DNA from: Brachypterus glaber
Lineage: Eukaryota > Arthropoda > Insecta > Coleoptera > Kateretidae
Direction: 5' to 3'
Length of the DNA: 64,000 nucleotides
Assembly: GCA_958510825.1 (NCBI GenBank)
Contig: OY294052.1
Coordinates: 1,695,816 to 1,759,815 of the forward strand
The notes under the pieces were generated by a model. That model made no database searches. It worked only from the letters and a program-made list of their open reading frames with translations, and was not told the origin of the DNA. Made by a program: the position numbers and the translations under genes. Shown piece after piece: positions 1-64,000 of the stretch (within the stretch, counting starts at the first letter, position 1; every line of letters begins with the position of its first letter).

Positions 1-54
1 TTTATGAATATGGGTTCTATAAGAAATAGAAGCTTTGCTATATATATATATATA

Positions 55-769
55 CAGAGCGGTCCAAAAGTCACCCCCCCCCCCTCTTAACTTTTGAACC
101 AGTTGAGATATCGACTTCAAATTTGGAACTTTTAAATAAGACAACTTAAACTATCTTTAAGCATATATTTGATACTTTTAGCTCTTAAAATGTGGGCAGG
201 GGGGCATGGGGCGACATTTTTTTAAATGGAAAGGTGGGTCGTGTGATACATCATTTTAAAGCTTATAAAAGTCTCCATTTAACTGTATATTTTTTAAACA
301 TTTTTGTTTGGGTTTAAAATAGGGTTGAAAATGGGTATTTTTGTCAAAATTTTTCTAAAAAATCCAAACAATTTTTTAAAAATGCCTAATTTCATAATGA
401 AAAAAAGTAAATTATACTTTTCAACTAATTTTAGTTGACATACATAAAAATTAACAAAAAAAAACTTAAAAATTTATGTTTTTGGCACAAAAAACTGAAA
501 AGTCAAAACCTTAAATAACATGTTTAAAAAAAATTAAAATGTATGGTTATATAGAGAATTTTAAAGGCTTTAAAATGATGTATCACACGACCCCCCTTTC
601 CATTTAAAAAAAATTCCCCCCATGCGCCCCTGCCCACATTTTAAGAGATAAAAGTATCAAATATATGCTTAAAGATAGTTTAAGTTGTCTTATTTAAGAG
701 TTCTAAATTTAAAATCGATATCTCAACTCGTTCAAAAGTTAAGAGGGGGGGGGTGACTTTTGGACCGCA

Positions 770-772
<3 letters not shown>
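55..772. mobile_element. Foldback TIR element (family I)
   Basis: Inverted arms of about 240 bp start CAGAGCGGTCCAAAAGTCA and end with its complement near 772. The arms contain G/C runs and lie in a TA-repeat context, suggesting a TA target. Partial copies are at 15335, 24055 and 52005. Confidence 0.8.

Positions 773-820
<48 letters not shown>
773..820. repeat. (TA)n microsatellite
   Basis: About 24 TA units at the right edge of the foldback element, probably grown from its TA target site. Confidence 0.95.
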
Positions 821-822
<2 letters not shown>

Positions 823-1594
823 GTTCTTTAAAAATATAAATTATACCTTAATTCTTAAGAAGATCTTTAATATCGTGTCTTAGATGTGCTTTATAATTTG
901 ATCTCATCTTTTATCATCTAGAGCTTATCAACGGCGAACGTACAAAGCAAAAATAATTATAATTATTACGGTATTAAAGTAAAACAAAATGGAATAAGCC
1001 TCTACTTATAAGCCTATATTTATAATTTCTTTGCTTTAAAGACTGTACGTTAAAACTTTTCTATACACACAAAGGATAATACTCTTCAAATAAATTTATT
1101 GTTTTTCTAAGAAATATTGTCTTTGTTTAAAGCAAATTTTTACAAACAAAAATAATATTTTCAATATACAAAATTATGTTCGTGTATTCTTATCGTATAC
1201 CTGGTGTCCCAATAGGGTCTTGAGAAGCCATATTTTCGTTATTTAAAAAGATATGTCGTTATAAATATACATTGATCGTTAGTTACCAAATTTTCAATAA
1301 AAAAAATATCTTTTAAAAACGCATAACCTACCATAAAGGGTAAGGTTCCTTTTCTCGTGGAACATCACACAGTCCTTCGCAGTTTTCTGCACAATAATTT
1401 ATAATACTGCTGTAAAACAAATATTAATTAATCTCTAATGGATTTTTTAATTAAAGGCTTTTTTATCGATTACGCTTATCTTAAATTTAAAACTGTAAAA
1501 TTCATAAGAATTATGTGACAGAAGCCGTTGCTTTAACTAATAAGCTCTGAAGATAATATCATCGCATTTCACAGCGGATAGTATGTTGGTAAAA
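821..1594. other. AT-rich, nothing recognised
   Basis: No convincing exon or repeat boundary was seen. Short AT-rich ORFs only. Confidence 0.5.
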
Positions 1595-1791
1595 AGAATT
1601 TTCACCTTCGGGTTTGGACCGTTTTAATGGATTTTCACTTCCCGACGTTTCGTCTCTGCTAGATACATTTTCAGAGATTAATCTGAAACTGTTTTAGATT
1701 AATCCCTAAAGATGTCTCTAGCAGTAAGGGACGTAACGTCGGAAAGTGAAAATCCATTAACACGGTCTAAACCCGAAAGTGAAAGTTCTTT
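1595..1791. mobile_element. Coding-free inverted pair of Penelope-like termini
   Basis: Two arms (1595-1690 and 1691-1791) are inverted copies of the terminus at 57296-57382. Each arm holds a degenerate copy of the hammerhead-like motif. Nothing coding lies between them. It looks like a Penelope remnant reduced to its terminal repeats. Confidence 0.7.
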
Positions 1792-1869
1792 ATATCTTAT
1801 TGATAGTGAAACAGTATCAGTGCCATCACAATTTTCCCTTCAATTTTTTATTATATAATTTTCTTCATT

Positions 1870-1975
1870 CAGGATGCTCAAGGACATTACCTTCGGTTTA
1901 AAGTAATGCTAGCCTTGAAAGAAGAGAATATGGCTTTGAACATGTCCTCAGTTTAAGGAATCCTTTATTTCTGTG
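1870..1975. mobile_element. Family A MITE fragment
   Basis: Contains the family phrases ATGCTAGCCTTGAAA and AAGAGAATATGGCTTTGAAC, ending in TTTCTGTGT. Only the right half is present. Confidence 0.65.
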
Positions 1976-2528
1976 TTAATACTCTTCAAGCAATTCGTGC
2001 TGTGGAGAGTGCACTAACTATTCTAAGGATGCCAAACAGTTAATTCTCATTTTTAATGGAACACTTCTTTAGAATTTTACTTGTAATCATTTTCCAGGAT
2101 AAAATGCCAATAAAAAGTCCAAAATTATAAGATAAAAGTATATGAACTAAATCTTGTAACGACTAGAGTTTTTCAATTTCATTCATTATCGCCTTGGTAA
2201 CTATACCTAGTGTCCCTACTGCCCGCCTTTCTTTCAACACTAGAATTTTTGTATATTTATACCAATGTACGCCTTTCCTTTTTTCTAAATATCGAAAAAC
2301 TGGCCTAAAACCCCTAAAAATCTCAAAATTTGCGCTTCAGTTACGAAAAGTAACTATATGAACCGGCTTTAATTTGAATTAAAAAATTTCCTTCTCCAGT
2401 TTTTGCGATTTTTAGGGTTTTTGAACCGGTTTTTTGATATTAAAAGAAAACGAGAGGCAAATGACACCATATACGGATTGAGCAGACCAAAATACGTAGA
2501 GATATCATAGTAACATATTTCGTACATT

Positions 2529-2740
2529 ACAGAAAAAAAGGAATTCCTTGCATCAAGGAAACGCGTCTTTCGATATGTTCAAAGCCATATTCTCTTTTTC
2601 AAAGCTAGCATTTCAAGATCTGCGCTGTTTATTCAAGGGGAGTGACTTGAAAGAAATGCTAGTCTTGAAACAAGAGAATATGGCTTTGAACATATTTAAA
2701 GACGCGTGTCCTTCACTCAAGGAATCCTTTTTTAAGTGCA
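2529..2740. mobile_element. Family A MITE (palindromic, ACAGAAAAAA ends)
   Basis: A foldback element with ACAGAAAAAAAGG at the left and a degraded right end. The internal arms AAGCTAGCATTTC and ATGCTAGTCTTGAAA are inverted. A short ORF across it is an artefact of the palindrome. Confidence 0.75.
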
Positions 2741-3283
2741 TTTATTTTTGTGTGGCCCTGTGTAGTTAATTAAGCAAAAGTCGTTCTTGGTCATTTTGGT
2801 CGACAAAATAATTCTAAATGCTGGATAATTTCACCAATGACGTAACTTTTTCGTTTAGTTCATTTGATGAAAAACTCATTCGCCATTTAATGGCTATCCA
2901 CATAAAATAAATTTTATTTTGCCAAAATTACACTGGTGTATATATTTTATAGCAAATAACACAGGTCCACAAACAGGACCGTAGCTAGGGGGAGATAAGG
3001 GCAGCACCTCCCCACCTATCTTGAGACCATATAGTTGTAAATTTCATGGGTTGAAAATAAAAAAGTTGGATTTTTCAAACCTTGAAAATAATATAAATAA
3101 CTTAACCAAAGGGTTATTAACTGACAACTTTTATATTTTTTTAAGGTTTTACAACTCTTTCGTGTTGAAAAACTAAAAATATTTAATTCAGTGTTGGAAA
3201 AAGGTGTAAAATTTACATTAAATTTACTTTTGTATTTATAAAATTTTCAACTTTTTCGTAATTTAACACGTTCGCTAACGACA

Positions 3284-4151
3284 ACCCACCTGGGTATGTA
3301 TTCTCGGGCTCGAGAGAACGCATTCCCGGGAGAAAGGTAGTGTGGGTTGCATATTATTTCTCTCGAAACGCAAAACTACTTATTCTTGAACTTCACTTCG
3401 CACGAAAATTGAGGAACTTTACTTCTACTACTCGGGATCGTGAGAAGCGGTCGTTCACGGAAATTTTGACATATAAGTTAGTCGCTCGCATTCGAACATA
3501 ACCCTATTTTTGCTTTGGTTTTGTGTTGTTAATTTGAATACCGTTTTGTTTTATAATAGTTAATCGTAATTAATAAAAGATTTTTTATATTTATAAATTA
3601 TTATACATTATTATACATATTATAATAATAATATAACGATGGACGATTTGGAAATTGTGGGGGCTGTTGCCCTTTTGGGAGATCTGCAAGATGCGGAAGA
3701 TCAAATGGAGAACGAATAACGGGAAGTGTTGGCTAGGGCCGATCCTTTCCAACTTTCCAACAAAAAAGAGGGTTGTCCTGAATAAAAATTTAAAGTATTT
3801 TTTTTGTTGGCTGCTGGTGGGCGCAGATCTTTTTCTGTTTTTATTCTCATTTCTTACACATTAATTTTTAGATAATTATTATAAAAATTATTCAAACCAC
3901 AGAAACTTGTTTACAAATAATGAAAATAATTACAGCCTGCGCACGCAAACTCGTTTCGCATAATCTGATTGGTTAAAATCCGCTAAAATACTTGGCAACG
4001 CTGCAGCCGGCTGCAGAGATCCCATCACGCTCACTAATGTTCAAGAATAGCATTTTTTAACTTTGGGGAACTTTTATATGATATGATCAGTTCCCTTCCT
4101 AGGAAAATTGTTCACGTTCTCTCGAGCCCGAGAATAGATACCCTGGTGGGT
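3284..4151. mobile_element. PIF/Harbinger-like non-autonomous element
   Basis: About 40-bp inverted repeats ACCCACC(T/A)GGGTAT at both ends contain the palindromic CTCGGGCTCGAGAG. The element carries a relic of a transposase start. No clear 3-bp target duplication was read, because the ends are palindromic. Confidence 0.6.
3639..3779 (+). pseudogene. Relic N-terminus of Harbinger-type transposase
   Basis: From ATG 3639 the frame reads MDDLEIVGAVALLGDLQ and more acidic residues, meets an in-frame TAA at 3717, then continues in the same frame as REVLARADPFQLSN. The R.(N/D)PFQL phrase resembles the start of PIF/Harbinger transposases. The catalytic region is absent. Recognition is from memory and moderate. 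Confidence 0.45.
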
Positions 4152-4485
4152 CCATCCCTTATTCATAGTCAATGACGAGGGCCCGCCTGGCGGGTTCACT
4201 GTAGACTTGAATATAAGTAAAGTTACATCGTTTGGACTTTTTCTCTACAAAATAAAATTAAATTCACTTTCCTATCTCTACTAATATAGCGAGAAATTAA
4301 TTTTGAACGCGGCCGCTACATTCTATACAAATTTCTTCGGCAGCGAACGTGTTAAAAAAGTAACAATTGAAAATTTAAATAACTTGGCTATAATTTTTAT
4401 ATTATAAAATTAACAACTTTTTAATTCTTAATTCCTAAAATTTACTTTTTTGAATGAATAAAGTTGGGAATTGCTTCTATTGGAA

Positions 4486-4813
4486 AATAGTTATTTATGG
4501 TACTAGTGGGTAAAGATATTGCCCATGAGAAACTTAACCTGCGAGGCGTCAGCCAAGCAGGTTAATTTTCGAGAGGGCAATATCGGTTTACTCATGAGTG
4601 CCATACAAGGTTTTATCCAATAAATAGTTTATTCATATTTTTATTAAAATTTTTAATGACATTTACAAGAAAATAATTTGACAAGTGACAGTTGAGTGGG
4701 TAAAATAAATAATTATCCACTCAATAAAGTAAAAGCCACGCGGGGGTTATTATTGAGTTTATCTATTTAAAATAAAGCTGGTAATTGTCTTATTATCTGT
4801 ATGTATTGGATAA
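4486..4813 (+). mobile_element. Family C MITE
   Basis: About 330 bp from AATAGTTATTTATGGTACTA to TGTATTGGATAAA. The first 120 bp fold back on themselves around ACCTGCGAGGCGTCAGCC. Other copies: 20959, 46152, 47453 (minus), 50479, fragment 27168. Confidence 0.85.
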
Positions 4814-4910
4814 AATAATTTTACCAAAAGGTATAAAATTTACAATCTTAGAATCTATATCGCAATCTATATCGCACCCTATTGGTTTGTGAATTTATTT
4901 TCTGCAGAAA

Positions 4911-4932
4911 ACAGCTCCACATGTGGAGCTGT
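4911..4932. other. 22-bp perfect palindrome
   Basis: ACAGCTCCACA followed directly by its complement, with a central CACATGTG E-box. No repeat family was seen here. Confidence 0.6.
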
Positions 4933-5281
4933 ATTATTTCAGGTGATTTATATTCATAGCCGATTTATGTCTTCATTCGTCCATACTATGGACATTGACT
5001 TATTTATATTTTTTATTGATATATTTTATATTCGTTTTATATCTCAGATTGTCTAAGTAAGATATGGAATTTAAATCAGATATAAAAATATATTTTATTA
5101 CGGGCCATGTCATTAAAATTTTAATATATGTATTCAATGGCGTATCCAGGATTTTTTTCGGGGGGTGGGGAGGCTCAAAACATTGCTTCCCATGTTAGGA
5201 AAATAATTAAAATGGCACCGCAGGCAAATTTTTTTGTATATTTTTTTAACTAATTAAAATGGCCAATTAGTAGAAATTATA

Positions 5282-5704
5282 CACTGAAAAAAAGGATCCT
5301 TTGCGGTAATGGCATATGAAATTAGGCCAAATGCTTCGCACTCTTGAATACGTCCAAAAGCGCCTTCTCTTAACATGAAAATATAATTCACTTGCCAAGA
5401 TCTTTCTGATTCTTTAACTTAAAATTCTTTAATCTTGTGTGAAATGCAAGTGGTCTTGTCTCAAAAGAAAAATTCTTGGGCCAAAGTATTTAAAATTATT
5501 TAATTTTGAACAATCTTAAAACAAGATAAATGGTTTTTGCCTCAAATGCGCCAGGTCCAAGAGTATTTTAAAAATATTTCAAAAGCGACATTTTTTTTGG
5601 GACAAGATAAATACTTTTGTTTGAAGATACACATCTTTTAAGCTAAAAGAATAACTGCCAAGAGTGTTGACTACTTTGAGCCAAGAAAGTAATTTTTTTC
5701 AGTG
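5282..5704 (+). mobile_element. Family D MITE
   Basis: 423 bp with ends CACTGAAAAAAA and TTTTTTTCAGTG, and TA on both sides. Copies: 12200-12622, 20120-20542 (minus) and 38453-38875 (minus). Confidence 0.85.
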
Positions 5705-6333
5705 TACAGAAATTTTCTTAAATTAGTAAACACATAGAAAATCTCGCGCCGCGGAGAAAAATAATATTTTTTTAAAAACATATAAAAAAATAATTGCATA
5801 GAAAATAAACAGATATTATAATTATAATACAAACAATATTTTCTGAGTGTAATTATATTTTTTTATCAGAATCCACCAACATTTTATCAAATTTCACCAA
5901 ATTTTGCCCCCACAGAGTGTGCGGGGTTCTTTATGTGTGGTATATTCGTCTGTCATAGCGATAAACATCTGAGCTACCAAAACGTTGCATCCAATGCGTT
6001 GGCCAGATTTCATAAATTTCAATTTGTCCCAGACTATTGTGCATAGTGTGTAATGGTCGTTACGGCCAGCTGACGCTTTGAGGACCAAGCCACTAGAACG
6101 GATTTGGCAGGCGAATTGAAATCGCGTCTGTCACCAGAGCCGCACACTTTTTAAACTAGCATAAACATTTTTTCTGGCGCGTGTCTAAGTACAGCTTGTC
6201 AAGCTGGAGGATGAGACGTGAGTTTTTGAATATAGACACGGCCCCCTAGTAAGCACTGGACAGCGGCTGAATTCACCAGTTGTTAGGGTTACGCGTACCG
6301 CCTATCTTTGCTATATATTGGGACCAGTCGTCC
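5705..6333. other. Unassigned block, GC-richer part 5900-6330
   Basis: 5705-5880 is AT-rich. From about 5900 the base composition rises and complexity is higher, yet neither strand gives a clear exon. A minus-strand frame (5894-6088, 64 codons) is open but not recognised. It may be part of an older element. Confidence 0.35.
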
Positions 6334-7027
6334 AATGGCGATTTCTCCCGTTAGATTAGACAGGGACAAAAGTTCTACCCAAAAAGGATAGAAGACATAC
6401 ATACACTCCCACTTCCACCCAACCAAACAAATTCTGTATTTGTTCTTTGTTGAACAAATACAATATTTAGTTGGCCGGGCGAAAAGTGTAACTATATTAT
6501 TTTTATTAAAGAAATTACTGGCGCCATCTAAATTTTAGTAGAACTATCTTATTCTACAGATTCACATTAGCTATGTTCGTTCGTGCCGCTCACTGCTACA
6601 CTTTCCGGCCAACCAAATAAATACTGTTTTTGTTGTATGAAAAACAAATACAGTATTTTATTTATTTATTTATTTATTCGTTTATAGTCTTTCTGGGACC
6701 TTACTCGAAGGTAGTTTATACCATATTTGACTGTTAATTACAATTAAATTTTAATTACAAAAACTTCCCCCGTATGTTCCAAAATGTTCTTATCTGCATT
6801 TATCCATAAGGTATATAGCAGTTTTCTTATGTCCATTATTGATTTCATATAAAAGATTCAGAAGAATTTCATGAAAAATGTATAAAATGTAAAATTACAA
6901 AATATATCTGTTGACTTTGACATTAAACGTCAATATTTATTTGGTTGGCTGGAAAGTGTAGCACAAATGAGATAGAGATAGGGTAGACGTCTTTTGTTTC
7001 ATAATTCTAGTTGTAGAGAGCTCCATT
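6334..7027 (+). mobile_element. Family B MITE with an insertion
   Basis: AATGGCGATTTCTCCCG to GAGAGCTCCATT. Uninterrupted copies are about 405 bp. Here about 275 bp (6660-6935) with a (TTTA)n head splits the hairpin near the 3' end. Copies: 13023, 23574, 42037, 54378 (minus pair), 61941. Confidence 0.85.
6660..6935 (-). mobile_element. Non-LTR/SINE-like insertion with (TAAA)n tail
   Basis: It interrupts family B and begins on the plus strand with a (TTTA)n run, as expected for a 3' tail read backwards. No coding sequence was recognised. Confidence 0.5.
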
Positions 7028-7079
7028 AGAACGTCTACTACGACTAATACCTAATTAATATTATAAATTTTAATATATA

Positions 7080-7132
7080 ATGGAGTAGGGATGTTAAAGA
7101 GTAGAGAAAAAAATAGTAGGGATCTTAGTCTG
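7080..7132 (+). mobile_element. Fragment of the tandem-ended MITE (family M)
   Basis: GGAGTAGGGATGTT then AGAGTAGAGA and CTTAGTCTG match the right terminus of the element at 50756-51290. Confidence 0.65.
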
Positions 7133-7166
7133 AGGATTATATTCCGTACAAATTAGTTCAAAATAA

Positions 7167-7430
7167 AGGTTGTGTCTCGGGTTGCCTATTACACAATGTG
7201 TAACTTTAAAATCAATTGAAAAATGTCCGCCCGTAGCGACGGACGTACTAAATTCGACGGAATGCATTTGCTGTGCATACAAGCGAGTATCAAAGGATTA
7301 CCTACAATGGCAAAAACACAATGCCTGTCTAATCAAATGCCAGGATCAATGCAAAATACATCAATTTGGTTGCACAAATACCAGTTTTCACCTGGATCAG
7401 CAAATATTAAGTGAAATTTCAACTGAATAA
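7167..7430 (+). CDS. Unrecognised Cys-rich open frame, possible terminal exon
   Basis: About 86 codons open after a stop at 7164, ending TAA at 7428-7430, followed at once by several AATAAA-like signals. The product has nine Cys with a CICC pair and KHNACLIKCQDQCKIHQFGC, suggestive of a small secreted or metal-binding domain. There is no in-frame ATG near the start. A splice acceptor would have to be AAAG at 7168, which lacks a pyrimidine tract. It may be a 3' exon, a gene relic or chance. Confidence 0.25.
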   Translation, partial: RLCLGLPITQCVTLKSIEKCPPVATDVLNSTECICCAYKRVSKDYLQWQKHNACLIKCQDQCKIHQFGCTNTSFHLDQQILSEISTE

Positions 7431-7915
7431 ACTGAACTGAATAAAATTCATAAATGTTAATTTTCGAGGGGAAATATATAGGGTGACTGATTAAAAATTT
7501 TTGAAAACATGTTTAAATAAATATGGCGTTGGGTTCTGCTTTGTTTTAAATCAAAAATACGTGAAAAAAAAATATTTTTCTTTGTCAGAAAAATAAGTTA
7601 TCATACTAAATTTGTCCTATCTGAGAAAATTAGGCCAAAATGATCTAAAAAGTCCAATCAAATTGCTAAGATCTGCAAAGTTAGTCCTAGTCCTGACTTA
7701 TTCGTCTACTAAAGACTAGTTAGGACAATTTTATTTAGAAAACATTGAAATTTTTCCACATAGGACAAATATCTGAGGCTAATTTTCAGGATTTGAGTTT
7801 TAGATAAAACAATTCTTTTTAGTACGCACATGAATCTAGTGTAATACAATACAATGGTGTGCTTATCCCAAAAAGTGAATTTTTGCAGATAGGATAACTT
7901 TCCTTAAAAGGGCAG

Positions 7916-8110
7916 TATACCGGGTGTAACATGACCAAGGTACACCTCTTTTTTTTATTTCTTTATTTTAAAAGTTAGAGATTCCAAATTTGAAACATCC
8001 CTTATTGCCCTAAAACGTCAACTTTTAACATAAAAAATATATGTAAGTCACTTCCGGTTTAACCGGAAATGACACCGACTTTCAATTTTTGAATGAGACA
8101 CCCTGTATAT
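7916..8110. mobile_element. Family R MITE copy
   Basis: Ends TATACCGGGTGT and ACACCCTGTATA. The interior CTTCCGGTTTAACCGGAA matches the interior of the copy at 52661-52940. Confidence 0.6.
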
Positions 8111-8151
8111 TTTTATATAATATAATTCTACGCGTCATTATCTAGTCTCTA

Positions 8152-8834
8152 CACTGAAAGAAATTACATTGAAAAGGTGTAAAAAAATACACTCTATAAA
8201 TGTGTAAATTTTACACCTTTATATAAACGTACATCAACATTGAAGTGACACTACACACGTGAGGTGATTTTGACCTAGAGTGTGTATTTTTACATCCATA
8301 CCTTCTGCAACAATACACTCGGAGCTCAAGAAAGTGTATTTTTATAAACATACCTTTAGCAACAACCGTGTAAAAATCACACTTCTGATGTACAAGCCAG
8401 TCAATCGCGGGCGTTAAGCTAGTCACGTGACTCGAGAAGCCAGAATCCCTGCTTCATCGAGTCTGGTGGCTGTCGACCATTATAATTGTTTACGTTTATA
8501 AGAGCGTACGTATAATTTTGTGTGTGCTAGATTTTTCAAAGAAATAATTGGTAAGTGTTGATTAAAAGTAAATATTTAAAAAGTGTGATTAATACAATAT
8601 CCTTAAAACATACATTTTATAATATTTTACTTATTTAGGCGGTAACACTGGCCTGCAAATTTTGAGTTGTTAATACTTGTGTATGTTTTCTGTATCCAGT
8701 TTGTAAACTTTACACACTGGATGTAAAAATATAATACACACCGCATTTATATTAACACTTCGAGCGTAAATTTACATCAGCAGCAACTGCAAGTAAATTA
8801 CCCATGCACGTGGATGTAAAAATTTATCTCAGTG
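8152..8834 (+). mobile_element. Family E element, copy 1
   Basis: 683 bp, CACTGAAAGAAAT to TTATCTCAGTG, TA on both sides. Contains consensus-like splice sites (GTAAGT at 8551, TTATTTAG ending 8638). Nearly identical to the inverted copy at 9774. Confidence 0.8.
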
Positions 8835-9278
8835 TAGTCACCATAAAATTACATCGATGTAATCTGTAGTACACTTGCTCGTTTGGACTATAGTTTAAAC
8901 TTACTTTATATCTTACTTTATAAAGTTTGGACTAACACACAACTGGCCCCTAAGTTAATTAATTTCGAAAGTAATTTTCACAATTTTACTTCTAAAACTT
9001 TTTTATATAAAGTATTTGAATTTTTCGATTATAAAAAGTTATCATATCGAACTTGCAGAAAAATTATTTTAAACTTTAGCAATTAAAAAAGTTTAGTCGC
9101 TATAGAAGAAAAACAAGAAAAACCTTATTGACTCAATAATATTTGTAAGTTACAAATTGTAACTTTTCTATTTTAGATTTTTCAGAGAACAGATAGAAAA
9201 AAAATAGAGTAGGTATCATATATTAAAACGTAGAGAATTTTAAACATAAAATGACCAGATAGTGTTAAAAATGAGAGC
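8835..9278. other. AT-rich, nothing recognised
   Basis: A 67-codon AT-rich open frame (8883-9086) has no recognisable features. Confidence 0.4.
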
Positions 9279-9497
9279 GTATTGAATTTCTTGAACTAAG
9301 GACACGTGTCTCTCGATATGATCAGAGCCTTGTTTCAAGGCTAGCATTTTCCTTGAATGAAGAGCGGATCTTCATTAAAAACCCGTGTTCTTTATTCAAG
9401 GATATTCAATTTGGTTCGAAGAAATGCTAGCCTTAAAACAAGAGAATATGGCATTGAACAAATCAAAATACACGTGTCCTTGCTTCAAGGAATGAAA
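9279..9497. mobile_element. Family A MITE
   Basis: Foldback arms around AAGGCTAGCATTT and ATGCTAGCCTTAAAA. The terminal CAGAAAAAA runs have decayed. Confidence 0.7.
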
Positions 9498-9506
9498 GAA
9501 TTAACT

Positions 9507-9773
9507 ACACTACAGATTTAGCTCAGCGGTCAATGCCATCCATATAGCCTGACACTGATCTAATGATCGTGAGTTCAAACCTCACTGGCGCCGATTGCCT
9601 TTTTCAGTTAATTAATAATTGAAATTTGGCGAAGGCGTACTCCCTAGATATATTGGTTCGAAAGTCAATTAAAGCCGGTGGTTCCCTCTACTACTAGCCC
9701 ACACAAGTCCTGGACTTAGGGGATGCTTAATTAAGTAGAATAGTACGAGGTTAAAAACAAACATAAACATAAA
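9507..9773 (+). mobile_element. tRNA-derived SINE
   Basis: The head has an A-box-like TTTAGCTCAGCGGT and a B-box GTGAGTTCAAACCTCAC (5-bp T stem). The body contains GGCGAAGGCGTACTCCC, and the tail is an (AAACAT)n-like repeat. Acceptor arms do not pair, so it is not a functional tRNA gene. The 3' end touches the family E copy at 9774. Confidence 0.7.
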
Positions 9774-10457
9774 CACTGAGATAAATTTTTACATCCACGT
9801 GCATGGGTAATTTACTTGCAGTTGCTGCTGATGTGAATTTACACTCGAAGCGTTAATATAAATGCGGTGTGTATTATATTTTTACATCCAGTCTGTAAAG
9901 TTTACACACTGGATACAGAAAACATACACAAGTCTTAACAACTCAAAATTTGCAGGCCAGTGTTACCGCCTAAACAAGTAAAATATTATAAAATGTATGT
10001 TTTAAGGATATTGTATTAATCACACTTTTTAAATATTTACTTTTAATCAACACTTACCAATTATTTCTTTGAAAAATCTAGCACAAACAAAATTATACGT
10101 ACGCTCTTAAAAACGTAAACAATTATAATGGTCGACAGCCACCAGACTCGATGAAGCAGGGATTCTGGCTTCTCGAGGCACGTGACTAGCTTAACGCCCG
10201 CGACTGGCTTGTACATCAGAAGTGTGATTTTTACACTTCGGGTGTATTGTTGCTAAAGGTATGTTTATAAAAATACACTTTCTTGAGCTCCGAGTGTATT
10301 GTTGCAGAAGGTATGGATGTAAAAATACACACTCTAGGTCAAAATCACCTCACGTGTGTAGTGTCACTTCAATGTTGATGTACGTTTATATAGAGGTGTA
10401 AAATTTACACATTTATAGTGTATTTTTTACACCTTTTTAATGTTATTTCTTTCAGTG
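9774..10457 (-). mobile_element. Family E element, copy 2 (inverted)
   Basis: Near-identical reverse complement of 8152-8834. With it, it forms an inverted pair 939 bp apart. Confidence 0.8.
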
Positions 10458-10914
10458 GAGTAATGGATAAGGGGCTCCTTTAACATTTTAAGTTTTGTGA
10501 TACTTACATAATTTTAAAAATTAATGAAGTAAAAAAGATTCTAATCTATAGTTGATTTGCAAACATTTATGCTTAAGAACTAATGCATTATTCCACTGAT
10601 CTGCTAATATGAATAGAAATAGTATTACTTATTTAATCTTCGGCTGAAATCTGAATATGAAATATTAAATTATGTTAATTTTTTAAAAACGAAACATTTA
10701 AATGTATCAAGTACATCTTGATACAGGTTTGGTTATGTGTAGGTATTGTATTATTATTCTAAATCGTAATAGTAAGTACGGTGTTTTTTTTTATTAAATA
10801 AATAGGCAAAAATTGAGTTTTAGTTTGACTTAGGAAGACGAGAGTTTTTTTGAAGTCAAAGTAAAAATGAATAACGGCGAACCGTGTATACAGTGATAAG
10901 TAATTCCCTTGCGA

Positions 10915-11250
10915 CTTTACAATCACGCTGAAAAAACTCTGGAAACATTCTAATAATATTTTGTAATCATGCTGTTACCAGAGTATTTCCAGAGTGTATT
11001 TGTGCCCTTTATCCATAACGTTCCCAGAGTAAAATCAGACCGTTTTCAGAGTGTTTTCGTTTGGACTTTTTTTTTTTTTTTTTAAAGTCCAAACCCACTT
11101 TGGATCTACTGTGAATCAAGCCTGGAACCACTCTGATTCAACTCTGACAAAATGGCACAAAACCACTCTGGAAACACGTTGGCAGCAGAATGTTTTCACT
11201 CTGACTCTGTTTCCAGAGTGTTTCCAGAGTAAGTTGAAGGTCGCAAGGGT
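10915..11250. mobile_element. TIR element with CCCTTGCGAC ends
   Basis: CCCTTGCGAC at the left and GTCGCAAGGG at the right enclose many copies of (TTCC)AGAGT / ACTCTGGAAAC in both orientations, centred on a T-run hairpin near 11068-11090. The 74-codon frame across it is not a gene. Confidence 0.75.
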
Positions 11251-11289
11251 TGGCATGTCAAAATTTAAGGGATAATTCTACATTTAAAT

Positions 11290-11820
11290 ATATGAAAATA
11301 AGTTTCTATACAGGTTATTCCGGAAATAAGCTAAGCTCCTTCGAAGATGACATATTAAATGGGGAACAAAAAAAAAGCATCAATAAAATTTTAATGCTGC
11401 TTCTTAATTTAAAACTTAACAAAAAACTATTCTTCACCAAACCACCTATAATATATATATAAGGAATCTATATTTTTTACAAAAAATTCAAAAAAATACA
11501 CATAAAAAAGTCAGCGGCAAAAATGTGTTAAGCCCCACATATTTTGTCTGTCTATACAAGCCTCTGGATAAATTCAAAAAAATAAATTAACATAAACTTA
11601 TGGCCCTTATTATTACTGGTATACATGCAAAATCTCGTCGCTCTAGCTTAAAGGGTACCAGAGTTATTAATTAAAAACCTTATTTTTATTGCAATTTTAA
11701 AGGGCTGTAGCTCCCTTAGGGCTCATTTCCGGACCTACCTTTATGAGAACTTTTTTTGAAATTTTTGGGTGAAGAATCACCTATTAAATTTTTGACATTC
11801 CAGTTATTGATCACCCTGTA
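11290..11820. mobile_element. Family L repeat
   Basis: Shares AGGGCTCATTTCCGGAC, CCCCATTTAATATGTCATCT (inverted here) and TGATCACCCTG with 42500-42730. Ends are unclear. Confidence 0.5.
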
Positions 11821-12073
11821 CATAACTAATAAAATTTAAATATTTGTTAAATATTATAAAAACGCTAAATAAATAGTAAACGCTAAATTAAATATTAACT
11901 ATGGATAAATATGTACACAATTATAAATTTTAAATAAAATTGTAAATATTTGCTCTCCAAGTTTCTACAATTTTAACGAATTTAAATATCTCGCGGAAAG
12001 TGAATTATATCTTTATTTATACTAGAAAATTAAACGTATACCTTTCTACTTTCACATATTTTAGTCATTTATT

Positions 12074-12196
12074 CAACGAACTAATAACTCTTCTTTCTAG
12101 AATACGCATACCGTTAAAATAAAGTATCGCCAACATCTCGGTTTGTTTGTAAACAAATAGTAGGTATATTCAGGCCTGAACAATAATTACCAGTAA
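12074..12196. mobile_element. hAT-like MITE fragment (family N)
   Basis: CAACGAACTAATAACTCTTC end, joined to the GGTTTGTTTGTAAACAAATAG segment. Full copy at 29341-29594. Confidence 0.65.
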
Positions 12197-12199
12197 CTG

Positions 12200-12622
12200 C
12201 ACTGAAAAAAAGGATCCTTTGCGGTAATGGCATATGAAATTAGGCCAAATGCTTCGCACTCTTGAATACGTCCAAAAGCGCCTTCTCTTAACATGAAAAT
12301 ATAATTCACTTGCCAAGATCTTTCTGATTCTTCAACTTAAAATTCTTTGATCTTGTGTGAAATGCAAGTGGTCTTGTCTCAAAAGAAAAATTCTTGGAAC
12401 AAAGTATTTAAAATTATTTAATTTTTAACAATCTTAAAACAAGATAAATGTTTTTTGCCTTAAATGCGTCAAGTCCAAGAGAATTTTAAAAATATTTCAA
12501 AAGCGACACTTTTCTTGGGACAAGATAAATACTTTTGTTTGAAGATACACATCTTTTAAGCTAAAAGAATAACTGCCAAGAGTGTCGACTACTTTGAGCC
12601 AAGAACGTCATTTTTTTCAGTG
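12200..12622 (+). mobile_element. Family D MITE
   Basis: Same orientation as the copy at 5282, nearly identical, with CACTGAAAAAAA / TTTTTTTCAGTG ends. Confidence 0.85.
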
Positions 12623-12708
12623 TAAATCTTAATTAAAGCAGTAATAATACTAAACACCTTTTTCAAAATTTTGTGTTTGACCGAAGTCAGTATTCTTAAA
12701 TAAAGATC

Positions 12709-12849
12709 AGGGGTTTTTGAATACAGATCGGAGAACTTTGATTTTGGTTCAAAGAAATGCTAGTCTTGAAACAAGAAAATATATCTAGCTTTGAACATAT
12801 CGAAAGACACGTGTCCTTGGTTCAAGGAATCCTTTTTTTTTTCTGTGTA
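12709..12849. mobile_element. Family A MITE, right half
   Basis: GGTTCAAAGAAATGCTAGTC to TTTTTTTCTGTGTA. The left half is mostly missing. Confidence 0.7.
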
Positions 12850-13022
12850 TAATAACAGCGTTTTCAGTAAACCAGACATCTTTAATTAAGAGTAGTTAAG
12901 TAGTGTTCTGGTACCATTTGGGTTAATGAATGCAATTTGAACGCTTTTTTTTAGTTTTTGCCGACTGAATCGCTCGAATTACCAAAACAATCATCTAATA
13001 AACTACCGTTGATGTCACACAC

Positions 13023-13436
13023 AATGGCGATTTCTCCCGTTAGATTAAACAGGGACAAAAGTTCTACCCAAAAAGGATAGAAGACATACATACACTCCCA
13101 CTTCCACCCAACCAAACAAATTCTGTATTTGTTCTTTGTTGAACAAATACAATATTTACTTGGCTGGGCGAAAAGTGTAACTATATTATTTTAATTAATG
13201 AAATTACTGGCGCCATCTAAATTTTAGTAGAATTATCTTATTCTACAGATTCACATTAGCTATGTTTGTTCGTGCCACTCAGTGCTACACTTTCCGGTCA
13301 ACCAAATGGAACGAAATGAAAAACAAATACAGTATTTATTTGGTTGGCTGGAAAGTGTAGCACAAATGAGATAGAGATAGGGTAGACGTCTTTTGTTTCA
13401 TAATTCTAGTTGTAGAGAGCTCCATTAAAATAAAAA
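13023..13436 (+). mobile_element. Family B MITE
   Basis: AATGGCGATTTCTCCCG to GAGCTCCATT, with a small change in the central hairpin loop. Confidence 0.85.
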
Positions 13437-14085
13437 TAGTTATTTGGGTATCTCTTCAAGAAAAGGTCCCAAGTTGTAACAGATATTAGAGAGCCCTAAT
13501 GTGACGTTTTCTGTTTATTTGTTTTAAAAGTTTATTGGTTTTTAAACTAATGGTGTGTTTTTAAAGTTGGAAGAAAATGGGTTCCATTTACTCAAAACTC
13601 CATTTGGTAATAACAGAATGAAGAAAGAATATGATTAGTCCCAACTGGAGAACAAAAAAAGTTCAAAAATATGCGAGCTATGACAAAGAAGTATATTTTT
13701 GCATAAGGCACTGTAAAAATATGTTATGATAAATAACCCTTAATACGTAATTTGACAAATTTAGCCTGTATAGCAAACAAACTCCTCGTTAAACGAGGAG
13801 GGTACAAATATATATGATTTTTCTACAGCCAAAATTAAAGTCCGCGTGGGACTTTTTCTTCTGGAAAACGATTTTTTTTACTTAATTATACACTTGCTGG
13901 AAATGATAATAATAAATATAGTTTCGCGAAACAGGAGCAAATTATGTGTACACTTTATGACGCTTATTAAATTGTTAAACCCATTTATTTTAATCATTGT
14001 TACTAAACTTATTGTAGTTTTATAAAGCTAAAGCTATTAGAGTGTAAGTTTCTATCTCATATTTATTCTGTTATACCTAGTTTTA
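13437..14085. other. AT-rich, nothing recognised
   Basis: A short hairpin CTCCTCGTTTAACGAGGAG-like sequence occurs at 13781-13801. No exon was recognised. Confidence 0.4.
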
Positions 14086-14093
14086 CCTAAAAC

Positions 14094-14628
14094 CAAAGAA
14101 CTTTTACCTCAAGAAGTAATTTTAGACCAATGTTTATGAAGGTGTTATCTTTTTGTTTGTTTATTTACTGACAGAAACGCGATACAGCTTTGTTGTGTAA
14201 AATTTAGATGTCGCTAGTCGACTTTCAGGCTACCTAGTAGCGATGTTGCGTAGTTTCCACCTTATCATGAATTCAAATCATTATACTTAAATTAAAAATG
14301 TAGAAAACTTTATTGTGTATACTATAATTATGTTTAATAATATAGTATATTTAAATCTATTAAAATTAAACTACTAGTTCATATAAAACTCATACAGAAC
14401 TAATGTTTCTTAAAATTTACAATAAAATATCCATATATTTCCAATCGGCAACACTGTACCCCTGTCAGTCATTTTACGACATTACACATTCTTTCTCTCC
14501 CTCTCTTTACACGTACTAAGTGTAAACAATAGTCACTCCCCACCAGCCCCTCACCGTAGTTGGTTCACGCTTCAAACAAAGCATACGGTAGATTTCATCA
14601 TGTTCTTTCTTGAGGTAAAAGTTCTTTG
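14094..14628. mobile_element. hAT-like MITE (family G) with 8-bp duplication
   Basis: 535 bp with inverted ends CAAAGAACTTTTACCTCAAG and an exact 8-bp target duplication CCTAAAAC (14086-14093, 14629-14636). Ends fit YARNG. Confidence 0.88.
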
Positions 14629-15139
14629 CCTAAAACTATCAAAAAAGACTTTAATCTGGTGAAGAGAGAGAGAGAGAGGGTCTAAGGCGTTGCGTATAAT
14701 TTAATTTAATTTAGTTTCCTAATAAAAGGCAAAAATATTATATTTTTATTTATTTTTATATATATTTTTTATTTTAAAACCAATTAAAAGCAGAATAATA
14801 AAATTATTACCCTTAGGCTATTATCCCTTGGAACGTCGCTTATTGTTTTCTGTTTTGCTTGTCCTCCTGTTGTGTGTTCAGGGTAACATTACGGCTGTAG
14901 AAACTTTTGCAAAACTTTTCTAACCTTTCCAACCCTATCGCGGACTAGTCAAAAACTTTTGCCTTTTTGTAAATTTGGGCCTTTGTTACGAAATATCAAA
15001 AACAAGATAAATCTCACTGTCGCCTCCTACCAGTGACAAGATACGGTTCAAGTCACACGCTTTTTGCTGACTTAAGTTTTCAGTATCATCTGAAGTGCCG
15101 GATTAAGAATTTTTAAAGTCTACTGCCAACAGAGATTAA

Positions 15140-15245
15140 ATAAGTGGAGTGTAACGCCCATGTTAATGGTATAGGAAAATGGCGTTACAGGGGGGGGGGT
15201 CCAAAATGATCAAAATTTGCGTTACGTAATACTTGAACGTTCCCT
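15140..15245. mobile_element. Family H MITE, partial
   Basis: Right half of the AGGGAACGTTCAAGTATTAC family: contains AAATTTGCGTTACGTAATAC and TTGAACGTTCCC. Confidence 0.7.
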
Positions 15246-15334
15246 TAGCAAAAAAAATAAACATGAAACCTTAAAAAAGATCTTAAAAAAATAAAAAACA
15301 AAATGGTCAATTAGAGAATTTAATTTGCTTTAAG

Positions 15335-15520
15335 ATGATGTATCACACGACCCCCTTTCGATTAAAAAAAATCTCCCCTCTGGCCCTGGCCACATTTTTT
15401 AATAGCTACAAAAATCAAATCCATGCGAAAAGATAGTTTAAGTTGTATTATTGTGTTCCAAATTTGAAGCCGATATCTCAACCCGTCCAAAAGTTAAGAG
15501 GTGACTTTTGGACCGCACTG
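15335..15520. mobile_element. Family I fragment
   Basis: One arm of the foldback element: GATGTATCACACGACCCCC to GACTTTTGGACCGCACTG. Confidence 0.75.
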
Positions 15521-15734
15521 TGTAATACGGTCTTTTGAATAAGCAGGGCACTATTGTCTAGGCGACATAATCAATGCCATTACCAATTTTACATAATTAA
15601 AATAATTGGGTTATCCAAAGCATGACTCTACATAATCAAGTTGGCATTAGTTTAAGTAATTAATGTCTTCGAAGGCGTACCAATGATGACAAGCCTAGTA
15701 TTTTGGAAATAGGCACAATAATAATAATAATAAT

Positions 15735-15800
15735 AAGCCGTAAAGATGTGTAATGATTCGTACTCCATTATATACTATTCAAAGTAAAATTGCATTTTCC
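15735..15800. repeat. Family F repeat
   Basis: AAGCCGTAAAGATGTGTAAT and TTGCATTTTCCCAAATA recur at 22060, 31495, 40970 and partly 16590. At 40855-41045 the same sequence follows a B-box-like segment, so it may be a SINE tail. Confidence 0.55.
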
Positions 15801-15914
15801 CAAATAATAAAAAAAAATTAAAAAAATTTCAACAATTTATTTTCTTTTTGCGAAAAATATTTGAAAATGTTTTCATTTTTAAGGGATCTTCCCCTCATAG
15901 AACTTGATTTTTCG

Positions 15915-15952
15915 GATGGACAGACAGACAGATCGGCAGACAGACGGACATT
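15915..15952. repeat. (GACA)n-like short repeat
   Basis: Imperfect GACAGACAGACAG units. Similar stretches are at 22255-22305, 36860-36880 and 49467. Confidence 0.75.
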
Positions 15953-16018
15953 TTCAAAGTTTCTTATTTTTTCATGAAACATATTTGTATCCAAGGATTT
16001 TTTGTCTAGGACGTTTGA

Positions 16019-16541
16019 GCATGATGAAATCTACCGTATGCTTCGTTTGAAGTGTGAACCAACTTTGGTGAGCGGCTGGTGGGGAGTGACTATTGTTTAC
16101 ACTTAGTACGCGTAAAGAGAGAGAAAGAATGTGTAAACTCACAGTCTAATGTCGTAAAATGACTGACAGGGGTCAGTGTTGCCGATTGGAAACATATACT
16201 TTGGATATTTTATTGTAAATTTTAAGAAACATTAGTTCTGTATGAGTTTAATATGAACTAGTAGTTTAATTTTAATAGATTTAAATATACTATATTATTA
16301 AACATAATTATAGTATACACAATAAAGTTTTTTACATTTTTAATTGAAGTATAATGATTTGAATTCATGATGAGGCGGAAACTACGCAACATCGCTACTA
16401 GGTAGCCTGAAAGTCGACTAGCGACATCTACATTTTACACCACAAAGCTGATCGCGTTTCTGTTAGTAAATAAACAAACAAAAAGATGATACATTCATAA
16501 ACATTGGTCTGAAATTACTTCTTGAGGTAAAAGTTCTTTGC
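16019..16541. mobile_element. Family G MITE, inverted and truncated
   Basis: Reverse-complement copy of 14094-14628, lacking the TIR at its lower end. Its TIR survives at 16519-16541. Confidence 0.85.
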
Positions 16542-17053
16542 GTATAATACTATTCCAGCGCTGGCACTGTGAATAGTATAACAAGCAGTAAAGATGTGTA
16601 ATGATAAAAATTGTATGTATTGTATGTATTCCATGGTGTGCTCTCCACAGTTTCTAGTTTTTATAATTTTTCTGAAAGCTGTGCTGTTGAGAGCAGGGTT
16701 TGCTCCAGCTAGAAACGACGCTTTCGCGCCTAACATACCGAAGCAACTTGACAGTAGTAGACAGACGGATTTTTTTGAAAATTGTTTAGTATTAAATAAG
16801 CATTGTGTATTATTATAAAAAAAAAATGGCTAGGATAATTTTTGTCAACTTTGTTTTGAAAACTATCGTATAATACTCTTCCAGATAGAGAGCTATGATG
16901 AGTTCAATAATTAACAACATGGATCATTAATTCCCAATTGGTTTGGCTGTAAATCATAATACATTATGGGTGGGCATAGCAACAGTTTTGAGTCATAATT
17001 TGACAAGGATACTCTATTGAGTGTATATGTCGCACTACGGCATTTTCGCAAGC
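16542..17053. other. No gene recognised
   Basis: Opposed open frames at 16515-16818 on the two strands share a GC-richer patch (16680-16750). Neither is recognisable. Confidence 0.35.
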
Positions 17054-17059
17054 ATTTAT

Positions 17060-17274
17060 ACACTGAGAGCTTGTTACCGTAGTAAATACGAGACGTTTTT
17101 GCTTATATGGAACCCCACGAAACTTTAGTTAACATTTATTGGTTGTTACAATTACCAGTACTATAACAACGTTAAGTATTACTGTAACAACCAGTGAATG
17201 TTAACAAAACTTTCGTGGGGTTCCATATAAGCAAAAACGTTTAGTATTTACTACGGTAACAAGCTCTTAATGTA
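17060..17274. mobile_element. Near-perfect palindromic element
   Basis: Two arms of about 100 bp (AGAGCTTGTTACCGTAG at left, its complement at right) with a very short centre near 17160-17170. Confidence 0.8.
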
Positions 17275-17609
17275 TTACTAGAATTACCCTGCATCATTCA
17301 AAATTTTGATTTCTAACATTTCACTGCTTAATTTAAGGCCCTCGAAACGTAAAATTTTACATTTAAATGCATTTTTATTAAAAACGGTTAATACTACGCT
17401 ATTACAACAAGAGTACCTTCTTTAGGTGATTTTACCTGAGGAATGCTAAAAATAAAACTAAAAAGAGTTACGTATGTGTTTGGGGCATAGAAAGCCCCTC
17501 TGTTTCGTATGTATATGTATATTCAGAATATATCGATGGAGGTAATTAACACCTCGAAAATTTAGTATATAGTAAATGCCAGTTTTTATTATTTATAAAA
17601 ATATAAAAA

Positions 17610-17780
17610 GGATTAACAAAGAAAATTAAACTTCAAAGCGATGTTGACATTTGTACAAAAAAAAAACGTTAAGCGATATTCATTTGTCCTGTTGCCAACC
17701 CAAAAGAAACAAAAGTACTAACCTCTTACGGGCCTATAAGAAAAATAAATTAAACTCGTGGAGAGCACAAACTACTGACA
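17610..17780 (+). repeat. Family J repeat
   Basis: AAAATTAAACTTCAAAGCGA, TGTTGCCAACCCAAAAG and CGGGCCTATAAGAA recur in the same order at 29722-29935. Confidence 0.65.
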
Positions 17781-18433
17781 GGTTAAATTTTTGGCTTGTC
17801 TTGTTTCAAACGTGCTATAGTATTAATCTAAATTTATTTAGATTAGAGTGGTTCATAGTAGGGTTTACAGCGTTTTTTAAGCAATTTCTAATGGGTATCC
17901 ATTTTTGCAAAAAGAACCACTTTTAGCCAAAATATGTCCATTTTTACCTGACCGACCCCACCCTTCCCGACACCCCTAAAAGGGGTAAACAAATATTTTA
18001 ATTTCAAAATGATTTATTAATGGAAACAAAATAGTTTATTTGACAGAAATAAATTTATTTGACACACCACATAATTCAAATGGCCATTAAATAAAATATT
18101 TTGTTGATACAAATAAACTGTTTTATCAGTGTGAGTAGGTAATAGGGGTAAACCTGTAATATACTATTACCTTTCCTTAACCCCATTACCACACCAGAAA
18201 CAATCCCAGTTAATGATGATTTGTAATCTACACTCAGAAACCGTTATCTTATTCAATAAATAACGGAGCTAGAAGATACAATGTGTTATTGGATAATACA
18301 AGTCATGTGTTATATATTAACAAAACATTAATAAATATTACTGACACATATATGTAATATATTAGTTAACAATACTGTAACATAAGTAAATTATACTCAT
18401 TGGGTCTCACCAATAACAAGAGTTATTTTGTCT

Positions 18434-18563
18434 ACACAGAAAAAAAGGATTCTTTGAACCAAAGTCAATGTCCTTGAATAAAGAGCGCAGATCTTCATTC
18501 AAAAACCCGTGCTCTTCACTCAAGGACTTTGACTTTGGTTTAAGAAAGCCTTTTTTCTGTGTA
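18434..18563. mobile_element. Family A MITE, short deletion form
   Basis: 130 bp, ACACAGAAAAAAAGGATT to TTTTTTCTGTGT, TA on both sides. Almost a perfect hairpin around AAGAGCGCAGATCTTCATT. Confidence 0.85.
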
Positions 18564-19009
18564 TAAGTCTTCCTGGCCGGTTAGTTAATTTGACGCACAT
18601 CGCCGGATTAGTATGGACTTTTTATGCTTTTGGGCCTAAACTGTGCTGATGAGTCCAAATAAAGCCGCCCACAGTTTTCCCTTTAACTCTGTGACCATGT
18701 TGGTCAGATACAAACTTTTTTCCTGACTTTCAACCAATGTTTCTATTTATCCGATACGCCACGAATAGGTGAGTTTTTAAATATTAATTTTTTGTGGCCC
18801 TGTGTAATTTATGTTCCATCCTAGTTTGTGTCACTACAATGTTGCAATTTATGCCACTACAATGTTGCAATTTTGTCGACGCCGGAAAGTGCTTGATGTG
18901 CTGCGGAATCACAGATGCATAAGCGTAACATTTTACGTTTCAGTCAGGACAGCGTTGCGCGTGTCGTACGATTACGAAAAAATTAATTTAAGGAATTTAA
19001 GGAAATGTA

Positions 19010-19912
19010 GAGGAAAGTCGCCTAATTTCGGATACCATTTACAATGTATTCAATATTTAATACTCGGTATTACTTTTTGATATTTTTTTTATATAACCAG
19101 ATACAACTTATTATAGCGAACCATGATTTATTATAAAAGCAATTTTATTACAGTTTATTTTTTCCAAAAAACACGGTTAAAAAAAATCAGCGCATTTAAG
19201 TGCATTTGAAAAAGGGCTCCTAATTTCGGACATATCCGAAAAAATTTTTTCAAGAGTAGATCTGGATCCCATTGCTTATGTTTCTTGTTATTCCTTCACA
19301 TTTAAGACGTAATTTAATCATTAAGCGATTTTCTACGAAATACTATAGGAACTATAATTTTAGATTCCCAATTTCGAATATCTTAGTATCTTAGGTAATT
19401 TTCGTTTTTTCAAAATTGTTTATCTTAGTTTGTTGTATCATTATAAAAAAAATAATTAATGGTTGGTTATCCTGAATAATAATTACCTTGAGGATATCCG
19501 AAATTGGGAATCAAATGCACAAAAATGGTCTATCCGAAATTAGGCAACTTTCTGCTTTTTAGATTAGAAATTTGTAGAATGTTTACGTTTTCAAATTGCT
19601 TAATTATGAATAGTGGATCAACTTAACTAACATCATAACTTACCCAAGACAGAATCACGAACTTTTATAACGATTATTTATAAAATAAACAAGCATAATA
19701 ATGCAACTGAGCACAAAACTGCCATTTGCAATATAAACGATTTGTGCTGCCATTTAAAGGGGAGAAGCTCTACCGTTATCATATTACAGGACGGATTTAG
19801 TTTGACTTTTGGCTTCACATAAAAGTAGGTTTCTGTTTACCTTTGCAGACAGTATCTTAAATACACTACTATCCGAAATTTGGAAACCATCCGAAATTAG
19901 GCGCATTTCCTC
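19010..19912. mobile_element. TIR element with TA duplication
   Basis: GAGGAAAGTCGCCTAATTTC at left and its near complement (GAAATTAGGCGCATTTCCTC) at right, TA at 19008-19009 and 19913-19914. CGAAATTAGG-like subrepeats recur inside in both orientations. Fits the Tc1/mariner/pogo class by target only. Confidence 0.8.
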
Positions 19913-20119
19913 TACTAAGAGTGCCAAAAAGTCAACTCGTAGATGATTAATATAGAAAAAACTTAACAATAAACTGAACATTTTGTTAAACATTTTAGAT
20001 AGTATTTTTTGAGCTGATTCGAAACATGTTATAGAGAAAATTTCTATTTTTTTTTATTTTCGAGCAAAAATGCGTTTCAAAAGTGCTTACAGAAAAATTA
20101 CTATAAAATCATATTCATA

Positions 20120-20542
20120 CACTGAAAAAAATGACGTTCTTGGCTCAAAGTAGTCAACACTCTTGGTAGTTATTCTTTCAGCTTAAAAGTTGTGTATCTT
20201 CAAACAAAAGTATTTATCTTGTCCCAATAAAAATGTCGCTTTTTAAATATTTTTAAAATTCTCTTGGACCTGGCGCATTTGAGGCAAAAACCATTTATTT
20301 TGTTTTAAGATTTTCTATAAATTAAATAAAGTTAAATACTTTGGCCCAAGAATTTTTCTTTTGAGACAAGACCACTTGCATTTCACACAAGATCAAAGAA
20401 TTTTAAGTTGAAGAATCAGAAAGATCTTGGCAAGTGAATTACATTTTCATGTTAAGAGAATGCGCTTTTGGACGTATTCAAGAGTGCGAAGCATTTGGCC
20501 TAATTTCATATGCCATTACCGCAAAGGATCCTTTTTTCAGTG
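20120..20542 (-). mobile_element. Family D MITE (minus)
   Basis: Inverted copy of 5282-5704, TA on both sides. Confidence 0.85.
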
Positions 20543-20910
20543 TATCTTTCAAAGGCTACTTGTTTTTTCGCGGTTAATTAAGATCCAGCCAACATTTTAC
20601 TTTATTCATATAAAAACATTTAAATAATAAGAATGAATGTGCAAGTAGTAAAATTTTTTATATATAACCCACGGTAAAGAGGACTTTTATAGCCTCGCAC
20701 TCTTATATCCCTCGATGGTTCGCATCTCGGGATATTTAACACTTGCTATAAAAGATGTCTTCTTTACCTTGCTATATAATTAATATTTATCATAGTTATT
20801 TTAATATGTAGCTTTTTCATTAAATTTTTAATATAAAGTTTAAAATTTAATAAACATGGTATATCAAATTTATTACATTTTAAAATATATTATCGCAGAG
20901 TTTAATTTAA

Positions 20911-21386
20911 CTATGGTCTGTTTCATCAAGCAAGAGAGTAAATTAAAAATCGCACAGTAATAGTTATTTATGGTACTAGTGGGTACAGTAAGATATTGCC
21001 CATGAGAAAATTATCGAGAGGGCAATATCGGTTTACCCATGAGTGCCATACAAGGTTTTATCCAATAAATAGCTTAGGAATTCATATTTTTATTACAAAT
21101 TTTAATGAAATTTACAAGAAAATAATTTGACAGTTGAGTGGGTAAAATAAATAATTATCCACTCAATAAAGTAAAAGCCACGCGGGGGTTATTATTGAGT
21201 TTATCTATTTAAAATAAAGCTGGTAATTGTCTTATTATCTGTTATGTATTGGATAAATATTTTTATAGTTATGTTTTATAAAATAAACTACGCAGTATAT
21301 TCGCACATGCAATATTTGAATCTGTTTTAAAAATATTCACTGTACGATTTTTAATTTACTCTCTTGCTGGATGAAACAGACCATAG
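20911..21386. mobile_element. Family O foldback element, interrupted by family C
   Basis: About 47-bp inverted ends CTATGGTCTGTTTCATC... ATTAAAAATCGCACAG. A family C copy (20959-21257) is inserted just inside the left arm. A second, uninterrupted copy is at 55674. Confidence 0.8.
20959..21257 (+). mobile_element. Family C MITE nested in family O
   Basis: AATAGTTATTTATGG to GTATTGGATAAA, with part of the 5' hairpin deleted. Confidence 0.8.
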
Positions 21387-21560
21387 AGATGTGAAATTTT
21401 ACACTAGTGAATTTTTTAATTAAAAAATATAAAACATTTTTTGGTAATTAAGTTTTAGGCAGTTGGCGTAGGACTTTAAGTGTTGAAAGTAAGTCAGTAC
21501 AAAAACAATTATTAGTTCAGTCAAAAAATAAATGTGGCTTGGTTCTAAAAGGTTCTGTGT

Positions 21561-21780
21561 ACACAGAAAAAAGAATGCCTTAAGGACACGTGCCTTTCGA
21601 TATGTTTAAAGCCATATTCTCTTGTTTCAAGGCTAGCATTTCTTTGAACCAAAGTCAATGTCCTTGAATGAAGACCACGGATTTCTGAATGAATATCCGC
21701 GTTCTTCATTCAAGGACATTAACTTTGGTTCAAAGAAATGCTAGCCTTGAAACAAGAGAATATGCTTTTGAACATATCGA
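21561..21780. mobile_element. Family A MITE
   Basis: ACACAGAAAAAAGAATGCC to GAACATATCGA. The last 50 bp are missing. Confidence 0.75.
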
Positions 21781-22254
21781 TAAAGTATAATTTTTATCCT
21801 TAAGGTTTCTTTTTGCGAAAAATGTCACATTTCAGTTTAAATCAGATCTTTTGGCCAGTATCCAAGAGTTATTACTTACGGCCCGTAATATTTTTTGCAC
21901 GTGTCACTTTACAACTGCATACATTTACATTGTTCGCAACTGAAATTCATCATTTGTGATACCTCCAAACGTTTATACTTTCTCGGAATCGTTTTATATT
22001 GTTTTATTTTTCTACACGGAAAAAAATGTCTGCCTCAGTCTGTGGCCTGCACACATAAAAACAAGCCGTGAAGATGTATAATGCTTCACGTTCTATAGAA
22101 TACTCCTCCTCCTGTTTATAATTTTTAAGTTTTTACTTTCTCATAAAAGAAAGTATTGTGATGAAAAAAAAATCTATTTTTTATTTTGCTTAAATCGCCT
22201 TATTTTTTCCTGAAACGTCGAAAAAAATCAAAATAAGCAAAACTAAATTGATTG

Positions 22255-22305
22255 TCTGTCTGTCTGTCTGTCTGTCGGTCGGTCTGTCTGTCTGTCTGTC
22301 TGTAT
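22255..22305. repeat. (GTCT)n repeat
   Basis: About a dozen GTCT/GTCG units. Confidence 0.9.
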
Positions 22306-22439
22306 CCACGATAACTTAAGAACGCTTTAAGCTAGCGACTTTTTGCGAATTTGGTATGCAGATGTATTTTTATATTACCTTGGACAAGTTCGCATTTGAG
22401 CAAAAACGGCTGGGGGAAAGGGGAGTAAAAGGAGGGTTA

Positions 22440-22925
22440 CAATTTTGTTTTGGTCGTATTTTTTATTATTTATAAAAGAAGAATTGCTTAAAAACCACAT
22501 AAAACGTTAAATAAAACTAGACAAAAACTGTTATTATCATTTTTTTTTCAGCTTCCCTTAGGGAACGTTGAAGTATTACGTAACGCAAATTTTGGACAGT
22601 AACGCTATTTTCCTATACCATTAGCATGGGCGTAACACTCCAAAATGACCCCCCCAGGAGCGTTACGTAATACTTGAACGTTCCCTTACCCCCAAAATGT
22701 AAACAATTGTTTCTTATTATTCATAATAAAAGAAAAATTTAAAACCCACCTAAAAGGTAAAATAAAATTACACAAAAAATGTTACTATCATTTTTTTCCA
22801 TGACCCCCCGCCCAAAAAAAAAGGTAATAAATTGTTTTTGGACAACTTTTTTAGTATTTTCAATAAAAGAATTTTTTAAAAACCACCTAAAAGGTAAGAT
22901 AAAATTACACAAAAAAAATTATTTT
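22440..22925. repeat. Three diverged tandem units, one split by a family H element
   Basis: The phrase AAAACCACCTAAAAGGTAA with AAAATTACACAAAAA occurs near 22490, 22740 and 22875. A family H MITE (about 22558-22687) lies between units 1 and 2. Confidence 0.65.
22558..22687. mobile_element. Family H MITE
   Basis: AGGGAACGTTGAAGTATTAC to TACTTGAACGTTCCCT, TA at the edges. Confidence 0.8.
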
Positions 22926-23573
22926 TTTCATGAACCAAAATGTGCCAAAATGTAATAAATTGTTTCTGGACTTTTTTTATGAAAAAGTATTCTCGCTCAT
23001 TCGAGACGGCTGGTTTGTTTTCAAATTGACTTTTTTCTTTGGTATGATTAGGAGTTTTTGTCGTTTTAGGAACTATTCTGTCGTGGCGATATTTTCCCCA
23101 ATTTTTTACAGTGTAATTTCTAAAAAACGGTCTAGACTATGACATTTAAATTTCATATAACTAAGTACAATACATATATTATTATTTTGCATTTAATAAT
23201 ACAATACATTGTATAAATTACATTTATGTAATTTTTGAATTTTCTTCATATATTGTTAATTTATTTTGTACGTTAGTTTTTATTTTAACAAACATTAAAA
23301 TTATTTATAAATGTAAATATAATTTCATTTCTAAATGGAATAACTGGTTTTATTTTTATTTTAAAACAGATAATGAGATTATAATAGTACTTATTATACT
23401 TAAAATATGATTTACCACATTTATTATGGCACACTGCATTGTCACATGAAAATTGTTTTTTTTTTTATTTATAATTAGGTGCTGTTCAACAATTATGTCG
23501 AATTTTTGCTATTTTGTCACGTATTTTATCCGGAGCGTCACTTCTAGTTTTTTTTTTAATTTTTACTTATATC

Positions 23574-23977
23574 AATGGCGATTTCTCCCGTTAGATTAGA
23601 CAGGGACAAAAGTTCTACCCAAAAAAGATAGAAGACATACATACACTCCCACTTCCACCCAACCAAACAAATTCTGTATTTGTTCTTTGTTGAACAAATA
23701 CAATATTTACTTGGCCGGGCGAAGTGTTATTTTTATTAAAGAAATTACTGGCGCCATCTAAATTTTAGTAGAATTATCTTATTCTACAGATTCACATTAG
23801 CTATGTTCGTTCGTGGCGCTCAGTGCTACACTTTCCGGCCAACCAAATAAATACTGTATTTGTTGTATGAAAAACAAATACAGTATTTATTTGGTTGGCT
23901 GAAAAGTGTAGCACAAATGAGATAGAGATAGGGTAGACGTCTTTTGTTTCATAATTCTAGTTGTAGAGAGCTCCATT
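23574..23977 (+). mobile_element. Family B MITE
   Basis: AATGGCGATTTCTCCCG to GAGAGCTCCATT with an intact central hairpin. Confidence 0.87.
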
Positions 23978-24054
23978 AAAATTGGTTAAAAAGTATAATT
24001 TACGTTTTTGCATTATGGTCAATCAAACTTTTAAAAGCTGAAAATATCAAATAT

Positions 24055-24145
24055 AGTTGTCTTATTACGTATTTAAAATTTGGTCGATATCTCAACTCGT
24101 TCAAAAGTTAAGAGGGAGGGGGTGACTTTTGCACCACGCTGTATG
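24055..24145. mobile_element. Family I fragment
   Basis: GATATCTCAACTCGTTCAAA to GTGACTTTTGCACC: the outer end of one arm. Confidence 0.65.
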
Positions 24146-24604
24146 TGTAATAACTCCAATTTTGAAAAAAGCAATTCCCATTTAACTTTTTAATGTTATT
24201 ATTTTTAGCTTTTTGTCTAAAAATGCTTTAAAATTGTAAAAGTAAGTAATCTAATAAAATCCCGTGAACTTTGGGAATATCCTATCAAAGACTTTTTCTG
24301 TATTTGACATACAAAATTAATTAAATCCGCAATAAATTTCTTTGAAAGGTATTTTTCTATAAAGCGTAGACTGAAAGAAAAAAAAAAAGAAAATTAAAAA
24401 AGAAAATTTAAAAAGAAAAACCCGTTTCCCGCTCGTCATTAAATTCTTCAACCGAATGAAACCTTATTGCCTATACTTTCACAGCGCAGAAAAAAAATAT
24501 TAGGGGTTGAACTTTTAAAAAAATCAAAAAAGGAAGGAAAAAATAAAATGTCGGATTAACGTAATTTTACAGGAACAATATGTTTTATTATTAAGGATTG
24601 AAAG

Positions 24605-24770
24605 CGCTAAGGCTTTCGTAAGGGTTTCTATTTGGAGGGAAGCGCGTGGTATAGGATAATAGATTTGCACTCACCGAAATAGCCGAAATAGCCTTTCTTC
24701 CTGTTAATTGGGGTACCCCGTAGTTGCTGTCCTGCTTGGTGCTTTGGATCATGGATGCTTGGATTTAGAA
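24605..24770 (-). repeat. Family K repeat (GGGGTACCCC core)
   Basis: Minus-strand order: AGCAACTACGGGGTACCCC, a purine-rich stretch with AGGAAGAAA, then GTGAGTGCAAA, a donor-like site. Related copies are at 25350-25470 (minus), 28760-28885 (plus) and 43140-43290 (plus). Confidence 0.5.
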
Positions 24771-25349
24771 GTCTATATAACTTTTAACCAACCCTGCATG
24801 TCGAATGTCGAGAAATGGTCAAAGCAAAAAATTCGAAAATCGAGACGAAAAGTTACATTTCTCGACTCGGAAAAACGGGGGTTAGTGCTCTTTCATTTAG
24901 GACGGAAGCATAAACAAATGACTGGAGAAAATGAAAATGACATTTAAACAAATAATTTCTGTAGTGGAGCTATTTAATTAATATAATTAAAACTTGACAT
25001 TTAAAACACAAACCAATTAATTTAGCTCTCGCAATGAAAGTTTTCTTTGTCATATGTTATATACATTTATTCTATTTTATTTTAAAATTAAAATTAAATA
25101 TACCTGGTGCGTAAGAAATTAAAAAAATAGGCATAAATACGATAACAAGTTATAATTTATGCAGAAAGAAAAGCAAATTCATACTCTTATTTCCCAGTTA
25201 ACAATTACAAATACAGTATAATATACACAGAAAAAAATATATGACTATAAAATGTCACATTTATTAAACATCAGTAATTATACAAATTATAATCTGTATA
25301 TGTTTTTTTACGGAATATTTAAGGCAACTAGATTGTATATTAGTTTTTA

Positions 25350-25470
25350 AGCGCTATGGCTTTCGGGAGGAAACAAGTTTGAAAGGAAACGTGTGAAATA
25401 GAAAAGTAAATTTGCACTCACCGTAAAAGCCGTTTCTTCCTGTGAATTGGGGTACCCCGTAGTTGCTGTG
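25350..25470 (-). repeat. Family K repeat
   Basis: Same order as 24605-24770, with AGCAACTACGGGGTACCCC, AGGAAGAAACGG and a GTGAGTGCAAA donor-like site. Confidence 0.5.
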
Positions 25471-28065
25471 GTACACAAACCGAACTTGTGTTTTTCGAGT
25501 GAAGGTTATTGTATCTCTCTGTCTTGACCGCACGAATATTGTGTGAAGTCGCGTTGTATTCTAGGCAACCATTTATACAGTAAAATAAAAACCTGGCTGC
25601 ATATTTTAAGTTAACTAACTAAATACTACGTGGAAGTAACAACGTGAATTAATCAACCTTATTGGTAAAATGAAACTCTATAATTACATACAAGGTGATC
25701 CTGTGCTTATTTAGTTTCATTGTGCTTCTCAGTTTCAAAATAATTAATTTAGGTATTCTAAAAGCATTTTTTTCTAAAATCAGCTTTGTTACTACCTTTA
25801 TTAATTAATTTTCTGTATAATTAATGATAATTCTGAAATAAACAAGCGATGTGTATCTCAGAAACTAATTAAAATTAACCGCAAATTTGGAAACGGGGCA
25901 AATTTTTCATGAAAACCAAAACCAAATGTCGAGAAACGAACACGCACATATATTATAAATTTGAAATACTGGCTAATTGGCATTCAAATTTTAATTCGTA
26001 TTTTTAGAATGCCGTTAAAATATGTGGTCGCTGTAAAAAAATCTCTACCCAACACGGAGGTCCTGGACGAAATTTAATACCGGTGAAAATGACAATTTAA
26101 ATGATAACAATATTTATACATCAGGGTATTGCAAAAAAAACACATTTTTCTAATTTTTCATATGTAACCCATCCTATGTTGTTTCAATTGTAAAACTATG
26201 ATTGCATACCAAATTTCTGGGTAAAAATTATCTTAAAATTAGAGGTTATGTGTTTGACGTTTACTAATTTTCTGACAGCAGATATAATCAATCAGCTAAT
26301 CGTCGCTTCCCATCCGTTGTCATAGGCAACGGATGGGAAATAAGCATACGCACCTCGAAGAAAACCATTTCATGGCACATCGAGTGCTTTTTTACTCGGC
26401 TGCGCCTCACACTCTCGTGCACTAAAACTAGGTTCGCGTACTCGGTGCGTAATATACCATTTTATACACATATTGGTGTAGAAATGCTACGAGAAAAATT
26501 TGAGTAAATGAAGTACATTTTTCCGCAATTTTTTTTTATATACATTTTTTTATATTCAGATTTCAATTATAATTTACCCTAAAGTAAATTAATTTTAATT
26601 ACAATGGAACTTTTTCAGCTGGCAAAAAATATAATTAATCTTTTTTTTTTGTTTGCCTGCAGACGAACGTGTTAAACGAAAAAATTAAAAGGGTATTATA
26701 TATTTTAATCCAATTATAAAAATTGAGTAAAGTTTTTTTACTTGTGCGCTAAAAACGGGTGTTATAAAACCTAGTACTTTAATATACTAATTTCTTAGCA
26801 CTAAATTGAATTGCCTTTCTTGACAGAAAACGTCACTCTACAGAAAGCTACTGTCATTTAACAATGTGGTTTAATATGATATTGAAAAACACTGTCTATT
26901 TTTGTCTACCTTGTATAGGAAAATGAAAATAGTATTGATCTGTTTACCGTGTCCGCAATTTATTTTTATTCGCTTTGAGGGTAAAACTTTTGGAACGATG
27001 AAACGAAACGTAAGAGATGCTAATCTAGCAAATGAAATTGTTATATAGCAGACATGTGTCATTTTAACTGACTTTATGCAGGATATTTTCTCTTTCCTGC
27101 TGCATCAGAATGGCCGCGCTTATTGGAAATGACTAAGAATGAAATCAAAAACTGGAGCAACTGGCTGACGCCTCGCAGGTTAATTTTTTTATTGGCAATA
27201 TCTTACTTTAGCCACTAGTACCATAAATAACTATTATTTCTTCTTCTACTTCTAGTAATAAATCAGCTGCATGCAACGATGTCAATAGTAATTTTCATTT
27301 GTTTTTGCAATAAGCAACGTCGATTGTCAATAAATGACAGTTCTTATACATAACCTCAAATAATATACCCTGTCATATAATGAGCAACTCACCGTCAAGA
27401 TGTTAAAACATCTAAGACAGGATAATATGTATATATGTAATATATTACTTTTTTCGCGTCAAAATTACTCTCAGGTATTACAAAACTTAATGTTAATAAA
27501 TTGTTAAAATATCGAAAATATGTAGGGTTCGTTGCTAACTTCTTGTCCCACCTTTTTGTGGATAGGTTAGTACTTTGTGTAGAATTAATTTGACCTACTT
27601 TTAATGAAATGGAGCGAAATTTTTGGTTTTCGCTTCAAATGAACATCATTTCGTTCTTAGTCCTTGTTTTCAGGATTAAATTGGTTAGTATGCGGGAGGA
27701 AATATCGACGAGGGAAACTCTATTTTTCTTATCTTTGTTCATTTTAGGACCTGATATACGGTTATAGATATTGCAATTGCCCAATGAGCAATGCCCATTA
27801 TGCGTAACGTAAAAAATGTCGTAAAGAATGCAAAGACAAAGACGATATAATCAATCAAATCATTATTTTTATTCCTTTTTATTTTAGCTAACTGTATTTT
27901 TTTGGGTGGATTTTTTTTAATTTGATAAAGCCTAAAGTCGATCGGATTATTAATTTTTGAGTTTTCGTGCTAGCAAGAAAACGTGACATACGGACAGACT
28001 TTATTACAATTTATTTTAATTTTCGACAATTTTTTTTCTATTTTTGGGACAAGAAGTAAACGTAC
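25471..28065. other. Long stretch with no assigned gene
   Basis: Mostly AT-rich. Contains a 13-bp-arm hairpin at 26307-26339 (TTCCCATCCGTTG), a piggyBac-like end near 26655 and a family C fragment at 27168-27236. A T-rich acceptor-like site near 25998-26007 precedes 20-30 codons open in two frames; no identity could be given. Confidence 0.4.
27168..27236 (-). mobile_element. Family C fragment
   Basis: Only the hairpin end survives: GGCTGACGCCTCGCAGG to CCATAAATAACTATT. Confidence 0.75.
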
Positions 28066-28322
28066 TGTTACGAAATTATAAAAGTCAAAGAGTGACCTAC
28101 AGTTTGGCGAAGCAATAAGCAAAGAACAAAAGCTTCGGGAAGGCTCTGGAACAGCGCTTTGGGTGAAGGTTCTAGAACAACCCAGCGGCGCGAAAACTCT
28201 ATAAAGTTCCATGCTGTGCATATAAATAATAAATATTGAAAAGTAGTGTTATTGTTAAATAATTGTTTCTAGATCATTTTTTGTTTTGCCCACAGTTTTT
28301 AGTGAATCCGGATTAAGTAACA
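28066..28322 (+). mobile_element. Solo LTR with heat-shock-element-like promoter
   Basis: 257 bp starting TGTTACGAAA and ending TAAGTAACA, the usual TG...CA LTR ends in an inverted TGTTAC/GTAACA form. Flanks GTAC and GTAT are a near-match target duplication. Inside in order: TTCGGGAA, GAAGGTTCTAGAAC (perfect GAAnnTTCnnGAA), TATAAAG near 28200, then AATAAATAT near 28228. No second LTR or internal domain was found. Confidence 0.65.
28170..28183 (+). promoter_or_regulatory. Heat-shock-element-like site in the LTR
   Basis: GAAGGTTCTAGAAC has three alternating GAA/TTC units with correct spacing, about 20-30 bp before a TATA box. A weaker TTCGGGAA lies upstream. Confidence 0.5.
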
Positions 28323-28759
28323 GTATAACACTCCTCTACTGTTAAGCTGCGAGGAGTATTATAATGTAAAAACGAATCTTATAAATCTTATTTGCTGCCT
28401 CGATAATAATCCTTATTTTGTTGAATATTTTATAGAAAAATATAGCACGATTTTATATTATAAAATATGTATGTAAAATGTTCACAAGGTATTGATTCTT
28501 CCTGTTGTTACCTACGTACAAACCAAAAGCATAATTGAAAATACATTAAATTTTATACAATAAAACTTTTCTAGGTTTAGTTTACTCAACATTAGGCTGA
28601 GCCGAAAAATTTTTAGAATGCATATTAGTTTTTGTCAATTTTTAAAACCGTGACTCTTTTAGAAAAGTCAAACAAAATATATAAAAGATCAAAAATTAGG
28701 ACAATGCACGCGTTTCATTTTGTTATAAATCCCACAATCCAACCACCTTTCCATATCGA

Positions 28760-28885
28760 TGCCACCAAGACATGAGCAGATGAAGTACGGGGTACCCCAG
28801 AAAGGAAGAAAACATGGTAAGCGAACAATTTTATCTTATCTTTCCCTCCAAAAGATATCCTTTTGAAATCCCTTGCGCTTACAAC
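28760..28885 (+). repeat. Family K repeat
   Basis: Plus-strand copy with GTACGGGGTACCCC, GGAAGAAAACATGGTAAGC and a shared tail. Confidence 0.45.
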
Positions 28886-29340
28886 AATATTAAACAAAAA
28901 AAACTAAGGAACATTAAAATAGAGTTATTAAGGTACCAGTTTCAAATTTATTTCATTATTACGTACTTGTTTTTAGTAATCATTTCTCTATGTATACAAA
29001 TAGAATAGCAAATCTTGAGAATGAATATTCAGAGCACAGGAAAGATTAATGCATTCACATATTGATGAATCAAGTAATCTTAGTAAATACGGCCACAGTA
29101 GGATAGCGGAGCGACAAATTTTCATTAGACGTAACACAGATACATAAATAGTTTTAATTACCGTCAACCGGGGCGACTTTGCGGAACACTTTGGCCAACC
29201 AGCCGTTAAAAAAATATTTTATCCAATAAATCAATATAAAGACCTAGTTTACTGTCAATTTACCTAAAGAAATTGACATTTTATTCATTGTTTATAAATT
29301 GTCTCAAGTCTCCTCTAGCAACGTGAGTATTATTTTTACC

Positions 29341-29594
29341 CAACGAACTAATAACTCTTCTCTCTAGAATAGGCATTTCATTTGTAAAAATTGAAAAAAA
29401 CGTAGCCAACAGATACATTTGTCTGTCTTACTCGCACAGCTTTGTTCTAACAGAGACAACAATAACAGTTACTGGTAACTGTTATTGTTCAGACCTGAAT
29501 ATACCTACTATTTGTTTACAAACAAACCGAGATTTTGGCGATACTTTATATTAACGGTATACGTATTCTATAGAGAAGAGTTATTAGTTCGTTG
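29341..29594. mobile_element. hAT-like MITE (family N) with 8-bp duplication
   Basis: 254 bp, CAACGAACTAATAACTC to GAGTTATTAGTTCGTTG, flanked by exact TTTTTACC (29333-29340 and 29595-29602). The ends fit YARNG. The centre holds TAACAGTTACTGGTAACTGTTA, a strong palindrome. Confidence 0.87.
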
Positions 29595-29721
29595 TTTTTA
29601 CCCCACCCTTTTAGAAAATGCAGTTTTTTCACAAAATACTTACTTTTTAGGGACTGGGGTGCATGTGGGTTTATACCGGGATCCCATTTAATTGATCTTA
29701 CAAACACAACATTTTGTAGAA

Positions 29722-29935
29722 AATTAAACTTTAAAGCGACATTCAGGTCTATTCACGTGCGTAAACAATATTATTATTTTGGCTATATTGACAAAATAGC
29801 AATATTGTTTCGCACGTCAATAGACCTGATTAACATTTGCACGGAAAACGTCAAGCGATAGGCTTTTGTCTGTTGCCAACCCAAAAGAAAAGAAAAACAA
29901 ACCTCTTATGGGCCTATAAGAACCAAAGAACGGTT
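29722..29935 (+). repeat. Family J repeat with a hairpin insertion
   Basis: Same order of phrases as 17610-17780, but with an extra hairpin of about 85 bp (29745-29830, CAGGTCTATT... to ...AATAGACCTG). Confidence 0.65.
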
Positions 29936-30119
29936 TGTTTGTAAACAAATAGTAGGTATATTCAGGCCTGAACAATAAGAGTTACCAGTAACTGTTATTG
30001 TTGTCTCTGTTAGAACAAAGCTGTGCGAGTAAGACAGACAAATGTATATGTTGGCTACGTTTTTGTCAGTTTTTACAAATAAAATGCCTATTCTAGAGAG
30101 AAAAGTTATTAGTTCGTTG
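29936..30119. mobile_element. Family N MITE, truncated inverted copy
   Basis: Begins inside the element (GGTTTGTTTGTAAACAAATAG) and ends at GTTATTAGTTCGTTG. Confidence 0.75.
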
Positions 30120-30443
30120 ATAAGAACACGCAATGCATGTGATTATGAGCTTAGAGGAGTCGCAAAATAGAAAAAATACAAATTTTATGACCAGGGGCAC
30201 TATTTTCCGAAAAAAAAAATACCTGGCCCTGTTGACATTTGTATTTTTTTTATAAAATAACTAAATTGATGTTTATGTATTAAAACGAATTTGACCGCAA
30301 AGGGTTAACGTACTGTATAATACATAAATGTATATAAATTCTGCTAGAAATTCTGTAAATGGATTCTAATCAATAAATGGGTAGGGTTACAGTGTTGAAA
30401 TTGTGGTGCAACATGCCGATAGTGTTCAATGAGTTTATGAAAA

Positions 30444-31405
30444 TTTAACGAATAAATTTTAGGAATAGTCCAAACCAACGCGTTGCACAATGGTTCAGAA
30501 TTAAATAAAAATTGACAAAATTCTGAATTTTTGTGTACTTATATTTACGATACCGCTGATTACGAATATCATAATGAAAAATCTGAAAAGATAGTCATAA
30601 AATAACCCTTTTAAAATTAAAACTAGCATCAAAACAGTTAAATTTCTCTATCAGGAAAATATAAAAATATTTAAATCAAGTTTTTTCAAAAACGTGCCAT
30701 TTCGTGAAACTTTCTTTTTCATATTTTGATAGTACCATATGTTGGGAAAAAAAAGCATATAAAAAAAACCTGGGCGATTTTAAGCGTTTTTTTAAATTGA
30801 TAATTACTATTTTTTCTCCTGTTCTCAAGTTAAACTGTCTTAATGGTAGAGTAAAACATATTTTAAAAATAAAATATAGTGTTTTTAAGCATACATAGGG
30901 ATAAAATAAGACACTACTTTCATCTATAAAATTATTGTTTGTCGCAATATGGCGCATGACCTTGAAACTTCAATTATTACAATAATTGACCTATTTTTTT
31001 ATTTTTTACATTGGTATGGACTTTATCATATTCAGGGGCTTAATTATGAACAGATGTAAGTAATAAATAATATAAACCTAATTATAAGGCTTAATTTAGA
31101 TCAATTAAGACCACATCTTAAAAGTCGAACCACCCTAACTTTTTCTCTATACCAAATTTTGAACTTTTAGGTATTGATTCATATAAAGGATCTTAAATGA
31201 AGCATACATACCAAATTTCATCAAAATCGAAAATATAAAATAAAATATGTTCCACACTAGTGGCGCGAAAAAATTTTTTTCAGATTTTTCATTATGATAT
31301 TCGTAATCAGCGGTATCGAAAATATAAGTACACAAAAATTCAGAATTTTGTCAATTTTTATTTAATTCTGAACCACTGTGCGTTGGTTTGGTCTATTCGT
31401 TAATT
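30444..31405. mobile_element. Long-TIR element (family P)
   Basis: Inverted arms of about 140 bp (TTAACGAATA... CCAAACCAACGC... GGTTCAGAATTAAATAAAA). The interior of about 0.7 kb is AT-rich with no recognisable coding. Confidence 0.75.
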
Positions 31406-33208
31406 TATTGGTTGCAACGGCGCATCTGGGAATTTCCATTACTAATATTTTAGTTATAATTAATGGAAACAAATGTGTTTCATAAAAAAACAAGTCGTGA
31501 AGATATGCAATGCAACGCATTTCCATTATATACTATTCACAGTAAATGGTGAATTGCATTTTCCCAAATACATACTTAAAAAAAAAATAGAAAACAAAAC
31601 ATTTATACTTAAGTTTTAAAAAAATCGAAAAAAAAATCAAAAGAAAAAGGCTGCTGATTGACTTTTTTTAGGAAAATGTTGATTTAATTTAATCTGCCCT
31701 ACTCGCAGCTCAATTTTGAAAAAAAAATTCAAAAACTAAAATGTTATAAGGACACACTGTACTATAAACCTTAGAAACAAAGCTTAAAAGTCGACTCGTG
31801 GTGTGGAGGTAGTGTGGCTTCCATCCCAAAGGGCCCAAGTTCGGGGTCCATTACTGGGCTGCTTTTTTTCGTTATTTTTTACTTTTTTATTTATTTTTTT
31901 TTTAGTTGAATCATTTTAGCTTGGGTAAAATCACTTTTTTCTCGATCTGTCTCATAGTCTGTCAGATCTATACTCGAATTTTACAACTGTTATAGTATCG
32001 TTGCTTTTCACCCGTGAAACGAGGAATATGTACTCTTGGCAGAATTTTATAATCCGTTAATCGCGTTTAATTTTTAGCATCAAGTGTTTTAGTATTAGTT
32101 ATTTATTTATTTATTTGCTATCTTAGATATACCCCGGATTCGATTTTATATATTTTATAGGGATTGTATGGAAGATGTGCAGTAAAATGACGAACATGTG
32201 ATTATATTGGAGTAAGAAGGGAATTTTATGCCTTTTAATCATTTATAATGCTGATAAATTTTGATTTGGAAGCAATTAACACGTGAAGAAGTTTTTATAC
32301 GTACAAAATTTTCTTTATATACTAGCACATGCGCAAATATAATTACAAATTAGAACAAACTGCCTTGGCAACAGCTAACACAACCAACAGTAAACACTAA
32401 GGACTACAGGGATGGAGTCTAGAACTCCAGAATACTTTGCTGTGACCTGAAGCCCAGAATACCACTTTGATATATAGTATAAATACAAATTTATACTGAG
32501 CTGACCAAATTTCAAAAGAAAAAGGCCAAAGCAAATTAGAAGAAGAAGAACTGTTATAGTGGGTATTCGAAGTTCCTGACGGGAGACTGCTCATATACTT
32601 TTTTTAATTTAATCTTCTGACTTCCCAGTTTTCTTTTTTAATTCCGCAGAAAAGCAAAATATTTAATTAAAGTGTAAAAAGAGTATAAAAATGTCTTTCA
32701 TCCAGAGCTTATAAAATTAAAAGAGACTATCTGTAAAAAACATAACATTTGTCTGCTGGCTAAAGAAATAGATAAAAAACAAACCAGTCCCATAATAAAT
32801 TACTGAAAGTTGCAACCTAAAACCGAAAGAGAGGTATTATTTTCTGGTATCTGAAAAACATGTTTTTCTAAAGAAAATTTACGGTAACCTGATCGATTTT
32901 ACAATTTGTTCCTCTTTTTTTTATTACTGCCTCCTCATTAAACGATTTTATTATGATAAATTTTACCTATAATACTGCATAAATTATCACACTCTTATAC
33001 TGCTACTGCTGAAAAGAAAGTCGGATAAACTCTTAACTTTCAGGAAAAAAATATTTCAATAGGAATTATTTATAAAAATCTAAAAAAAACAACAATAATG
33101 AAGTTATAAAAAAGTAAGTAAAGTATTTTTAATAAAATTTTAAAATTCACTTAAAGCAAAATGAATGTTAGTTTGTAGAGTGTTTGGTATATTTAAGAGA
33201 CAGGTTTA
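31406..33208. other. No gene recognised
   Basis: Contains a family F repeat (31495-31575) and a B-box-like AAGTTCGGGGTCC at about 31847-31859 followed by a T-run, possibly a SINE relic. The rest is AT-rich. Confidence 0.4.
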
Positions 33209-33450
33209 GGGAACGTTCTAGTATTACGTAACGCAAATTGTACCAAAATTCATACACTTCATAGACCGGTTCTCGCGTTATTATAGATTATAGAGATTTC
33301 ATATTGTGGCTACCCCCCCTAATAGGGGGTGTGTTAGGAAGGGGGTAGCCAAAATATGAAATCTCTACAGCCTTGAATAACGCGAGAACCGAGGTATGAA
33401 GTGTATGAATTTTGGAACATTTTGCGTTGCGTTATACTTGAACGTTCCCT
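33209..33450. mobile_element. Palindromic family H MITE
   Basis: GGGAACGTTCTAGTATTAC to GAACGTTCCC, TA at both edges. Arms of about 110 bp contain TCATACACTTCATA and CGGTTCTCGCGTTATT; the centre is CCCCCCCTAATAGGGGG. Confidence 0.85.
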
Positions 33451-34581
33451 TAGTGCCCTTTGTCTTAATGGAAATTAGTTTGAATGAGGATTTAAAACGA
33501 ATGTAATGAACAAGTAATCTATAAATATAGCAATATGAATATAGGACTGCGCACTAAGGAATGTAACTGAATTGCAAATTTCGAAAAGGGCTGATCTCCG
33601 AAAATTCACTTCACTTCTAGAAAAAAATGATGGTTATTTTCTGTCCTTTAAGGACCCAAGCAATGATTTTATAAGGGTCAGAAAACTTCCGCAGCTAGGC
33701 CAAAAATCGCCGTTTCCTGACATCCTCCTGTGTAATTTAACTAGAAATACAGTTGGTATTACTATTAACGCCCCTTTTATCACATTCTACGGATCGTGGG
33801 TCGTAGCTCAGACATATTCGTGTAAAAACAGGGTGATTTTGGACGTCTAACACATAAAAAGGTTAGAAATCTGACCGGGCACAAAGTATACAAAAAGAAA
33901 TAAGCCGAAGTTGGTATTTTTGATGGAGTTCTATGGTAGAACTTCTACCTGTGAATGTGAACGTTGTCTGGAGTGAAAAAAATTAACATCTTTTGCAGAT
34001 TTGAGAATAGTTTTCTGATTGGTCGAGGGTTTGGCGGCAAACAATGCATCTCTCTCTTGCAATCAGTACTCATAAATACCAACCGTTTGAATCTAGTGCG
34101 CATTGCTATAATTGCGTTGCTGTAAAAATATATTATGAAAAAAAAATAAACGTTTTATAACATAAAAATATAGAGTATACTCGGGAAAAGACTTTTTTTT
34201 AAGTGCCTAAGCAATAAAGTAATATACTATCTACTGTTAAGTGTATACTATAAAATGCAAAACATTATATATCTTCAGACCTTGTTATTTTATGAAATGA
34301 CAAACGATCTAGACGCCTTTTTTATTAAATTTAAATGCTATTCCATCGTTAGAAAATAATATGATACGGAAAGAAAATTTAATGCGGAGATTTCAGTTTA
34401 GCAAAACACGAAAGAAGTCACTGAAAAATGATGAGGACACCCCTAGTAACAATTTTTGTCAAGTCTTAAGCAAGTCATAAGTGATCTAGTAGGTCATGTA
34501 CTATGTAAACGTCAAAAACTAAGTCATTAAATGACATTCTTGTTAACTTTTAAATAACGAAAAGAATTAAGGCGTGAAAAT

Positions 34582-34816
34582 ATGAATTTGACTAATAGTG
34601 CCCGAGTAAAATCGTTGTACAAAAAGGCCATACGAACACTGGAAGATTGGTATGATCGGAGGGAAGTTTTTCGGTATCACGCCATACTGATGAGAGAAAG
34701 ATTTGATGAGAACAAATGCGCTGAACAAGAAGAAGCCGGTAAACTCGTGAGTGCTGGCGAATTGGAATGGAACAATAAAAAGCACTGGCATTCCAAAAAA
34801 TTTCCAAGCTCCCCAG
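34582..34816 (+). CDS. NDUFB9: NDUFB9 exon 1
   Basis: This exon encodes residues 1-78 and the first base of Gly79. It begins at ATG 34582 and ends at a CAG|GTAAAC donor. It carries the LYR-type helix and a charged second helix (MRERFDENK). Reverse-frame ORFs over the same span are shadows. Confidence 0.93.
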
Positions 34817-37800
34817 GTAAACTATACTGCCATATAAGCAAAAAGGTCGTATATGACAATTTGAGTTTTCTACTTCTTAGCGTCTTTGCACCTACAGAAA
34901 AAAAGGATTCCTTGAACCAAGGACACATGTTTTTCAATATGTTTAAAGCCATTTTCTCTTATTTTAAGGCTAGAATTTATTTGAACTAAAGTCAATGTCC
35001 TTGAATTAAGAGCACGGGGTTTTGTATGAAGATCGGCGCTCTTCATTCAAGGATATTGACTTTGGTTCAAAGAAATGCTAGCCTTGAAACAAGAGAATAT
35101 GGCTATGTAGATATCGAAAGACACGTGTGCTTGGTTCAAGGAATTCTTTTTTCTGTGACTTACTTCAACTCTTATGATACGAAAAAAAGTCGTATATTAT
35201 ATTTTGAGAGATTTATTTAGAAATGAAAAAACAACTTTCTAAAATTTTAAAATTTAGATGGTCCAAATTAAAAAACGATATCTCAAGTTGAGAATCTCAA
35301 AGAAAAATAAAACCATGTAAAAGAGCTACAAAAAAAGTTAAAAAAAAAAGAAATACAATTTCCCTCCTTTATTTCAACTTGTTTTAACGTTACATGTAAG
35401 TTTAATTTAAAAAATATATTTGAATATAATTTAATTTTAAATCTTTTGTGTCAAAAAATAATTGGAATTTAATTCAGGGTACAAAAAATGTACGTTTATA
35501 AAATTCCATTAAAGTTTAAGCATTTTTTGTAAAGGTACGAAGCTACGGAGTTAATTATAATATTCACCATGTACCAGGAACATTAAAAAAGTATATTATT
35601 TACCAAGTGAGAGAAGTTTAACATTTTTGACCTGCGTCAAATTGCGGGATGAGCGCGCCAGCGCGAAGCCCGCAAGACGCGTCTAAAATGTTAAATCTTC
35701 ACTCACGTGGAAAATATAGTATTTTTTTCACTACCAGTACAATTAATTAGCTATTTATTTATTTTACTAAAATTTAATGAAAAAGCTTATAAATTTAAAA
35801 TATCACGCTGGCCGTTCGCGGCCATTAAAAAAACAAATGAATAACTTGACATTTCTGGCAGAAATTTTCTGGTGATCTGCTGAAATTATTAAGTTTGAAA
35901 GTGTTTCCGTGTTAAGTGTAATAAAATATATAAAAATGGAAAGTGAAATGCAAAGTGATGATTCTGGTACTCCCCCAGAAATAAGGGGACAGGCGAAAAC
36001 TGTGAGGGAGAATCTATTTCCTCAAAAATCAATATATGGGGGTTGTACCTCTAGTAATCTATGATCCTTCACTTTTCGAAGTGTTTTTTTGTAAAACATG
36101 TTTTTAGGTACTAATTTAGTTAATATTTTTTAATTTATCATGCAAGAAATAAATTTGGTGCCTAAAGACACTTGTAAATAGCAATGTGATTAATTAATTA
36201 AGTGAAACGTCAGATGCCAAAGCAGCTGAATAAAAATTCATTATTAACCATGGTGCAATTTCATTATTTTTAGAACCTCTGACGTCATAGGTAGAGAAAT
36301 AATATTTCTACCAATGAAAAGAACAGTAATAAAGATGTGCTTTTAGGCTGGTAGTGAAAAAAAGTAATTTTTATACACGGGTAGAAAAATGTGGAAGTAA
36401 TAAAATAAGATACCAAACTGAATTCACTTTTCCTGTATTTCTGGACCATTTCTTTTAGTTTTTTCTTTGTATCTTTATCGGATTGATTTTCTGGCCGCAC
36501 CATTATCAGAAATTTATTAAAAGAAAAATTAATTGAAATTAATTTTACCTATGATTGAAATTTTACTAGTGTCAAAATATAACATATAATTAAAAATACA
36601 TACAAAACTAATAGTCCTACGAGAAAAATTATCATGTTTTTGTAGGGAATTAAACATTATTTTCATTTATGCAAAAAAAATTGTCCTACTATAAATATGT
36701 GAGATATCGCTAAAAATTTTAGTTTTGTCTATTTTGCCCCCCTTGCCCTAATGTTAACCATATTTGATGTGACGCAAACAAAAAAGGTTCTGAATTGTTT
36801 GGTGAAAGAATTTTTCAAATCGGACATTCCGTTCAAAAGTTATAAAGTTTACATACATACAGACCGACAGACAGGCAGACATTTTTTTAACACACACTTT
36901 TCTCACATTTTCTCGACGTTTCATATCCACCCGTAATAAAAATTTTATTTTCATTTAAAAGGTGGGTCGGGTTGAAAAATTCATAACTTTAAACGGAATC
37001 ATACTATAATAGTATAATACTGTATAAGGGAACGTTCAAGTATTACGTAACGCTCCTAGGGGGTGGGTGGGGGTCATTTTGGAGTTTTACGCCCATGTTA
37101 ATGGTATAGGAAAATTGCGTTACAGGGGGGGGGTCCAAAATGATCAAAATTTGCGTTACGTAATACTTGAACGTTTCCTAATTATAAACACTGATGACAA
37201 AAAAACACCAAACAGGCGAAAAACCGACACCAAAGAGGTTATGTTACGTCGGACGTTTTAAATAGTCAGTTTGTACTTTTTATTGAGACCTCGTATTCTT
37301 AAGTCAAACAAATCTTCCAGAGAATAATTTAGCTCAGGTAAAATATAAACTTCAGACTAATATGAAAACTTAATAAATAAATATTTACTTAAGCCATCAA
37401 AAAACGGTGTGGAATTATTTATACTAAGCTGTCCCGAAAAAGCACTTTTTTAGTGCCTCACAAATCTATAGACTGGTGACAATAACTTTAAGTGATTGTA
37501 TCTCAAAAACTAATAGTTATAAGACAAAATACATTTTTTTTATGTAAAATTTAAGATACTTCTTAACTGTGCAAAAATGTTTGTCCTACTATCAATCACA
37601 AGCAAGTTTCCAACGCAAGTGATATAATAATAATAAAAAAAAAACGAAATTCATCATTTTAAACAAACAAAGCGGTTTCTGGCTCGAGTATTTTTTATAA
37701 AAGAAATTTTATTTTCCAGGTGGAACGGCATACGCCCGAGAAGTAATTCCTCCAGACTGGGTGCTGGATTACTGGCATCCTCTGGAAAAAGCCCAGTATC

Positions 37801-37904
37801 CGAATTATTTCAAGACAAGGGAAGAAAGAAAAATTGAATACGTCAAGTTTTATAAAACTCTGTTTCCTGATAAAAAGGATAAGGAGCCTATATCTGAATC
37901 CTGA
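34582..37904 (+). CDS. NDUFB9: NDUFB9, mitochondrial complex I accessory subunit (2 exons, complete)
   Basis: The gene is joined from 34582-34816 and 37720-37904 and gives 139 aa. NDUFB9 (B22) is a LYR-family accessory subunit of the membrane arm of mitochondrial NADH:ubiquinone oxidoreductase, needed for assembly rather than catalysis. Visible evidence: the N-terminal LYR-type helix has VKSLYKKAIRTLEDWYDRR, with LYK in place of LYR as in animal orthologues. The C-terminal half carries the family signature IPPDWVLDYWHPLEKAQYP. Length is close to other insect orthologues and the two exons share phase 1. The start is the only ATG near the LYR helix, preceded by an AT-rich leader. The 2,903-bp intron holds a palindromic MITE (34894-35156), a foldback element and a TIR element with a relic ORF. 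A candidate poly(A) signal AATAAA lies at 38236. Identity is from remembered family motifs, not a search. Confidence 0.95.
34894..35156. mobile_element. Family A MITE in NDUFB9 intron
   Basis: ACAGAAAAAAAGGATTCC to TTTTTTCTGTG, 77 bp downstream of the exon 1 donor. The exon 1 frame runs into it if unspliced. Confidence 0.85.
35600..35712. repeat. Imperfect hairpin in NDUFB9 intron
   Basis: GTGAGAGAAGTTTAACATTTT at left and its near complement (AAAATGTTAAATCTTCACTCAC) at right, with a GC-rich centre GCGCGCCAGCGCG. Confidence 0.65.
35723..36372. mobile_element. TIR element with CACTACCAG ends in NDUFB9 intron
   Basis: GTATTTTTTTCACTACCAG at left, CTGGTAGTGAAAAAAAGTA at right. A short open frame (35936-36064) lies within. 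Confidence 0.55.
35936..36064 (+). pseudogene. Short relic ORF inside the TIR element
   Basis: 42 codons starting MESEMQSDDSGTPPEIRGQA and containing VRENLFPQKS. Short acidic starts followed by a L.P.KS phrase are common before TE-borne recombinase or transposase domains, so this may be a surviving 5' exon. The identity is a guess. Confidence 0.25.
37027..37179. mobile_element. Family H MITE in NDUFB9 intron
   Basis: AGGGAACGTTCAAGTATTAC to TACTTGAACGTTTCCT, TA edges, G-rich centre. Confidence 0.85.
37720..37904 (+). CDS. NDUFB9: NDUFB9 exon 2 (terminal coding exon)
   Basis: The acceptor is TTTTCCAG|G after a T-rich tract. The exon completes Gly79, encodes the conserved PPDWVLDYWHPLEKAQYP block and a lysine-rich tail, and stops at TGA 37902-37904. 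Its phase matches exon 1. Confidence 0.95.
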
Positions 37905-38235
37905 AATTGATTTTACATGTAAAATGTAAATTTACATGTTAACACTACTTTTAAAACCTTGTAAATCTGTGAGAGTATAGCATTTTTTTAGTAAAGCTTT
38001 TGTCGGAGGTGAGGACATTTTTTTGTAGGATACCAACTTTTTCCAAATGGAGGCGCCAAACCAAAAGGGCGCCGAAATGCAAAGGCTGGCTGTTAGTTAG
38101 ACTAAAAGGTTGCAGTTTTTGGTTTTATTTGATCGTATTGTATTGCATTATAAGGTGGAATTCGACCCGCCTTAAAGTACTCAATTATTTTACAACAATG
38201 TACGTAAATTATACCAGTAATGTTTTAACATGGTA

Positions 38236-38241
38236 AATAAA
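38236..38241 (+). promoter_or_regulatory. Candidate poly(A) signal of NDUFB9
   Basis: AATAAA lies about 330 bp after the NDUFB9 stop, before the next transposable element at 38453. No closer canonical signal was seen. Confidence 0.4.
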
Positions 38242-38452
38242 TAGTTTTTTAACAAAGTGCTTTAATTAAGATAATTTTATTTATTGATGACAAAAATGCA
38301 CATAAATTTAAAACGTGTGGCTTTATCTAAATACGTCTACGTTTTAAATTTATTAAATATGATTATTAACTGACAATTTTAATTGGTATGCAATAATGAT
38401 ATGCAATTGGTATGCAATATTGGTATGAAATGCGTCTTTTTAGGGGATCCCG

Positions 38453-38875
38453 CACTGAAAAAAATGACGTTCTTGGCTCCAAGTAGTCAACGCTCTTGGT
38501 AGTTATTCTTTTAGCTTAAAAGATATGTATCTTCAAACAAAAGTATTTATCTTGTCCCAAGAAAAGTGTTGCTTTTGAAATATTTTTAAAATTCTCTTGA
38601 ACCTGGCGCATTCGAGGCAAAAACCATTTATCTTGTTTTAAGATTGTTAAAAATTAAATAATTTTAAATACTTTGGCCCAAGAATTTCTCTTTTGAGACC
38701 ATACCACTTGCATTTCACACAAGATCAAACAATTTTAAGTTAAAGAATCAGAAAGATCTTGGCAAGTGAATTATATTTTCATGTTAAGAGAAGGCGCTTT
38801 TGGACGTATTCAAGAGTGCGAAGCATTTGGCCTAATTTCATATGCCGTTACCGCAAAGGATCCTTTTTTTCAGTG
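38453..38875 (-). mobile_element. Family D MITE (minus), 3' of NDUFB9
   Basis: CACTGAAAAAAATGACG to TTTTTTTCAGTG, near-identical to the 20120 copy. Confidence 0.87.
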
Positions 38876-38879
38876 CGGG

Positions 38880-39115
38880 CACAGAAAAAAATATTTTCTT
38901 AAATCAAGAATGTGTGATTTGGATATAACGAAGAGAATATATATATATATGGTATGCTTGAAAGGAGAATATATTCTCAAATATAAGTATAAGAATATGG
39001 TAGGTATAAGTATAAGAATATCGTAGGTATGCATAAAAGAAGAATATATTCTCTTCGTTATCTACAAATCACCATATTCTTGATTTAAGACAATATTTTT
39101 CTGTGTGCGGGTAGG
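38880..39115. mobile_element. Foldback MITE (family Q)
   Basis: CACAGAAAAAAATATTTTC to its complement TTTTTCTGTG, flanked by GTGCGGG on both sides. It touches the family D copy, whose last bases form the left duplication. Confidence 0.75.
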
Positions 39116-39172
39116 GTTTCACGACAATCGAGATATTGAGATTTCTCGTCTCGATTTCTAGAAAAGACAAGT

Positions 39173-39430
39173 ACACAGAAAAAAGGACTTCTTGAACCAA
39201 GGACACGTGTCTTTCGAATGATCAAAGCCATATTCTCTTGCTTCAAGGCTAGAATTTCTTTGAACCCAAATAAATGTCCTTGAATGTCCTTTAAATGAAA
39301 ATCCGCGCTCTTCATTCAAGGACATTGACTTAGTTTAAAAGAAATGCTAGCCATGAAGCAAGAGAACATGGCTAAGAACATATCGGAAGACACGTGTCCT
39401 TGGTTTAAGGAACCCTTTTTTCCTTTGTAT
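39173..39430. mobile_element. Family A MITE, tandem unit 1
   Basis: ACACAGAAAAAAGGACTTC to ACCCTTTTTTCC, preceded by a GGTTTCACGACAATCGAGAT flank that is repeated before unit 2. Confidence 0.8.
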
Positions 39431-39498
39431 GGTTTCACGAGAATCAAGATATCGAGATATACCGTCTTGTCTCGATTTCGAAAAACTCAAGACAAGTA

Positions 39499-39762
39499 TA
39501 CATAAAAAAAGATTCCTTGAACCAAGGACACGTGTTTGTCGATATGTTCAAAGCCATATTTGCTTGTTTTAGGCTAGAATTTCTCTGAACCAAAGTCGAT
39601 ATCCTTGAATGAAGAGCACGTATTTTTAATTGAAGCTCCGAGTTCTTTATTTAAAGACATTAACTGGTTCAAAGAAACGCTAGCCTTGAAACAAGAGAAT
39701 ACGGCTTTGAACATATCGAAAGACACGTGTCCTTGGTTCAAGAAATCCTTTTTTTCTGTGTA
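39499..39762. mobile_element. Family A MITE, tandem unit 2
   Basis: TACATAAAAAAAGATTCC to TTTTTTTCTGTG, preceded by GGTTTCACGAGAATCAAGAT, like unit 1. Confidence 0.8.
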
Positions 39763-40070
39763 ATACAATAAAATACTTATATGCTTTATCATATACCGTT
39801 AGAAAGCTTATTAAATAAACTTTTCAACGATGTGTCACAAGGGGTAGGTTGCTATTTAAAAAAAAATTGTGATGGGAGATTGCAAGGGGGTGAAAATTTT
39901 GATAATTTTTTTTTACACAGAAATTTGCTAAATTAAAATTAAAATCGACCTGTCCTAGCGTTTTCTTAAAAGGCTTATAACTGAAAAGTTAATCGGGTGA
40001 TTCCAGACCTAAGGTACGCACTGTATGTTTCACTTTTTTTTATTCGGAAGGACCCTTAAATAATTCACTA

Positions 40071-40648
40071 TACTCCGTCCAGTTATGCAAGATAGTAAGG
40101 GACGCGGCCCGTTTTACAACACAGAGCGCATAAATAGCATATTTATGCATACATCGTAGTGTATCAAAAATTTAACAGATGTCGGTACAGTTTTGCTGGA
40201 AAGGGCCTATCCAAAGACTTGCATAACAAGCAAAGTACATAAGAATGCGATGCCAGGATTGGCTTGATGTGTCGTCATGTATCTTGTAATGATTGTTAGG
40301 CGAGCCTCTGGATATGCCTTAAGTTGTAATTGTAACCCAAAATTTTGACGTTTTCCTTGTGTTCAATATAATTTACGTTTGTACAATATGTAGAATATGC
40401 TAATTTAGTGTGAGTTTATGAAGAATAAACCAAAAAAGTACCTTTTTCAATACCATACAAAATAACATTAAGTATAACGATTTTTTTATGTAACACTTCT
40501 TTTATTAGCTTTAATGACCGTCAATCATTGTCATATACAAAAAATGTCACAATATTTTATATGTTAAAAGGTACGAGTTTTTAACCAATGATGTAGCTAA
40601 AAAATGGCGGGAATTTTAAACTACTATCTTGCATAATTGGACGGACTA
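40071..40648. mobile_element. TIR element with CTCCGTCCA-type ends
   Basis: TACTCCGTCCAGTTATGCAA at left, TTGCATAATTGGACGGACTA at right, TA context on both sides. Non-coding interior of about 0.5 kb. Confidence 0.75.
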
Positions 40649-40854
40649 TAGATTAATTACTATATAATCTGTTGTTTTTGTTTGGTCATCGTGAATATTT
40701 TTTAGACCCACCCGCTCGTCGTTTATAAATCACTTTGAACTTAAAATTCTACATCTAGCTCTACACAGTATACATTATTTCTGCCTAATGATCTTATAAA
40801 TATTCACTTTGTAAATTTCCCTTTCAAAGTTTCAATCTTTCTCATGTTAGTTTG

Positions 40855-41045
40855 GCAGTTTGGGGCTTTTAGCAGCAGCGACATGGTTAGGCAAACCTTT
40901 TACCCTTTTCAAACATCCCGAGGTTGTAAGTTCGACACCCACCTAGGTCAAGAACTTTATAGTGAAAAAAAGCCGTGAAGATATGTAATGCTACGCATTC
41001 CATTATATGCTATTCACAGTAAATGGTATACTACATTTTCCCATA
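40855..41045 (+). mobile_element. SINE-like unit with family F tail
   Basis: A GC-richer head with a B-box-like TAAGTTCGACACCC (40929-40942), then AAGCCGTGAAGATATGTAAT as in family F. The A-box is not clear. Confidence 0.45.
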
Positions 41046-41212
41046 TACTTAAAAAAAATATGTATTTTCAAAAAATAAAAAAAATTACATGTTTTGTAAA
41101 AAAAGATCTTTCTTAAAAAACGAATAATTTTTGAATAATCTCGTAAATTTAACGTGCTCCTCCTTGGCAACATATTACCTCTGATTTGGCATGTAAATTT
41201 ACACATTTTTTT

Positions 41213-42014
41213 TTTGTAACTGAATATTCAGTTTCCTTTTTACAGTGCATTTGTGTATTTCGTTCAACTAAAATTGCTTTAACTGGTAATTTAAATAAAA
41301 TTGGATTCATCTATAATGAAAGATAATTTATTGATAATCACGTTCTGTTTCTATGCAATAAAATTGCACAGAATACATATCCTTGGCTATGTCATAGGAA
41401 AGGAGATATGAGGGTAAGCCTCCCCCCTCCCTCCCCGCTGTTAAGATGGTAAATTATCCTGTAAAACTGTAAAAGTTGGTTAAGTGTCCGCCCAAATTGG
41501 GAAAGCTTTTTTTTAGTCATTAAGATTTTCGCTAGGGATAAAGACTTTTCTCAGATGACAGAGTTGGTGGTAAATTTGGGTTTTTGGGTAAATCAGTTAG
41601 TAAATTTTGGTACCGGTCTCCCACCAACCCCTCGGTACGTCCCTGGTCTCACCTATTTCAGCTTATCCGCCTGAAGTAATTGCGTAAAAGTCATCATGCT
41701 GAAATGTATTAAAGATAAATTTATTCAAAAATATAATTTGCAGATTTAAGTTGCAAATTTTCATGTGATTAAAAGACGACCTAATTTTGAAGTGACTTTA
41801 CTAATTATATCTTGCTACATCCTCCTTTAGCTTTAAATTTAATATTTCAATAAAAAAGAATTTATATTTAGAACTAATAAAATTTTAATTTAAACAAGTC
41901 CTAAAGATATGCTATATAACATTTTTCAGTAGTAATAAGTAATTACTAATAATCACTGGTCGGATAGAATTTCATTTACACACTGTAAAAAGCAAAACTG
42001 AATATTCAGTTACA
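41213..42014. mobile_element. TIR element with AACTGAATATTCAGTT ends
   Basis: TGTAACTGAATATTCAGTTT then TTTTTACAGTG at left, and the inverted form at 41979-42014. The interior of about 0.7 kb contains no recognised exon. Confidence 0.7.
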
Positions 42015-42036
42015 AATGGATAGGAAGTTATTATCC

Positions 42037-42420
42037 AATGGCGAGTTCTACCCAAAAAGGATAGAAGACATACATACACTCCCACTTCCACCCAACCAAA
42101 CAAATTCTGTATTTGTTCTTTGTTGAACCAATACTATATTTACTTGGCCGAGCGAAAAGTGTAACTATATTATTTTTATTAAAGAAATTACTGGCGCCAT
42201 CTAAATTTTAGTAAAATTATCTTATTCTACAGATTCACATTAGCTATGTTCGTTCGTGCCGCTCAGTGTTACACTTTCCGGCCAACCAAATAAATAGTGT
42301 ATTTGTTGTATAAAAAACAAATACAGTATTTATTTGGATGGCTGGAAAGTGTAGCACAAATGAGATAGAGATAGGGTAGACGTCTTTTGTTTCATAATTC
42401 TAGTTGTAGAGAGCTCCATT
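42037..42420 (+). mobile_element. Family B MITE
   Basis: AATGGCGA joined directly to GTTCTACCC (about 28 bp lost) and ending GAGAGCTCCATT. Confidence 0.85.
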
Positions 42421-42499
42421 AAATACTAATAGTCCAGGAGCCCACGCCCAGTAGAAAAGTCCAAACCAAAAACGTTACTTTTTACTCCTTTAATATTAA

Positions 42500-42730
42500 A
42501 TTTAGGTGTTTTGGTAAAGAATACTTTTTGCTCAGTTTTAAATGAAGAATCACCCTGCAGCATTAAAATTTTATAGATGCTTTTTTTTGTTCCCCATTCA
42601 ATATGTCATCTTCGAAGGGCCGTAGCATAGGGCTCATTTCCGGACCAACCTCTATAGGAGCTTTTTTTCATATTTTTGGATATAGAATCACCTCTTAAAT
42701 TTTGGCATGGCAGTTACTGATCACCCTGCA
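42500..42730. mobile_element. Family L repeat
   Basis: GGGCTCATTTCCGGACCAAC and TTACTGATCACCCTGC match 11290-11820. Confidence 0.55.
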
Positions 42731-43139
42731 TATATATAAAATATAAATTTTATAATATAAAATATTATAAAATATTATAAAATATTAATCAATTAACATT
42801 TAAGCAACCTATTGTTTTGCATTTAATTCGCGAACGGTTTACAATGCAACAAGAATAAATTGACCTGTCAAGATTAGTCGAAAAATGGATGTTCATGCAC
42901 GCAAGTTATATAATTAAGTATAACCATATTATTATCCTTACATTGTAAGCCTGTACTTTAGACTGGAGAGAAAACACGGTTTTAAATTTTTAACCTTTTC
43001 GGATCTAATATCCGTGTCTAAAATAGACTGCAATGACTCATTTGCGAAAGTGAGTTAAAAAGCGAGGATCAGCACGCGTTCCTTTTGTGAGGTTAGCTTT
43101 TTATCCAAAAATGAACAATTAAATTAAGTGCTCCCAATC

Positions 43140-43290
43140 CAATCCTCCATGATCCAAAGCACCAAGCAGCACTACAGCAACTACGGGGTACCCCGGAGTA
43201 GAAAGAAAACATTCACATGGTGAGCGAACAATTAAATCTTTCTAATCAAACTTGTTTCCTTTCGAACGCCCTAGCGCTTACAGCTTAAAA
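43140..43290 (+). repeat. Family K repeat
   Basis: CAGCAACTACGGGGTACCCC, GGAGTAGAAAGAAAAC and GGTGAGCGAACAATT. The whole segment is the complement of the 24605 copy. Confidence 0.5.
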
Positions 43291-44700
43291 TACATAAAAA
43301 TAAAAGGAATTGATATGTTTTCAGCCACACACTCCACCCTTGCAATGAAGTGAACTTTTGAAATTTTCAGGTTTAAGACTAGTTTTTTTTCCATTTTTGC
43401 AAAAAAAAATGCGAATGGGCAATTCTGATATTATAGTTGGATTCAGCAGCCCTAAACCCTAAAAACTACCGTCAGATTCGTTTTCACCGCCCAAAAATAT
43501 AGCCTGGTCAAGATTAATTGACATTTTTTTTTGTATGGGCCTATGTTATGTTTACAAGTTTAATTTTTAATTATTAATTAAACATTTTTGCCCTGCTTAA
43601 TCATGATTTATGCATTTTATTTTTTTTTTCGCTTTTTTTTAGTTTTTTTTATCCAGCCTACTGCCAGGGCATGCCCAGTATTTAATTTTATACTGCTATA
43701 TATAAGTGTCCAATGCAGTGGCGGTCAACAATTTTTTGACCAGTTTACTTATATATTTTTTCAGTCTTAACTAAAAATAAAAGCGTGTGGTTTTATATTG
43801 GTTTTAAAAAAGGTAAGAAAATGCAACAGTTTTTTAATTTCAAGACTTTCCCCATTTTTAGCTGTTATGATAAAGGAAAGTAAATAATATTATAAAAAAA
43901 AACTGAAACAAAGACCTGGTTGGGGCAACCACGGCAACTTTCCGGTAGTCAACAAAATAACCTACTATTTTGCTATTTCACGCTTATTTGCGATCATTAC
44001 TGGTTTGGTTTGGTGGCTTTCGCATCGATCGTTGAAAAGTTCCGATTCTCATTGAATCAGAACATTTCTATTTTGAGAGCGTACAACTGGTGGCGCCATC
44101 TAATGTTGCACAAAAGTACTACATAAGGAAATAACACATATAAGCATGAAAAAGAAGCTATATGGCATTTTGGTAGGGATTTTCTCATTGATTATGAAAA
44201 ATTCTGTGCAAAATTTCTTTATAATAATTTTTTCGCTATTTTTCCTAATTTTCCAGATCTATGAGCCGCCTATGTTAACTCGTTTTTGCATCCTTATCCA
44301 TCACACTTGCTAGAAAAGGAAAAAGCGAGACCGGGGTCTAATTTGTGCCGCGTGTATGCACGTATTATAATTTGCAACAATGTTGCAGATTTTAATTTAA
44401 ACCCGTCAAGACAGTTTAACCAGACGAGATGCAAAAAAAAGATATTGAAACTTATAGCAGGCGAGATTTATAGCGTATTTTATTTCAAAAACGGATATTA
44501 TCAATTAGGTTATGAGTCGACAGAAATACACTAAGAAACAGACGTTTGTTTTTGAATATTTTTTTTCAAATACATTTATTTATTATTTAATATTGGTAGA
44601 GACCAGATCTGCAGACCTGTAGCCAGGATTTCGATTCAGTTACAGCAAGGCTTTTGAAAGGGACGGATGTAGCCTTCTTGGCACCTGAATTCAGTACATC
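43291..44700. other. No gene recognised
   Basis: Open frames at 43920-44126 and 44286-44534 have somewhat higher complexity but no recognisable domain and no clear splice pattern. The first ends in GGTGGCGCCATCTAATGTTG, a phrase shared with mobile families here. Confidence 0.4.
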
Positions 44701-44705
44701 GAATT

Positions 44706-44766
44706 CGTCATCTTTTATGATGTGCCTTGTGTATTTTTGTTTTGCCATCTTTTATGATGTGCCTAG
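44706..44766. repeat. Short direct repeat
   Basis: CATCTTTTATGATGTGCCT occurs twice about 34 bp apart. Confidence 0.85.
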
Positions 44767-44946
44767 AGTATATTTATATTAATGTTTTATGAACAAGTTA
44801 AAGTGAACCATAGATATGGTTATTAATCGTGTAAACTATTGGATTTTAAATTGATAATAATGGGTGTTTCAAGTTTTTTTTTTGTGTTTTTAATGATAAC
44901 TTTTTATATTAGCGTGGAAGTTACTACAACAGTAATTTATCAGTGA

Positions 44947-44990
44947 TAGTGCGCAAGTCAGGATACATATCCGATTAGTACTTGCGCACT
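44947..44990. repeat. Hairpin with 11-bp arms
   Basis: AGTGCGCAAGT and ACTTGCGCACT with a loop of about 22 bases. Confidence 0.75.
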
Positions 44991-45328
44991 GGAAACTTCA
45001 TCATTATATAGAGAAACCCTGGTTAATTATTCGGAAGAAAAAGACCAAATAAATTGAGAGAGAAAGAGGATTTCGATTATACCGAATCTTGGTTATTTAT
45101 AAAGATAATATTATGTATTTTGTGCGTGACTTCTTATTGTTATTTATTTGTTTATTATGTTATTATTTATTTTTTTGTGATTATTATTTATTTAGTTAGG
45201 TATTTGTTTATTAGTTATTCATTATTTATATTCAAAATTGTAAATCCCAGTGTCTACAGTTTAAATTAATGAATAAAGGATATTCGATTCTATTCTATTC
45301 TAATGCATGCGAAAATAAAGTAACTTAC

Positions 45329-45508
45329 CTTTTTTTGGTGTTTAACTTTAATTGCCCTTAGGAATTTGGTAACAACTTGAAGTTTATAAGTTATATAGAC
45401 GGTCCTATCGCGTAAAAGAAGGAATCCTTTGGACCAGGACTGTTTGTGCTCGTCTCGAATCCAGACTTGAGAAAATATGACAGGAACTATACCTTCTTGT
45501 ATTAAATT
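45329..45508 (-). CDS. GRB14: GRB-type adaptor: first half of PH domain
   Basis: A 60-codon phase 0-0 exon from TTTTGCAG|AAT to AAAG|GTAAGT. It encodes a PH-domain start: SQVWIRDEHKQSWSKGFLLL then RDRTVYITYK, with the Trp-Lys and strand pattern of the family. The last 15 residues are lysine-rich and less family-like. No following exon was recognised. Confidence 0.82.
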
Positions 45509-48500
45509 CTGCAAAAGAATATAAGCAGTCAACGTAACGTGCTTGCTTGCGCTAGCCCCTAGCTTTTATCATATAAAATTATATAAGGTAAAAAAATTAT
45601 GGGTTTGATTTACTTTAAAATTTATTTTCTTCTTTTTAAAGCACTTAAATAAAAGCTTGTTCTTAAAAATGTTTTTTTACTATTCTTAAACATAGTGTAT
45701 AGTAGTATTACAGCAAAAATCGCAATAAAAAGTCAATTTTGTATATTTTAGTCAATAAATTAAACTGGCGGAAACGTGAATAATATGGTATTAAAGCCGT
45801 GATATCGCGTATTCGCGAAAGGGGCAATATTTATGAAGGGAAAACTTGGCGAGAATCTTTAGCGGCTTAAACGATTTCAATAAATCGGCGATAAAAAGAA
45901 CCTACGCACCATATAGTCTAGTAAAGTTAGTAGTTTTTTGCACTTCAGGGAGTAAAGTAGGTCGTTGAAGAATAAATATGAAAAAGCTCCCTGAAGACTA
46001 AATTAAAAATGTATCCATGATAAAACACTGTACATACAACCTATAACCTATGACATTGTATGCTAATTTCATTTTTAGATAATATTGGAAGTGAAACTAG
46101 CATATTCTTATTTTGAGCAAACATATATTGAAATGAATATCATATATCATAAATAGTTATTTATGGTACTAGTGGGTAAAGTAAGATATTGTCCATGAGA
46201 AAACTAACTTGCGAGGCGTCAGCCAAGAGGGCAATATCGGTTTACCCATGAGTGCCATACAAGGTTTTATCCAATAAATAGCTTAGAAATTCATATTTTT
46301 ATTAAAAATTTTAATGACATTTACAAGAAAATGACAGTTTAATTTTCGAGAGGGCTATATCGGTTTACCCATGAGTGCCATACAAGGTTTTATGCAATAA
46401 ATAGCTTAGAAATTCATATTTTTATTAAAAATTTTAATCACATTTACAAGAAAATAATTTGACAAGTGACAGTTGAGTGGGTAAAATAAATAATTATGCA
46501 CTCAATAAAGTAAAAGCCACGCGGGGGTTATTATTGAGTTTATCTATTTAAAATAAAGCTGGTAATTGTCTTATTATCTGTATGTATTGGATAAAGACTA
46601 TTTATACACACCAAAAAAGTTTATTAAAAAAAAATAGAAACAAATAGAAATAAATATAGTTAAAAATTAATAAACAAATAAAATAAATAAATATTCAATT
46701 CTAGTATACTTTTTTATGTGTGTATGGCGTAAGGCATGTGCTACTTTAAACTTTTGGTGAGTATCACCGAGAGATACTAACATAAAAAAAAATAAGAAAA
46801 AAGTTCTATGGTCTGAGAATAAATCTTTTATAGGTCTCAAAATGCTATTTGTAGGGCGCTATATAGTAGACAACAAAGATATAGTAGAATATTTACATAT
46901 GAAACAGAATAATGTGAGACAGGGGCGTTATTAAATTTTATTTAAGTACGAGGGGTTTATTTATTGGACAATCCTTGTACACATATCTAGCAATCTTCTA
47001 CAATCCTTGACAATGCCTTCTTTCATAATCATCTACAATCCTCCAGAATCCTCCACAATTATCTACAATCTTTCACAATGATCTGAAATCTTCCCACAAT
47101 CTTTAACAATCTTTATTAAAATTTTGTACAATCTTTCACAATCTTTTTGACAATATTCCACAATCCTTTGATTCTCACAATTCTTGTACACTCTTTTTTC
47201 AATAAATAAAACCCTCGACTAAGTACGTTGTAGGCATTCTGATTGTACGACTGGTGCCAATATACCTTCACACTCACCAGAAAAAAATGTTTGCTGCTAA
47301 ATTTATGTTTTTATATTTGTGGCGTCTACTATAAAAGTAGCGACAGAAGGATTTTTTTTTATATTTGGATAAAATAGATTCAAAAGGATAAAAAAACAGT
47401 TGGTTAAAAGAACTTGGTCTTTCAAAAATAATTATAAAAAATAAAAATAATTTTTATCCAATACATACAGATAATAAGACAATTACCAGCCTTATTTTAA
47501 ATAGATAAACTCAATAATAAATCCCGCGTGACTTTTACTTTATTGAGTGGATAATTATTTATTTTACCCACTCAACTGTCACTTGTCAAATTATTTTCTT
47601 GTAAATGTGATTAAAATTTTTAATAAAAATATGAATTCCTAAGCTATTTATTGGATAAAACCTTGTATGGCACTCATGGGTAAACCGATATAGCCCTCTC
47701 GAAAATTAACCTGCTTGGCTGACGCCTCGCAGGTTAATTTTCTCATGGGCAATATCTTACTTTACCCACTAGTACCATAAATAACTATTATTCAGAAAAA
47801 GAGCATTATTTATCACACTACCAACTTGCCGATTAAAAAATAAATAAATAAAATTAGCGCGATTTTTCTGGTTCGTTTCTTTTTTACTCATTTGACTGGG
47901 TTAACTTTCCTACGCGTAAACATTCAATAAAAACCGACGAGGTGTAAAATCGCTTTGGCCTACGGGCGTAAATAAAATGATAAAATTTCTTTGAGGGTAA
48001 CTTATTGAAAATATCTGGGTATAGATTCTATACCTAATATATTACGGAACTAAACTGAATATTTTTAAAATAAAAAAAAAACTGGGTTTCGTGCTAAAGT
48101 CTTAAGGGTTCTTAAGTTAAGTTCTTAAGAATATACATCACGGTGGTGATGCACTAGTCATTTTTTTTTTATTAAATCTTTTTATTAATTTTACTCACTA
48201 ACTATTTACGCCATTTAATGGCGTTCTGACTTAAGTCACGGGAAATTATTTTGGGTTTATTACACCTAGTTAATTATTAAATAGGGACATACATGTAAAT
48301 TGGCTGTGATCATGTTTGCATTTTCCATCTCTGTTTCCATATCCAGCATATCGGTGGGAAAAAATTGCTGTAATAAAAAAAATACTATTAGTTTGTAGCA
48401 TTTTTTTGTTTCAAAGGGATAAAATTAATGGATTTATCATAAGCACGTATGGAAACGTTCAAGTATTACGTAACGCTCCTAGGGGTGGGGGGGGGGGGGG

Positions 48501-51500
48501 TTGTGGGTCATTTTGGAGTGTTACGCCCATGTTAATGCTATAGGAAAATATGGGGGTCCAAAATAATCAAAATTTGCGTTACGTAATACTTGAACTTTCC
48601 CTATGGGCTTTTGGCTGTAGTAAAGGCAAAATAACAATGCCAAAATAAAATTTAATAGTTCGATATAAAAATTACAAGCTCGTAAAAATTATAGGGTTTT
48701 CGATTTCAATTAATTTACAGCCAATAAAAGAAACGATTCGTTTTTAAATTATCTATGTTGCTATTGCCGTAAATTCAGCAATTATTGACTTATTAATTGC
48801 TGAATTTTATTATTATTATTGCATATAATTTATAACTGGAACTTAAGCCTGAGCCCGTGCAGTAAGTACGCCTTCGCCATTTTTCAAATAATTTTTTTTG
48901 TCTATTAACACATTGACTTTAGTCCCATTAGAATAGTCAAGAAAAAATATTTACTTAATCTTTTCTATTTATCATGGTTAGAACGCCCTTAGAGTAAAAA
49001 TTTATATAGACGACCCTAAGTGGTACCTACTTTTAGGGCCCTAAAAACCCTAAAATCACGTAATTATCGATAAAATTCGTATAAAACCAGCCCTAGTATT
49101 TGTAATTTTATAAAATTTAAAAGCCTTGATATCTATACCCACCCCCCCAAATAGGGGGGGGGGGAGTATCCAAAATTTAAAATCTCTAGAGCCTTTAATA
49201 ACGCGAGAACCGGGGTATGAAGTGTATGAATTTTGGTACAATTTGCGTTACGTAATATATGGACAGCCTCTTATTAAATTAAAAAATAAAAAATATCGTT
49301 TTTGTTGTGTGATATAAACATCCAAATTTGAAGTTTTTATCTCATTCCGTTCAAAAGTTACGGGGGGTGTGCCATTTAAAAGAAAAACCCTGTATAGCCG
49401 AGAAATTGATGGTCCAAATTCGAAATATTTATCGAGCGTTCTCGAGTTATTGTGGTCACAAATTTCCCGGACAGACAGACAAGTGTTTTTTTACCTTTTA
49501 CCACAAACAGGGGCTTTTACGCCAATAAAATACTTTTGATACTAATCTAGAAATTTAAAATTGTTTTATTTTTGGGTTTATTTATTAAAAATATACATTT
49601 TCCTGACTTTTCCCCGATCTCCCTAATCTGTGGGCACCTTGTAGTTACGCCACTGTCTACATGATATTTTATTGAATTTTCAGTTTTCAGAATTTCAGTC
49701 TGAAAATATACAAGCGTCGCCATCTAGTGTCAATGACGTGATATTCAAATTTCGTCCTTCATGAAACTTCCGCAGTAAATGAAATTTAAAGTATCCTCAC
49801 GCTAGATGTCGCTAGCATCGCGAATTATCCTTTTTCCTAACATTCATATACTATTGTCCTTTAGAAAATTCAGTCATTAGTTTACCGAAAAAAAAATTAA
49901 GAAAATTACATTTAAAATATATTTTGTATCATTTTTGAATTATTCTTTTTGTTTTTGTTTTTTTTTTTTTGTAAAAGAATCGTAATTTTTATCATTATGA
50001 TTGCTATTCTATGAAGGTATGGAAATGACAACAGAACCTTTATTGAGGACAACAAACTGATTTTCAAAACAATAACAAATCCACGTGTTCTTGTTTATAA
50101 ATGAATAGGTTTATCACGGTGCTTGTTGGGGCGAAAAACACTTTATCCACGGCCGTGATTAATAGGTCTATTAATCACGGGTCTGTAAAAATTATCCGTT
50201 TAAAATTTAAAACAGACGTGGATAAAGTATAGTATTATACTCGCGTATAATAGCTATTATACGCTCGTTGAATAATATACTACTAAAGTTAACCCCTCCC
50301 CCGCCTAAGAGTGTGGCTGAAAAAGAAATCTGCTTTGATAAAAAGGTGTCCCCCTTGATATTAAGCTGAGTACCAAATTTGAAAAACCTAACTCTTACGG
50401 TTTCTGAGATATCGACTTGTAACACTTTGAATGGACCACCCGGTATCTACTATTCCATTCCGCTGGCACGACGTGGAAAAATAGTTATTTATGGTACTAG
50501 TGGGTAAAGTAAGATATTGCCCATGAAAAAATTAACCTGCGAGGCGTCAGCCAAGCAGGTTAATTTTCGAGAGGGCAATATCGGTTTACCCATGAGTGCC
50601 ATACAAGGTTTTATCCAATAAATAGCTTAGGAATTCATATTTTTATTAAAAATTTTAATGACATTTACAAGAAAATAATTTGACAAGTGACAGTTGAGTG
50701 GGTAAAATAAATAATTATCCACTCAATCAAGTAAAAGCCACGCGGGGGTTATTATGGCAGACTAACATCTCTACTCTAAATTTCTCTACTCCCTAACATC
50801 CCTACTCCATAACATCCCTACTCCACAACAACTCTACTCCGTAACATCTCTACTCCGTAACAACTCTACTCCACACTATAGACACTCGATTAGCCACTTG
50901 TCTTAACTCAAAAGAATATATGTCATGCTAAGTCACTGTCAAAAATGAATTCAGTTTATTAATTACTAACATATTAGTGCATGTTAAGAGTACGCGGTCA
51001 TTGTTGCTTTTAGAATAATTCATTTATGATTGTTCTAGATTTACATTTAAAGATAAGCGTTTTTTAGGAAAAAAATAAAATATTCTAGAAGAAGAAGATT
51101 CTTTGTTCTTTGAACTGCTCATTTATTATTAAGTGGCTAATAAAGTGCATATAGTATGGAGTAGAGTTGTTACGGAGTAGAGATGTTATGGAGTAGAGAT
51201 GTTACGGAGTAGAGTTGTTATGGAGTAGGGATGTTATGGAGTAGGGATGTTAGGGAGTAGAGAAATTTAGAGTAGAGATGTTAGTCTGCCGTTATTATTG
51301 AGTTTATCTATCTAAAATAAAGCTGGTAATTGTCTTATTATCAGTATGTATTGGATAAAACCTCTTTTCTAGACTACTTTTTTTTTTGGTTTCAAACGTG
51401 CGTTACGTATGGCCCCAAAATAGTATCTGGGCAAGAATATGACGCGTCATGAAGTAGTAAAAAATATAACAATAATAATATTGGAATATATTTGCAATTT

Positions 51501-54500
51501 TGGCGAAGGCGCGTACATGCAATACACATACAGCGTGGAAATTTCAAATTCAGTTATAAATTATACTTAATATGTTATATTATATTTTGGGATACGGAAC
51601 ACTAAAAAGTATACTGAAAACACATACATACCTCTGGATTATGGAAGAATTCGTATTTCCTAAAATCCTTACGGAATATAAACTTGAATTGAGCGTGCCT
51701 GGAATAGCTTCGCATATCCCGGAATGCGGTCAAAATGTATTCGTGATCTTCCAATAAACGTTCTGAAAAAATAAATATATTTCAGAAAAAAAATTTCAGG
51801 TGTTCAATTTTCATTTTTTTTTTTGCTAAAAAATGCGACTTTGTTAGGTTTTTTTTTTGAAATTTTTATTTACATCATTTAAAATTAGTTTAATTACTAT
51901 GAAATCATTCATTAAACAAAAATGTTTGATTTTTTAAAGAAAATTTGACAAAAAATTTTGAAAAAAATAATAAATATATGGTCGAATGGAAAATGTTCTT
52001 TAAAATTAAAATAATGTATCACACGACTTCCCTTTGCATTTAAAAAATCCCCCCTTGTCTCACTGCGCCTCCGTTGTGCCCCCTAAACATATCAATAATA
52101 TAGCAAACAGATATTTGGGTTATTTCAAGCTGATATCTTAAGCGGTTCAAAAGTTGAAGGGGGGAGAACTTGACACGCATTGTATAATATCGACACTCCC
52201 AAGCAACAAGGACGTAACTCAAGTTAGACCCATTTTGAGATATACTCATAGGTAAACGTCTTGAAAAAAGACACACATGGTGGTACTACTCAGATTTCTC
52301 CACAGGCCATTTTGACCAAAAGTTTACCTAAAAACACCAAAGTAAAAAATTTTAAACTTGAATATTATCAGAAACAAACAATAAATAAACAATAAATACT
52401 TATACAGTTAAATAGAGAATTTTATAAGCTTTCAAATGACGTATCGCATGGCTTCCTTTTCCACTTCAATCATTTACCCACCCTTAAATAACAAAAAAAA
52501 TATTTTAGAAATTTAGCTGTCGTGAAAAATAACAATATATGAGTTACGGCTTTGTTGCTTGGGGGTATCGATATGATTGAAAATGCTCGACGTATACTGT
52601 AAAAAAATATTAAATAAATTTTACCGCATTCTAAGTCATTATTACCCACACATTTCTGGATATACCGGATGACACAAATCCAATGTACACCCCTCTTAAT
52701 TTCTGTATTTTTAAAGAAAAAATTTTGTGTGCAGATTCCAAAAATGTAAGGCTTTAGGAAGTCGCACTTAAAATATGAAAGTTGGCAGCACTTCCGGTAA
52801 AACCGGAAGTAGCAAAATGTGGATTTATATGTAAAAAGTTGAGATTCCTTAAGTACATTATAGGTAGAAAATTTCAAAATTTTATCTTAAGAAATACAGA
52901 AGTTAAGGGGGTGTACATTGGATCTGTGACACCCGGTATAACACCAAAATTTAAAATTAAATAACAATCTTCCCACGATAAGTGGAAAGTTCAAGAGTTA
53001 ATAGATTTGTGGAAAAGCAGTAAAAGCTCAACCATTAGTTTTTATCGAGGTTTTTATTAAACTGTGCTCAACTAGAACAGTAATATACGTTTTTCAAATC
53101 AACTAGATGTTTTCCTTTAATTTCTTCTATATACATGTGTACAAAATGATTTTTGACTGGCTACACTTCTTTTAAGGAGTGATGTTAGTTTCATGTAGTT
53201 ATTTTAATTTGACCAGGGACGTGCAAAATGGGCGGGCCTTATCACTTATTTGCCCTAAACTTCTTCTCCTTTACTTTTTAGTAGTTTTATTATTATAATA
53301 TAGTTATGATGGTAAAAATAGATAAAAAAGGTACTCTTGTTGTAATACCGTAGAATTAACTCTCGGATTAACCGTTTTCGAGAAAAATGCAATTGAGGAT
53401 AAATTAAAAAAAAAACAAACCCAGCCAAACTTTTTATGTACTATGGTCCTTTAAAAAGGTGTATTTTTGCAAAATGGTATTTATTTTTTATTTATAATAC
53501 ATAATATGTAAATATTGTTTATAACAAACAAAATAATTATGGTCCTTGTTAAGGAAATACTTTTTATATACTGATTCTTTTTAAAATACAGAATTAAGCA
53601 TTAGTTTTCCATCAGAAAATTTCAAAAACATGAGAAATAAATCTTGAAAAAATAAACAAAAGGCAGTATTGCTTTGTACAACAAAAAGCATAAAACAAAA
53701 GATAAAAGCTTTGTTGACATTTGGGAAATTGGTATTACTCTACTTCTCGCAGCTCCACAGGCTGTGACTCCTTTGCTACCATTCACAGCAGAGGAGTATT
53801 ATGCGTTTACTTTGGACCTTAAAAAAAGGAAAATTTTGTCCAAAATTAAACCTTTTTGTACCAAAGTGCGCTGTTATATATCAACTTTTAAGAATGCCCG
53901 TCTGTGCAACCTTGTCCGACAAAAATTTTCTGGCAATACCGTTGTCAGACGCCCTAAACGGTTGGTCCCAACAAAAAAAAAACGCCCCGATACCGATAAT
54001 TTTCTTATGTAAGACGTTGTCTGACTGGACATAAAGAACACATATACAAAGTCTCAACGGTGAGGTAATAAAAAAAGTTCTACTGGACGTGGGCTCCCAG
54101 ACTAATGCTAAACGTAATTTTTTCAGAAAAAAATACCTTCATTTAAAGAGTCGATCAAACTAAATTTGCAAAATATCCATTTAAAAACAAAAAAGTTACG
54201 GAGACGCCACTTAAAAATTAGAAATATCCCACTACAAGTTAATGAAGTTTAACTTAAAACTTCACAAGTAAAAGACTACTTGCAACTGCGAGGAGTATAC
54301 CATAGAGTGCGAATCATATATCTTCACGGGTTGTTGTTTCGAGGTTTAGTTTAAAGATAAAATCTAGGTCGGGATTCAATGGAGCTCTCTACAACTAGAA
54401 TTATGAAACAAAAGACGTCTACCCTATCTCTATCTCATTTGTGCTACATTTTCCAGCCAACCAAATAAATACTGTATTTGTTTTTCATACAACAAATACA

Positions 54501-56057
54501 CTATTTATTTGGTTTGCCGGAAAGTGTAGCACTAAGCGGCACGAACGAACATAGCTAATGTGGATCTGTAGAATAAGATAATTCTACTAAAATTTAGATG
54601 GCGCCAGTAATTTCTTCAATAAAAATAATACTCTTCGCCCGGCCAAGTAAATATTGTATTTGTTCAACAAAGAACAAATACAGAATTTGTTTGGTTGGCT
54701 GGAAGTGGGAGTGTATGTATGTCTTCTATCCTTTTTGGGTAGAACTTTTTTCCCTGCCTAATCTAACGGGAGAAATCGCCAAAAGACGTCTACCCTATCT
54801 CTATCTCATTTGTGCTACACTTTCCAGCCAACCAAATAAATACTGTATTTGTTTTTCATACAACAAATACAGTATTTATTTGGTTTGCCGGAAAGTGTAG
54901 CACTAAGCGGCACGAACGAACAATGTGGATCTGTAGAATAAGATAATTCTACTAAAATTTAGATGGCGCCAGTAATTTCTTCAATAAAAATAATACTCTT
55001 CGCCCGGCCAAGTAAATATTGTATTTGTTCAACAAAGAACAAATACAGAATTTGTTTGGTTGGGTGGAAGTGGGAGTGTATGTATGTCTTCTATCCTTTT
55101 TGGGTAGAACTTTTGTCCCTGCCTAATCTAACGGGAGAAATCGCCATTACTACTCGACTACTTGATGGATGTGGTCCACGTCGAGTTCGAAAATAAAATA
55201 TGTTACCCTAAGAATAGGTCGTCATTTTTCATATTTTGGTGTTTCAAAAGCCCAGGTTTAGATAATATTTTAACGCAGAAGCCTGAATGATATTTTTTTA
55301 ATTAAAGGCGTTTTTTTGGATTTTAGATCTTTTTCTACACCTAAATATTCCCTGGCGCGGCCCTGCTCTTAGATATTGAGGGCTAATCTCTATAGAGACT
55401 AAGTCTTTAAACAAAAAGCCACATTTACTCAAAATCTCATCAAGTGACAAAAATTTTTACTGACATTTAATGCCATTAGCTAAATTTCATACGAAACTAA
55501 CCTTAAAAAATAATTATCCTTCAAGATTAATTTTTAAATGAAATTCACTATGTAAATAAATATATAAAAATTGTTATAACCTAGAATTATGAATGAAAAC
55601 AATCCACCGCCAGGACTTAAAGTGGTAAATAGTAAATAAAAAACTTTTAAATATTATTAATTATAATAATTATTATGGTCTGTTTCATCAAGCCCAGTAA
55701 ATATTTTCAAAACAGATTCGAATATTGGATGTGCGAATATACTGCGTAGTTTATTTTATAAAACATAACTATATTCTATACACAAACATATACTATTCAA
55801 ATCTGTTGTAAAAATACTTACTGTGCGATTTTTAATTTACTCTCTTGATTGATAGACCATAGTAATGTTATTGGCATGTCTGACATAATATTTAAGATAA
55901 GAATATTAAATAAAAGGAAAGTCTCAAGTTCAAATTCTGGATGTGGAAAAAACGTTTTTATTTATTACCCTTATCTCAAATATTATATCCGAAATGCTAA
56001 TAATCTCATTACTATTACAATTAATATTAAAAAAAACTTAAAAAAAAATATTATTAC

Positions 56058-56088
<31 letters not shown>

Positions 56089-57382
56089 TTAGATTTTAAG
56101 CTTTCACGGCCATTAAGATATAAAGAACTTTCACTTTCGGGTTTAGACCGTGTTAATGGATTTTCACTTTCCGACGTTTCGTCTCTTACTACTACTACTA
56201 GTGTCAGGCGCCGCAATGGGATCCCCATTATCACCCCCTGCGGCCAATGCTTTCATGGAATACTTCGAGAAAAAAGCTATTGAGTCATTTCCATTAAAAC
56301 CTAAAATTTGGCGCAGATACGTAGACGATGTCTATGCTATTTGGCCCCATGGCATGGAAAGCCTTCAAGGTTTTCTAAATCACCTCAATTCCCAACATAA
56401 ATCTATACGGTTTACGATGGAAATTGAGATAACGGATCACTTCCCTTTTTGGACGTTTTGGTTTACAAAACGGAAAATGGCTCAATAGGACACTCGGTAT
56501 ACAGGAAGAAAACCCACACTGACAGATACCTAAACGCATTTTCACATCACCATCCCTCTCAAAAACGCTCGGTAGTTAATTCACTTGTTCATAGGGCTTT
56601 CATGATTTCAGACAAGAATTCCCTAGACACAGAACTCCTTAAACTAACCAAAGCCTTGACCATGAACGGTTATACCAAAAAAGACATTAATAAGACCATA
56701 TACAAATACAGAAATCCCAGACCCAAACAACAGGACAATAGTGACAATGACAGACAGACACAAGTTATACTTCCCTATGTAAGCGGTATCACGGATAAAA
56801 TAGGTAAACTTTTGAAGAAGTCAAATATTAAGCCTATATTTCGGTCCAACCAAAAATTAGGTCAATGTTTGACTTCAACAAAAGACAAAATACCCCTGAG
56901 TTCAGAAGGCGTATATAAAATACCCTGCTCCTGTGGTACGGTTTACATAGGTGAAACTAAGAGAAAAATTTCTACAAGACTTCAAGAGCATGAGCGCAAT
57001 ATAAGAAAGAAACAAATTTCCTTATCGGCAGTAGCCGAACATGTACATGAAACAGGTCATAAAATCAATTTGTCTGAAACAAAACAAATATTAACAGAAA
57101 ACAGAAAAATGCCAAGGAAGATACGGGAATCGATAGAAATCATCAAGCATCCTAACAATATCAATCGGGACACTGGTTACCACTTACCTGCAATATGGAA
57201 GTCTTTGATAGGAAAAAGCTCGTCACGGGTGAATAACCACAACTCGTCATAAATAGTGACACAAGTTGATTCGAAACTTAGTTTCAGATTAATCCCTGAA
57301 GATGTCTCTGGTAGTAAGAGACGAAACGTCGGAAAGTGAAAATCCATTAACACGGTCTAAACCCGAAAGTGAAAGTTCTTTA

Positions 57383-57424
<42 letters not shown>

Positions 57425-60400
57425 GATTATTTATTTACTGACTAACTATATATTATAATTTTAGTATGTATTTACACCAGATGAAGTAAGAACCCTGGAA
57501 GAATGCGAATCTGAGAGCTTTTACCAACGGTGTCTACCACTTCAGTTTATTTTTGGATTTGGTACTTATTACGGAATACGATCAGGTTTGCATTTTATTG
57601 TTTTACTTAACAGATACAAAGAAAAACAGTAAAGTAATAAATACCAATGGTGGCGATATAAATAAAAAATGAGTGCATGCATCGCTTAAAATAAAAGTAA
57701 AAACTTCAGCTTTTACACAGGATGTCAATAAAATCTTCTGTCAAATGGAAACTCCCATATACTAGACTTGATTTTGAGTCAATTTAACCTAAATTATCTT
57801 AATCCAAAAATGCATTTTAAAGATTGCACCACGTCATTTTTTTTAAATGGCAGGAGTTTTCTGATACCCTGTATATTTTTCTGAAATTAAATCCTGCCTT
57901 ACTGTTTCAGGGCATTTATCAGCGAACAGACGTTTTGGAGCAATTCCAAAGGTAACTCTAGCCGTAATATTGGGTTATTTTCTTGGAAAACTGTCCTATG
58001 TACGAACATGTGAGGAAAAACTAATGCAGCTCCCAAACAGTCCACTAGGTCAAATGATAAGAGAAAAACGAAGAGGGTACTAGTAGGGACACTAGATTAT
58101 TTAAGGGGTTATAAACCTTCTGGCTCGGGAAAATTATTGGAAAGTTCGGAAAATTGTGGAAACCATGGCCCTTGCCCCGAAACGATTTTTTGCGGTGACC
58201 ACGATTTCTCAAAAACCGGTCAATCTGAAATGTTTAGGTGTGGTTCCTAATTACAACAGCTTGTTTGTGAACGAAGGGATTTTTATTTGAACGAAAATTT
58301 CTACTTTTTTCGGCCGGAAAAGTCAATATTTGGAACATCAAAAATCGTTTTTTTGGGAAAATCATCGCCATTTTCATATTTTTTTTGCGAAACACTTCAT
58401 TCATGAACTAGATATTGTAATTAGGAATAACACCTAAAAATGTCAGATTAATCGGTAAATTGGTTTTCGAGAAATCGTGGTCATCGCAAAAAAACGGCGT
58501 TTCGGGGCAAGGGTCATGGTTTTCACAATTTTCCGAATTTTCTAATAAAAAAATTTTCACAAACAAATCAAAATATATTGTTTGATATTTTGTAGGTCGT
58601 TCGAATAAAGTTGTGATTACATAACTGAAAAAAATCAATAAAAACCCTTAATTTTCCCGAGCCAGAAGATATATAACCCCTTAAGTCTAGTTCACTTTCC
58701 ACTTGTCTAGTGTCCTTAGGTACTAGAAGAATTTCCTTCTGATTAAATAATTTCATAAATAATTTTAAAATATTAATTTATTTGTGAATTATTTCAAATA
58801 CTTGACTATAACAATATTTATATAATTATCTATTAAATTTTTTTTATAAGTTGTGTTTTTTTTATTTTTTAATTGATTACAAAGTACCACAAAAAAAATC
58901 AGTTTTTTAGGAACCAGACTATATTTGTTCTACGTATTTAGGGGCGCTGAAAACGAATATGGCAATAAAAAAATTCTTGACCCTCAAAATCTTGAGATAT
59001 AGCACACAATGGTTTTTTTGAATGCATTCGGGGCAAAAAAATAAATCCGCAAGAATTCATCAAATTTTTTTTATGAAAATATGCCATTACTTGCAGATTT
59101 TAAATATCTAGTTAATTTTTTACAGGGCCTCAAATTCCAAATATGGCAATTTTTTCGCGTTTTTTGAATTATATTATTAAAAATTTTATATAAAAAATAC
59201 AGATGCAGCCAAAAATTTATACATGTAATACTTTTCATGAAAAATGAATGGCAAAGGCGTTAAATTGCAATAATAATAAAAAACATCCTACACAGAAAAA
59301 AAAAGGATTCTTTGAACTAAGTACACGTGCTTTTCATTGAAGGGCATTTATTTTGGTTTAAAGGAAAGCTAGCCTTGAAACAAGAGAATTTGGTTTTGAA
59401 CATATCGTGTCCTTGGTTTAATGAATCTTTTTTTTGTGTATGAAGGGGCATAGTGGAATTGAAACACTGTACCAGCTATACGTAATAGTAAATAGTTTTT
59501 CAATTTTCATTTAATAGATTCTATCTATTGTAATCCAATCACATTAAAATTGTCCTTTTCTAAAATATAAATTACGTTCTGAACATATTGAATTCTCTTT
59601 AATCCCTCGGAGATTACAATTCGTTTTATTTCAGTTAAATTCCACTGTCTGGAATTATTCCACTGGAATATCAAAATATTTGCCGAGGTATTAAAAAATT
59701 CATAACTGCTCCGGAAAAATCTCATTGCTGAATAAAAGCGAATTTAATAAAATATTAATTAGTTTTTAGAAATGGTTTTTAATATTGAATGTATCAAGAA
59801 AAATCGGAGAAATACACGGTGTATTTTTATTAGGGTTAGTAAGGTGTAATTTGACATTAGAAAATATGACAAAAAGTTCCTACAAACATATGTCTAAAAA
59901 TTCGTTGTAAGGGAGCTAAGCCCCTATGAAAGTGGCTAAAAAATTCGGCGTTTATTTAATAACTCAGGAACCCTTTGAGATATATCACGAAGTTTTACAA
60001 GTAAACTATTTCTGATAAGACCCATCTTCATATGTTGTTTTCATGTATTTATTTTAACTAGAGGCGTGCGAAACGGGGGGCCTTATCAATTTCTTGTCCC
60101 AAAAACCGCTTTTAAAGGTAGATACTATGACCCTTTAAAGATGGTGCATTTTTAGGACACCATATGGGATTGATTTTTGGAAGTACCTGTGTATCAGATT
60201 TTTTTCTTATTTTTGATGTACATCTTACAGTAAGTTACTTACCCAATCCAAAATCGGTCCAATGTTCGATAAGACTCCAGTGTATACTTTTTGAGGCCCG
60301 ATTTTTTACAGTTAGTAACTGACATAAGTCGCTGGTACACAAGTTTCTTTCCACAACTACGGACTGGAAACTTCCATCGTCATTGTAGAATACTAGTTCC

Positions 60401-61525
60401 TCCTGAAACAATCACAAAAGTTTCTTAATTGCAAATTATAGTTTTTGTTTTGTGATATACACCCTGATTTATTAGCCGCTCTGCAATAACAAGTAGATTT
60501 AATTTCCTGAAGAAATGTTCATATAAACGTAGGTCCTATCTTTCTTCGTTCAAAAGTTTTAAAATTTTAAGTTAAAAAAGAACGTAGTAGCCATGATTTA
60601 GAAAAACCAAATTTGGTAACTATCATTTTAAATAATCACCTTTCAAAAATAGTTTGTCTATGTCAATGGTCAGCGCTACATTTAGATTAGATAAAGAAAG
60701 AAGTTCTACAGCGGAAGACGAAAGTTTAATTATTATTTTTCGCAGAAACGAACCATCTCACATAAAATTATAATTTTGTAATAATTATTTATACATATGT
60801 AAGAATTTCAAATTTGAAAATTTGTGGGATGGTTCCTTTCTGCATAAAGCCATCCAGTTTTCAATCATCTATGCATGCATTAAATCGTCATTCACATGTC
60901 CAAGGGTTAATTGGTCAACTGACACAATAATTAAATACATCAACCTTACTATTATTCGAAGGACATTTATAGATTATAGAATTTAAACTGATAAGCCAAA
61001 TTTAAAGATAATTTTTTTAAATACGGGATAACCTTTTACTTGTGCAATTTTTTAAAGAAAATAGCTAAAAGAAGGATATCGTCTTAAATGAGAGTCCAAA
61101 CTCCATAATCGTACTGAAACTTAAGAACGATACCCTCCTTTGGCATTTTTTGCCGAAAAATAGATTTTTTAGAAAGGCCGGGTATAGACGTACATGTAGT
61201 ACATCTAGTGGTTCGCCCCTCTGTCTGTCCAACTAAATCATAACTTCAGAACGCTTTGAACTAAAGGCTTTATTACAAAAATTGGTACATAGGTTTCTTA
61301 TCAAAAGTTCTCAGATCGGTTTCTTTTTGGAAAAAATATAAATTGGGTATAGAAACTTTTTTTGAAATGTTTGATTTAAATAATTTTGTTTAATTACCTC
61401 TTTTTCATTAGTGGTAGCGTCTTTATTCTCCCCATCGTTACTCTGATTGTCAAGGCCTTCCTGAAGACGTTCATATCGTGAAGATTCTGAACACACACAT
61501 TTCATTATCGGAAAACGACACCACG
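45329..61525 (-). CDS. GRB14: GRB7/10/14-family adaptor (partial, 5 exons recovered)
   Basis: Minus-strand exons 61398-61525, 60243-60402, 51632-51762, 48293-48367 and 45329-45508 join in phase to give 218 aa from the first ATG. This family carries RA, PH, BPS and SH2 domains and docks on activated receptor tyrosine kinases. Visible evidence: an RA-domain exon ending WSLIEHWTDFGLG, continued as ER-LLEDHE in the next exon, exactly as in GRB7/10/14. The linker FKFIFRKDFRKYEFFHNPE then QFFPTDML follows, and then a PH domain start with KQSWSKGFLLLRDRTVYITYK. Every junction has GT-AG sites and matching phase. The second half of PH, the BPS region and SH2 were not found and should lie at lower coordinates, possibly beyond this window. 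MRL proteins (RIAM/lamellipodin) share RA-PH but fit the linker less well. The assignment to GRB14 within the family is by general insect naming. Confidence 0.85.
46152..46595 (+). mobile_element. Family C MITE with internal duplication
   Basis: A stretch of about 110 bp (TTTTCGAGAGGGC... to ...TTTACAAGAAAAT) occurs twice in tandem, making this copy longer than the others. Confidence 0.85.
46945..47222. mobile_element. Mariner-like-ended element filled with an ACAATC minisatellite
   Basis: TACGAGGGGTTTATTTATTG at left and CAATAAATAAAACCCTCGA at right. Between them about 20 degenerate units of the type ACAATCTTTC / ACAATCCTCC. Lies in intron 4 of the adaptor gene. Confidence 0.65.
47453..47789 (-). 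mobile_element. Family C MITE (minus)
   Basis: TTTATCCAATACATACAG to CCATAAATAACTATT, with the complete ACCTGCTTGGCTGACGCC hairpin. Confidence 0.87.
48293..48367 (-). CDS. GRB14: GRB-type adaptor: short linker exon
   Basis: A 75-nt phase 0-0 exon (TTATTACAG|CAA to CAT|GTATGT) encoding QFFPTDMLDMETEMENANMI and a short remainder. FFP..M directly after KYEFF..P is the known order in GRB7/10/14. Confidence 0.82.
48450..48602. mobile_element. Family H MITE
   Basis: TATGGAAACGTTCAAGTATT to AATACTTGAACTTTCCCTA with a G-run centre, in intron 3 of the adaptor gene. Confidence 0.8.
49136..49265. mobile_element. Palindromic family H fragment
   Basis: Right arm of the 33209-33450 type: AATAACGCGAGAACCGGGG then TGAAGTGTATGAATTTTGG. 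Confidence 0.75.
50479..51359 (+). mobile_element. Family C MITE interrupted by family M
   Basis: AATAGTTATTTATGG to GTATTGGATAAA, split after GTTATTAT by a 535-bp element. Confidence 0.9.
50756..51290. mobile_element. Family M: MITE whose long TIRs are tandem arrays
   Basis: GGCAGACTAACATCTCTACT to its complement, exact 8-bp duplication GTTATTAT (50748-50755, 51291-51298). Each TIR of about 125 bp is a run of units such as CTCCATAACATCC and CTCCGTAACAACT. No coding interior. Confidence 0.9.
51632..51762 (-). CDS. GRB14: GRB-type adaptor: RA-PH linker exon
   Basis: The acceptor TTTTTTCAG|AA supplies the two bases that complete Glu after the phase-1 RA exon, giving GLERLLEDHE. The exon continues to FKFIFRKDFRKYEFFHNPE and a GAG|GTATGT donor, phase 0. 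The match to the GRB family at this joint is the strongest single proof of the gene model. Confidence 0.9.
52005..52190. mobile_element. Family I fragment
   Basis: ATGTATCACACGACTTCCC to GGTTCAAAAGTTGAAGGG, a diverged arm. Confidence 0.6.
52661..52940. mobile_element. Family R MITE
   Basis: TATACCGGATGACAC to GTGACACCCGGTATA, arms of about 45 bp including AATGTACACCCC, interior CTTCCGGTAAAACCGGAAG. Confidence 0.8.
52941..54377. other. No gene recognised
   Basis: A 112-codon frame at 53674-54012 (no ATG, starts TTG) reads partly protein-like (AEEYYAFTLDLKKRK) but overlaps another open frame and has no known domain. Confidence 0.35.
54378..55148 (-). mobile_element. Two family B MITEs in direct tandem
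   Basis: Copy 1 is 54378-54780 and copy 2 is 54781-55148. Copy 2 lacks the first 40 or so bp and starts at AAAAGACGTCTACCC. The two are almost identical, so the duplication looks recent. Confidence 0.87.
55589..55624 (+). CDS. OCIAD1: OCIA-domain gene exon 1
   Basis: A 36-nt first coding exon, ATG to a GTG|GTAAAT donor in phase 0, encoding MNENNPPPGLKV. It joins in frame to exon 2 (YVFTPDE). Support comes from phase and the Pro-rich start common before OCIA domains. Being so short, it is less certain than the other exons. Confidence 0.65.
55589..58083 (+). CDS. OCIAD1: OCIA-domain protein, asrij/OCIAD1-like (3 exons)
   Basis: Joined from 55589-55624, 57465-57585 and 57911-58083, giving 109 aa. 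OCIA-domain proteins are small membrane proteins of endosomes and mitochondria. Drosophila asrij and vertebrate OCIAD1 affect JAK/STAT and Notch signalling, and OCIAD1/2 affect complex III assembly. Visible evidence: after a short Pro-rich start the protein has the family pattern FTPDEVRTLEECESESFYQR, a hydrophobic glycine-containing stretch, then FGAIPKVTLAVILGYFLGKL and SYVRTCEEK, the end of the OCIA core. NSPLG after the core also matches OCIAD1. The C-terminal tail is much shorter than in vertebrate OCIAD1. The gene sits antisense inside an intron of the GRB-type gene. Intron 1 carries a foldback element and a Penelope-like element. A hAT-like MITE abuts the stop codon. OCIAD2 is the main alternative name. 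Confidence 0.88.
55674..55862. mobile_element. Foldback element (family O) in OCIA intron 1
   Basis: Begins TATGGTCTGTTTCATCAAG and ends with the inverted form. A copy with longer arms is at 20911-21386. It lies 49 bp after the exon 1 donor. Confidence 0.7.
56055..56092. repeat. (ATT)n left of Penelope element
   Basis: A run of ATT units about 30 bp upstream of the element arm. Confidence 0.9.
56207..56488 (+). pseudogene. Penelope-like RT fragment
   Basis: The fragment reads AMGSPLSPPAANAFMEYF and then RRYVDDVYAIW, where YVDD is the RT catalytic box. It lacks the upstream RT motifs. Near 56446-56450 (a run of five T) the frame shifts and the sequence continues in another frame as DVLVYKTENG, so this part is a broken gene. 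The element family is transposable and unrelated to any host function. Confidence 0.8.
56449..57252 (+). CDS. Penelope-like connector and GIY-YIG endonuclease
   Basis: An open frame of 267 codons. Residues 1-150 are the Penelope linker (VVNSLVHRAFMISD, a Lys-rich region). Residues about 154-245 form a GIY-YIG domain: GVYKIPCSCGTVYIGETKRK, then R..EHERNI and AEHVHETGH. The GVY/YIG pair and the following Arg, His and Glu positions look intact. It is the 3' part of a truncated element, and expression as a separate protein is unlikely. Confidence 0.8.
   Translation: MDVLVYKTENGSIGHSVYRKKTHTDRYLNAFSHHHPSQKRSVVNSLVHRAFMISDKNSLDTELLKLTKALTMNGYTKKDINKTIYKYRNPRPKQQDNSDNDRQTQVILPYVSGITDKIGKLLKKSNIKPIFRSNQKLGQCLTSTKDKIPLSSEGVYKIPCSCGTVYIGETKRKISTRLQEHERNIRKKQISLSAVAEHVHETGHKINLSETKQILTENRKMPRKIRESIEIIKHPNNINRDTGYHLPAIWKSLIGKSSSRVNNHNSS
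57296..57330 (+). ncRNA. Hammerhead-ribozyme-like motif in Penelope terminus
   Basis: CTGAAGA and GAAACGTC boxes flank a six-base-pair stem (GTCTCT with AGAGAC, loop GGTAGTA). Penelope termini are known to carry minimal hammerhead motifs. One extra T between the first box and the stem departs from the canonical core, so activity is uncertain. Confidence 0.45.
57383..57423. repeat. (ATT)n right of Penelope element
   Basis: About 13 ATT units directly after the terminal arm. Confidence 0.9.
57465..57585 (+). CDS. OCIAD1: OCIA-domain gene exon 2
   Basis: The acceptor is ATTTTAG|TAT and the donor G|GTTTGC (phase 1). The exon encodes the first half of the OCIA domain, with the conserved EC..ES motif and an aromatic/glycine hydrophobic stretch. 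Confidence 0.88.
57911..58083 (+). CDS. OCIAD1: OCIA-domain gene exon 3 (terminal)
   Basis: The acceptor is ACTGTTTCAG|GG. The exon encodes the second hydrophobic segment (VTLAVILGYFLGKL) and a basic end, stopping at TAG 58081-58083. The stop is part of GGTACTAG, which is repeated after the adjacent MITE, so the same stop existed before the insertion. Confidence 0.9.
58084..58718. mobile_element. hAT-like MITE abutting the OCIA stop codon
   Basis: A 635-bp element starting TAGGGACACTAG, ending CTAGTGTCCTTA, with long inverted arms. It is flanked by an exact 8-bp target duplication GGTACTAG (58076-58083 and 58719-58726). Termini fit the hAT pattern YARNG. The element should form most of the OCIA 3' UTR; it contains AATAAA at 58604 in gene orientation. 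Confidence 0.85.
59292..59440. mobile_element. Family A MITE, short form
   Basis: ACACAGAAAAAAAAAGGATT to TTTTTTTGTGTA with deletions in the middle, in intron 2 of the adaptor gene. Confidence 0.75.
60243..60402 (-). CDS. GRB14: GRB-type adaptor: Ras-association (RA) domain exon
   Basis: The acceptor is TTGTTTCAG|GAG and the donor GG|GTAAGT, a full consensus site in phase 1. The 53 codons encode LVFYNDDGSFQSVVVERN, then DLCQLLTVKN and HWSLIEHWTDFGL, the RA ubiquitin-like fold of GRB7/10/14 proteins that binds Ras-family GTPases. Confidence 0.88.
61398..61525 (-). CDS. GRB14: GRB-type adaptor: N-terminal exon
   Basis: Bounded by a strong minus-strand acceptor (T-rich tract, TTACAG|CG) and a GAG|GTAATT donor, phase 0. 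ATG is at 61505-61503; 36 codons follow, starting MKCVCSESSRYERLQEG and ending in an acidic/Asn-rich stretch. The frame is also open upstream of the ATG to the acceptor, so an earlier coding exon is possible. Confidence 0.65.
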
Positions 61526-61800
61526 CTGTAATAAAAAAAAACAATAAGAATATTTATATATTGGATTCGGTTTCAGTATTCTCAAAATACACATTTTTAT
61601 TAAAATTCATTAAAATTCACGAAATTTTGACGGCATATTGGATCCGGCATTTTGAATTTTTAATTTTCAATAATAGATTTAGTTTTTGCATGTCCGAAAA
61701 CCCCTAGATACTAATTTTTATCAAAATCCATTATTCGGCATATTTTTCCGCCATAATAATAAAAAAGTCACGTGACTATCGTGTGCTCTTTTCCCCTTAT

Positions 61801-61888
61801 ATAAGGGCTTATCTCAAAATGACACTTATACATAAAGTGACATTGGCAAATCAATAGACATGTCAGTATTTTGAGATAAGCCCCTTTG
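61801..61888. repeat. Hairpin with about 24-bp arms
   Basis: AAGGGCTTATCTCAAAATGAC and its near complement (GTATTTTGAGATAAGCCCCTT) around a 38-base loop. Confidence 0.75.
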
Positions 61889-61940
61889 TAAGGACTTTTC
61901 GAATACGGGCTTGAATCTAACGACTCCCGGTAAATAATTC

Positions 61941-62346
61941 AATGGCGATTTCTCCCGTTAGATTAGACAGGGACAAAAGTTCTACCCAAAAAGGATAGAA
62001 GACATACATACACTCCTACTTCCACCCAACCAAACAAATTCTGTATTTGTTCTTTGTTGAACAAATACAATATTTACTTGGCCGGGCGAAAAGTGTAATT
62101 ATATTTATTTTATTAAAGAAATTACTGGCGCCATCTAAATGTTAGTAGAATTATCTTATTAGGTATTAGGTATATTCGTTCGTGCCGCTTAGTGCTACAC
62201 TTTCCGGCCAACCAAATAAATACTGTATTTGTTGTATGAAAAACAAATACAGTATTTATTTGGTTGGCTGAAAAGTGTAGCACAAATGAGATAGAGATAG
62301 GGTAGACGTCTTTTGTTTCATAATTGTAGTTGTAAAGAGCTCCATT
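61941..62346 (+). mobile_element. Family B MITE
   Basis: AATGGCGATTTCTCCCG to AGAGCTCCATT, with a short deletion near 62160. Confidence 0.87.
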
Positions 62347-63365
62347 GTTTCAAATTAAATACAATAATAATAAAATAAAGATATAAAAACAAAACATTTT
62401 TTATTTGTCTAATTATCTTTTTAATTATTTGTTATTGTAGGTGTTTACGAGTTAAAAATAAAAGGTAAATGTTTTGATTAAAATAAAAATAGTTGGGATC
62501 AAAAACAGTTTTATCTTTGTGAAAGAATGTTCCACCTGTTGACAGTAACACTGTAAAAGTGATAATTTAAATTATCACAGATAAATAATAGCAGACAAAA
62601 CAAAATATTATGTACATGTATAATATATATATATTTTTTTTAAATAACATAGTTTACTTAGTTTTTTAAGAATATTTTATATATTAAAATGTTTATATTT
62701 TAAGTTTATTGTAAATTTATAATGTTAGGTATGGTTATATGTATAGTAAACGTTTTCAATTAAAAATAGGTTTTTAGGGTACCCCATTTCACCACCTTTT
62801 TGGGGCTTCTAGCACCCAAAGAAACCGGATAAAAGTGACTCCCCTTCAACAAACAATTCGTCCCTGAAGAGGTTAAAGAGCATTAAACGTAATATATTTC
62901 ACGGTTTTAAGTCCAAACAAATCTAAATCTTATTACATGTAATATACTATAAAGTATCATAATACATATAGTAATAATAATATAATAATAGTATACAATA
63001 TGTATATTGTTAATGTTGCTTTCTACTTCCTGCGAAGGTTGTCACGCAATGCCATTATGTTATATGAGAAATTTAGGTAAAAATACCATCCAACAAAAGG
63101 AAGCAACCATTTGACTACATGAGCCAAGGGAACCAATCCACGACAATAAAAAATTAATTAAACATTAATTATCAAAACCACTCTGGCTATATTTTAATTT
63201 GTATTTTAATTGAAGATTTTTTGAAAATTTAAAGTATTAACTGTCGACTTTGTAAATATTTCGACTATTTTTTTTCTCAAAATTAATGGAGAGCCCCTAG
63301 CACAAGCCAGAAGCTTATTTGGGGCTCAGAGCCCCGGGCTCTCCCTGATAAAACGCTATATTAAA

Positions 63366-63400
63366 TATGTAAATAAATAAATAAATAAATAAATAAATAT
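63366..63400. repeat. (AAAT)n microsatellite
   Basis: Seven to eight AAAT units, possibly the tail of a non-LTR insertion. Confidence 0.9.
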
Positions 63401-63439
63401 CAAGCAAGGTTCCGAAAACAGCGCATCAAATAGGTCTAA

Positions 63440-63570
63440 AATCAACTTAAATGGTCTCGGCAAGTTTTTGAGTGTAGAACCGAGTGTAGAACAGTGTTAT
63501 TAACATTCATCGGCGAATTTCTAGTGCTCGCATAGGCGCCGCGTCGATTCTAGCGTTGACGCGAGGTTTT
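63440..63570 (-). promoter_or_regulatory. CpG-containing patch, candidate adaptor-gene 5' exon or promoter
   Basis: Unlike its AT-rich surroundings this stretch has many CG dinucleotides (GGCGCCGCGTCGATTCTAGC). It lies 2 kb upstream of the first recovered adaptor exon in the minus direction, where a leader exon would be expected. No splice site was chosen. Confidence 0.2.
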
Positions 63571-64000
63571 AAATATTTACATTTTTATTTTCTTCGAAAA
63601 ACACCGATATATATACATATTTATAGTTAATATGTATAGTCAATATTGTTGTGTGTAACAAATTAATCGTCAAATGTTTCGATTTAGTGACCTTTATAAA
63701 AATTTCCCTCATAATTCGGCAAAATTATTCCGTAAGCCTATGTTTCTGTGTTTATTTTCAACGTTGATGAGTCATAACTGAGTTTATTCCGATTACTGGT
63801 TATTAATATTAAAAAATCCTTTAGTATAATGACCTTAAGGTTCACTATACCGAATGAATGAACATATAATATTCATGCATTCATTCATGAACACATATCT
63901 TAAATGTATAACGTAAATAGTAATTAAAATAGTATAGCATAATAATAATTACTCGATTTAATAAATATATATATATATGAAATATAATAATAATAATAAT

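What the first reader, a model, noticed from the sequence alone, without database searches (positions are those of the whole stretch)
58076..58726. hAT-like MITE inserted exactly at a stop codon, which the target duplication preserved
The 8-bp duplication GGTACTAG contains the OCIA codons for Tyr and stop. The left copy keeps the reading frame and stop intact, and the right copy carries the pre-insertion 3' UTR. The whole 635-bp foldback element should therefore be the start of the 3' UTR, and it brings an AATAAA in sense (58604). Insertion one step upstream would have changed the protein.
Basis: partly seen in the sequence, partly recalled or inferred. Interest (0 to 1): 0.75.

Follow-up and report, generated by a model that had tools for sequence, protein, structure and literature searches.

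The report
Nested mini-transposons after a stop codon
A tiny transposon sits directly behind the stop codon of a short gene and was itself later split by a second, larger transposon; the protein is unchanged and the arrangement is ordinary, though it probably gave the gene a long hairpin in its untranslated tail.

Summary
The 8-bp duplication GGTACTAG (58076-58083 / 58719-58726), the terminal repeats and the Tyr-stop codons inside the duplication are real. The interpretation needs correcting: the 635 bp is not one hAT-like foldback but two elements. The outer is a 55-bp hAT-like mini-MITE (58084-58104 + 58685-58718) from an abundant family of near-palindromes; in a sample of 20 copies, 12 have 8-bp duplications with at most one mismatch. 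The inner is a 584-bp foldback (58101-58684) from a separate TTAA-targeting family, and it entered the TTAA of the outer element. Relatives of the outer read through that TTAA; relatives of the inner end at it.

The stop predates both insertions, since both target copies carry it. Keeping it follows from insertion geometry and survivorship. Insertion 1 or 2 bases upstream would have extended the protein; 3 bases upstream would not, because the element itself begins with TAG. The gene reads as an intact 109-aa OCIA protein, one of two OCIA loci in this genome. No RNA data or sister-species sequence was available, so the 3' UTR effect is inferred. New member of a known kind, low interest.

The parts
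55589..55624 (+). Putative OCIA gene exon 1 (MNENNPPPGLKV)
   Evidence: Start codon, in-frame donor GTAAAT and open join to exon 2; predicted by eye, no transcript
57465..57585 (+). OCIA exon 2
   Evidence: OCIA Pfam match for the joined protein, 125.1 bits; same acceptor position as the paralogue on C2
57911..58083 (+). OCIA exon 3, coding part, ending GGG TAC TAG; frame of 109 aa
   Evidence: 62% identity to the C2 paralogue over residues 46-108
58076..58083 (+). Left copy of the 8-bp target duplication GGTACTAG, including the stop codon
58084..58100 (+). Left part of the outer 55-bp hAT-like mini-MITE, terminal repeat TAGGGACACTAGA
   Evidence: 248 places within one mismatch of TAGGGACACTAGATTA, 3 for the reversed control; relatives
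58101..58104 (+). TTAA, left copy of the inner element's target (part of the outer element before the second insertion)
58105..58680 (+). Body of the inner foldback element (584 bp counting both TTAA); its left arm lacks about 105 bp present in full copies
58544..58642 (+). Three sense AATAAA hexamers (58544, 58604, 58637) in the inner element
   Evidence: 0.75 expected from base composition alone in the 635 bp
58681..58684 (+). TTAA, right copy of the inner element's target
58685..58718 (+). Right part of the outer mini-MITE, ending TCTAGTGTCCTTA
58719..58726 (+). Right copy of the 8-bp target duplication GGTACTAG, followed by the pre-insertion flank AAGAATTT

Best explanation
A nested pair of non-autonomous DNA transposons lies directly behind the stop codon of a short OCIA-domain gene. 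Step 1 (shown by anatomy): a 55-bp hAT-like mini-MITE inserted into the 8-bp site GGTACTAG that spans the last two codons, so that the left copy kept Tyr-stop and the right copy the old flank. Step 2 (shown by comparison with relatives): a roughly 700-bp TTAA-targeting foldback element entered the TTAA inside that mini-MITE; this copy now measures 584 bp after loss of about 105 bp of one arm (whether the loss came before or after insertion is unknown). Step 3 (inferred): the protein never changed, the 635 bp became the start of the 3' UTR, and transcripts either end early at one of the three AATAAA of the inner element or carry the long hairpin to the older signals beyond 58726. No special targeting of stop codons is needed; an insertion that kept the frame is the kind that survives.
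For: 8-bp duplication and 12-of-13 terminal repeats. Outer family: 291 places fit GGACACTAGA-N(18-48)-TCTAGTGTCC, reversed control 0; of 20 copies fetched, the 8 bp on both sides agree exactly in 8, with at most 1 mismatch in 12 and at most 2 in 15; cross-paired control 0 exact and 2 within two mismatches of 380. L055 is an uninterrupted 55-bp relative that aligns without gaps across the TTAA, 47 of 55 identical (counted by eye); of 6 relatives aligned, 4 keep an unbroken TTAA there, L054 reads TAAA, L053 lacks those columns, and none has an insertion. Inner family: apart from the locus itself, none of the other listed matches reaches below query base 16 or beyond 617, that is at most 10 and 8 bases into the outer element; 408 places match its end TTAAGGGGTTATATACCTACTGGCTCG within 3 mismatches, reversed control 0; of 7 other copies examined, 5 had both ends recognised, 4 of these begin TTAA and one CTAA, all 5 end TTAA, each with different flanks. 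The inner copy is 85.2-86.2% identical to those 5, which are 82.5-88.7% identical to each other, so it looks about as old as they are. RNA fold of the 635 nt -283.9 kcal/mol against -135.2 +/- 8.5 for 20 shuffles.
Against: No transcript data, so the 3' UTR status and the polyadenylation site are not shown. No orthologous empty site could be examined; the evidence for the outer insertion is the duplication itself. The best outer relatives L055 and L054 have no recognisable 8-bp duplication themselves, and 5 of the 20 sampled copies have 3 or more mismatches. No autonomous partner was found for either family: 2 of 30 hAT-domain loci held an unpaired end-like word, and no compared piggyBac-domain place lay within 26 kb of a compared inner end (a partial comparison). 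The insertion junction creates a new GT (58083-58084) inside the stop codon, so aberrant splicing is not excluded.
Confidence: 0.88

Rival explanations
1. One 635-bp hAT-like foldback MITE: outer ends and foldback arms belong to one family and inserted together.
For: Outer duplication and ends frame the whole foldback, and the predicted fold pairs both layers continuously.
Against: Relatives of the foldback end at TTAA and have other flanks; relatives of the outer element read through the TTAA without an insert; (40 of 772 candidates scored) no second copy of the composite was listed.
Confidence: 0.03
2. The composite formed elsewhere and moved as one 635-bp hAT-like unit into the OCIA gene.
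For: The outer ends are intact, so a hAT transposase could in principle have moved the loaded element.
Against: One search lists only this place for the full length; but cut-and-paste need not leave a donor copy and one search scored a part of its candidates, so this is weak evidence.
Confidence: 0.1
3. The OCIA frame does not really end here: the ancestral gene spliced from GG/GTACTA to further exons, and the TAG was intronic.
For: A GT stands at 58077-58078. The C2 paralogue continues past the same point (RRRG then QLKERK and a donor-like GTAGAG) and has further exon-like open stretches ending NKYGDSFE.
Against: The site AGG/GTACTA is a poor donor by the usual consensus (recalled). Two C-terminal peptides of the paralogue have no convincing match in the window or the next 19,985 bases (best E 0.80), and no KYGD-like motif was printed for the window or for the + strand of that stretch.
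Confidence: 0.08
4. The locus is a decaying OCIA pseudogene, so the insertion at the stop was free of constraint.
For: Truncated relative to the paralogue, with at least three mobile-element insertions in or just after the gene counting the Penelope-like stretch in intron 1; no expression data.
Against: Open frame of 109 aa with canonical splice ends; full OCIA domain at 125 bits; differences from the paralogue over 95 codons are 29, 16 and 38 at codon positions 1, 2 and 3, which fits constraint over most of the time since duplication but does not exclude recent decay.
Confidence: 0.15

Closest known systems
hAT-derived MITEs of insects (for example the hAT MITEs of Helicoverpa armigera, PMC9033116 Table 1, passage seen)
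   Same: 8-bp target duplications, short terminal repeats, no coding capacity, sizes reported there from 56 bp
   Different: The outer element here is 55 bp and mostly inverted repeat; no transposase with its ends was found in this genome
TTAA-duplicating MITEs (piggyBac MITEs of 50-800 bp, same table; Kolobok and Sola3 also use TTAA, recalled)
   Same: TTAA at both ends, long inverted-repeat arms, about 700 bp
   Different: Superfamily not established; its end GGGGTTATATACC was not seen near a piggyBac-domain place in the partial comparison
BuT2 and related hAT transposons of Drosophila (PMC3942097, passages seen)
   Same: 8-bp duplications, 12-bp terminal repeats, short internally deleted derivatives, and one copy interrupted by another transposon
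   Different: 2.8-kb autonomous element; no sequence comparison with it was made here
OCIAD2 of vertebrates (PMC5943604, passages seen)
   Same: A second, shorter OCIA protein with a short C-terminal region beside a longer one

Membership tests
hAT-type MITE (outer element) | 8-bp target site duplication | tested here: met
   Exact here; 8 of 20 sampled relatives exact, 12 within one mismatch, 15 within two; control 0 exact and 2 within two mismatches of 380
hAT-type MITE (outer element) | Short terminal inverted repeats of hAT form (YARGG...) | tested here: met
   TAGGGACACTAGA / TAAGGACACTAGA, 12 of 13; the form YARGG is recalled
hAT-type MITE (outer element) | Shares ends with an autonomous hAT transposon in the genome | tested here: inconclusive
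   44 hAT dimerisation-domain matches; 30 cut out and scanned, 2 of 30 with an unpaired end-like word
TTAA-type MITE (inner element) | TTAA target, duplicated on insertion | tested here: met
   TTAA on both sides here and one unbroken TTAA in 4 of 6 aligned relatives of the host element; 4 of 5 fully recognised copies TTAA at the left, 5 of 5 at the right. A TA duplication within TTAA would look the same
piggyBac-derived MITE (inner element) | Ends shared with a piggyBac transposon of the genome | tested here: inconclusive
   117 piggyBac-domain matches; 64 places compared with 96 of the 100 listed (408 in all) inner-end places: nearest 26,995 bp apart
OCIA-domain protein | PF07051 over its cut-off | tested here: met
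   125.1 bits, cut-off 25, profile 2-87 of 87

The most novel reading that the evidence does not exclude
The nested insertion gave a short, second OCIA gene a new regulatory 3' UTR: a 635-nt near-perfect hairpin carrying three AATAAA, so that the choice between early polyadenylation inside the insert and read-through into a double-stranded tail (open to Dicer or ADAR) sets the level of the short OCIA protein.
Probability: 0.08. Interest if true: 0.45.

Novelty: new member of a known kind. Interest (0 to 1): 0.18.

Why it matters
It is a clear worked case of how a transposon boundary can be misread: duplication and outer ends frame a much larger, unrelated second element, and only comparison with other copies separates them. 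It also shows that a target duplication covering a stop codon is neutral by geometry, and that a TAG-starting terminal repeat can itself supply a stop in one frame in three. If the insert is transcribed, the gene is a natural test of how a long hairpin 3' UTR affects expression.

Tried and rejected
A single 635-bp hAT MITE: rejected on the ends of the relatives. Finding orthologues of the OCIA protein: the protein search gave 1 candidate and none at E <= 0.001, so length in other species could not be compared. Finding C-terminal exons downstream: nothing convincing. Finding autonomous partners: inconclusive. Literature: searches gave general TE or OCIA papers; others (piggyBac, MITEs, nested insertion, TTAA, hAT; a phrase on a retained stop codon) gave 0 papers; these searches cover only the held open-access library and do not show that no such case is in print.

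Full report
What was checked. The sequence at 58076-58726 was read directly. GGTACTAG stands at 58076-58083 and again at 58719-58726; the duplication is exactly 8 bp, because the bases before and after it differ on the two sides. Between the copies lie 635 bp with ends TAGGGACACTAGA and, reverse-complemented, TAAGGACACTAGA. An 8-bp identity has a chance of 4.6e-5 at local composition. The OCIA frame ends GGG TAC TAG within the left copy.

The gene. Exons 55589-55624, 57465-57585 and 57911-58083 join to an open frame of 109 aa (exon 1 was found by eye) with a full OCIA domain, PF07051, 125.1 bits. The genome search finds four exon-level OCIA matches, two here and two at C2:16084330-16085150. 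The C2 paralogue is 62% identical over residues 46-108 and 50% over 13-56, with an acceptor at the same place before exon 2. It goes on past the point where our gene stops (RRRG, then QLKERK and GTAGAG) and has further open stretches including one that ends NKYGDSFE before a stop. Two peptides from those stretches have no convincing match in the window or the 19,985 bases after it (best E 0.80). So the short gene appears to end at TAG, and since both target copies hold the TAG, it did so before the insertion. One published study, of which I saw passages only, says invertebrates have one OCIA gene copy (PMC5943604); two loci here would be an exception if this genome is an invertebrate's, which I infer but did not establish.

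Two elements, not one. A search of the own genome with the 651-bp stretch gives 110 matches, from 40 of 772 candidates scored. Only the locus itself covers the whole query. Every other listed match lies within query 16-617, while the foldback proper is 26-609 (58101-58684). In the copies cut out, the sequence begins TTAAGGGGTTATA and ends TATAACCCCTTAA, next to unrelated flanks. Of 7 other copies, 5 had both ends recognised by the script; lengths are 640, 712, 700, 691 and 708 bp; 4 begin TTAA and one CTAA, all 5 end TTAA; in L005 and L006 the right end was not recognised. The end word has 408 places within 3 mismatches, 0 in the reversed control. Our copy is 584 bp and lacks about 105 bp of its left arm (its bases 30-584 align to 135-712 of L003). 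It is 85.2-86.2% identical to the five others, which are 82.5-88.7% identical among themselves.

The outer element. Without the inner one it is 55 bp. Its end word TAGGGACACTAGATTA has 248 places within one mismatch, against 3 for the reversed control. The pattern GGACACTAGA-N(18-48)-TCTAGTGTCC, a complete mini-element, has 291 places and 0 in the control. I fetched 20 copies, all from contigs C1 and C2 and chosen from the listed places; their cores of 41-117 bp make elements of about 47-123 bp. The flanking 8 bp agree exactly in 8 of 20, within one mismatch in 12 and within two in 15; pairing left and right flanks of different copies gives 0 exact and 2 within two mismatches of 380. In addition L035, 72 bp, has CTCCTTAG on both sides. 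The specific right end of our copy has 7 places including itself, 0 in control. L055 aligns to the joined 55 bp without gaps, 47 of 55 identical by my count. Of 6 relatives aligned, 4 (L055, L089, L010, L057) have an unbroken TTAA at the junction, L054 reads TAAA, L053 lacks the columns. L055 and L054 show no clear 8-bp duplication of their own. The inner element therefore entered a TTAA of the outer one. A TA duplication inside TTAA could not be told apart by sequence.

What the insertion does. A script placed the present element at neighbouring positions. Shifts of 0 to +6 leave 109 aa; -1 gives 119 aa, -2 gives 164 aa, -3 gives 109 aa again, -4 gives 118 aa, -6 gives 108 aa. The reason is that the element starts with TAG, so one frame in three stops at once. 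The lengths for shifts of -1 and -2 hold for the composite; with the original 55-bp element they would differ. Keeping the stop needs no mechanism beyond the placement of the 8-bp target.

The tail. AATAAA stands at 58544, 58604 and 58637 in the insert, 0.75 expected from base composition, and once on the other strand; ATTAAA stands at 58742 and 58832, AATAAA at 58964, beyond the insert. The insert folds to -283.9 kcal/mol, z -17.6 against 20 shuffles, as any foldback would. The junction creates a GT at 58083-58084 inside the stop codon. Whether any of this is used needs RNA.

Families. The outer element fits hAT by duplication length and ends; an autonomous partner was not found (30 of 44 hAT-domain matches scanned). 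The inner element is of a TTAA kind; piggyBac domains are present (117 matches) but none of 64 places compared lay within 26 kb of 96 inner-end places, and these lists are partial. MITEs of both kinds and sizes are described in insects (Helicoverpa, PMC9033116 Table 1, passages; BuT2 in Drosophila, PMC3942097, passages). Nested transposons and TE-derived 3' UTRs are ordinary (general knowledge).

Verdict. A real, well-dated example of an ordinary thing: a nested pair of MITEs whose outer target site happened to include a stop codon. The relative order is shown, the transcript consequences are inferred.

Noticed in passing
window 55589-58083 and G000:C2:16084330-16085150 (L050): Two OCIA-domain loci in one genome that looks invertebrate, a short one (109 aa) and an apparently longer one; a 2018 paper (PMC5943604, passages) states that invertebrates have one copy.
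   Followed up: partly
window 56150-57385: Reverse-transcriptase fragment (RVT_1, 20.2 bits, below the cut-off of 29.6) followed by a reading frame that by eye looks like a Penelope-like GIY-YIG end, flanked by inverted copies of AACTTTCACTTTCGGG-like sequence, in OCIA intron 1.
   Followed up: partly
window 60238-60402, minus strand: Exon-like stretch with a weak RA_2 match (23.5 bits, below the cut-off of 27), perhaps a Raph1/MIG-10-type gene converging on the OCIA gene.
   Followed up: partly
window 58083-58084: The insertion junction creates a GT (TA/GTAGGG) within the stop codon, a potential new splice donor absent from the empty site.
   Followed up: no
G000:C17:24412922-24414508: Four perfect copies of the inner element's end word at a regular spacing of 520 bp, suggesting a tandem array grown from the foldback family.
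   Followed up: no
G000:C1:7162835-7162900 and many like it: A 66-bp core that is a perfect palindrome (72 bp with its ends) recurs many times among the 291 mini-element places, a very short apparently mobile unit.
   Followed up: partly
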